From IMG/VR virus record IMGVR_UViG_3300031977_003400, positions 1 through 32,854 of that record: a stretch of DNA of 32,854 nt; one strand, written 5' to 3'. The notes beneath the pieces were generated by a model. It saw only the letters and a program-made list of their open reading frames with translations. It did not search any database and was not told the DNA's origin. This document shows positions 1 to 32,854 of the stretch, one piece after another (the stretch's first letter is position 1; each line of letters opens with the position of its first letter). The stretch is from a virus. The position numbers and the translations under genes are program-made.

Positions 1-474
1 ACGTCGGCAAAGCCTCCTTGTGATAGAGTGAAAAAGGATTTTGATGAAATCTGGAAATTTTACCGACAAAAATGCAAAGACCAAGAAAGGGAAGGATGCG
101 AAGGAGGGAAAAAAGAAGCTTTTGAGAAATACAAGGCAAATCTCAAAAAACACAAGCACGAGGAGATAAAGCAAGCCGTTGAAAATTACGCTGAACTTTG
201 CTTGATCAAAAACACTTTTTTGAAAAATCTTAGCACTTTTCTAACACCTTCAAAAAATCAAGTTGAGGAATGGAAAGATGGAAGTGAGAACGAAGAGGTA
301 TTAAAAGAGGCTCAGAAATACCAAAATAATGCACGAGGATTCAATAATAATAAAAATACATATGGAAGCATAGGTCAAGTCAGAAAATACCAAAGAGAGA
401 CACCTGAGCAACTTGCAGAAAGACTCAGGATTTTTGAAGAAGAAGAAAAAGCAAGAGAAGAGAGGTGGCTATGA
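1..474 (+). CDS. Phage replication protein, C-terminal part (5' end outside window)
   Basis: The frame is open to base 1, so the gene probably starts upstream; a GTG at 28 exists but has no clear ribosome binding site. The visible part begins near DFDEIWKFY and continues through GGKKEAFEKYKANLKK, EEIKQAVENYAE and LKNLSTFLTP. This is the 'FW..YPRK..K..A...W......I..A...Y.......STFL' pattern found near the C-terminus of phage replication-initiation (O/DnaT/DnaD-like) proteins. The tail after residue 90 is Asn/Glu/Arg-rich and likely disordered. Its stop overlaps the next gene's ATG, so the two are translationally linked. The family match is by pattern memory; the helicase-loading role is inferred from the family. 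Confidence 0.6.
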   Translation, partial: TSAKPPCDRVKKDFDEIWKFYRQKCKDQEREGCEGGKKEAFEKYKANLKKHKHEEIKQAVENYAELCLIKNTFLKNLSTFLTPSKNQVEEWKDGSENEEVLKEAQKYQNNARGFNNNKNTYGSIGQVRKYQRETPEQLAERLRIFEEEEKAREERWL

Positions 475-1088
475 GTGACGGAGTAGTAGACTTTGAAAAA
501 GAGAAAAGAAAAAAAGAAAAAAAGAAAAAAGAAGAAGAGGAAGCGATTGCCTTTGTAACTGAAGTGTACGGCTGGTTTGAGAAAGAAATAGACTCAAAAA
601 CAGGGATAACTTTAAAAGATTTTTTAGTAAGACGAGGCTTTGAAAAAGCCGATTACCAAAAGTTTAAAGATCAAGTTTTTTTTTCTGGCTTGGAGAAGTT
701 TAAGATAACGCCCTCTTTTATCTCAAATGCTTTACAGGGTATAAAAAAATCAAGGGTTGAACTTACAGTACTTAAAGAAAAGCTACCGCTCACTTTAGAA
801 GATCAAAGAAGGGCAAAAGAAGTACAAAAGAAGCTCCAAAAAATGCTGGTAGAAGCAGGAGAGAAAAAAGAAGAAAAGAAGGAAGATGAAAAAAGAAGCA
901 AGTTTTATTTTTATGAGTGCTACGACATAAGAGATCAGAATTTTTGCTATGAGTGCAAGGGAAAGCTAGAATTTTATGATTTTATAGACGAGCTAAAAAA
1001 AGAGTATCCTATGGTCAAGATAGTTAGGACGAGGAATTTTAAAAGAAGGGGGGAAGACTGGACAGTAGGATATGAGTCCTTAAGGTAG
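471..1088 (+). CDS. Hypothetical Lys/Glu-rich protein
   Basis: I do not recognise this 205-residue protein. I chose the ATG at 471, which overlaps the upstream stop as ATGA and follows an AGAGAGG-type ribosome binding site. A GTG six bases earlier would fall inside that site. The N-terminus (about residues 8-26) is almost pure Lys/Glu; a second charged stretch lies near residues 125-145. In between and after are more ordered segments, including an aromatic, Cys-containing C-terminal part (FYFYECYDIRD, NFCYECKGK). Its position next to a replication gene suggests a replication accessory or DNA-binding role, which is inference only. It ends the first transcription unit before an intergenic hairpin. 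Confidence 0.65.
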   Translation: MSDGVVDFEKEKRKKEKKKKEEEEAIAFVTEVYGWFEKEIDSKTGITLKDFLVRRGFEKADYQKFKDQVFFSGLEKFKITPSFISNALQGIKKSRVELTVLKEKLPLTLEDQRRAKEVQKKLQKMLVEAGEKKEEKKEDEKRSKFYFYECYDIRDQNFCYECKGKLEFYDFIDELKKEYPMVKIVRTRNFKRRGEDWTVGYESLR

Positions 1089-1102
1089 TCCAGACTTTTT
1101 TG

Positions 1103-1136
1103 AGCTTTTATAGTATATGAGGAGTACTAAAAAGCT
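1103..1136. other. Imperfect stem-loop after the first gene pair
   Basis: The arms AGCTTTT-a-TAGTA (1103-1115) and TACTA-AAAAGCT (1125-1136) pair over 12 bp with one bulged A, around the loop TATGAGGAG. It sits 15 bases after the stop at 1088. There is no uninterrupted T-run directly after the stem, so it is not a textbook intrinsic terminator; it may be a weak terminator or an RNA-processing hairpin. Confidence 0.5.
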
Positions 1137-1246
1137 TAAGCGTCTTTAAAACAACAACAATAAAAAAGACCTTTACCTTTTAAACAATAAATTTTTTAAA
1201 CGCAAGCACTTTTTTTCTGGAAGCATAAAAAAATATTTCTTTTTTT

Positions 1247-1288
1247 TTTAAAAAAATAGTTGACATAGTGAGAGTTATTTTTTAAATT
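1247..1288 (+). promoter_or_regulatory. Early promoter P1 (TTGACA)
   Basis: A perfect -35 TTGACA lies at 1260-1265, with an AT-rich -10 (TTAAAT, 1282-1287) 16 bases downstream. An A-tract sits just upstream like an UP element. The block 1247-1268 is identical, base for base, to 1795-1816 at the next promoter. It would serve the genes starting at 1347 and 1429. Confidence 0.6.
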
Positions 1289-1346
1289 AAAGTTATATTA
1301 TTGATTAACAACTCTATTCAAGAGATTCAAAAAACAGGAGGGGAGA

Positions 1347-1487
1347 ATGACAATAAAAAAGCTAATTGAGGAATTGGAAGAATTTTTAAAAGAGATGAAA
1401 ATAACTATGGATAAATACAAAAAAGAAGATGATGAACGAGCATCAAATACAATGTCAGATAAGCCAATGGGCGAATTTAAACTCTAA
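1347..1487 (+). CDS. Small acidic/basic helical peptide (46 aa)
   Basis: The ATG at 1347 follows a strong AGGAGGGG ribosome binding site (1336-1343), the best in this region, and is the first gene after promoter P1. The product starts MTIKKLIEELEEFLKEMK and is a single amphipathic, heptad-like helix, then a polar tail. It overlaps the next gene by 59 bases in another frame. That next gene has only a poor site of its own, so translation of this small frame could serve to couple or regulate the nuclease. Function is unknown, and the frame may partly act as a leader. Confidence 0.5.
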   Translation: MTIKKLIEELEEFLKEMKITMDKYKKEDDERASNTMSDKPMGEFKL

Positions 1488-1788
1488 AAGATATCCTGCT
1501 TTAAAAATGTTTTTTGCAGTCCCAAATGGGGGAGCAAGGCACGTAATTGTAGGGGCAAAGTTAAAAAAAGAAGGGGTCAAAAAAGGAGTTTTTGATATTT
1601 TTATAGACTACCCTTCAAAAGGGTATCATGGGTTCAGAGGAGAAACAAAGACTTTAAAGCCCAAAGGATACCTTACAAAAGAGCAAAAAGAGTGGGGGAG
1701 GAGATGGCAAGAGCTAGGGTATTATACTTGTGTTTTCAGAAGCCTTGAGGAGTTTATAGTGGAGTTTAAATCTTATATAAAAACCTAG
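1429..1788 (+). CDS. VRR-NUC domain nuclease
   Basis: A 119-residue stand-alone VRR-NUC (PD-(D/E)XK superfamily) endonuclease. Motifs in order: the N-terminal NEHQIQ with Glu4; PNGG at 32-35; the core Asp56 in GVFDIFID; the E-x-K pair at 72-74 in GFRGETK; and Gln86 in LTKEQKEW. These match the family's catalytic set, and the length fits phage members of about 100-120 residues. Such enzymes are common in phage replication regions and act on branched or flap DNA, presumably in replication or recombination here. Two ATGs (1429, 1432) are adjacent, and either could be the start. It overlaps the upstream 46-residue frame. Confidence 0.87.
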   Translation: MMNEHQIQCQISQWANLNSKRYPALKMFFAVPNGGARHVIVGAKLKKEGVKKGVFDIFIDYPSKGYHGFRGETKTLKPKGYLTKEQKEWGRRWQELGYYTCVFRSLEEFIVEFKSYIKT

Positions 1789-1794
1789 TATTTG

Positions 1795-1836
1795 TTTAAA
1801 AAAATAGTTGACATAGAGGGTTGTATTTTATATATT
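1795..1836 (+). promoter_or_regulatory. Early promoter P2 (TTGACA-17-TATATT)
   Basis: A -35 TTGACA at 1808-1813, a spacer of 17 bases and a -10 TATATT at 1831-1836 make this the best promoter in the window. The upstream A-tract and -35 (1795-1816) repeat P1 exactly. The predicted leader carries a CAACAACAAAA stretch before the AAAAGGG site at 1864-1870. A long-frame start near 1792 is thereby excluded, since the promoter would lie inside it. Confidence 0.75.
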
Positions 1837-1875
1837 AAAAACATAATAAACAACAACAAAACTAAAAGGGCAAAC

Positions 1876-2130
1876 ATGTTAGAAGACATAGACCAATACT
1901 ACTGGGAATTAAAATCAATAGAGCTAGATCTTTTTTCAAAATTTCGCATAAGTGTAAAAGCTGAAGAGTTAAGCGAAAGCGTTTTTGATGAGATTATAGA
2001 AGAATATGCAGAGGATTTAAGAGCAGACATTGAAGACTATAATGGAGACGTCACTAGGCCAAAGCCTAGATGGAATGTCCCAGAGTTAATTGAACTTAAA
2101 GAGGAATATCTAGAGGTTATAAAGCAATGA
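1876..2130 (+). CDS. Hypothetical acidic protein (84 aa)
   Basis: I start this gene at the ATG at 1876, after AAAAGGG (1864-1870). The same frame opens earlier (TTG at 1792), but that would place promoter P2 inside the gene. The product is acidic and mostly helical (MLEDIDQYYWELKSIE; later DEIIEEYAEDLRADIEDY), with a short proline-rich turn (RPKPRWNVPE) before a final helix. I recognise no family. It is the first gene of the P2 transcript and overlaps the next by 4 bases (ATGA), so both are probably made together. Confidence 0.65.
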   Translation: MLEDIDQYYWELKSIELDLFSKFRISVKAEELSESVFDEIIEEYAEDLRADIEDYNGDVTRPKPRWNVPELIELKEEYLEVIKQ

Positions 2131-2459
2131 AAATCCTTGTTAAAGATTTAGTTGCAGGAGGCAATGCCGTCTATGAGTCAGAGGGTAATTCCCTTTACTA
2201 TCTTTTAGAAGACAGAATAATCAACGGTAAAAGCGTAAAAGTTAGTTTTAAAGGAATTGATGTAATAACACATGAATTTTTAAATGCTAGCATTGGTAGA
2301 CTTTGTTCAAATTTTGACAGAAAACTTCTGATAAAACAGAAACTTGAAATTCTGGACACAAAAGACTCTCATAGAGATTTTTTCAAAGCTGTCATTATAG
2401 CTGGTCGAGAATACTATAAAAAAAAAGAAGAAATTAAAAAGAAGTTTTTTGAAAAATGA
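2127..2459 (+). CDS. STAS-like (DUF4325-type) small protein
   Basis: A 110-residue protein whose centre, VKVSFKGIDVITHEFLN followed by ASIGRL, matches the 'V.lDF.gv..v..SFl.e..G.l' signature of STAS-like DUF4325 proteins (anti-sigma-antagonist-like fold). The early part (GGNAVYESEGNSLYYLLED) fits the family's opening 'g..ar....' strand-helix. The C-terminal helix is Lys-rich. Family members often sit near regulators or ATPase-like partners; here it is two genes upstream of an Xre-type repressor-like gene. A signalling or protein-binding role is inferred, and no partner kinase-like gene is in the window. It overlaps both neighbours by 4 bases. Confidence 0.55.
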   Translation: MKILVKDLVAGGNAVYESEGNSLYYLLEDRIINGKSVKVSFKGIDVITHEFLNASIGRLCSNFDRKLLIKQKLEILDTKDSHRDFFKAVIIAGREYYKKKEEIKKKFFEK

Positions 2460-2695
2460 AAGATATTTACAACCCTTTTTCAATGCGTGAAATCATAGAC
2501 GCTGGTCTAAGATCATATACAAAAAGGAAAAAGCAAAAGAAAACAATTAGGACGAGGGAAGACATACTAAAAGCCACAAAAGAATTTTTAGAAAGAGGAG
2601 GCAAGATAAGAAAAGGAGAAGATATAAAGCCAAAAACAAAACTTGAGATGAAAGAAATAAATCTCATGAGGAAAAAAACTTGGAAAAACTCGTAG
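2456..2695 (+). CDS. Hypothetical basic protein (79 aa)
   Basis: It starts in an ATGA overlap with the preceding gene and ends exactly one base before the next ATG. The product is strongly basic (SYTKRKKQKKTIRTRED), with a central helix (ILKATKEFLERGG) and a Lys-rich C-terminus. Such composition suggests nucleic-acid binding, but no known domain was recognised. A comparable minus-strand frame exists over the same bases and is regarded as a shadow, because gene spacing and coupling fit the plus strand. Confidence 0.6.
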   Translation: MKDIYNPFSMREIIDAGLRSYTKRKKQKKTIRTREDILKATKEFLERGGKIRKGEDIKPKTKLEMKEINLMRKKTWKNS

Positions 2696-2917
2696 ATGGA
2701 CAAAGAAGAGTTTATCGAAATTCAAAAAGAGCTAGGGGTTATGAATAAAGACCTAGCAAAAGATTTAGGGGTTTCTGTTAGGACTATATCTTACTATAAA
2801 AACGGAAGGTTTGAGCCTTCTGAAGATATAGTAAAAATTTTACTAGTAAAGCTTGCTCTAAAAAGAATATCTGAAAAAGAAAGCAAAAAACAAAATATTT
2901 CTTTAAAAAATACTTGA
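2696..2917 (+). CDS. Xre/Cro-type helix-turn-helix regulator
   Basis: A 73-residue single-domain DNA-binding protein. The helix-turn-helix covers about residues 8-45: LGVMNKDLAKDLGVS, then RTISYYKNGRFEP, with the usual 'A..lGvs..tIs.y..G...P' spacing of Cro/CI-type proteins. It lacks a dimerisation or protease domain, so it is Cro-like rather than a full repressor. Its start directly follows the upstream stop and the site in front is weak, implying coupled translation. A likely target is one of the repeated promoters near 1250 and 1800, or the palindrome at 32288, but no operator was proven. Confidence 0.8.
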   Translation: MDKEEFIEIQKELGVMNKDLAKDLGVSVRTISYYKNGRFEPSEDIVKILLVKLALKRISEKESKKQNISLKNT

Positions 2918-2974
2918 ATTTACACATAAAAAAGATTATTTTTTGTTTATATTTAAATTAAAAAAAAGAGCGAA

Positions 2975-3154
2975 ATGTTAGACGAGAGAGAAGATAGGCG
3001 TTACAACTCAGGGCGAAGAAGATTCTTCGAAGGTTCAAAAGAGCAAAAGCATTTCTTAGTCCCGATAGAAATACTTGAGGAAGTGAAAGAGAACGCTTTG
3101 AAAATATGGGAGAAGAGAAAAAAGAAAATAAAAAAAAAGAAAGATGAAATTTAA
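2975..3154 (+). CDS. Hypothetical basic protein (59 aa)
   Basis: ATG at 2975, preceded only by a weak AAAGAG-like site; stop at 3152-3154, overlapping the next gene by 11 bases. The product begins MLDEREDRRYNSGRRRFF, has a short ordered middle (HFLVPIEILEEVKENALKIW) and ends in a run of lysines. The basic ends suggest nucleic-acid contact; no family was recognised. The 57 bases before it are very AT-rich and may contain a promoter, but no convincing -35/-10 pair was found. Confidence 0.5.
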   Translation: MLDEREDRRYNSGRRRFFEGSKEQKHFLVPIEILEEVKENALKIWEKRKKKIKKKKDEI

Positions 3155-3407
3155 GTTTTTTAAAGAAACATTAAATTCAAGTTCATTGTATTTTATAACA
3201 GTGCTTTCTATAACACTGAGTGTTTTCTTGAATCTTTACTTAGAAAAAACAAACATAGAAAAAATAGAAAACTATAAAACAAAAATTACAAAGCTTGAAG
3301 ATGATCTTTCAAAACACAAAGAAGCAAGCAAAATAAACCTAGAACTTTTAAGGCTCTACAAAGAAAACGTGGAATTTTATAGTAAAAAGAGGAGAAATTG
3401 TGAGTAA
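3144..3407 (+). CDS. Membrane-anchored coiled-coil protein (87 aa)
   Basis: One hydrophobic segment at about residues 13-33 (SSLYFITVLSITLSVFLNL) is followed by a heptad-rich helix (KIENYKTKITKLEDDLSKHK) to the end. With lysines before the segment, this is a type II-like anchor with the coiled coil outside the cytoplasm, or the reverse if orientation is not fixed by so few charges. This shape resembles i-spanins (Rz), but it lies in the early operon directly before SSB and no Rz1 partner is nested here, so a lysis role is doubtful. It overlaps both neighbours (11 and 8 bases). Confidence 0.6.
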   Translation: MKFKFFKETLNSSSLYFITVLSITLSVFLNLYLEKTNIEKIENYKTKITKLEDDLSKHKEASKINLELLRLYKENVEFYSKKRRNCE

Positions 3408-3792
3408 CTTAAACAGAGTAACTTTAATAGGAAGAGCAGGGAATACGCCAGAAAAAAGAGCGACAAGTACGGGTTCAGAGGTTTCAAACTTTAGTATTGC
3501 TACTACAGAAAAGTACAAAAATAAAGCTGGTGGGAAAGAAGAAAGCACAGAGTGGCATAATGCAGTAGCGTGGAATAAAATCTGCGACTATGTAACAAAG
3601 TATATCAACAAAGGAGATCTAGTATACATAGAAGGAGCTTTAAAGTATAGTAAATACACAAATAAAGAAGGCATTGAGAAAAGTAAAACTGAAATTCTTT
3701 GTAGTAGTGTTAAGTTGCTTTCCTCTTCTAAAAAAATAGAGAACGGCGAGGTTAGGCTACCAGAATTCTTAGAGGACAGCTTTCCTTTTTAA
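3400..3792 (+). CDS. ssb: Single-stranded DNA-binding protein
   Basis: A 130-residue bacterial-type SSB. It opens with MSNLNRVTLIGRAG and contains SNFSIATTEKYK, TEWHNAVAWNKI and NKGDLVYIEGAL, the standard OB-fold strand order over about residues 1-108. The linker is short, and the protein ends EDSFPF, the acidic-plus-PF tip that recruits SSB-binding partners. Start is GTG at 3400 after AGAGGAGAA (3388-3396). It protects ssDNA during phage replication and recombination, working with the replication protein at the left edge and the exonuclease at the right edge of the window. Confidence 0.95.
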   Translation: MSNLNRVTLIGRAGNTPEKRATSTGSEVSNFSIATTEKYKNKAGGKEESTEWHNAVAWNKICDYVTKYINKGDLVYIEGALKYSKYTNKEGIEKSKTEILCSSVKLLSSSKKIENGEVRLPEFLEDSFPF

Positions 3793-3803
3793 AATTTTAT
3801 ACT
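3773..3803 (+). promoter_or_regulatory. Possible promoter ahead of the packaging operon
   Basis: A good -10 (TATACT, 3798-3803) in an AT-rich gap lies 19 bases after AGGACA (3773-3778), a 4-of-6 match to TTGACA inside the end of ssb. It could start the late transcript at the ParB-methyltransferase gene. The -35 is weak and the spacing long, so this is tentative. Confidence 0.25.
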
Positions 3804-3821
3804 AACCGACATAAAAGAGCC

Positions 3822-5075
3822 TTGAAAATAGAAACGCTAAACGTTGGTGATATAGTACCAGCAAAATATAATCCTCGAGAAATTACAAAAGAAGCCTTGG
3901 AAGGGCTTAAAGCCTCAATTGAAACCTTTGGACAAGTAGACCCTCTGATAGTCAACAAAAGAGGGAACGTACTAGTAGGAGGACACCAAAGGCTCAAAGT
4001 ACTAAAAGAAATAGGAGTAAACACCGTTGAATGCGTTATTGTAGACTTAGACGAGACAAAAGAAAAAGCTCTGAATATCGCTTTGAATTCTCAGTATATA
4101 TCAGGGGAGTTTGAAATCAAAGAGCTTGAACCTATTCTCAAAGAACTAAAGTTTAATTTTGATCAGTATGAAGATATTAGGCTAGATGTTTTTGAGCTTG
4201 ATTATGACCTTGACTTTTTAGAGGAAGACGAACAAGAAGGCATTAATGGCGATGAAAATTCAATGCCAGAAGAGCTTGATAAAATCCTTATAAAAAAAGG
4301 AGATTTTATTGAACTTGGTGATCATATTTTACTCTGTGGGGATTCTACCTCTGAAAAAGACGTTGAAAGGGCTCTTAATGGCCATGCCCCTAATCTTATG
4401 GTGACTGACCCTCCTTACGGGGTAAATTATGAGGCCGACTGGAGAGCAGATCGAAAAAACACAAAAAAAACGGAAAGAGAAAAAAACAGCAAAATAGAAA
4501 ATGATGACAGGGCCGACTGGTTAGAAGCATACTCTCTTTTTAAAGGAGACATTGCTTATGTTTGGCATGCTATTTTGTATACTGACGTTGTTATGTCTAA
4601 CTTGAGAGACGCAGGCTTTGAGCTTTGTCAAAATATTATATGGAATAAAAACGTACATGCCCTATCCAGAAGCAATTACCACTGGAAGCACGAGCCTTGC
4701 TGGTACGCTGTAAAAAAGGGGGGAGAAAGAAACTGGAAAGGTGGCAGGACTCAGACTACTGTCTGGGACATAAAATCTATAGCCTTTGAAAAAGATAAAA
4801 CTGGCCATCCAACACAAAAACCACTAGAGATCTATGAAAGGCCTATAAAATTCCACACTGATAAAGGAGAACATATTTATGACCCTTTTGGTGGCAGTGG
4901 AACTTTGATAATAGCCTGTGAAAAACTTAAAAGAAAAGCGATAAGTTTGGAGCTTGCCCCAAAGTTTTGCCAGACGATTGTTCAAAGGTGGGTAGAATAC
5001 ACAAAAAAAGACCTGATAAAAATCAATGGAGAGGAAGTAGAGTGGAGTGAATTTACTCAAGGAGGTGTTTTTTAA
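3822..5075 (+). CDS. ParB-like domain fused to DNA N6-adenine/N4-cytosine methyltransferase
   Basis: A 417-residue two-domain protein. Residues 1-95 form a ParB/sulfiredoxin-type domain (NPREITKEALEGLKASI; the nucleotide-binding box GGHQR at 53-57). Residues 155-395 form a beta-class methyltransferase: DPPY at 196-199 (catalytic motif IV) comes before HPTQKP (329-334) and the AdoMet-binding DPFGGSG (354-360). No Met exists in frame until about residue 148, so the TTG at 3822 is the likely start, with a weak site. This fusion is a common phage gene placed just before the terminase, probably modifying phage DNA against host restriction or marking it for packaging. Its stop touches the terminase small subunit gene. 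Confidence 0.9.
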   Translation: MKIETLNVGDIVPAKYNPREITKEALEGLKASIETFGQVDPLIVNKRGNVLVGGHQRLKVLKEIGVNTVECVIVDLDETKEKALNIALNSQYISGEFEIKELEPILKELKFNFDQYEDIRLDVFELDYDLDFLEEDEQEGINGDENSMPEELDKILIKKGDFIELGDHILLCGDSTSEKDVERALNGHAPNLMVTDPPYGVNYEADWRADRKNTKKTEREKNSKIENDDRADWLEAYSLFKGDIAYVWHAILYTDVVMSNLRDAGFELCQNIIWNKNVHALSRSNYHWKHEPCWYAVKKGGERNWKGGRTQTTVWDIKSIAFEKDKTGHPTQKPLEIYERPIKFHTDKGEHIYDPFGGSGTLIIACEKLKRKAISLELAPKFCQTIVQRWVEYTKKDLIKINGEEVEWSEFTQGGVF

Positions 5076-5612
5076 ATGGCTTACTCAGAGAAGGAAAAAG
5101 CAAAAATTAAGGCTGAGTTTGAGGCAGGTTTAGACAGTCAAGGAAAGATCTGTCAAAAATGGCGTATGTCTAGGAATACTCTGAAAAAATTCGCTAAAGA
5201 TGAAGGGTGGATTTATGGCAAAAATGATAGGGAATTGACACACACTATCAATAAAAATGCAACGTCAAAAATCATTGAATCAAAAGCAAAAGAATTAGAA
5301 AATTTTACAGAAAACCACATCAAATCAATTAAGAGTATTACAGCTTTAACCAGAGCGACAATTTCACGACTTGGGAAGCAAGTTGACGGCACAAAGAACC
5401 AAGTTGACAAGCTAGAAAGCGAGGCTATTTTTTCACAGCAAAAATTCTTGAAGATAGCTAGCGAAACTCTCGATACTTGCTACAAATCACAAAAATCAGC
5501 ACTAGGACTAGACGAGAAAAAAGAAAGCGAAATCAACGTGCAAGTAAACAATGAGAGATTGCCAGATATAAAAATTATTGGAGTTTCACCCGATTCACCA
5601 GCTCCAGAATGA
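5076..5612 (+). CDS. Terminase small subunit
   Basis: A 178-residue DNA-recognition subunit of the packaging motor. The N-terminal helix-turn-helix is visible at about residues 15-45 (QGKICQKWRMSRNTLKKFAK, then DEGW). A long helical oligomerisation region follows, and an extended polar tail probably contacts the large subunit. The ATG at 5076 follows the strong site AAGGAGGTG (5059-5067), which marks a well-expressed start. It lies between the methyltransferase and the large terminase and overlaps the latter by 4 bases. Assignment rests on domain shape and position. Confidence 0.85.
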   Translation: MAYSEKEKAKIKAEFEAGLDSQGKICQKWRMSRNTLKKFAKDEGWIYGKNDRELTHTINKNATSKIIESKAKELENFTENHIKSIKSITALTRATISRLGKQVDGTKNQVDKLESEAIFSQQKFLKIASETLDTCYKSQKSALGLDEKKESEINVQVNNERLPDIKIIGVSPDSPAPE

Positions 5613-6841
5613 GTGCAATCGAACTCAAACTGCCGCAAAAGCTAGCGTGGGTTTTTGCTAAAGATTCAAGATATAAAGGGGCTTACGGAGGTCGAGGCTC
5701 TGGGAAGTCTTTTTCTTTTGCTCTTATGTGTGCAGTCCTAGGAGTAAGGAAAAAAATTCGTGTGTTATGTGCTAGGGAGTTTCAAAATTCGATTAAAGAC
5801 TCAGTGCTTCAAGAAGTTTCAAGCGCGATAGAGTCGCATGAAGTTCTTAGAGATTACTATGATGTTGGAGTTAATTACATAAAAGGCAAAAACGGCACAG
5901 AATTTTTGTTTAAAGGGCTAAGGCATAACTATAGAGAGATAAAGTCAACCTCGCAAGTCGATATTTGCTGGGTGGAAGAGGCAGAAACAGTCAGTGAAAA
6001 ATCTTGGGCTGTTTTAATCCCAACTATAAGAGCTAAAGGTTCAGAAATTTGGCTTACTTGGAATCCAGAATCCAAAGACTCCTCTACTCACAAAAGGTTC
6101 ATACTTAACCCTCCAGAAAATTCAAGAATTGTAAAACTCAACTATAAAGACAATCCTTGGTTTCCAGAAGAGTTAGAGGACGAAAGAAAAAGAGACTTAG
6201 AGCTTAACCCTGATACTTACTCTCATATCTGGGAAGGAGAATGCCTAGAGGTCACAGAAGCCCAAATTTTTAAAGACAAGTGGATCGTTGAAGACTTTGA
6301 AGAGCATGAGCTAGGGGGGAAACATCTTTCTGAGGGAGTCTATTACGGTACAGATTTTGGTTTTTCAAACGATCCTACAGCTTTTGTTAGATGTTATATT
6401 TATGACTCCTGTCTTTACATAACTCACGAAGCTGGCGGTAAAAAAATAGATTTGGATGACTTGGTAGAGAGGGTTTATTCTAAAATTAGAGATTTTAATA
6501 AGTTTGTGATAAGGGGAGACGCTTCGAGGCCCGAGACAATATCCTATCTTAAAAAAAATGGCCTAAGAATAATACCAGCTAAAAAATGGAGTGGATCTGT
6601 AGAAGATGGGATAGCTCACATAAGAGGGTATAAAAAAGTAATTATCCACCCAAGGTGTACAGAGACCATAAAAGAGTTTAGAACCTACAGTTATAAGGTA
6701 GATAGATTAAGTGGGGATGTTTTGAGAACTATTGTTGATGCTAACAATCATTATATAGATGCTATTAGATACGCTCTTGACCCTATGATCAAGTCTAAAA
6801 TAACAATTGCACAAGCAATCAAAATGAGCAAGGGGAAATGA
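5609..6841 (+). CDS. Terminase large subunit (PBSX/Terminase_3 type)
   Basis: A 410-residue packaging ATPase-nuclease. ATPase: Walker A GGRGSGKS at 27-34, Walker B with catalytic Glu in DICWVEEAE (118-126) and a coupling motif WLTWNP (148-153). RNase H-like nuclease: Asp249 in YYGTDFGFSNDPTA, Asp304 in IRGDASRPE and Asp384 in HYIDAIRYAL. All three acidic residues are present, so cleavage activity should be intact. The length is normal for the family. The start overlaps the small subunit stop (ATGA) with no separate binding site, indicating coupling; the stop overlaps the portal ATG. Confidence 0.96.
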   Translation: MSAIELKLPQKLAWVFAKDSRYKGAYGGRGSGKSFSFALMCAVLGVRKKIRVLCAREFQNSIKDSVLQEVSSAIESHEVLRDYYDVGVNYIKGKNGTEFLFKGLRHNYREIKSTSQVDICWVEEAETVSEKSWAVLIPTIRAKGSEIWLTWNPESKDSSTHKRFILNPPENSRIVKLNYKDNPWFPEELEDERKRDLELNPDTYSHIWEGECLEVTEAQIFKDKWIVEDFEEHELGGKHLSEGVYYGTDFGFSNDPTAFVRCYIYDSCLYITHEAGGKKIDLDDLVERVYSKIRDFNKFVIRGDASRPETISYLKKNGLRIIPAKKWSGSVEDGIAHIRGYKKVIIHPRCTETIKEFRTYSYKVDRLSGDVLRTIVDANNHYIDAIRYALDPMIKSKITIAQAIKMSKGK

Positions 6842-8205
6842 ATAAAAGCAAGTTGACTATGCCAGAGGCTCTAAAAAAAAGAAAAAGGTTGGATTCTTTT
6901 ACTTCAAACGTCAAAGGTGTAGGCGGTGACTATGACTTAGGGAGTAGCCTTTATTTTTCTGACTACAAAAGAGTTTGGAGAGAAGAGCTAGAAAATCTTT
7001 ACAACAAAAACTGGCTAGCGAACAGAATTGTGGATCAGCCAGTCGAAGATATGCTTTCTTCTTGGGTAAGCTTTATAGAGTTAAACGAAGAAAAAGGCAT
7101 CAGTTTTGTAGAAGAAGTAGAAAAAGAACTAAAAAACTTTGACGCAAAAGGAATTTTGTCCAGTGCTTTTAAAGAAAAGAGAACTCATTACGGGAGTGCA
7201 ATTTTTTTTGACTATGGAGATGATTGTAGACTTGAGTTAAAAGAACCTAAAAAAGAAAATCTTGAGCGAATTGTAGTCGTTAATAATTGGTATTGTTTTC
7301 CACAGACATTTTATAAAAAAGGTCGATTCGATATTCCAAAAGGCAAAGTAAACTGTCCAGAACATTACATGGTCATCATAAATTCTGAAGGCAACTCGGA
7401 AACTTTGCATGTACATCACTCTAGGCTTTTGATTTTGCAAGGCAAAAGGCCATCTTCAAATAACGAGCTAATAAGGCGTAGAGGCTGGGGGCTTTCTGTT
7501 TTGGAAACCGCTTATAGAGCAATCTCTAGCTATAGCGTAGCAATGCAAGGAGCAACCGACGCAAGCGGTGAGTTTTTTTGGAAAACATTGCAAATAGAAG
7601 GGTTAGCAGATTTAATTGCAGAAAATGACAGCGATTCTATTATAGACAGAGCAAGGCAGGCTATAAATGCACTTGGTGGGCATAATATAGGAATCTATGG
7701 AGAGGGGGAACAACTGAAAAGAGAATCTGCTAGCTTGTCAGGGCTTCCAGAGATAATTGACAGAATGGCAAATCAAGTTTGTGCCTCTTCTGATCCACCT
7801 ATCCCATTTTCAATTCTTTTTAGTGCTGAAGGAGGAGCTTTAGGTGGCTCTAGTGCTTATGCAGACCAGAAAAATTACTATAAAAGAATAAAATCAATGC
7901 AAGAAACAGAGGGTAGGCAAGCGATAGACAAGTTTCTATATTTCCTTGGGTATGAACCGAAAGAAATTTCTTATGTCTTTAATCCTATTGACGAGCCTAC
8001 ACAAAAAGAAAAGAAAGAAATAGAGGTATTGCAGTCGCAGATTGACGAAAAGTATTTAGACCTCGGTGTTATTTTAAAAGAAGAAGTAAGAGAATCTAGG
8101 TTTAAAAAAGATGAGATAGATTTAAACTCATACAAGATAAATGAGTCTTTTTATGATGAGATCAAAAAAGAGGAAGAAAACTTTTTGAATGAAGAAGAAA
8201 ATTAA
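6838..8205 (+). CDS. Portal protein (DUF1073 family)
   Basis: A 455-residue portal that forms the dodecameric DNA gate at one capsid vertex. The family hallmarks are WLANRIVDQPVEDMLSSWV (59-77), the 'YGSAIFF' region with the first inner domain, HHSRLLILQG, RRGWGLSVLETAY, and the crown-side DPPIPFSILFSAEGG...GGSSAYADQKNYY. The start overlaps the terminase stop and has AAGGGG just upstream. DUF1073 portals are annotated in some databases as Acb1-like anti-CBASS proteins. I see no H-x-T-x-H phosphoesterase pair here, so I call it a portal only. Confidence 0.92.
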   Translation: MNKSKLTMPEALKKRKRLDSFTSNVKGVGGDYDLGSSLYFSDYKRVWREELENLYNKNWLANRIVDQPVEDMLSSWVSFIELNEEKGISFVEEVEKELKNFDAKGILSSAFKEKRTHYGSAIFFDYGDDCRLELKEPKKENLERIVVVNNWYCFPQTFYKKGRFDIPKGKVNCPEHYMVIINSEGNSETLHVHHSRLLILQGKRPSSNNELIRRRGWGLSVLETAYRAISSYSVAMQGATDASGEFFWKTLQIEGLADLIAENDSDSIIDRARQAINALGGHNIGIYGEGEQLKRESASLSGLPEIIDRMANQVCASSDPPIPFSILFSAEGGALGGSSAYADQKNYYKRIKSMQETEGRQAIDKFLYFLGYEPKEISYVFNPIDEPTQKEKKEIEVLQSQIDEKYLDLGVILKEEVRESRFKKDEIDLNSYKINESFYDEIKKEEENFLNEEEN

Positions 8206-8233
8206 TTTAAAACCTTGATTTTCTTTTAAAAAT

Positions 8234-9115
8234 ATGAGGAAGTTTAGAGAAACTAATTATAGTAAAGAGATTTTACTATTAAAAAAGATATTTGGAAAAG
8301 AGATAAAGGATTTAGATAAGCTAATTAAGTCTAATATTTTAGACAAACTTTCTTTTTTGCTGTATGACTCCAATTCAAACATCATTAGCAACTCTGTTAA
8401 AAAAGTCAAGGTCGGTTTTTTTGGCAGTTTGATTGATGGCGAGATAATAGACGACAGAAAAAAGAAAAAAGACCTTTTTAAAAAAATTAGAATTGTTTTA
8501 GAGGACTTAAACAAAAAAAACTTAAAAAACTTTTCTTATAATTTTTTCAACTCGACAAAAAGAAAGCCTCAAGAAAGCAAAAAAAAGACTAGTGATCTTG
8601 TGAAAGATATTGCAAAGGATAATGCAAAAAAGATTACTACGCTAGCGGTTGAGTATATAGATCAAGTTGACGCTATTATAGTAGATGGTTTTAGAGAAGG
8701 CAGGGAAAATAAAACTATCATCGAAGAAGTAAAAAAAAAGATTGTTGATGTTTCTGACTCTAAAAAAGCAAATGCAAAGCTTATAGCGACTGATCAAATT
8801 CAAAAGCTAAATGGCGAGCTTGATAAGATCAGGCAAAAAGCAAACGGATCGACACGTTATATCTGGAGAACTAGAGGCAACGAAGCCGTAAGAGATGACC
8901 ACAAAAGGCTTGAAGGGGCAATTTTTGAGTGGGGTAAGCCTCCTATAACTGTCACAAGTGGGAAAAGATCAGGAGAAAGGAACGAGCCTGCACAAGATAT
9001 AAATTGCAAGTGCTACGCAGAATTTATCGTCGAAGATATAACAGGCGAAAAAACAAAGAAAATTACAATAGCAGAAGAAAAAACAAAGAAGCTTAAAGAT
9101 AAAGGGTTTTTATGA
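8234..9115 (+). CDS. Mu gpF-like head morphogenesis protein
   Basis: A 293-residue minor head protein. The C-terminal third carries the Phage_Mu_F signature: ATDQIQKLNGELDK, then RYIWRTRGNEAVRDDHKRLEG and PAQDINCKCYAEF, where the paired Cys close the domain. The N-terminal two thirds are helical and very Lys-rich (about residues 70-110). In Mu and SPP1 the family (gpF/gp7) enters the capsid with the portal and assists assembly or ejection. The ATG at 8234 has no clear Shine-Dalgarno site, but the next upstream start is stopped. Its stop overlaps the following membrane-protein gene. Confidence 0.88.
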   Translation: MRKFRETNYSKEILLLKKIFGKEIKDLDKLIKSNILDKLSFLLYDSNSNIISNSVKKVKVGFFGSLIDGEIIDDRKKKKDLFKKIRIVLEDLNKKNLKNFSYNFFNSTKRKPQESKKKTSDLVKDIAKDNAKKITTLAVEYIDQVDAIIVDGFREGRENKTIIEEVKKKIVDVSDSKKANAKLIATDQIQKLNGELDKIRQKANGSTRYIWRTRGNEAVRDDHKRLEGAIFEWGKPPITVTSGKRSGERNEPAQDINCKCYAEFIVEDITGEKTKKITIAEEKTKKLKDKGFL

Positions 9116-10107
9116 ATTTTAACAAAAACACAAACAATTTACAAAAAGTTTTTGACAAGCCTTTTGCTTTATCTATTCCAAACGGAAATGAAATAACTAT
9201 AGATTTACACGGAGAATTTGAACACAACTCTGTAAAAATAGAAAACCTTACTAGAAAAGATATTCCTAACCCACAAGTCCGCAAAAAAGATAGTTCATAC
9301 AATTACGCTACGTATAAGGTTTTTTTTCCTAAAGACTACTACAACCCAACTGAAAAGGTAGAGCTGGTTTTTACGGGAGAAAAAAAAGAAGAAGAGAAAA
9401 AAAGCGTTCTTGAGCCATGTTTAGAGACGGGAAAGAACTTTACAAAAAAAGCCTTTAAAATCGTGGCTTATACTTTTATCACAAGCTTTATTTTTGCTTT
9501 AATTCTTTACCTAGACAACAAGCACAAAGATATAACAGGAGGGGTTTTTAATAAAATCTGGTCTTACGTAAGCGTAAATTCAATGATTGAGAGAGCTACA
9601 AAGATAGATAACGCAATTATCACAAATAATCACGAATTTTATGATTCAGAAAAAGCGAAAGAATCTGAAAAAGAGATAAAAGAAATCGTTGAAGACTTTA
9701 GTTATAAAAAGAAATTTTGGTATGTTGGAAATGGCAAGCTGATTATGCGAAGCTTGCACAGAGGAGCATATCCAACAGGGGAAGGAAAAGAAATCGACAT
9801 ACTAGAAAAGCTTACATACTCAGAAGCGGTTGACGTTTGTGAAAACTACGGTGGAAGAATCCCGAAAAAGTCAGAGCTTGAAAAGTATCTTTTTTTTAAA
9901 AAAGGGTTAAGTGCAGATCTTGTCTTGCCTATAAATTCGGAGCATAAAGAGCCAGAGTGGACAAGCGATAATGTGAGCTGGGACGACTACAAGATTTTCA
10001 TGAAGTCCTCAAAAAAAGTCCCTTTCCAGTCTGAGAAGGTGGGAGCTGATATTGTAGGAGATGATGGAGACACTTTCGTAGCTTTTAGGTGTATAATTGA
10101 TGTTTAA
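9112..10107 (+). CDS. One-pass membrane protein with C-type-lectin/DUF1566-like outer domain
   Basis: A 331-residue protein of three parts. Residues 15-88 are beta-rich (PFALSIPNGNEITIDLHG; YKVFFPKDYYNPTEKVELVF). A membrane segment follows at about 116-134, with lysines on its N-terminal side that predict N-in/C-out. The C-terminal part (234-330) shows LTYSEAVDVCENYGGRIPKK, then EWTSDNVSWDDY and FVAFRCIID. This is the 'A...C...GGRlPt..El...WtS...FRCv' pattern of DUF1566/FGE-sulfatase, C-type-lectin-like folds, with Cys243 and Cys327 as a possible disulfide. It is coupled (ATGA) to the Mu F gene and has AAAGGG upstream. An envelope-facing binding or exclusion role is inferred; it is not a usual member of this head gene order. 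Confidence 0.6.
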   Translation: MNFNKNTNNLQKVFDKPFALSIPNGNEITIDLHGEFEHNSVKIENLTRKDIPNPQVRKKDSSYNYATYKVFFPKDYYNPTEKVELVFTGEKKEEEKKSVLEPCLETGKNFTKKAFKIVAYTFITSFIFALILYLDNKHKDITGGVFNKIWSYVSVNSMIERATKIDNAIITNNHEFYDSEKAKESEKEIKEIVEDFSYKKKFWYVGNGKLIMRSLHRGAYPTGEGKEIDILEKLTYSEAVDVCENYGGRIPKKSELEKYLFFKKGLSADLVLPINSEHKEPEWTSDNVSWDDYKIFMKSSKKVPFQSEKVGADIVGDDGDTFVAFRCIIDV

Positions 10108-10109
10108 AA

Positions 10110-10631
10110 ATGCAAGATAAAAATTTCTTATACTCAATCTTCAGAGAGCCAAAAGACATACACAGAATTTTAGTTTCTGGGGTGTTAGCTCTTATACTTT
10201 CACACGTCTTTTACCTCTTTGAATCAGATTCAGAAAGTTTCTCTATCGTAAATGTCGATGATTATATACTTGTAGCTGTTTTTTGGTTTCAATTTGTTTT
10301 TTGCTTAGGATGGTGTCTTTTTAGTCAAAAAACGGGGCTTGTTATATACGGCAGGATAGGAGTTATTGCGTTATGGGCAATCTTAATACACAGGGTGTTT
10401 TATGGCGTAGAGTCGCTAGGCTCTTTTTTTGTAAACTTCGCTTTTTTACTCGGCTGGTCTGCTTGGCTTCCCTTTGCACTTTTTGGGCTTTCTATCGAAG
10501 GAGCTTTTATGAAGCTGAAACCTCTTTTCAAGAAGAGTGAGAAGGAAAAAGAAAAAACCGAAAGTAGTCAAAAAAATTTCAAGATTTTAAACTATAACAT
10601 CGAAAAAGTAGAGAAAAAAGATGCTGTTTGA
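10110..10631 (+). CDS. Four-helix membrane protein
   Basis: A 173-residue polytopic protein with hydrophobic segments at about 19-37 (ILVSGVLALILSHVFYLF), 52-72 (DYILVAVFWFQFVFCLGW), 77-97 (LVIYGRIGVIALWAILIH) and 104-125 (FFVNFAFLLGWSAWLPFA). A Lys/Glu-rich tail of about 40 residues follows and is probably cytoplasmic. It is the second gene of a three-gene membrane cassette between Mu F and the capsid protease. It could be a holin or superinfection-exclusion component, but it resembles no family I can name. No Shine-Dalgarno site precedes the ATG, which lies two bases after the upstream stop. Confidence 0.65.
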   Translation: MQDKNFLYSIFREPKDIHRILVSGVLALILSHVFYLFESDSESFSIVNVDDYILVAVFWFQFVFCLGWCLFSQKTGLVIYGRIGVIALWAILIHRVFYGVESLGSFFVNFAFLLGWSAWLPFALFGLSIEGAFMKLKPLFKKSEKEKEKTESSQKNFKILNYNIEKVEKKDAV

Positions 10632-10893
10632 AACGCTGACAGAGGCATACGTATCAGTAAGACAAGTAGAACACGAGATAAAGTGGTGGGCTATAATAAC
10701 GGCAATAAGTGTCTTTAAAATCTTAATGACCTATCAATCTAGCAACGCTTTTATCAATTCGACGATTTTTACAAGACGGCTTGCACAGCTTTTCGGTTAT
10801 GGTGCTATATCAATCCTTCTTTTAATCCAATTCTGGCCATATATTCAAGCCTTTTACTTTGTGATTTTTAAATTTATTGATTCAGTTTTATGA
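10621..10893 (+). CDS. Two-helix small membrane protein
   Basis: A 90-residue protein with membrane segments at about 21-39 (KWWAIITAISVFKILMTY) and 57-85 (LFGYGAISILLLIQFWPYIQ...VIFKF). The N-terminal 20 residues are charged. Two short hydrophobic helices in under 100 residues is a class II holin-like shape, but no endolysin is nearby, so lysis is only one option. It overlaps the four-helix protein by 11 bases and the DUF2213 gene by 4, so all three membrane genes and the head genes are read as one unit. The cassette probably works as a complex in the inner membrane (inference). Confidence 0.6.
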   Translation: MLFETLTEAYVSVRQVEHEIKWWAIITAISVFKILMTYQSSNAFINSTIFTRRLAQLFGYGAISILLLIQFWPYIQAFYFVIFKFIDSVL

Positions 10894-12002
10894 AAAACGT
10901 TGAAAGAATTGATTTTTTAGAATCAAAAATAAAAAATATTGAAAAATTTAAAGATGAAAACGGCTTTGCTTGTTTTGAAGCTTACCCTACAAAAGTAGGC
11001 GTTTATAAGTATGCGACAGAAGACGGAAGCTTTAGATCTGAGTTTAGAAGCGAAGAAGAAGTTTTTAGAGTAGATTCAATCGAATCTTTAGCTTTAAAGC
11101 CTTTCACAGTTGAGCACGAAGGAGGTTTTGTAACTCCAGAAAAATCGAGCTATCAAGTTAAAGGCTCAACAGGGGAAAAGGTAGAGGTAGAGGGCGAGCA
11201 TTTGAAATGTAAAATCGCAGTTTATGACAAAGAAGCTTTAGACGCTATAAGTAAAGACGGTGCAGTTGAGCTAAGTACTGGATACATTTGCGACACAGAA
11301 AAAAAAGAGGGTGTTTATAAAGGTGAAAAATACGACTATATACAAAAAAATATTCGGTATAACCACGTCACAGCTACCGTTAAAGGGCGAGGTGGTGAAA
11401 CTTGCAGAATTAGGCTTGATTCTGCTGGCAATTTAATCAAAAAAAAGGAGCAGATGAAAAAAAAGTATGACGGGTACGACAGCGAAGAATTGAAAATCGA
11501 CGCTATTGAGTACGAAGAAACAGAAGATACAGCAAAAATGCGTAAGGCATTAGATGCTTGCATGAATTATATAAAAAAAATAGGGAAAGACAAGAAAAGC
11601 GATTCTGAAATTGAGGCTAGAGTAGACAGCTTAAAGCTACAGTTAGACGCACTAAAAAACGAGAAAAAAACTTTAGAGGAAAAAACGCAAGGTTTAGTTG
11701 ACTCAAAAAAACTTGATTCTCTGCTAGCAGAAAGAGATGAGATAAAAGAAGTTGCTAAAAAAATTGGGTACGAGATAAAAAGCTCTGAGGATTTTGAGTC
11801 TACTAATAAAAAATCTATTACTGAAATTTTAGTGCAGGCAGGATACAAAAAAGAAAAACTGGATAGCAATAAAACTTACTTAGAGTTTGCGTGGGATAGT
11901 TTTTACAAAGACCACGACAATTTTGCAAAAAACTATAATTCCTTAAAAAACCTTTCTGAGTCTGAAAACAGTCAAGAATATTTTCAATCTGACCTTTTAT
12001 AA
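10890..12002 (+). CDS. DUF2213 capsid maturation protease fused to scaffold
   Basis: A 370-residue protein. The N-terminal 15-178 region has the DUF2213 pattern: CFEAYPTKVGVYKYATEDG, EEEVFRVDSIESLALKPFT, VELSTGYICDTE and YNHVTATVKGRGG...RIRLDS. By analogy with other prohead proteases, the Ser in LSTGY and His in YNHV are the candidate catalytic residues. From residue 189 on the protein is charged, with a heptad-rich coiled coil (SLKLQLDALKNEKKTLEEK), typical of a scaffold that fills the prohead and is then degraded. An in-frame internal ATG at 11454, exactly at the domain border, follows AAGGAG. The start overlaps the preceding membrane gene. Confidence 0.85.
   Translation: MKNVERIDFLESKIKNIEKFKDENGFACFEAYPTKVGVYKYATEDGSFRSEFRSEEEVFRVDSIESLALKPFTVEHEGGFVTPEKSSYQVKGSTGEKVEVEGEHLKCKIAVYDKEALDAISKDGAVELSTGYICDTEKKEGVYKGEKYDYIQKNIRYNHVTATVKGRGGETCRIRLDSAGNLIKKKEQMKKKYDGYDSEELKIDAIEYEETEDTAKMRKALDACMNYIKKIGKDKKSDSEIEARVDSLKLQLDALKNEKKTLEEKTQGLVDSKKLDSLLAERDEIKEVAKKIGYEIKSSEDFESTNKKSITEILVQAGYKKEKLDSNKTYLEFAWDSFYKDHDNFAKNYNSLKNLSESENSQEYFQSDLL
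11454..12002 (+). CDS. Possible separately translated scaffold (nested in-frame start)
   Basis: Inside the protease-scaffold gene an in-frame ATG (codon 189) follows AAAAAAGGAG, only 3 bases from the end of the GGAG core. It sits precisely where the protease domain ends (LDSAGNLIKKKEQ) and the scaffold begins (MKKKYDGYDSEE). The product would be 182 residues, highly charged and coiled-coil. Nested scaffold starts within a protease gene are known, for example lambda C/Nu3. The short spacing makes efficiency uncertain. Confidence 0.45.
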   Translation: MKKKYDGYDSEELKIDAIEYEETEDTAKMRKALDACMNYIKKIGKDKKSDSEIEARVDSLKLQLDALKNEKKTLEEKTQGLVDSKKLDSLLAERDEIKEVAKKIGYEIKSSEDFESTNKKSITEILVQAGYKKEKLDSNKTYLEFAWDSFYKDHDNFAKNYNSLKNLSESENSQEYFQSDLL

Positions 12003-12010
12003 AAAAAGTT

Positions 12011-12511
12011 ATGCAAACTACAGCTTTAGAATACCCTGTTAAGTATAGAGCGGGGATGATTACCAGAAGTTCTGATATTGTAACTTCTACAGGCATTTCA
12101 GAATCTTCGACAGACATTTTGCAAGGTCAACTTGTAATTTCTGACACAGCAAAAAACGGGGTGGATTTACCAGTAGCAACTTTTAACCCATCTCAAATAT
12201 TTGGCATTGTTGGCGTTGAAATGAACAAAGCAAAAAACATAGGGGTAAATACTATTACTTATGAAAACGGTGATAGTATGCTTATCGTTCAAAAAGGTTT
12301 TATTGCTTTATCTATATCGGACACGGTCACTAAAAACCAGAGTTTATATTTTGTACACACAGCAGGAGGAGCAAGCCCAATCCATACTTTCAGATCTGAC
12401 GCAGACACAGCAAGGGCAGATGTTACACCAATTAAGGCTCTGGAGGCTGGAGTGTCGGGTGACATTATTGAGTGCTACGTTGACGTTTATGCACCAATTG
12501 GCAATATATAA
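12011..12511 (+). CDS. Capsid cement/decoration protein (Gp24-like)
   Basis: A 166-residue beta-rich protein located just before the major capsid gene. It shows the cement-protein progression: a Pro/Tyr-containing N-terminus with RAGMITRSS, then ILQGQLVISD, LPVATFNPSQIFGIVGVEM, a basic/Asn stretch, SMLIVQKGFIALSISDTVTK, and a final EAGVSGDIIECYVDV strand. This matches the Gp24-like cement family (barrel proteins bound on the capsid surface). An overlapping frame at 12261-12524 is a shadow. The ATG follows an A-rich leader with no strong Shine-Dalgarno site. Confidence 0.75.
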   Translation: MQTTALEYPVKYRAGMITRSSDIVTSTGISESSTDILQGQLVISDTAKNGVDLPVATFNPSQIFGIVGVEMNKAKNIGVNTITYENGDSMLIVQKGFIALSISDTVTKNQSLYFVHTAGGASPIHTFRSDADTARADVTPIKALEAGVSGDIIECYVDVYAPIGNI

Positions 12512-12527
12512 AAGGAGAAAATAAGAA

Positions 12528-13736
12528 ATGCTAAAAAAACACATATATCAACAACGTTTTGATTCTGCTCTTTCTAACCAAAGTTTATACGAAGTTGTTT
12601 TTAGAGGTTGCACAGGAAAAGAAGAATCTCTTTATAAAGACAGATTAAAAGAATTTTTTAGGGCTGAGCAGTATTCACAAATTGCAGTAAACAAGCCAGA
12701 ATTTAAAGACTTATACAAGCAAGATAAAAGTGACAAACAAATCTTTGACGAAGCAAAAGAAGTAAAAAAACACTTAGATAAAAAAAGATTTGATAATACA
12801 GGGCTTTTTTTTGAGAGAGATACAACTTATACAGACCCTACTCTTTATTCTTTAAGTTATAAACCGTTAGGAAAGTGGAGAAAATGGTTTGAGATACAAA
12901 ATATAACGCCAGGCGAGAAGTTTGTAAGATACGTACAATTAGAAAGAACTGGTCAATCTGCCAAGTTAACTTCAAAGGGGGATGGTACTGTAAATTTTAT
13001 TAGACCGAGTGCAAAAGAGTTTTTGAACAAGCAAGAGGTATATAACGCAGGATACTATTTTACTTTCGCAGAAATCAGGACTGCCATTGTAAGTAACTCT
13101 TTAGGAATTGAGATAGTCGAGGCGACAAAACAAAACGCACTAGGAACGTTTGATATAATGTTGCACAATAATATGATTCTAGGAGACTCTGAAGCTGGAG
13201 TAACTGGTTTAATTAATGCTCCTAACGTACCAAATATAGAAGCATCACAACCTGCGACAGGTACGAATAGGACTTGGCAAGGTGGTGACAAAACTAAAGA
13301 GGAAATTATAGCTGACATTAACGGGATGGCTACAAAAATTATTAACGATAATTTTTCTGCTTACGGAGAATCTGGTTTTATAATCGCTTTGCCTTCCGCA
13401 CAATTTAATTACATCACAGGAACGCCAAGAAGTACTACAACAGATACCACAATTGCTTCTCAAATCTTGGAAAACTTCAAAGCAGAAGATGGCTCGCCCG
13501 TTATAAGAGGCTTTGTTTTACTGCATGAATTAAAAGGTCAAGGTCAAGGTGGGACAGATATGGCTATTTGTTTTAGACCAAATGAGGGCGATAAGATTAA
13601 AGCTAGAGTCAGTGAAGGTGTAATTTTCCACCCTCCTACTTTTAACCAACTTAGAATTGAGTATGCAATGGAGCAAGAGGCAGGAGGATTAACTATCATG
13701 AAACCTTTGTCAATGACGCAACTTTACGGTATCTAA
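12528..13736 (+). CDS. Major capsid protein (DUF2184 family)
   Basis: A 402-residue HK97-fold shell protein. The start at 12528 has a strong AAAGGAG site, as expected for the most abundant protein. After a charged N-terminal arm (1-85), the DUF2184 core is visible: YKPLGKWRKWFEIQNITPGE, FTFAEIRTAIVSNSLGIEIV, LHNNMILGDSEAGVTGLINA, GFIIALPSAQFNYI, and the closing EGVIFHPPTFNQLRIEYAME with MKPLSMTQLYGI. The charged arm could be the part removed by the upstream protease, but no cleavage site can be assigned from sequence alone. The stop overlaps the next ATG (TAATG). Confidence 0.92.
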   Translation: MLKKHIYQQRFDSALSNQSLYEVVFRGCTGKEESLYKDRLKEFFRAEQYSQIAVNKPEFKDLYKQDKSDKQIFDEAKEVKKHLDKKRFDNTGLFFERDTTYTDPTLYSLSYKPLGKWRKWFEIQNITPGEKFVRYVQLERTGQSAKLTSKGDGTVNFIRPSAKEFLNKQEVYNAGYYFTFAEIRTAIVSNSLGIEIVEATKQNALGTFDIMLHNNMILGDSEAGVTGLINAPNVPNIEASQPATGTNRTWQGGDKTKEEIIADINGMATKIINDNFSAYGESGFIIALPSAQFNYITGTPRSTTTDTTIASQILENFKAEDGSPVIRGFVLLHELKGQGQGGTDMAICFRPNEGDKIKARVSEGVIFHPPTFNQLRIEYAMEQEAGGLTIMKPLSMTQLYGI

Positions 13737-14011
13737 TGGCATACAAAATTTTCAACAACACAGGGAGAGAGTTTACGCTGTCCGTTCGAAAAAACGGAGC
13801 TAGTAAAAATTTTGTTTTCCCTTCCTCTGATGGTTCTGACAGCATCTTTAGTATACTTGATGACAAAGATTATAAAATCCTATTAGATAAAAGCACCTCT
13901 TTTAAAATCCTTTTAACTCAAAATAATGGTTTTAAAGAAGTTAAGCTAAAGGACTCTAAAAAATTGGAAGAGAAAAACAAATCTGACTACGAAAAAGCCA
14001 AGGTTAGCTGA
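13736..14011 (+). CDS. Hypothetical small head protein (91 aa)
   Basis: It lies between the major capsid gene and the DUF4054 adaptor, overlapping the former by one base. The first two thirds look like a small beta domain (MAYKIFNNTGREFTLSVRKN; KILLDKSTSFKILLTQNN), and the last 20 residues are Lys/Glu-rich and likely flexible. Position suggests a head decoration or connector accessory, but no family was recognised. Confidence 0.6.
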   Translation: MAYKIFNNTGREFTLSVRKNGASKNFVFPSSDGSDSIFSILDDKDYKILLDKSTSFKILLTQNNGFKEVKLKDSKKLEEKNKSDYEKAKVS

Positions 14012-14012
14012 T

Positions 14013-14426
14013 ATGTCTACAGCGGACGGCTTAATAGTTTGGGATGATGTCTTGAGAGTCGCTAAATACGAGGCTCAAGACTCAGGGATCGACCCAAACG
14101 TCATATCAAATTTTCCAGAGTCAGACAGAGAATGGTTTATCCAAGAGGCTTATAATTTCGTATCTGCTGTTAGACATGGCTTTGTATATGCTTATTATAT
14201 GAGAGTGTATTACACGGCACATAAAGCGGTGCTCTCCTTGACTCCTGCAGCAGGTAAAGGGACAACGGGGAGTGAATCTATAGGCGGTGTTAGTGTTACA
14301 AATACACTGGCAGTAAATAACCCGACAGCAGAGCAAGGGGTTTTGGAGACGCATTTTGGGAGACAATATCATACGTGGAGAGAAAAATCAAAAAAGACTT
14401 TTAATAAATTTTACACAGGACAATGA
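14013..14426 (+). CDS. Head-tail adaptor (DUF4054 family)
   Basis: A 137-residue connector that should sit below the portal. The family features are AYNFVSAVRHGFVYAYYMRV followed by YYTAHKAVLSL, the Gly-rich GTTGSESIGGVSVTNTLAVN ('G.v.s.s.G.vs..y'), and a C-terminal THFGRQYHTWREKSKKTF. Length fits DUF4054 proteins. Start at 14013 follows AAGG in the end of the upstream gene. The stop overlaps the next gene by 4 bases. Confidence 0.82.
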   Translation: MSTADGLIVWDDVLRVAKYEAQDSGIDPNVISNFPESDREWFIQEAYNFVSAVRHGFVYAYYMRVYYTAHKAVLSLTPAAGKGTTGSESIGGVSVTNTLAVNNPTAEQGVLETHFGRQYHTWREKSKKTFNKFYTGQ

Positions 14427-14863
14427 CTTTAAAAGTCACGGAAAAAAAAGATTTGCTTAATGATTTAGTTAGGAACTTGTCGAATCCAGAAGGAAACACA
14501 GCTTTAGTTGGAATTCATGGAGACGCAGACAGTGAAGTGCTTGATTATGCTGTTAAAAACGAGTTTGGAACTAAGAACATCCCTGCAAGACCTTTTATTC
14601 GTCAAACTTTTGACAAGTTTAAGGAAGATATTATAACTAGAGGGCTAGAGCTTTTTGTTTTTGTGAGAGACAAGAAACTTACAAAAAAACAAGCGTTATT
14701 TTCTTGGGGAGAATTCTACAAAGATTTAGTGCAGGGGCAGATCAACGAGGGAACAAATTTTGCCCCTAATGCTCCGTCAACTTTAAAGGCTAAAGGCGGA
14801 AATAAACACCCTTTACAAGATCAAGGAAGGCTACAGCAGTCTATAAAAACAGTAGTAAAATGA
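14423..14863 (+). CDS. Neck/tail-completion protein (HK97 gp10-like)
   Basis: A 146-residue protein with the hallmark DYAVKNEFGTKNIPARPFIR (about residues 43-62), followed by 'F...' helices, FAPNAPSTLKAKGG and LQDQGRLQQSIKTV. This is the 'A..nEFGt..iPaRPFlr...P.lap.T...k......L.dtG.L..Si' pattern of gp10/virion-morphogenesis neck proteins, which join head and tail. It overlaps both neighbours by 4 bases, within the connector gene run. Confidence 0.85.
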   Translation: MTLKVTEKKDLLNDLVRNLSNPEGNTALVGIHGDADSEVLDYAVKNEFGTKNIPARPFIRQTFDKFKEDIITRGLELFVFVRDKKLTKKQALFSWGEFYKDLVQGQINEGTNFAPNAPSTLKAKGGNKHPLQDQGRLQQSIKTVVK

Positions 14864-15240
14864 TTGAAGGTAGGTCGTCCGCATTAGTTATAAGAAAAAG
14901 ACAAACTCCCCATTTTATCATCAAAGACAATAGGAGTGCTGGAAGCTATGTAAACGGCGTTTACGTAAGAGAAAAAAGCGAAAAAGAAACCGTCTATTTG
15001 TACTCTCAACCTGTGAATAAAAACTTGGAACAAGGCGAAGTCGGGGAAAGGTCAAAGCAAATGCGGAACGGCTGGGCTACTATAGATCAGGATATAGCTT
15101 TAAGAGACAGAGTAGAAATTGGAAATGGTATTTTTACAGTGCAAAACATGCAAGAATGGGGGTATTTTAGGTCTTTTGACTTAGTAAGGACGGGAGAGAA
15201 ACAAAATGTAGTTGAAGGGGCTGAAAGTGCTTCCATATAA
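14860..15240 (+). CDS. Head-closure/neck protein
   Basis: A 126-residue beta-rich protein in the usual head-closure (stopper) position between gp10-like and terminator genes. It contains VYLYSQPVNKNLEQGEVGER, GWATIDQDIALRDRVEIGNG and IFTVQNMQEWGYFRSFDLVR. The latter fits the 'l...D.v..~g~.Y.v..v..w.....y~~~~l~r' end of small closure proteins in this phage type. No catalytic motifs are present. The end overlaps the next gene by 14 bases. Confidence 0.68.
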   Translation: MIEGRSSALVIRKRQTPHFIIKDNRSAGSYVNGVYVREKSEKETVYLYSQPVNKNLEQGEVGERSKQMRNGWATIDQDIALRDRVEIGNGIFTVQNMQEWGYFRSFDLVRTGEKQNVVEGAESASI

Positions 15241-15847
15241 CATTGTTTACGGTTATCTTTCAAACAATTTCCCGTCGATTAGTTATATTAAGCAAAGTCA
15301 ATCAGACGCACCAACACCAAAATTACCATACTGTGCTTTTAGCGAGGTGTCTTTTAGGAGAATTGGGAGAAGCCATAACAGCTTTGGAGAAAACGACTCT
15401 CAAGAGTATATAGAAAGAGTGCAAGTCTTAAACGAGCAAACTTTACAACTGATTTTTTGTTCAAAGACTGAACAACAGGCGGTGAATGAAGGTCTTACAG
15501 ACTACAAGCCAGCTTACCAGCTAGCAAGCGAGTTTTTAACCTCTACTTTTTCAAGCAACTCAAAAAGCTACGAAAAAAGCAATGGATTTAGCTTGATTGA
15601 TTACAGAGATCTAAGTTCAAGCTCTTTGTACTTGAGTGACGTACACGAGCTAAGAAGTCCGATAGAGTTAGTATTCAACTTTTTCTCTTGTCTGGATTTT
15701 GCCTTTGATCAGATACAAGAAATCAATGTTAATCAAACGATTTTAGGTATTGACGGAGAAACTCAAGCAGGCGAAATTCAGACTTTTAACATAAATACGC
15801 CAGACGGAGAAAATGTAGAAAATATCAGCTTTAGTATTTCAGACTAA
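15227..15847 (+). CDS. Tail terminator (gp12/LIC_12616-like)
   Basis: A 206-residue protein preceding the sheath, where the tail terminator is found. I favour the GTG at 15227 (MLPYNIVYGYLSNNF) because GAAGGGG at 15214-15220 lies 6 bases before it; a TTG at 15212 would place that site inside the gene. The pattern TPKLPYCAFSEVSFRRIG, then RVQVLNEQTLQLIF and ASEFLTS, resembles neck-terminator 'P..Pyv...i....g......r.......~v~v~~fg' proteins. The last 50 residues (EINVNQTILGIDGETQAGE) form an extra polar tail. It should cap the tube and fix tail length. Confidence 0.65.
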   Translation: MLPYNIVYGYLSNNFPSISYIKQSQSDAPTPKLPYCAFSEVSFRRIGRSHNSFGENDSQEYIERVQVLNEQTLQLIFCSKTEQQAVNEGLTDYKPAYQLASEFLTSTFSSNSKSYEKSNGFSLIDYRDLSSSSLYLSDVHELRSPIELVFNFFSCLDFAFDQIQEINVNQTILGIDGETQAGEIQTFNINTPDGENVENISFSISD

Positions 15848-15865
15848 CCTAAAAAAAAATAAAAG

Positions 15866-17188
15866 ATGGCTATAAACACCGTAAACGTGAATTTTACTAT
15901 ACAAGATAGTATAGCGTCCGCTCCTAGCTTGCAAAAAGTTTTACTTTTTGACCCAAGCCTTGACGAAAATAGCACGGAAACTGTTACAGACTTAACTCAA
16001 AATTTTGTGTCTCTAGAAGATTTAGGGAATACTTTTTCTAATACTAATAAGATTTATAAAGCAGGAAACTCATATTTTTCTCAGCGTGGGCATCAGAGAG
16101 GGTTTAAAGTAGCTAGGACGACAAGCACAGATGCAAATATAGCGGAAAGCTTGGATAATATTTTTGACCAAGACAGCGAATTTTTCGTACTTGTGACAAC
16201 TTCAAAAAATGAGGTTGAAATTGATGAAATTGCGGATTGGGCGAGTAGCAAAAGAATTATTTTTATATTTTCTACTGAGTTTGATGCTATAAAACTAAGT
16301 GCCACTAACTTTACTGACATATCGTCTACATTAGGGGCTTTGTCATATAACAACGTAGTTGCTCATTGCCATCATAGATCAGGTATTGATGCGTCTACAG
16401 TGGGTTTAGTTGTGGCAAGTGGGGTAGCTACAATCACAAGCACAACTCACGGGCTAAGAAGTGATGATATAGGAAAAGAAATTACAATTTCTGGTCACTC
16501 AGATACTACAAACGTTAACGGAAATCGTACAATTTTAGGTATTACGGATGCAGACAATTTTACGGTTTCCGTACCAAATGCCGTTGACGCAACTACAGAA
16601 AATGTCGATTATTTTACAAGGTATGATTTTATTGAAATCGCATCTGTTTCTCAATTTATAGCGAGCCTTATTGGCACAGATGATTATTCGTCTCTAAAAA
16701 ATCTGACGGGGCAACTTGTGATACCGAAAACAATTTTAAGTACTTCGCAAGTTGGAGTTTTGAGGGATAAAAACTACGTAACTTATGTATCTGAGTATTC
16801 TGGTATAAATGTTACTGCGGACGGAAAGTGTGTGACAGGAAGACAAGTAAAAGATGAGTTTGTTAGGGTTTGGCTGGAAGTTAACACTGAGGTGGAGGCT
16901 TACAATGTAGTTGTGAACGAGAAACCGCCTTTTAGTAATGTTGGGGCGGAGCAGATAATTTCAGGCATTAAAAAGCCAGTTGACGAGCAACTAAAAAGAG
17001 GTGGTATTGAGTCGCTAGTTACTTTAGACCCCGAAAATTATAAGCAAGACTACTTGATAGAGGTAGATGACGCTTCGACTGCTACCTCTGCAAATCGACA
17101 AGCAGGGATTTATCCGAACTTCAAAGTTACTGTTGCTGTTGGTGGTGTTATCAGGTCTGTTACTGTTAATGGTGATATTTTAGTATAA
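15866..17188 (+). CDS. Tail sheath protein (DUF3383) with inserted FCCH-like domain
   Basis: A 440-residue contractile sheath subunit. N-terminal DUF3383 features include FTIQDSIASAPSLQKVLLF, KAGNSYFSQRGHQ, and the FFVLVTTSKNEVEIDEIADW and KRIIFIFST strands. C-terminal features include YVTYVSEYSGINVTADGK, FVRVWLEVNTEVEAYN and IYPNFKVTVAVGGVIRSVTV. At about 175-250 an extra domain interrupts the sheath fold: TITSTTHGLRSDDIGKEITI, then NVNGNRTILGITDADNFTVS. This matches the 'HGL..GD.vtIsG...~~~NG.~.v~~v~~~~FTv' pattern of the FCCH-like domain seen in phage structural proteins. It probably decorates the outside of the sheath. Confidence 0.88.
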   Translation: MAINTVNVNFTIQDSIASAPSLQKVLLFDPSLDENSTETVTDLTQNFVSLEDLGNTFSNTNKIYKAGNSYFSQRGHQRGFKVARTTSTDANIAESLDNIFDQDSEFFVLVTTSKNEVEIDEIADWASSKRIIFIFSTEFDAIKLSATNFTDISSTLGALSYNNVVAHCHHRSGIDASTVGLVVASGVATITSTTHGLRSDDIGKEITISGHSDTTNVNGNRTILGITDADNFTVSVPNAVDATTENVDYFTRYDFIEIASVSQFIASLIGTDDYSSLKNLTGQLVIPKTILSTSQVGVLRDKNYVTYVSEYSGINVTADGKCVTGRQVKDEFVRVWLEVNTEVEAYNVVVNEKPPFSNVGAEQIISGIKKPVDEQLKRGGIESLVTLDPENYKQDYLIEVDDASTATSANRQAGIYPNFKVTVAVGGVIRSVTVNGDILV

Positions 17189-17196
17189 AGGTATAA

Positions 17197-17640
17197 ATGG
17201 CACTAAGTTCAAAAAGTTCTACTTTTAACCCTGCTGATTTTATCTACGTTGTAGATGGTAAGACAATCACAGGGCTTGCAAGGGGTACGCAATCTACAGT
17301 CACGTGGAATACTGACAAATTTAACGATGCAATAGGTAATGACGGGGAACATGCTAGAATTATGACCAATGACAGGTCCGCTATTCTTTCTCTTGAGTTA
17401 ATGCAGACAAGCGATTCAAACGAGGTTTTAAGTGATCTTTTTAACGAGGACTCAAATTCAGGGAATAGACTTTTTGTTGTGTCTTTAAAAGATCAAAGGG
17501 GCAATACGCAATTTAGCTCTACGGGGTGCTATATAAAAAAGTGGCCAGACATAATTTACGCAGACTCGATACAAGTCAGGGTTTGGAATATCTACTGTCC
17601 ACGCATGGAAGGGGTTTTAAGTGGTAACGTAGCACAGTAA
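17197..17640 (+). CDS. Tail tube protein (DUF3277 family)
   Basis: A 147-residue inner tube subunit placed right after the sheath, as usual in this phage type. Features are FNPADFIYVVDGKTITGLAR, TWNTDKFNDAIGNDGEHARI, SLELMQTSDSNEVLSDLF and GCYIKKWPDIIYADSIQVR, ending in a Gly-containing strand. These follow the DUF3277 order of 'v...idg..i.G.a.g.....~~~~f....G.dG...r......~~i~l~l~~~s~~N..L'. Start at 17197 follows AAAGG. Confidence 0.86.
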   Translation: MALSSKSSTFNPADFIYVVDGKTITGLARGTQSTVTWNTDKFNDAIGNDGEHARIMTNDRSAILSLELMQTSDSNEVLSDLFNEDSNSGNRLFVVSLKDQRGNTQFSSTGCYIKKWPDIIYADSIQVRVWNIYCPRMEGVLSGNVAQ

Positions 17641-17645
17641 AAGAC

Positions 17646-18077
17646 ATGATTACAAGAGATTTAAAGCTAGGAGAATATACGTATAAAGTAGACGAGTTTT
17701 CAGCGACCAAAAGAATGATTCTGCAATTTAAAATTGCTAAAGTTTTTTCAAGTTTTTACAAAAACGTATCATCTGCTAAATCAGAACAAGATTTGCAAAA
17801 AAAGATTTTTGAAGTGTTCGAACAGGCTGATCCAGAAGAAAGTGCAAAAATTATCAAAGAATTGATTATGGAAAGCGTTTCAGCTCCTAATTTTAAGGAG
17901 GATCATAAGCTTTTTGATAAGCACTTTTTATCAAATTATAGCCACATGATACCACTTGTAGCAGAATGCTTTGAAGTTAACTATGGAGAGTCAATACAAG
18001 AGATAAAAAAAAAATTTCCGATAATAGGGGCGATTTTCCCGAAGTTTTCAAGCGAGGATACGAAAGAAAGCGAGTAA
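17646..18077 (+). CDS. Tail assembly chaperone, short form
   Basis: A 143-residue protein between tube and tape measure, the standard place of tail assembly chaperones (lambda G equivalents). It opens with a short beta hairpin (RDLKLGEYTYKVDEFSATKR), is then helical (ILQFKIAKVFSSFYKN; EESAKIIKELIMES) and ends in a polar tail SSEDTKESE. A run of ten A (18005-18014) lies near the end, and the -1 frame is open from 17981 to 18259, so a longer frameshifted form is expected. It should bind the tape measure during tail assembly. Confidence 0.72.
   Translation: MITRDLKLGEYTYKVDEFSATKRMILQFKIAKVFSSFYKNVSSAKSEQDLQKKIFEVFEQADPEESAKIIKELIMESVSAPNFKEDHKLFDKHFLSNYSHMIPLVAECFEVNYGESIQEIKKKFPIIGAIFPKFSSEDTKESE
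18005..18014 (+). promoter_or_regulatory. Probable -1 ribosomal frameshift site (A10)
   Basis: In frame 0 the codons are ATA AAA AAA AAA TTT, so 18005-18011 is a perfect A-AAA-AAA slippery heptamer. A -1 shift avoids the stop at 18075 and joins the next frame, which has no credible start codon of its own. Position and polarity fit the conserved tail-chaperone frameshift. Confidence 0.7.
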
Positions 18078-18259
18078 ACACGGACGGATTAGAAGAAATC
18101 GAGTTTTTACAGCTCATGTTTACGTCAAAAGGCTATGGTTCTCTAAAAGAAATCAAAGAATTACCCTACTCCGAACTTTTAAAAATGATCTATTTTGAAG
18201 ACTTGAAAGCTATAAACTCTTGGAATTCGATAATCAGAGAGGAGTTACTAGATGGCTGA
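18011..18259 (+). CDS. -1 frame extension of the tail assembly chaperone (T part)
   Basis: After slippage the ribosome would add 82 residues to the first 122, giving a fusion of about 204 residues. The extension includes LEEIEFLQLMFTSKGYGSLK, then EIKELPYSELLKMIYFEDLK and AINSWNSIIREELLDG. Short helical second parts of this kind are found in gpGT-like fusions and contact the tape measure. The frame ends 8 bases inside the tape-measure gene. An independent start at the ATG near codon 'LMFTS' would give only a stub of about 47 residues and has no clear binding site. Confidence 0.68.
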   Translation, partial: KISDNRGDFPEVFKRGYERKRVNTDGLEEIEFLQLMFTSKGYGSLKEIKELPYSELLKMIYFEDLKAINSWNSIIREELLDG

Positions 18260-19403
18260 TGAAAAAGTAAGGGGATTGCTTGCAGAGCTTGGTTTTGACT
18301 TTGACCCTTCAGGAGCGGAAAAATTCAAGAAGACTTTTGACGACTTAAAAAAACAGTTAAAGAGTGCAAATAAGGATTTTGACGCTTTTACTTTTAAAGG
18401 GTTTTTTAGGAACTTAAATAAACAAAAGAAAAAAGAAAATTTCAAAGGTTTTTTTGAGGGATTAGAACAAGAGTTTAAAAAGCAGAGCAAAATTTTGTCA
18501 AGAAGCATGAAAGCCAACCTTGCTCTTGTAGCGATAGAGGTTGGAAGAATGGCTAAAGATGTTTTAGGACAGACTTTTAGAGCTTTTGCAACGAAAGAAG
18601 AAGCAGAATTTTTAATCAAGGCTAAAATAGGAGAGGAAGGGCTAGAGAATATCAAAAAGTCAATCGCAGGCATAAAACCAGAAGCAAAGGGAATGATCAA
18701 AGAAATCGACGTTTTAAACGCCTCTTATCAAGCCTTGCTGACCTCTGGAAAAAAAGGAGTTTCTCTTGTCTTGGGGAATATTGAAAGAATTGCAATGTCA
18801 GCAGTACAAACACAAACCTCTTTTGAAGATGTTGCGTCAAGAATCATACAGTTTTACTTGCAAGGGGGAATTGAGAATCTTAAAAACCTAGGATTTACTC
18901 CAGAACAAGTACAAGAGATGCAAAAAAGAGGGTTTGACAAGCTTACAACAGACAAAACCATGATGGATGCAAGAGGGCGGTTTTTACAAGAAGGGCTCCC
19001 GAAGCTACAAACAGAAAAGTTTTTTAAAGAGTACAAAGGCACACTATCAGGTCTTGGAACTCAGTTAGGCACAGAGTGGGATAAGGCACTACAGCTAGGA
19101 GGAGAGAAAGTATTAAAGCCTGTGTTTAAGGATTTGCTATTTATAAGAGACAAGGGTTTTATCGATTATTTTAATATGGTGAACAGGAGGAATTATGAAG
19201 CTTATATGGGAGGAGAAAAACAACAGCAAAAACCAACCATAGGTACGCAAAACAACAATTTTAACATTCAAAGCACTGAGCCAGAAAAGGTAAGACAAGA
19301 GGTTCAGGATTTTTTAAATGGACAGTTTCAGAAAACTCAGCTTGAAGTAAGAAGGGAGAAAACGCCAGAATCTCCTGCAGATGACTTTGAATTACTTGAG
19401 TAA
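18252..19403 (+). CDS. Tape measure protein (short)
   Basis: A 383-residue helical protein following the chaperone pair. It starts MADEKVRGLLAELGFDFDPS, typical of tape measures, and continues with long Lys/Ala/Gln helices (LKKQLKSANKDFDAF; FFEGLEQEFKKQSKILSRSM), a hydrophobic stretch (MKANLALVAIEVGRMAKDVL) and a polar C-terminus. The family sets tail length by its size, so at about 1.5 angstrom per residue a tail of roughly 57 nm would follow (inference). A minus-strand frame opposite the N-terminus is a shadow. The start overlaps the frameshift extension by 8 bases. Confidence 0.82.
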   Translation: MADEKVRGLLAELGFDFDPSGAEKFKKTFDDLKKQLKSANKDFDAFTFKGFFRNLNKQKKKENFKGFFEGLEQEFKKQSKILSRSMKANLALVAIEVGRMAKDVLGQTFRAFATKEEAEFLIKAKIGEEGLENIKKSIAGIKPEAKGMIKEIDVLNASYQALLTSGKKGVSLVLGNIERIAMSAVQTQTSFEDVASRIIQFYLQGGIENLKNLGFTPEQVQEMQKRGFDKLTTDKTMMDARGRFLQEGLPKLQTEKFFKEYKGTLSGLGTQLGTEWDKALQLGGEKVLKPVFKDLLFIRDKGFIDYFNMVNRRNYEAYMGGEKQQQKPTIGTQNNNFNIQSTEPEKVRQEVQDFLNGQFQKTQLEVRREKTPESPADDFELLE

Positions 19404-19903
19404 TGCCTAGTTTCTCAGATCCCCCCAAAAGGAGTACAATTCTTGGCCTTGGATTTCCAATTGCTATCGATGCAGTACTCTCAGAAAGTCACGAATCTAC
19501 GAAAGAATTCACGCAGTACCCTACAGAATCTTTTCTGGCCAACGACAACGCTTACAGTTTGCCAGAAAAGCTTGAGTTAAAAATTCTTGTTACAGATACT
19601 CCTACTGATGGCTCGCCAGTTTTCGCAGGAAGACATAGGGCGATTTATTCTCAACTTAGGCTATGGCAAGAGCTGGCAAGCCCTGTGATAGTCTCTACTG
19701 GCCTTAGATCTTACGCTCCAGTTTACATAGAGAGGCTTAACGCAGTAAAAACCCCTCAAGATGGAAAATCCATCATACTTAACATAAATTTCACGCAGAT
19801 CATACAATCGGAGTTGAGTCTTGCGTTGCTTGTTGCTAATCTACTTGTATCAAGTGATATTGCTTATACAGCAACAGAAAAAGTAGACATAGGAGTGATT
19901 TAA
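19403..19903 (+). CDS. Baseplate protein, distal-tail (Dit)-like
   Basis: A 166-residue protein in the first baseplate position. The sequence STILGLGFPIAIDAVLSESH, FTQYPTESFLANDNAYSLPE and KLELKILVTDTPTDG fits the 'i.fD...se.h...~~vT~hPve~g~~i~Dh~~~~P~~l~l~~~vs~tP' opening of Dit-like baseplate proteins. YSQLRLWQELASPVIVSTGL, then ERLNAVKTPQDGKSIILNI continue it. It would ring the lower end of the tube. It starts in a TAATG overlap with the tape measure. Confidence 0.65.
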   Translation: MPSFSDPPKRSTILGLGFPIAIDAVLSESHESTKEFTQYPTESFLANDNAYSLPEKLELKILVTDTPTDGSPVFAGRHRAIYSQLRLWQELASPVIVSTGLRSYAPVYIERLNAVKTPQDGKSIILNINFTQIIQSELSLALLVANLLVSSDIAYTATEKVDIGVI

Positions 19904-19912
19904 AGGAGTGTT

Positions 19913-20230
19913 TTGGCAGAGATTGAGTTTAATCTTTCGACAGTGCAGTCAAGTAATTTAAGATACTTTAGCTTTAAAAAAGAGCTTGAGGGCGTAGTTT
20001 ATGAGTTTACTTTAAGGTATCTAAAGCTGATTGATCAGTGGATTTTGGATGTTGGGGAAGACTTAAAGGGGGTCTCTGTTGTTGGTGGAGTTGATCTTTT
20101 AAAGTTTTACAAGCATTTAAACGTGCCAAAAGGAGAGCTTAGAGTTGTGGATATTGACGGCCTAGGGAGAGACCCAAGCGAGGAAACCCTAGGAGAATCT
20201 TTGGTGCTTAGGTACACAGAGGCAAATTGA
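19913..20230 (+). CDS. Baseplate plug protein (DUF6983-like)
   Basis: A 105-residue protein with a TTG start at 19913 after the good site AAAGGAG (19902-19908). VYEFTLRYLKLIDQWILDVG, then GVSVVGGVDLLKFY and ETLGESLVLRYTEAN match the 'y.l...wn....W.lDl.d.~g~~iv~g~~L~~g~dLl...G.L........p....lG...~L.Y' pattern of baseplate plug proteins between Dit and hub genes. It overlaps the hub gene start by 4 bases. Confidence 0.75.
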   Translation: MAEIEFNLSTVQSSNLRYFSFKKELEGVVYEFTLRYLKLIDQWILDVGEDLKGVSVVGGVDLLKFYKHLNVPKGELRVVDIDGLGRDPSEETLGESLVLRYTEAN

Positions 20231-21201
20231 CAATTTTAAAAAGACACATTGAGGTTGAGATCAGAAAAACAATAAGTTCGACACCAGAATCCATTATAAA
20301 TAAATTTAACCCTTTGCTAGAAAATGCACAGATTTTCTGCTCTTTTCAATGCACTAAGCAAGTTTCAACGGATATCCCTACAGAGTGTTTCATCGACTTC
20401 TATAATCTAAGCCCACGAAACATCGGTCTTTTAGACTATAAAAAAAGACTTACAAGCTCTGACACTGGGGTAATTCTTACGATAAAAGCAGGGTATAGGA
20501 GTAAAGGCTTAAAACATGTTTTTACAGGTGTTGTAGTTAGTGCAAGCACGAGAAAAGAAAGAGCGAATTACATTACTAGAGTGCAACTACGGAGTGGCTT
20601 TTTCGATTTATTTAAAAAAAACGTTGACTATACCGTAGCAAAAGGAGAAAGTAAAAAGCAAGTTTTGATAAAGGTTTTAGAGAATGTAGGCCTAAAATTG
20701 GCATCAGGTTTTGAGAGCTACTTAAACGTCAGCTTGCTTGGTCAAGAGTATAAAGAAGAGGAAGAAATCTCAGAGCCTTTAAATGTTTTTTTGAAAAGAT
20801 TCAAGAAAAGTAATGCTAAAAATATAAGCTTTAGTTTTGATGATATAGCAGGAGGAGCTAGCGTAAGCACAGAAGTAAGCCCTTTTTTTGTAGGTACTAT
20901 AAATCCTCTTGGCTCTTCTTTCTTAGTTTCAAGCTCTAACGCTGATCTAATAAACTCACCAGAGATAACAAATAGAGGGGCAAATCTAGAGATACAGCTT
21001 AAACCAGAAGTGAAAATTGGTGATAAAATTCTGGTTGAGTCTAAAGTACTAGCAAGACTTGCCACTGGAACGGGAATTTCTCCAGCGAAATTTCAGAGGC
21101 TAACACCAGTAAGAATTGAACATGTATGTGACAATAGGGATGGACCTTTCATCACGAGGCTTGAGTGCTATTTTTATGAGCCAAGTGTCATAGGACTATA
21201 G
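20227..21201 (+). CDS. Baseplate hub protein (gpD/gp27-like)
   Basis: A 324-residue hub expected to hold the central spike. Start is TTG at 20227, overlapping the upstream stop (TTGA), with AGAGG just upstream. ECFIDFYNLSPRNIGLLDYK, GVILTIKAGYRSKGLKHVFT and GVVVSASTRKERANYITRVQ form the first barrel, as in hub proteins of simple myoviruses. Later IGDKILVESKVLARLATG and VRIEHVCDNRDGPFITRLEC fit the final 'v.~g~.v.v.s.......G.y.v..v.H..dnr.g.w.T...~' strand set. Gene order (plug, hub, spike) supports this. Confidence 0.78.
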   Translation: MTILKRHIEVEIRKTISSTPESIINKFNPLLENAQIFCSFQCTKQVSTDIPTECFIDFYNLSPRNIGLLDYKKRLTSSDTGVILTIKAGYRSKGLKHVFTGVVVSASTRKERANYITRVQLRSGFFDLFKKNVDYTVAKGESKKQVLIKVLENVGLKLASGFESYLNVSLLGQEYKEEEEISEPLNVFLKRFKKSNAKNISFSFDDIAGGASVSTEVSPFFVGTINPLGSSFLVSSSNADLINSPEITNRGANLEIQLKPEVKIGDKILVESKVLARLATGTGISPAKFQRLTPVRIEHVCDNRDGPFITRLECYFYEPSVIGL

Positions 21202-21202
21202 C

Positions 21203-21886
21203 ATGGAAGGAGACTACACGCTTAAAGGATGCATCGAGGCAGTTATAGACAATGCTCTTAGTAAAGTATCTACTTTTTTCCCTGCACAGATTATACAAGC
21301 ACGTCCCGTAGGCGATAAAAAAGACGTGTATGTGTGCGATGTACACTCAGGGTTTTTGAAGTATAACTTTGACAAAGATACGACAGAAAAAAGGAAGATT
21401 TTGAACGTTCCGATAATACTTCCTAACCGCACTAACACGTTCATAATCCGCCCGCCAATGGACGCTGATTCGCTTAAAGGTGCATACTGCGGTCTTTTAG
21501 TGTCGAATAACTTTCTTGCAGACTGGAAGCAAGAAGGAGGACAGGTTTTTCCTTCAGATGGGAGGAAATTCCATTACGCTGACGCAGTAGCTATCCTTGG
21601 ACTTTATCCCGACAAGATAGGATGGGATACTCCTCCGAAGCAAAAGACGGCAGAAATAAAAGTAAAAGATGGGAACTTTTTAGAAATCGGAAACTCGACG
21701 GTAGACGTGCTAAAAATACTAGCAGACTTGATAAAAATTTTACTTACTAATGCCTCAATTATCGATGGTGCAGCAGGATTAGACCCGAATCCAGCGACAA
21801 CGCTAAGCACTGCAACAGGGGATAATGGGGATACACTAGCAACCATGTTTACCAAGATACAGCAACTTTTATCCCCACCTAGCTAA
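21203..21886 (+). CDS. Baseplate central spike (Gp138/gpV-like puncturing protein)
   Basis: A 227-residue protein with a Gp138-type OB domain. QIIQARPVGDKKDVYVCDVH is followed by LNVPIILPNRTNTFIIRPPM, the phrase GAYCGLLVSNNFLADWKQEG and DGRKFHYADAVAILGLYPDK. In the family this is 'v.~VPi.~p~~g.f.i~~Pi..GD.g~l~~~~~~i~~w~~~g......~~r~~~~~DA'. A short repetitive beta segment (KTAEIKVKDGNFLEIGNSTV) and a helical tail replace a long needle. It would be the tip that pierces the outer membrane. Confidence 0.83.
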   Translation: MEGDYTLKGCIEAVIDNALSKVSTFFPAQIIQARPVGDKKDVYVCDVHSGFLKYNFDKDTTEKRKILNVPIILPNRTNTFIIRPPMDADSLKGAYCGLLVSNNFLADWKQEGGQVFPSDGRKFHYADAVAILGLYPDKIGWDTPPKQKTAEIKVKDGNFLEIGNSTVDVLKILADLIKILLTNASIIDGAAGLDPNPATTLSTATGDNGDTLATMFTKIQQLLSPPS

Positions 21887-22260
21887 TGGCGAAGTATATC
21901 GATTACAAACTAGACCAAAACGGAGACATAGTAGTAAAAGATAACGCTTTTGTCTTTGTGGAAGACGCTGAAGTTATCAAACAGCAAATAGAGACGAACC
22001 TGAGGCTTGTTGCTGGTGATTGGTTTCTAGACTTGTCAGAAGGGATAGGCTACTTTGACAGTAACGAGCCAGTTTTTGGGGCAAGCTCTTTGGCTATCAC
22101 ACGAGAGGCTGAGATAAAAAATGCTATAACAAGAGTGCAAGGAGTTTCACAGATTTTAGAGTTTGAGGCAGAGGTGACAAGAAACAGCTCTTTAGATATA
22201 AAAGTTTTAGTTTTAAGCGAGTTTGGAGAAGTTCCAATTACAAGTGAAGTAGGTTTTTAA
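21886..22260 (+). CDS. Baseplate wedge protein (gp25/gpW-like)
   Basis: A 124-residue wedge subunit. DYKLDQNGDIVVKDNAFVFV, VIKQQIETNLRLVAGDWFLD and LSEGIGYF contain the family's 'Q.i...L.~~~GEWflD...GipY' core; the usual EWF is DWF here. The C-terminal half (EIKNAITRVQGVSQILEFEA) continues the fold. It is enclosed by TAATG overlaps on both sides and initiates sheath assembly with the J protein. Confidence 0.85.
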   Translation: MAKYIDYKLDQNGDIVVKDNAFVFVEDAEVIKQQIETNLRLVAGDWFLDLSEGIGYFDSNEPVFGASSLAITREAEIKNAITRVQGVSQILEFEAEVTRNSSLDIKVLVLSEFGEVPITSEVGF

Positions 22261-23651
22261 TGGTTTTGAAATTTGATGAAAGCGGGCTACAAACTGAATC
22301 GCTTGCAGAGATAAAAGAAAAGTTAAGAGAAGACTACAGGATAAGCTTTGGAGCGTCTTTTAACCTAGACGAAAGCTCTATCACAGGGAAAGAGATAGGG
22401 ATTCTTGCAGAAAACTTGGCTTTGATTCAAGAAGCAATTCAGGGGGTTTATAGTTCAGGGTCAAGGACTACGGCTAGCGGTGTATCTCTAGATAGAGAAG
22501 GAGAGCTTTTGAACCTTGCTAGAAAGCCTGCTACTTTTAGCTCTGCTACTGTTTATGTTAGAGGAACTCCAGATACTCTAGTCAATGCTAATCAGCTTAA
22601 AGCAACGGTTGACGGGACTAACGACACCTTTCAAAACGGAGATAGTTTTACAATAGGAAGCTTGCCTAGCGAGTCTATAGACACACTGACTCAAACTGGA
22701 GGCATCGCCACTGCTACTATAAGTGGTGGGCATTCTTTTGCTGAGAGTAGCTATGTCTTTATCAGAGGGGCAGATCAAGAAGGGTACAACCTTTTAGCTC
22801 AAATTAGCAATGTAACGGCCACAACTTTTGACTACTTAGTAGACGCTAGCACTGTCTCCCCATCTACGGGAAGTGCTACAGCTTATCAAGCAACTCCAGT
22901 AAATTTCCTTGCTTTAGTGACAGGGCCTATCAACGCCTTTGCTGGTACTTTAACTCAAATTGTAGGTACAGTAGTTGGAGTAGATGAAATTGAAAATGCA
23001 AGTGATGCAACGCTAGGTTCTGAAGTAGAAACGGACGCACAGTATCGACAAAGGCTTGACGACTCCATAGGAGTGACTGGCGGAGGGCATAGAGAGGCTA
23101 TTTTAGCGTCTATACGAGGAGTATCAGGAGTACAAAGTCAAGTTGTTTATGAAAACGTCGAAGGCTTTACAGACTCAGATGGAAGGCCAGCACACAGCGT
23201 CGAATGCTTCGTTGAAGGAGGATCAGATGCAGATATAGCACAAGCTATATATGATACAGTTTCGGCAGGAATTAGAACTTTTGGGAATGTGACAGAAGTA
23301 ATCACAGACTCAGAAGGAGAAAGCGTTAACATAAGTTTTTCTCGACTTGTTATAGTCGAAATTTACGTCGATGTTACTTTGACAGTAAACACAGACATAC
23401 AGCAAGGGCCAGTTTATCCTGTTGACGGCGATGATCAAGTAAAGCAAGCTTTGTCGAGTATAAATTTTTCCCCTAATTTCGACGTTTGGGAAACTTCTTT
23501 GAGGTCTGCAGTGCTTTCAATAAACGGAGTTATTTCCGTAGATTCTTTGTTTTTTGATAAAACAGCAAGCCCTGCAAATACAAGCTCAATTGTAATTTTA
23601 CCGACTGAGAGAGCAAATATTGATAGCAGTAACGTAACAGTGTCGAGTTGA
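22260..23651 (+). CDS. Baseplate J protein with inserted FCCH-like domain
   Basis: A 463-residue J-like wedge protein. N-terminal features are DESGLQTESLAEIKEKLRED, GSRTTASGVSLDREGELLNL and AR. The C-terminal half has ETDAQYRQRLDDSIGVTGGG and a conserved SVECFVEGGSDADIAQAIYD block, then the barrel FSRLVIVEIYVDVTLTVN. Residues about 141-211 form an insertion: ATISGGHSFAESSYVFIRGA, then YNLLAQISNVTATTFDYLVD and a 'SPSTGSAT' end. This matches the FCCH-like 'HGf..gd.v.IsGA.q..YNg...v..v..~tFty.v..~~~~p~tGt' pattern, as in the sheath. It links baseplate, spike and sheath. Confidence 0.88.
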   Translation: MVLKFDESGLQTESLAEIKEKLREDYRISFGASFNLDESSITGKEIGILAENLALIQEAIQGVYSSGSRTTASGVSLDREGELLNLARKPATFSSATVYVRGTPDTLVNANQLKATVDGTNDTFQNGDSFTIGSLPSESIDTLTQTGGIATATISGGHSFAESSYVFIRGADQEGYNLLAQISNVTATTFDYLVDASTVSPSTGSATAYQATPVNFLALVTGPINAFAGTLTQIVGTVVGVDEIENASDATLGSEVETDAQYRQRLDDSIGVTGGGHREAILASIRGVSGVQSQVVYENVEGFTDSDGRPAHSVECFVEGGSDADIAQAIYDTVSAGIRTFGNVTEVITDSEGESVNISFSRLVIVEIYVDVTLTVNTDIQQGPVYPVDGDDQVKQALSSINFSPNFDVWETSLRSAVLSINGVISVDSLFFDKTASPANTSSIVILPTERANIDSSNVTVSS

Positions 23652-23652
23652 T

Positions 23653-24258
23653 ATGTTTGAAGATAAACAGGATTTTTTAGAAAAAGGGCTTGAAAGACAA
23701 GTAAGCCGTTTCAAGGCAAAAGAAAACATTGACAAAAAAACATCAATAGTATTAAATAAAATACAATCTTATTTTGACGTTTTTTTTGAATATCTAAACA
23801 AGAAAAACACGAGTAATGCCGTTGGAGTTGGCTTAGATAGGATAGGTGAAAAGTTTGGGCCTCTTGGACTTAGAAATGGTAGAGATGACGAAGCTTACAG
23901 AAACTATTTAGCAACTTTGCCTGCTAGACTGCGAAATGCAGGACAGCACGAGGTTATAATCTCAGTCTTTAAAACTCTGACGGGAGCTTTAAAAGTAGAG
24001 TACGTTGAACGCCCTCCAATGTCAGCAGAGTTTAAAGCAGTTGTGGTTTCTTTTGACGATGTGTCTAATTTACAGGCTATCAAGTCACAAATGGACGAGG
24101 TAAGAGCGTTAGGAGTAAAGTTAGATTTCAGCTTAAAACTGGAGCAAGGGTCTTTTGCTTTATCTCCTTTGCCGTCTGGTGATATAGAAGCTGGAAGAGG
24201 GCTAGCAGATTCGCCAACAGGGAGTAACGGAGGGATTTTAAACTTGGGGTTAAAATGA
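23653..24258 (+). CDS. DUF2612 baseplate/tail protein
   Basis: A 201-residue protein after the J gene, where tail-protein-I-like wedge components lie. SNAVGVGLDRIGEKFGPLGL and DDEAYRNYLATLPARLRNAG match DUF2612's 'a.G..LD.iG.~~G..R.~~~d..YR..l~~~i.~n.~~gt'. TLTGALKVEYVERPPMSAEF continues with the beta hairpin domain. The C-terminus is Gly/Ser-rich (GDIEAGRGLADSP), probably a fibre attachment arm. It links the wedge to the fibres that follow, and overlaps the next gene by 4 bases. Confidence 0.8.
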   Translation: MFEDKQDFLEKGLERQVSRFKAKENIDKKTSIVLNKIQSYFDVFFEYLNKKNTSNAVGVGLDRIGEKFGPLGLRNGRDDEAYRNYLATLPARLRNAGQHEVIISVFKTLTGALKVEYVERPPMSAEFKAVVVSFDDVSNLQAIKSQMDEVRALGVKLDFSLKLEQGSFALSPLPSGDIEAGRGLADSPTGSNGGILNLGLK

Positions 24259-25520
24259 TTTTTGGCGTAGAAATAGACAATAAGACGACAATACCTAACG
24301 GCCTAAAAAGTAAAGGCTTTGAGGCTAATGTAGAAGGAAGTAAGACAATACACGACAAGTATTTAAATTACCTACTTTTTAAGCTTAAAGTTGATCATGT
24401 CTGGGGGACTGAAACGCAAGTAAAAGACTTAGAGCCGACAGCTACTTTTTATACAGACGTAAGCGGTAACGCACTCGACAAAAACGACGCTTCAGTAAGC
24501 TTTTTTGATGATGATCGAATCGTAATGGCTCACAACGTCGCTCTTGTTGCTAACTTATCGCTCGATTGTCAATCAAAGAGGCTAAGGATAAGGACTGAGC
24601 AAAACAACGCACTTTCTTTATCTACTTTTACAATAAACTTTTTAAATCCTGCTTCTTCAGAAATTACTATAAACACTGATGACATAACGAATTCTTTTGA
24701 CAAAATTGTAGCTACAGGGATTACAGGCACTATAAGGTTAAATGGGAAGAAAAAAACCACAACTTTTAGCTCGAATATATCAGAAAAAAGTGCTAACTAT
24801 AGCGTGCAAGACTTTGATTATTTACTGAAAGCAGATTCTAGCAGTGGAAGTTTTGACTTTACTTTACAGCCAATAGCTCAAACTATAGGGCAACAAGTAT
24901 CTTTTTTAAAGGAATCTAGCGACTTGAATCAAATTGACATAAAAGATAGCGGAGGAAACGATGTGACATCAATCAATACACAAGGAGAAAAAGTTACTCT
25001 TTTTAACGACGGTGTTTCTTGGGTTGTCGTTGATAGGTATATCCCTAGTGAGTGGATAAGCCTAGGGCCAACAATCATTCAGGGATTAGTTGCTAACCCT
25101 ACAAAGGGGGGAGTAATTACTGATGATATTTTGCTAAGAAGGTCTGGAGATTCTGCTGAAGTGGTTATGAGCTATAGCCAATCTTCTTCTGGCACAGCAG
25201 GGAGTGGGGATTATTTCTTTTTACTTCCTACTGGGTATGTAATAGACTCTTCTAAGATAAGTCAACTTGGGAGTGTCGTTTCTAGTGTTGGGACTTTTCA
25301 TGGAAGGACAAGCGACCTTGTAAATTATATAAGAAACTTAGTTGGAAACGTTTTTATGTTTAATTCGAATACTTTAAGGGTTTACGCTCAATTTGGTCAA
25401 GACGGAGCAGTCGTGACTGGTGGTTCAGCAGTAATAGGTTCTTCTTTTGAGTCTTTATATGTTCCCGATTTGACATATAATTTAAACTTAAAAGTTCCAA
25501 TCGTTGGCTGGAAAGGGTAA
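24255..25520 (+). CDS. Tail fibre / receptor-binding-type protein
   Basis: A 421-residue beta-rich protein at the start of the fibre genes. The N-terminus (FGVEIDNKTTIPNGLKSKGF) is likely the baseplate attachment. The middle contains repeats of short Ser/Thr strands and a tryptophan turn (LFNDGVSWVVVDRYIPSEWI). The C-terminal domain begins at about residue 270 with GPTIIQGLVANPTKGGVITD, then EVVMSYSQSSSGTAGSGDYF and FLLPTGYVIDSSKI. I have the impression of similar 'y.a..aGtaGsG.Y.f.lP.Gy.iD' endings in tail proteins of environmental phages. It likely folds as a trimeric distal domain. A receptor role is inferred. Confidence 0.65.
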   Translation: MIFGVEIDNKTTIPNGLKSKGFEANVEGSKTIHDKYLNYLLFKLKVDHVWGTETQVKDLEPTATFYTDVSGNALDKNDASVSFFDDDRIVMAHNVALVANLSLDCQSKRLRIRTEQNNALSLSTFTINFLNPASSEITINTDDITNSFDKIVATGITGTIRLNGKKKTTTFSSNISEKSANYSVQDFDYLLKADSSSGSFDFTLQPIAQTIGQQVSFLKESSDLNQIDIKDSGGNDVTSINTQGEKVTLFNDGVSWVVVDRYIPSEWISLGPTIIQGLVANPTKGGVITDDILLRRSGDSAEVVMSYSQSSSGTAGSGDYFFLLPTGYVIDSSKISQLGSVVSSVGTFHGRTSDLVNYIRNLVGNVFMFNSNTLRVYAQFGQDGAVVTGGSAVIGSSFESLYVPDLTYNLNLKVPIVGWKG

Positions 25521-25522
25521 AA

Positions 25523-25876
25523 ATGGATGAGCATATGAAAAAACTTGAAAAAAAATTAACTTTGAAAAGGAAATGCAGTGAAGAAATAACTAGAGGTTTT
25601 AAGTCAAAAGCAACAGGGACAGAATTTTTTTATTCATCTAAAATTCACAGTCAGATAAACTTACTTTTTTGTCTTTTTTCTGAATCAGAACAATTTGTGT
25701 CTGTAAAAAACAAAAAAGGGGAGGGACAGAGGTTAAAACACACTAATAAGGAAATAAAAAACGTCATAAAAGATTTTTTGAGTTTTAAAGATGAAAAAAT
25801 AAAAAAGTTATATAAAAAAACAAAAGAAATTGAAAAAAGCAAAAACGATGAAGATTTAGAAAAAGTAAAATGGTAA
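25523..25876 (+). CDS. Tail fibre assembly chaperone (DUF4376-like)
   Basis: A 117-residue helical protein following the fibre gene. CSEEITRGFKSKATGTEFFY, then SSKIHSQINLLFCL, RLKHTNKEIKNVIKDFL and KIKKLYKKTKEIEKSKN fit the DUF4376 layout 'i..Gf.s...g..y.Y......Q.Nl.......w..HT..q...v.........l...i..a'. Such domains end many phage tail-fibre assembly proteins and assist fibre folding or attachment. It is Lys-rich. The end overlaps the next small gene by 7 bases. Confidence 0.65.
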   Translation: MDEHMKKLEKKLTLKRKCSEEITRGFKSKATGTEFFYSSKIHSQINLLFCLFSESEQFVSVKNKKGEGQRLKHTNKEIKNVIKDFLSFKDEKIKKLYKKTKEIEKSKNDEDLEKVKW

Positions 25877-26046
25877 AAGTTTTTTTAATTTCAACTATTT
25901 TTTTTGTTTTTTCTTGTGCTTCTTCTAGTGAGAGCAACAATGAAAGTTCTTCGGGAGGAGAAGGGAAAACAGGAGAAAGCGCAAAAAACAACAGTAAAAA
26001 CAAATTAATTATGGGGGAGTCAAGATGGGGCGAGACAAAATTTTAG
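25870..26046 (+). CDS. Small Sec lipoprotein (58 aa)
   Basis: An ATG at 25870 overlaps the end of the fibre-chaperone gene, and the frame runs to 26046, inside the next gene. The product starts MVKVFLISTIFFVFSCASSS, a typical lipoprotein signal with Cys16 as the modified residue; Phe at -2 is unusual. The mature part is about 40 residues of Ser, Gly, Asn and Lys, ending RWGETKF. A tiny outer-membrane lipoprotein could be an o-spanin (Rz1-like), although Rz1 proteins are usually Pro-rich and nested in Rz. No classic Rz is seen here. Confidence 0.55.
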   Translation: MVKVFLISTIFFVFSCASSSESNNESSSGGEGKTGESAKNNSKNKLIMGESRWGETKF

Positions 26047-26693
26047 CTTTTTTATTTTTTATTTTTTTATCAAGCAATGGAATTTCTCAGATAAAAATGC
26101 CGTATACTTTTAAAAATGGCGATATAGTAAATGCAAATGAAATCAACGCAAATTTTGAGCATATTAATGGGTTTAATGTTGAAGTAAGATCTAAAGGAAT
26201 AGGGATAGGGAAAACACATTCATCATATTTAGATGGCTTGGGAGTTGCTCAGATCATTGATGTTTTGCTTGATTTTGGTGGGCATAAAGTAAAAATAAAG
26301 AAAGATGGATCAATCGAAGGGTACAGGCAACTATACTTTTTCGAAAGCGACTGTTCAGGTACAGCGTATATAAGACTTGATTCTTGTGTTGGCTGTGATG
26401 CAACACATTTCTTTTTCGAGACGGATGGTGAGGTTTTTTATGCTAATGGGGGCGTATATTACACTAAAAAAGATGACGACTATTTTTATGGGAAGCCTGC
26501 GTATAAAAGCCATTTTGATATATACGGGCATATAAGTCAGCCACCATTAAGCTGTTCACCAACCCACCCTTTCGAAATTTTGATGAAAAAGGCTTACCCT
26601 AACAACCCAGCAATTACAGGAGTAACGGGGGGGGTAATCCCAAACCTAGAAGTTGTAGGCTTTACTCAAAAAAGTTTAATAAAAGTACCGTAG
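26025..26693 (+). CDS. Secreted protein with F-NG-NANE motif
   Basis: A 222-residue protein with a signal peptide (MGRDKILAFLFFIFLSSNGI, cut near residue 22). Directly after it comes YTFKNGDIVNANEINANFEH, the 'F.nG.va.A.evNaNF..i' motif often found at the start of secreted or tail-collar-like proteins of phages and bacteria. The rest is beta-rich, with Cys pairs (ESDCSGTAYIRLDSCVGCD). The start is supported by GGGGGAG at 26013-26019. A signal peptide in a fibre gene cluster is unusual, because tail proteins normally assemble in the cytoplasm. The protein probably acts at the host surface, but its role is unknown. Confidence 0.65.
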   Translation: MGRDKILAFLFFIFLSSNGISQIKMPYTFKNGDIVNANEINANFEHINGFNVEVRSKGIGIGKTHSSYLDGLGVAQIIDVLLDFGGHKVKIKKDGSIEGYRQLYFFESDCSGTAYIRLDSCVGCDATHFFFETDGEVFYANGGVYYTKKDDDYFYGKPAYKSHFDIYGHISQPPLSCSPTHPFEILMKKAYPNNPAITGVTGGVIPNLEVVGFTQKSLIKVP

Positions 26694-26696
26694 AGC

Positions 26697-26900
26697 ATGG
26701 AAAACGTCTTAATCGGGATTTTAATTGTAGCTTTTTTATATCTTTCTTTCAGATTTATCAGGGGTAGCTTGAAATTTGCGATAGTTTTGCCCATAATTTT
26801 ATTTTTACTATTTGTTTTTTTGAGTTTTTACATAGATAATTCTTTCGAGGACAAGGTAAAAACACACATAAAATCAGTTGAAAGTATAGATGATTTATAA
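26697..26900 (+). CDS. Small two-helix membrane protein (holin-like shape)
   Basis: A 67-residue protein with two hydrophobic segments, about 3-20 (NVLIGILIVAFLYLSFRF) and 25-46 (LKFAIVLPIILFLLFVFLSF), joined by an Arg/Gly/Lys turn, and a short charged C-terminal tail (DKVKTHIKSVESIDDL). Size and topology fit a class II holin, but no endolysin is in the window, so this is only a possibility. It follows the secreted protein by 3 bases and overlaps the next gene by 11. Confidence 0.55.
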   Translation: MENVLIGILIVAFLYLSFRFIRGSLKFAIVLPIILFLLFVFLSFYIDNSFEDKVKTHIKSVESIDDL

Positions 26901-27483
26901 CTTTGCGATTCAAGAGTTTTCTAGCTCTTTTATAAGTGCTGACTTATCTACAGGAGTAGGCTCTGCAACGATAGAGATATATGACAAAGACAGCTCTTTG
27001 CTTGCTTTGTCAGACAATAGCCTTACAGAAATTTCTACTACTGGATTTTTTCTTTTTGATCTTTCAAAAGTAACAACGCCACCAGTCACGTACACGCAAT
27101 ATTTTTATAAGATATCAAGAGGGGCTGTCACCTCTACAGGCCAGATTGATGTAGGTTCTCAGGAGTGGGGCTTGGATACTTGCAAAGTATCGCTTTCTTT
27201 GAGAGAGCCAAACGGTGACCCAATGGAGGCTACAAAAATTTACTCTAGTAAAAATAAGATTTTTGCAGAGATACAAAGTACTTTTTATCAAAGCTCGACT
27301 AGTACTTATGTCTACAAGTGCGAGATAAAGCCAGACTTTAACGCCACTACCAGCGTCATAAGCTGGTTACTCCCTCGCAGTTCTTCAGTAAAATTCTTTA
27401 TTTCTATCCTCGACATAAACGCTACTTATACTATCCCCGATCAAAGCGAAATAAGCTTTTACGACTTGTCTATCTTGACTTAG
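26890..27483 (+). CDS. Fibre-associated protein sharing a C-terminal module with the large fibre
   Basis: A 197-residue protein. Residues 1-95 form a beta domain (SATIEIYDKDSSLLALSDNS; a closing 'STGQIDVGS'). Residues 98-197 (from Cys98) are clearly similar to the last 98 residues of the next, 1164-residue protein: 'C...........P.EA....', '.A.....FY.S..S.Y', 'W..P....VKFFI..L.I' and 'IP.Q.E.S..DL' occur in both, in the same order. This suggests an accessory fibre or assembly subunit that pairs with, or is interchangeable with, the large fibre's tip. No known family was recognised. Confidence 0.65.
   Translation: MIYNFAIQEFSSSFISADLSTGVGSATIEIYDKDSSLLALSDNSLTEISTTGFFLFDLSKVTTPPVTYTQYFYKISRGAVTSTGQIDVGSQEWGLDTCKVSLSLREPNGDPMEATKIYSSKNKIFAEIQSTFYQSSTSTYVYKCEIKPDFNATTSVISWLLPRSSSVKFFISILDINATYTIPDQSEISFYDLSILT
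27181..27480 (+). repeat. C-terminal fibre module, copy 1 (protein-level repeat)
   Basis: This codes for residues 98-197 of the fibre-associated protein. It aligns with copy 2 at 30684-30977 at protein level, with shared Cys, PxEA, FYxS, VKFFI and IPxQxExS positions. Nucleotide similarity is low, so the duplication is old. Confidence 0.65.
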
Positions 27484-27485
27484 TC

Positions 27486-30400
27486 ATGGCTATCTTAACA
27501 TATCTTCAGAGTTTAGGGGCAACTCATCTTTTTGACTTTGACAATCGAGGGACATTAGTTGCTGACGATCTAGGAAACAGCGTAGACCCTACAAACATAA
27601 CTGGAGGCAATTACACTTTTGAACTAGAGCCAGTTTGTGAAGGTGTTACTCACTCACTAGATGTTATCGCAGATACGAGAAATAATACAGATGGAGCAAT
27701 TTTCGACTCACGAAATGACATAAATTCAAGTAATGGGGCAGGGAATGACACAAGCATTTTTGACTACAACGCAGGGGTTAGAAGCGTTTTTATCTGGTGT
27801 CGGCAAACTGAAATACAAAATCCAACTGCAATTTATGAGCAAGGAGGAGGTAGTAATAACTTTGCTTTTATGGGAGGGGCTTTAATAACTTGGCAGGCTG
27901 CGGACTCTGGACAACCTTTTTTGATAGTACAATCAAAAAGCCTAGCACAAGCAAACCGCTCTTATTTTTTAACGGGGATATGGGAGCATTACACGCAACA
28001 CTTAGGGGCTGGCAACAGGATTTTGTTTTATATCAACGGAGTTTTGCAAGGCATTTTTGAAGGGACTGGTACTGATAATTTCCCTGGTCACGGAGCAAAT
28101 ATTACTTGTGGGAACTCTGGGGACAGTTTACAGTCTTTTGCTGGGACTGGACTCTCATCCCAAACCACAGACAAAAACTGCAATTTTCTGGGGATGTGCA
28201 ACAATGTTTCTTTGACTCAAGCTCAGTGCAGAGAAATTTTTGAAAGAACTACTTTTGCAGAGGTTACAATCCCTGCTGGGACAGTCGCAAGTCAACAAAC
28301 AGCACTAGATGCATTATCAACAAATACTTATGAAAATGTAAACTGTGCAATAAGAATATTACAGGCTACAGATGCAACGAATTATAGGCTTTTTGTAGAC
28401 AATATCAATTTTAACGCAGATGCAAATCTTGAGGATATATCAGTACAGTTTGTAGGTACTGGGGTTTTAACTCTAGAAAACACAAACGGAACTGTAATAC
28501 AATACACCTCATCTCCTCCTGAAGTTGAAACTACATCAACAACTTATACTGGGGGCGGCAGTACCGTGGTTGTCAATAATACAATAAGGTACAAAACAAA
28601 TAGCATTATCACCAACTCATCGGCGACAAAACTTGTCTTTGATGGAACGGGCACAACATATACTGTCACTGGTGGTACGATATCCGAATTTGAAAATGTG
28701 AGTGGTAATACTGTTACGGTAACCTTAGATAGTAGTGCTACAATCCCTAGTACGATCTTAGAGACGAGCGGAGCTATCGTTGTAATAGCTCCTCCTATAG
28801 AAGTAAATTTTACAAATCTACAAGCTGGAAGTCAGGTCGTTGTGTTCCAAGCAGGCACTCAAGTTGAGATTTTTAGAGAAGACGTTAGCGGAACGTCTTC
28901 GCAATGGTCTGAGGCTTATATATCGGATATTGATTTCGATTATACTATACAAAAAGCTGGTTTTTTGCCGATAAGGGCGACAGGCTTTACAGCGTCAAAC
29001 TCAATACTGAGTTTTAATGTCTCTCAGATAGAAGACCGTGCTTATCAAGCGTCCTCAGGGCTTATTTTTGGAGTAGATGCTACTATAGATACAGTTTTAA
29101 AAACCTTTAGTGTGTCCACAGCAACGACTGTTCAGAATTTTTACAGCTTTTTTATAGAGTCATTTATAAGCGAGTCTACGCTTACTAATACCACTTTTCC
29201 TCTATCAACAAACGGGCCTAATTCTTTTTCGCTAAATACTGGGTATGAATTTGACGGGCAGGCTAGTATTGGCTTTTTGAGTCGTGATGGATTGCGTTAC
29301 GTAGATACTTCAGGGAATGTTACTGCGATCTACTCAGCAATTCAATCGATTGGAGAAGCGACAGGCCTTCAAGGAGAATACCAGCAAGTAGAAGGAGTAG
29401 GAGTTACAGACGCAAAAGCAACAGGGAGTTTTGACCAGCTTATACAAGTTTTTGGTGACGCTACTCACGGCAACTTTGACTATAGAGACCACCTTGTCTT
29501 AAAGTATCAAGCAAACGGATTCAGAGAGTCTAGGAGCGATGTTGTAGCAACTTATGGTACGCTAGAGGACCAGCTTTATATTGTAGCAATGGGAGCTCAA
29601 TCTATAGATGGTCTAGTACTAGGAAATCCTTTTGTGAGTGGTGTTACAGTTACAGATCATGGGGCAGCTCCTGTCTCTTGGGATGCAGGAGACGGTCTAA
29701 AAGACTACTCTATCACAATAGAGGATTCTAGTAGTAACTCAGGAGATGATATTTTAAGGTGGCTCAATTACAACCTCTCTCTTGATACTGTGTTTCAAGG
29801 CAAAGAGCCTTTCAACTGGCCAGAAATGGTGCTTTCTACTGGCTCAGGCTTTGAAACTTCAAGGGGAGTTGTAGAAGGCTCTACAGGTGCGACGTTGAAA
29901 GGAGTTAGGGTAGTTCGAACAGGAGGTACTCCACACCCCGATTTTTTGAGATTCCAAGCAGATGATGGGAGTTATGGGATACCAATCCCTCAATATACAG
30001 CAGTCATTACCAATATCGAGCCTAATTCGAGGCTTCAACTTTATAACGTTACTACAGCAAGCGAGATTTTTAACGGAATTGTGGTAACCAGCACTTATAG
30101 TCAGGATTACCTTGAAGGCTCTAGCTATAGTGTAGGAGATACTGTAAGAGTAAGACTTACTTATGCAAGTGGTCTAAGTGCTAAGATCAACCACCAAGCA
30201 ACTGTTTTAGCGTCAACTGGCTGGAGTTTAATTGCTGACCAGCAAGACGATCAAGTGTACGCTGACTTTGCTACAGACGGTTCTACGATCACAAAATTTA
30301 CGGCAGATTACGTTAACGATGAAGTTGATTTAATCGTCTCAACCGACTTTTTAGCTAGTGAGTTGTACAGTTGGTGGGTGTATAATTTATCTACAGAGCA

Positions 30401-30980
30401 AGGGATACGTGAGTTTTTTGGGGGGATAACTGCAATTGACGCAGCAAACATCAAGATCAATGACAACACGCTCTCTATATACTTAGATAACACAACTTCT
30501 GTAACAGTAAAGCAAAGCGATGTAAGAAGGATTTTTAGGGGTGACTCCACAGGTCAGGCACAGTATCCAGTAAAAGAGCCAACTTCTGGTGGGGGCGGCA
30601 TTGACGTTGACTGGAAGCAACCAGTAATCGATGTCTCTGCGGCAATAAAACAAGCGTTGCTATCTCAAATACCGCAAGAGATGTGCTTAATAAAGGCGAC
30701 CGTAGTCAACAATAACGACATGCCTTTAGAAGCAAAAATTTTACTAGAAGAAAATGAGTTTTACGCTCAAGTAGTGAATAATTTTTACGATTCTTTTAGC
30801 AGTAAGTATACTGTTTCTGACAAAGTACTTGTCGATTCGTATAGCAAAGAGACAGGCGTTGTAGAGTGGGTTTTTCCTCAGGGAGCAACCGTGAAATTTT
30901 TTATTAAAAGGCTAGGTATTAATCATGTAGTTACAATTCCTGCACAAAAAGAGGCCAGCTTACATGATCTTTTGAGCTAA
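27486..30980 (+). CDS. Large tail fibre with N-terminal LamG/concanavalin-like domain
   Basis: A 1164-residue beta-rich fibre, the largest gene of the window. Residues about 12-250 form a LamG/concanavalin A-like domain (FIWCRQTEIQNPTAIYEQGG; RILFYINGVLQGIFEG; SLTQAQCREIFERTTFAEV), often carbohydrate-binding. Next come Ser/Thr-rich strand repeats (300-440), Ig-like segments (VNFTNLQAGSQVVVFQAG; VITNIEPNSRLQLYNVT), a helical switch (IYSAIQSIGEATGLQGEYQQ) and a Gly-rich hinge (PTSGGGGIDVDWKQPVIDVS). Residues 1067-1164 repeat the module ending the preceding gene. The stop overlaps the convergent outer-membrane gene by 4 bases. A role as host-binding side fibre is inferred. Confidence 0.75.
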   Translation: MAILTYLQSLGATHLFDFDNRGTLVADDLGNSVDPTNITGGNYTFELEPVCEGVTHSLDVIADTRNNTDGAIFDSRNDINSSNGAGNDTSIFDYNAGVRSVFIWCRQTEIQNPTAIYEQGGGSNNFAFMGGALITWQAADSGQPFLIVQSKSLAQANRSYFLTGIWEHYTQHLGAGNRILFYINGVLQGIFEGTGTDNFPGHGANITCGNSGDSLQSFAGTGLSSQTTDKNCNFLGMCNNVSLTQAQCREIFERTTFAEVTIPAGTVASQQTALDALSTNTYENVNCAIRILQATDATNYRLFVDNINFNADANLEDISVQFVGTGVLTLENTNGTVIQYTSSPPEVETTSTTYTGGGSTVVVNNTIRYKTNSIITNSSATKLVFDGTGTTYTVTGGTISEFENVSGNTVTVTLDSSATIPSTILETSGAIVVIAPPIEVNFTNLQAGSQVVVFQAGTQVEIFREDVSGTSSQWSEAYISDIDFDYTIQKAGFLPIRATGFTASNSILSFNVSQIEDRAYQASSGLIFGVDATIDTVLKTFSVSTATTVQNFYSFFIESFISESTLTNTTFPLSTNGPNSFSLNTGYEFDGQASIGFLSRDGLRYVDTSGNVTAIYSAIQSIGEATGLQGEYQQVEGVGVTDAKATGSFDQLIQVFGDATHGNFDYRDHLVLKYQANGFRESRSDVVATYGTLEDQLYIVAMGAQSIDGLVLGNPFVSGVTVTDHGAAPVSWDAGDGLKDYSITIEDSSSNSGDDILRWLNYNLSLDTVFQGKEPFNWPEMVLSTGSGFETSRGVVEGSTGATLKGVRVVRTGGTPHPDFLRFQADDGSYGIPIPQYTAVITNIEPNSRLQLYNVTTASEIFNGIVVTSTYSQDYLEGSSYSVGDTVRVRLTYASGLSAKINHQATVLASTGWSLIADQQDDQVYADFATDGSTITKFTADYVNDEVDLIVSTDFLASELYSWWVYNLSTEQGIREFFGGITAIDAANIKINDNTLSIYLDNTTSVTVKQSDVRRIFRGDSTGQAQYPVKEPTSGGGGIDVDWKQPVIDVSAAIKQALLSQIPQEMCLIKATVVNNNDMPLEAKILLEENEFYAQVVNNFYDSFSSKYTVSDKVLVDSYSKETGVVEWVFPQGATVKFFIKRLGINHVVTIPAQKEASLHDLLS
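30684..30977 (+). repeat. C-terminal fibre module, copy 2 (protein-level repeat)
   Basis: The last 98 codons of the large fibre (from CLIKATVV) match the end of the preceding gene. It follows a Gly-rich hinge and a short helix (SAAIKQALLSQIPQEM), so it behaves as an independent terminal domain. Confidence 0.65.
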
Positions 30981-31696
30981 AAGCCCATAACTCCAGTGAT
31001 GCCAACTGCTGTAAATCCCGTCGAATTTTCTTTTTCATGTCCACCATTTAGCATCATTCTAGCACCAAGCATCAAGCTTTCATCTCCAAAAATCTTGTAA
31101 AGAGCAACTTCGTAAGCTTCAGCAATCGTGTCATTTTTATCTTGATCATCTTTTGTTTCTGACGCTGTAACTCCTCCTCCAGCTTTAAATACCCACGATT
31201 CATAGGGGTATATTCTAAAAAGTAGCTTGGTAGTAAAGTGTAAGTGTCTAACTTGTCCGTCTCCTTTAAAGCCGTTTTCTTTAAATTTCAGATTTGTGTA
31301 GTCAGAGATAAGAGAGAAAAAGGGATTGAAAGCAAACTCGTAAGAAAGCGAGTAGTTTTGCGTTTCGTTGCTTTTTTGTGAGTTGTGATGAGGGTATGCT
31401 GAGAAATGGTAAGTGTAAGAAAAAAAGTGTTTTTTGTACTCCGTAAACCCTTGATTTTTACTTTTGTCGCCAGCTTCTAGCCTTCTTTTTTCTCCACCGT
31501 CAATTCTTTGTGGTACTTGATAGGGTATAGTTTGAGGTTGGCTTGCGTAAATATTTATATTGCTTGGAGTTTGTTCACGATTTTGGCTTAAAATCGTTTT
31601 TTCTCCGCTACAACTTGACCCATAGCCAGCGACGCACCACGAAAAAGAAATAGCAGGAGAAAATAAAAAAGCTATAAAAACTAATCCTCTAATCAT
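30977..31696 (-). CDS. Phage-encoded outer-membrane beta-barrel-like protein
   Basis: A 239-residue exported protein. I start at the ATG at 31696, preceded by AAGGGG; a GTG three bases upstream is too close to that site. The signal peptide is MIRGLVFIAFLFSPAISFSW. Next comes a Pro/Gln/Lys-rich linker with two Cys. From about residue 85 alternating strands appear (FFSYTYHFSAYPHH; NYSLSYEFAFNPFFSLISDY; HLHFTTKLLFRIYPYESWVF; AEAYEVALYKIFG). It ends in VGITGVMGF, with a C-terminal Phe as required for Bam insertion. It is the last gene of a minus-strand operon. It probably alters the host surface, for example receptor masking or superinfection exclusion (inference). Confidence 0.65.
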   Translation of the reverse strand: MIRGLVFIAFLFSPAISFSWCVAGYGSSCSGEKTILSQNREQTPSNINIYASQPQTIPYQVPQRIDGGEKRRLEAGDKSKNQGFTEYKKHFFSYTYHFSAYPHHNSQKSNETQNYSLSYEFAFNPFFSLISDYTNLKFKENGFKGDGQVRHLHFTTKLLFRIYPYESWVFKAGGGVTASETKDDQDKNDTIAEAYEVALYKIFGDESLMLGARMMLNGGHEKENSTGFTAVGITGVMGF

Positions 31697-31826
31697 CACA
31701 CCCCTTAGTTATTTTGTCAATTAATTTGCACTTTTTATAGTTGATGGCCTCTGACTTTTCTTGGCTTGCGTTTTTTGAGGAGCAAGCAAAAAGCACGATC
31801 ATAAAGCAGAAGATTAAAAATTTCAT
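31689..31826 (-). CDS. Small lipoprotein (45 aa)
   Basis: On the minus strand an ATG at 31826 overlaps the stop of the YdjM-like gene (ATGA), and the frame ends at 31689, 8 bases into the outer-membrane gene. The product starts MKFLIFCFMIVLFACSSKNA: a lipoprotein signal peptide with lipobox LFAC and modified Cys15. The mature part is about 30 polar residues with two further Cys (KKCKL; KGCDD). Tight overlaps on both sides make it a convincing small gene. It might anchor to the outer membrane and support the beta-barrel protein, or be an o-spanin; neither is shown. Confidence 0.65.
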   Translation of the reverse strand: MKFLIFCFMIVLFACSSKNASQEKSEAINYKKCKLIDKITKGCDD

Positions 31827-32260
31827 ATCCAGTTTTTTTTGAGTAGGGGGTTGAGAGAATCGCAAAAGTAGTGCGTTAAAAAGCCTACTGCTATAGCGAG
31901 AAAAAAGATACCGAAAGAGGGCAAAAAGTAGACACCGACAAGGCTTAGAGCAAGTGGTATGATATACTTGTGCGTATATCCTCTATGCTTTTGAGTTTTA
32001 ATAGCCATATAGGAGATGCCTATGATGGCACTTTCTATGTGCTTTCCAGCGAGCAAAAGAAAAAGAGCAGTAGCAACGCCTACCATTGCAGCATATCTTG
32101 AAGGAACTGATTGAGTGTCTAAGTCAGGGAAAAGGGAAAAGAGATAAGTAAGCACGCCACAAGCTAGGGATATGACGTTGTTGCTCGTAAGATAAAAAGT
32201 AGAGACGGAGACAAGGGATGCAGAAACAAGCCCGTAATTGCTATGATCTTTAAAATTCAT
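31823..32260 (-). CDS. YdjM-like (DUF457) membrane-bound metal-dependent hydrolase
   Basis: A 145-residue inner-membrane protein with conserved metal-ligand-type motifs: His6 near the N-terminus, FPDLDTQS (PDLD at 45-48), HRGYTH (92-97) and the late His130...Asp134 in THYFCDSLNP. Hydrophobic segments lie between them (about 29-44, 59-71, 98-113 and 115-130). E. coli YdjM is LexA-controlled, and relatives occur in many phages; the substrate is unknown. It leads the minus-strand operon and starts from the divergent control region at 32261-32346. No clear Shine-Dalgarno site is present. No LexA-type box was found here. Confidence 0.82.
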   Translation of the reverse strand: MNFKDHSNYGLVSASLVSVSTFYLTSNNVISLACGVLTYLFSLFPDLDTQSVPSRYAAMVGVATALFLLLAGKHIESAIIGISYMAIKTQKHRGYTHKYIIPLALSLVGVYFLPSFGIFFLAIAVGFLTHYFCDSLNPLLKKNWI

Positions 32261-32272
32261 GTTAGATAATTG

Positions 32273-32301
32273 TTGACAAAATAATACTTATTTATTAAAT
32301 A
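32273..32301 (+). promoter_or_regulatory. Rightward promoter P3 (TTGACA-17-TAAATA)
   Basis: A -35 TTGACA at 32273-32278, a 17-base spacer and a -10 TAAATA at 32296-32301. It faces the exonuclease gene, and its leader has an AACAACAATAAAGG stretch like that of P2. The -10 lies inside a perfect palindrome. Confidence 0.65.
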
Positions 32302-32302
32302 A
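32288..32302. promoter_or_regulatory. Perfect 15-bp AT palindrome, candidate operator
   Basis: TTATTTA-T-TAAATAA covers the -10 of P3. A TATTAT box on the minus strand (32281-32286), possibly the -10 for the YdjM-like operon, lies directly beside it. A dimeric regulator here could control both directions. Confidence 0.45.
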
Positions 32303-32346
32303 ATAACATTACTTTTTAGAGATATTAAAACAACAATAAAGGAAAG

Positions 32347-32854
32347 ATGAAGCTAGTAAAATATAATTTTTGTGATTTTGAAGAGTATCTAAAAGAAAAG
32401 GAGTTTGCAAGTAGTTCTGAGTTAAAAACCTTTTTTTCTTGTCCAGCAAGCTTGAAGTACGAGGTAAAGGCGAGTCACGACATGTACATAGGGACAGCTT
32501 TTGAGCTTTTAGTAGCAAAAAAAATTCTAGGCTTAAAAGAATTTGATGAAAAGTTTTATATTACAGACTTAGAAACAAAGCCAACAAATGCAATCGAAGT
32601 TATAGAAAAGAAAAATGCTCAAGAGCATATAAAGACACTAAAAAACGGCAAGCCTTCATCTTCTAGTGCTTTTTATCTAGAGTTAGAAAGAGAAGATTAC
32701 CGATACCCTTTAACGAAAAGCCAGCATAGCCAACTGGAATCTATGTTTGAAAGCATATCACAGGCAAGCTTTAAAGGGGTAAAGTTTGAAGAGCTTTATA
32801 AAAAAGCTGATAGAGAGCTAGCTGTTTTTTGGGAAGATGGAGAAGGGCGAAAAA
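32347..32854 (+). CDS. PD-(D/E)XK exonuclease (DUF3799 / RecE-like), 3' end outside window
   Basis: The ATG at 32347 follows AAAGGAAAG (32338-32346), and the frame is open to the last base (169 codons visible). The N-terminus ASSSELKTFFSCPASLKYEV, then YIGTAFELLVAKKILGLKEF, is the 'hSeLk.f..sP..Y......~~~~~~lGtA~H~lll' opening of DUF3799/exodeoxyribonuclease VIII-type PDDEXK nucleases; here His of 'GtaxH' is Glu (TAFELL). Later residues include a 'SSSAFYLELEREDYRYPLTK' stretch and AVFWEDGEGRK, the approach to the catalytic Asp/Glu strands. It should produce 3' single strands for phage recombination with an annealase encoded further right. Confidence 0.75.
   Translation, partial: MKLVKYNFCDFEEYLKEKEFASSSELKTFFSCPASLKYEVKASHDMYIGTAFELLVAKKILGLKEFDEKFYITDLETKPTNAIEVIEKKNAQEHIKTLKNGKPSSSSAFYLELEREDYRYPLTKSQHSQLESMFESISQASFKGVKFEELYKKADRELAVFWEDGEGRK

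What the first reader, a model, noticed from the sequence alone, without database searches (positions are those of the whole stretch)
9112..10893. Lectin-fold membrane cassette inserted in the head operon
Three overlapping genes encode a one-pass protein with a C-type-lectin/DUF1566-like outer domain, a four-helix protein and a two-helix protein. They interrupt the otherwise standard portal, Mu F, DUF2213 order and are translationally coupled to both sides, so they would be made at the same time as capsid proteins. Together they look like an envelope complex with an exposed binding domain and two membrane partners. It may be a superinfection-exclusion, lysis-timing or envelope-sensing system. 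The combination is not one I recognise.
Basis: partly seen in the sequence, partly recalled or inferred. Interest (0 to 1): 0.72.

Follow-up and report, generated by a model that had tools for sequence, protein, structure and literature searches.

The report
Orphan membrane-gene trio in phage head operon
A tailed phage carries three genes, without detectable relatives, for cell-membrane proteins (one probably with a lectin-like outer domain) at a spot in its capsid operon where related phages carry nothing or unrelated extra genes; they are probably an accessory module acting on the host envelope, with function unproven.

Summary
The three genes are real. They lie at 9112-10107 (331 aa, one transmembrane helix), 10110-10631 (173 aa, four helices) and 10621-10893 (90 aa, about two helices), between Mu-F and the DUF2213 protease. 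Both outer junctions are ATGA overlaps; genes 1 and 2 do not overlap (2-nt gap). No relative of any of the three was found in IMG/VR, 50,697 phage records, Pfam, PHROGs or NCBIfam.

About seventeen relatives with the same head genes lack the trio. In five, Mu-F and DUF2213 lie 15-120 bp apart; the others carry unrelated cargo. The site is therefore a variable accessory ("moron") slot. The nearest relative (portal 100% identical) is a fragment that ends just before the slot.

The C-terminal domain of gene 1 is probably C-type-lectin-like: its only PDB sequence hits are intimin (E 0.006) and DEC-205 (E 0.06). That is borderline; AlphaFold had no homologues to work with and was uninformative. Gene 2 looks like a duplicated two-helix hairpin.

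Most likely this is a late-expressed accessory inner-membrane module displaying a lectin-like domain in the periplasm, plausibly for superinfection exclusion. Lysis control or independent cargo genes remain open. Association of the three proteins is untested.

The parts
9112..10107 (+). gene 1: 331 aa, N-terminal ~100 aa predicted cytoplasmic (beta-rich in a low-confidence model), one TM (residues 114-132), helical stalk ~136-200, C-terminal probable C-type-lectin-like domain (~199-331)
   Evidence: ORF; TM; codon-usage score 0.25 in frame; PDB hits only intimin E 0.006/0.012 and DEC-205 E 0.06 with the C-terminal 130 aa; no relatives; AF2 pLDDT 41
9814..9891 (+). best-supported lectin-like stretch of gene 1, residues 235-260 or so (LTYSEAVDVCENYGGRIPKKSELEK)
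   Evidence: aligned to intimin D3 (KRVTYNDAVNTCKNFGGKLPSSQNELEN) and a DEC-205 C-type lectin domain; register also matched to the DUF1566/Lcl_C profile at a weak score
10110..10631 (+). gene 2: 173 aa, four TMs, predicted N-in/C-in with Lys-rich C-terminal tail; two halves resemble each other (duplicated two-helix hairpin, motif VFYxxES...FxLGW)
   Evidence: ORF; TMs; internal repeat score 48, reached by 2/2000 full shuffles and 9/2000 TM-class shuffles; no relatives
10621..10893 (+). gene 3: 90 aa, about two TMs; overlaps gene 2 by 11 nt and DUF2213 by ATGA
   Evidence: ORF; TM; in-frame codon score 0.12, lowest of the three; no relatives
8234..9115 (+). left flank: Mu-F-like minor head protein; ATGA overlap with gene 1
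   Evidence: Pfam Phage_Mu_F E 5e-13; PHROG head morphogenesis E 7e-40
10890..12002 (+). right flank: DUF2213 head maturation protease/scaffold; ATGA overlap with gene 3
   Evidence: Pfam DUF2213 E 4e-35; PHROG head maturation protease E 2e-59

Best explanation
An accessory (moron-like) envelope cassette has been inserted into a variable slot between the Mu-F and DUF2213 head genes of a myovirus, without breaking the operon. It is translated with the late genes. Gene 1 is anchored in the inner membrane (N-in/C-out) and presents a probable C-type-lectin-like domain in the periplasm. Genes 2 and 3 are inner-membrane proteins that probably assemble with it or act beside it. Most likely the module alters the envelope of the infected cell late in infection, for example by binding an envelope or phage component and blocking DNA entry by other virions (superinfection exclusion). 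Shown: the genes, their position, coupling and membrane segments, the variability of the slot, and the absence of detectable relatives. Inferred: insertion rather than loss elsewhere, topology, lectin fold (about 0.7), association of the three, late expression, and the exclusion function.
For: The slot is variable. In five relatives the flanking genes lie 15-120 bp apart (pA2SJ1 38, D93 120, contig L011 74, E. coli 611R5 15, Hafnia yong1 15); others hold unrelated soluble genes, HNH-type genes or opposite-strand genes. The trio has no detectable relatives, as is usual for accessory genes. The genes have phage-like codon usage. There are 4-nt overlaps at both outer junctions, and no excess of promoter or terminator sites. 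Hydrophobic segments are clear in genes 1 and 2. C-type-lectin-like proteins are the only PDB hits for the gene 1 C-terminus, and Pfam's only weak match is the intimin C-type lectin domain. The same phage carries other envelope-type genes: YdjM (Pfam E 3e-10) and two proteins with apparent signal peptides (my reading).
Against: No functional evidence of any kind. Lectin evidence is borderline: a reversed-sequence control also gave a family-coherent cluster of hits at E 0.12 and above, the DUF1566 profile score was beaten by 5 of about 400 unrelated ORF ends, and structure models were unusable. No second copy of the trio is known to show that the genes travel together, so they could be three separate acquisitions. 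The exclusion proteins I know of are mostly expressed early or from prophages, not with capsid genes (own knowledge).
Confidence: 0.4

Rival explanations
1. Three independent small accessory membrane genes that accumulated in the same slot and do not form one functional module.
For: The slot in relatives collects unrelated genes. No homologous trio is known to show co-inheritance. Gene 3 has weaker codon-usage adaptation than genes 1 and 2.
Against: All three are membrane proteins and genes 2 and 3 overlap. Among the annotated slot genes of the relatives examined only one on the coding strand (pOW20-A, 63 aa) clearly showed a hydrophobic segment.
Confidence: 0.25
2. A lysis or lysis-timing module: gene 3 (and/or gene 2) acts as holin or antiholin and gene 1 as a periplasmic sensor or regulator.
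For: No endolysin, holin or spanin was recognised in the proteins scanned from the 32.8 kb record. Small multi-TM proteins expressed late fit holins in general. Relatives have lysis genes close upstream of the packaging/portal genes, which are not recognised here.
Against: No match to any holin family. Gene 3 lacks the charged C-terminal tail typical of class II holins (my reading). No lytic enzyme lies nearby. The record is a linear, probably incomplete one, so the lysis genes may simply be missing. A one-TM coiled-coil gene at 3144-3407 is a better spanin candidate.
Confidence: 0.18
3. Virion or ejection proteins: gene 1 is packaged with Mu-F and forms part of a DNA-entry channel in the next host.
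For: Position directly after Mu-F in the head operon, and translational coupling.
Against: Gene 2 is a strongly hydrophobic four-TM protein, unlikely to be stored in a capsid. Relatives assemble heads without any of these genes.
Confidence: 0.1
4. (Independent of the functional readings.) The gene 1 outer domain is not a lectin fold; the similarity to intimin and DEC-205 is chance and the protein is an unrelated membrane protein.
For: Borderline E-values (0.006-0.06); a reversed control gives coherent families at 0.12; weak DUF1566 profile score; Foldseek without any significant hit.
Against: All four PDB hits, from two unrelated proteins, are C-type-lectin-like and in the same register. The top E-value is 20 times better than the control. 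The low-confidence secondary structure (strands, two helices, C-terminal strands) has the right order.
Confidence: 0.28

Closest known systems
Intimin/invasin D3 and C-type-lectin-like domains (including DUF1566/Lcl_C)
   Same: Shared T-Y/W-x-x-A-x-x-x-C...G-G/R-x-P...E-L stretch; extracytoplasmic location likely
   Different: No curated Pfam cut-off reached; only ~28 residues aligned; DUF1566 profile match not distinguishable from the best unrelated ORFs
Phage superinfection-exclusion membrane proteins (T4 Imm/Sp from own knowledge; lipoproteins of the Ltp type, PMC3952083 abstract)
   Same: Small accessory membrane proteins encoded by a phage, not needed for the virion in relatives
   Different: No sequence relation found; three genes; located in the head operon rather than an early or lysogeny module; function untested
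Phage moron insertions in structural operons
   Same: Extra genes in a gap that is empty or differently filled in related phages
   Different: Translationally coupled at both ends, without recognisable promoter and terminator of their own
Phage holins/antiholins
   Same: Small multi-TM proteins in a late operon
   Different: No family match, no adjacent endolysin, no typical C-terminal charge pattern in gene 3

Membership tests
C-type-lectin-like domain (intimin D3 / DUF1566) | significant profile match | tested here: not met
   Intimin_C E 0.15, 13 bits against cut-off 27; no Lcl_C hit; hhalign probability 3%
C-type-lectin-like domain (intimin D3 / DUF1566) | sequence similarity specific to C-type-lectin proteins | tested here: inconclusive
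   the only PDB hits are intimin and DEC-205, E 0.006-0.06; reversed control best 0.12
C-type-lectin-like domain (intimin D3 / DUF1566) | three-dimensional fold | tested here: inconclusive
   single-sequence AF2 pLDDT 37, Foldseek best E 0.8
Superinfection-exclusion protein | blocks DNA entry of a second phage | not testable with these tools
   needs an experiment
Superinfection-exclusion protein | homology to a known exclusion or defence family | tested here: not met
   no Pfam/PHROG/NCBIfam match; one PADLOC match (mREase_IV, E 0.0003) not reproduced when pieces of the region were searched apart
Holin / lysis cassette | holin family match and adjacent endolysin | tested here: not met
   none
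Moron-type accessory insertion | absent from relatives with the same flanking genes | tested here: met
   none of about 17 relatives carries it
Moron-type accessory insertion | own promoter and terminator | tested here: inconclusive
   no excess of sigma-70 promoter or terminator matches over shuffles; the host's promoter type is unknown

The most novel reading that the evidence does not exclude
A three-protein phage-encoded envelope receptor-like complex, with a membrane-anchored C-type-lectin-like sensor plus a duplicated-hairpin membrane protein and a small partner, is made with capsid proteins and either shuts the cell to competing phages or senses the envelope to time lysis.
Probability: 0.15. 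Interest if true: 0.65.

Novelty: new variant of a known kind. Interest (0 to 1): 0.35.

Why it matters
If the module works as inferred, it would be a late-expressed, lectin-bearing envelope system built into a head operon, which I do not know from described phages. It would also mark the Mu-F/DUF2213 gap as a place to look for accessory genes in this broad group of phages. If it is only separate orphan cargo genes, it is ordinary phage variability.

Tried and rejected
Homology searches of all three genes in IMG/VR, phages, and of gene 1 in plasmids, 399 bacterial genomes (95) and the records of ten relatives (87): nothing. The IMG/VR scans use exact 8-residue patterns, so distant relatives could be missed. 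The portal alignment was too divergent for a pattern scan; the portal found no relative among bacterial genomes and the capsid protein none in IMG/VR. The nearest relative L002 (portal 100%, Mu-F 93%) ends just before the slot, so it cannot answer whether the trio is shared. Single-sequence AF2 of gene 1 and of its C-terminal part: unusable. Foldseek on the latter: many C-type lectins among insignificant hits (best E 0.8, TM-scores about 0.2), not counted as evidence. The PADLOC hit to a type IV restriction enzyme vanished when pieces of the region were searched separately and is probably chance (shuffles gave nothing). A diversity-generating retroelement was not pursued: no reverse transcriptase was noticed among the genes. 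A sub-threshold Pfam match of gene 2 to herpesvirus glycoprotein B (E 0.017) was rejected as chance. Literature searches for a phage lectin-type exclusion system gave no precedent (few searches, open-licence papers only).

Full report
What the window is. The 32,854-base window is a whole linear IMG/VR virus record, 36.8% G+C. It carries a contractile-tailed phage late region: large terminase, portal, Mu-F, DUF2213 protease, capsid, sheath, baseplate. It has no tRNA genes, and no integrase or lysis enzyme was recognised among the proteins scanned. It is probably incomplete at its ends, since an open frame runs off the right end. The host is unknown; ribosome-binding sites before several genes and an apparent outer-membrane barrel gene suggest a Gram-negative.

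Check of the observation. The three ORFs are at the stated coordinates. Gene 1 starts inside the Mu-F stop (ATGA, 9112-9115). Gene 2 starts 2 nt after the gene 1 stop. Gene 3 overlaps gene 2 by 11 nt, and DUF2213 starts inside the gene 3 stop (ATGA, 10890-10893). Their lengths against shuffled DNA (99th percentile 117 codons) and their in-frame codon scores (0.25, 0.21, 0.12 bits per codon; other forward frames negative) show genes 1 and 2 to be real; gene 3 is probable. Hydropathy gives 1, 4 and 1-2 TM segments. By the positive-inside rule I read gene 1 as N-in/C-out and gene 2 as N-in/C-in with a Lys-rich tail (inference).

Neighbourhood in relatives. Portal, Mu-F and DUF2213 profiles were run over relatives from phages, IMG/VR and bacterial genomes, and the content of the gap was read. 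The gap is 38 bp in Vibrio pA2SJ1, 120 bp in Vibrio D93, 74 bp in an IMG/VR contig (L011), and 15 bp in E. coli 611R5 and Hafnia yong1. It is filled with unrelated genes elsewhere: small ORFs in Psychrobacter pOW20-A, a soluble 108-aa protein in Vibrio 1.123.O, opposite-strand genes in PhiPLPE and Klebsiella SCNJ1-Y, a 174-aa soluble protein in WC36-2, and HNH-type genes in two Sphingomonadales prophage-like loci (my reading of the sequence). None has a trio relative (for ten whole records). The trio is therefore accessory to head assembly. The closest relative, L002 (portal identical at protein level, Mu-F 93%), is a 4,966-bp fragment that ends within Mu-F, so whether it has the trio is open.

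Identity of the proteins. None of the three matches Pfam, PHROGs or NCBIfam beyond noise, and none has a tblastn match in 50,697 phages even at E 1-5. For gene 1, the C-terminal 130 residues give exactly four PDB hits, all C-type-lectin-like: intimin (0.006, 0.012) and DEC-205 (0.06, twice), all over the LTYSEAVDVCENYGGRIPKKSELEK stretch. The reversed sequence gave a chromodomain cluster from E 0.12, so coherent families do arise by chance near 0.1; the lectin hit is 20 times better but not conclusive. A DUF1566 (Lcl_C) profile built from 27 sequences aligns in the same register with score 18.3 against 11.1 +/- 2.5 for shuffles, about 1 of 100 shuffles higher, but 5 of about 400 other ORF ends score higher, three of them close relatives of one another. 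AF2 without homologues failed (pLDDT 41 and 37) and Foldseek gave nothing significant. I put the lectin fold at about 0.7.

Gene 2 has an internal repeat: residues 19-68 align with 82-116 (RIxV...VFYxxES...F...FxFxLGW). The score of 48 was reached by 2 of 2000 full shuffles and 9 of 2000 shuffles that keep the TM/loop composition. I read it as a duplicated two-helix hairpin.

How it probably works. Co-translation with head genes and no excess of promoter or terminator matches imply late expression (inference). A type II anchored protein with a periplasmic lectin-like domain, plus two hydrophobic inner-membrane proteins, fits a module acting on the infected cell's envelope. Of the possible purposes I rank superinfection exclusion or envelope modification first (0.4), independent cargo second (0.25), lysis control third (0.18) and ejection proteins last (0.1). 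Separate from these is the chance that the lectin reading itself is wrong (0.28). No step of the mechanism is shown experimentally.

Novelty. The kind, accessory membrane genes in a variable slot of a phage structural operon, is known. This composition, with orphan sequences and a probable lectin-like outer domain, is new as far as the searches here show. Interest 0.35: a real but unproven orphan module with one copy known.

Noticed in passing
window 30977-31699 (-): 240-aa protein with an N-terminal signal-like segment and outer-membrane beta-barrel look, on the opposite strand at the end of the late region; no phage relative by tblastn. A Lom/Ail-like conversion gene is possible.
   Followed up: partly
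window 31823-32260 (-): YdjM-like inner membrane protein (Pfam PF04307, E 3e-10), next to the barrel gene.
   Followed up: partly
window 26025-26693 (+): 222-aa protein with an apparent signal peptide followed by a PYTFKNGDIVNANEINANFEHIN motif; no phage relative and no family.
   Followed up: partly
window 3144-3407 (+): 87-aa protein with one N-terminal TM and an apparent coiled coil, the architecture of an i-spanin, just upstream of the SSB-like gene; lysis genes were otherwise not recognised in the record.
   Followed up: no
L002 1-1000 versus window 3400-5075: The near-identical relative has a different gene (oxygenase-like by eye) upstream of the small terminase where the window has a ParB-N/DNA-methylase gene: a second variable position.
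   Followed up: no
L021 5497-6576: A Rickettsiaceae MAG contig with a related terminase carries a patatin-like phospholipase gene directly after the large terminase, where a portal would be expected (read by eye).
   Followed up: no
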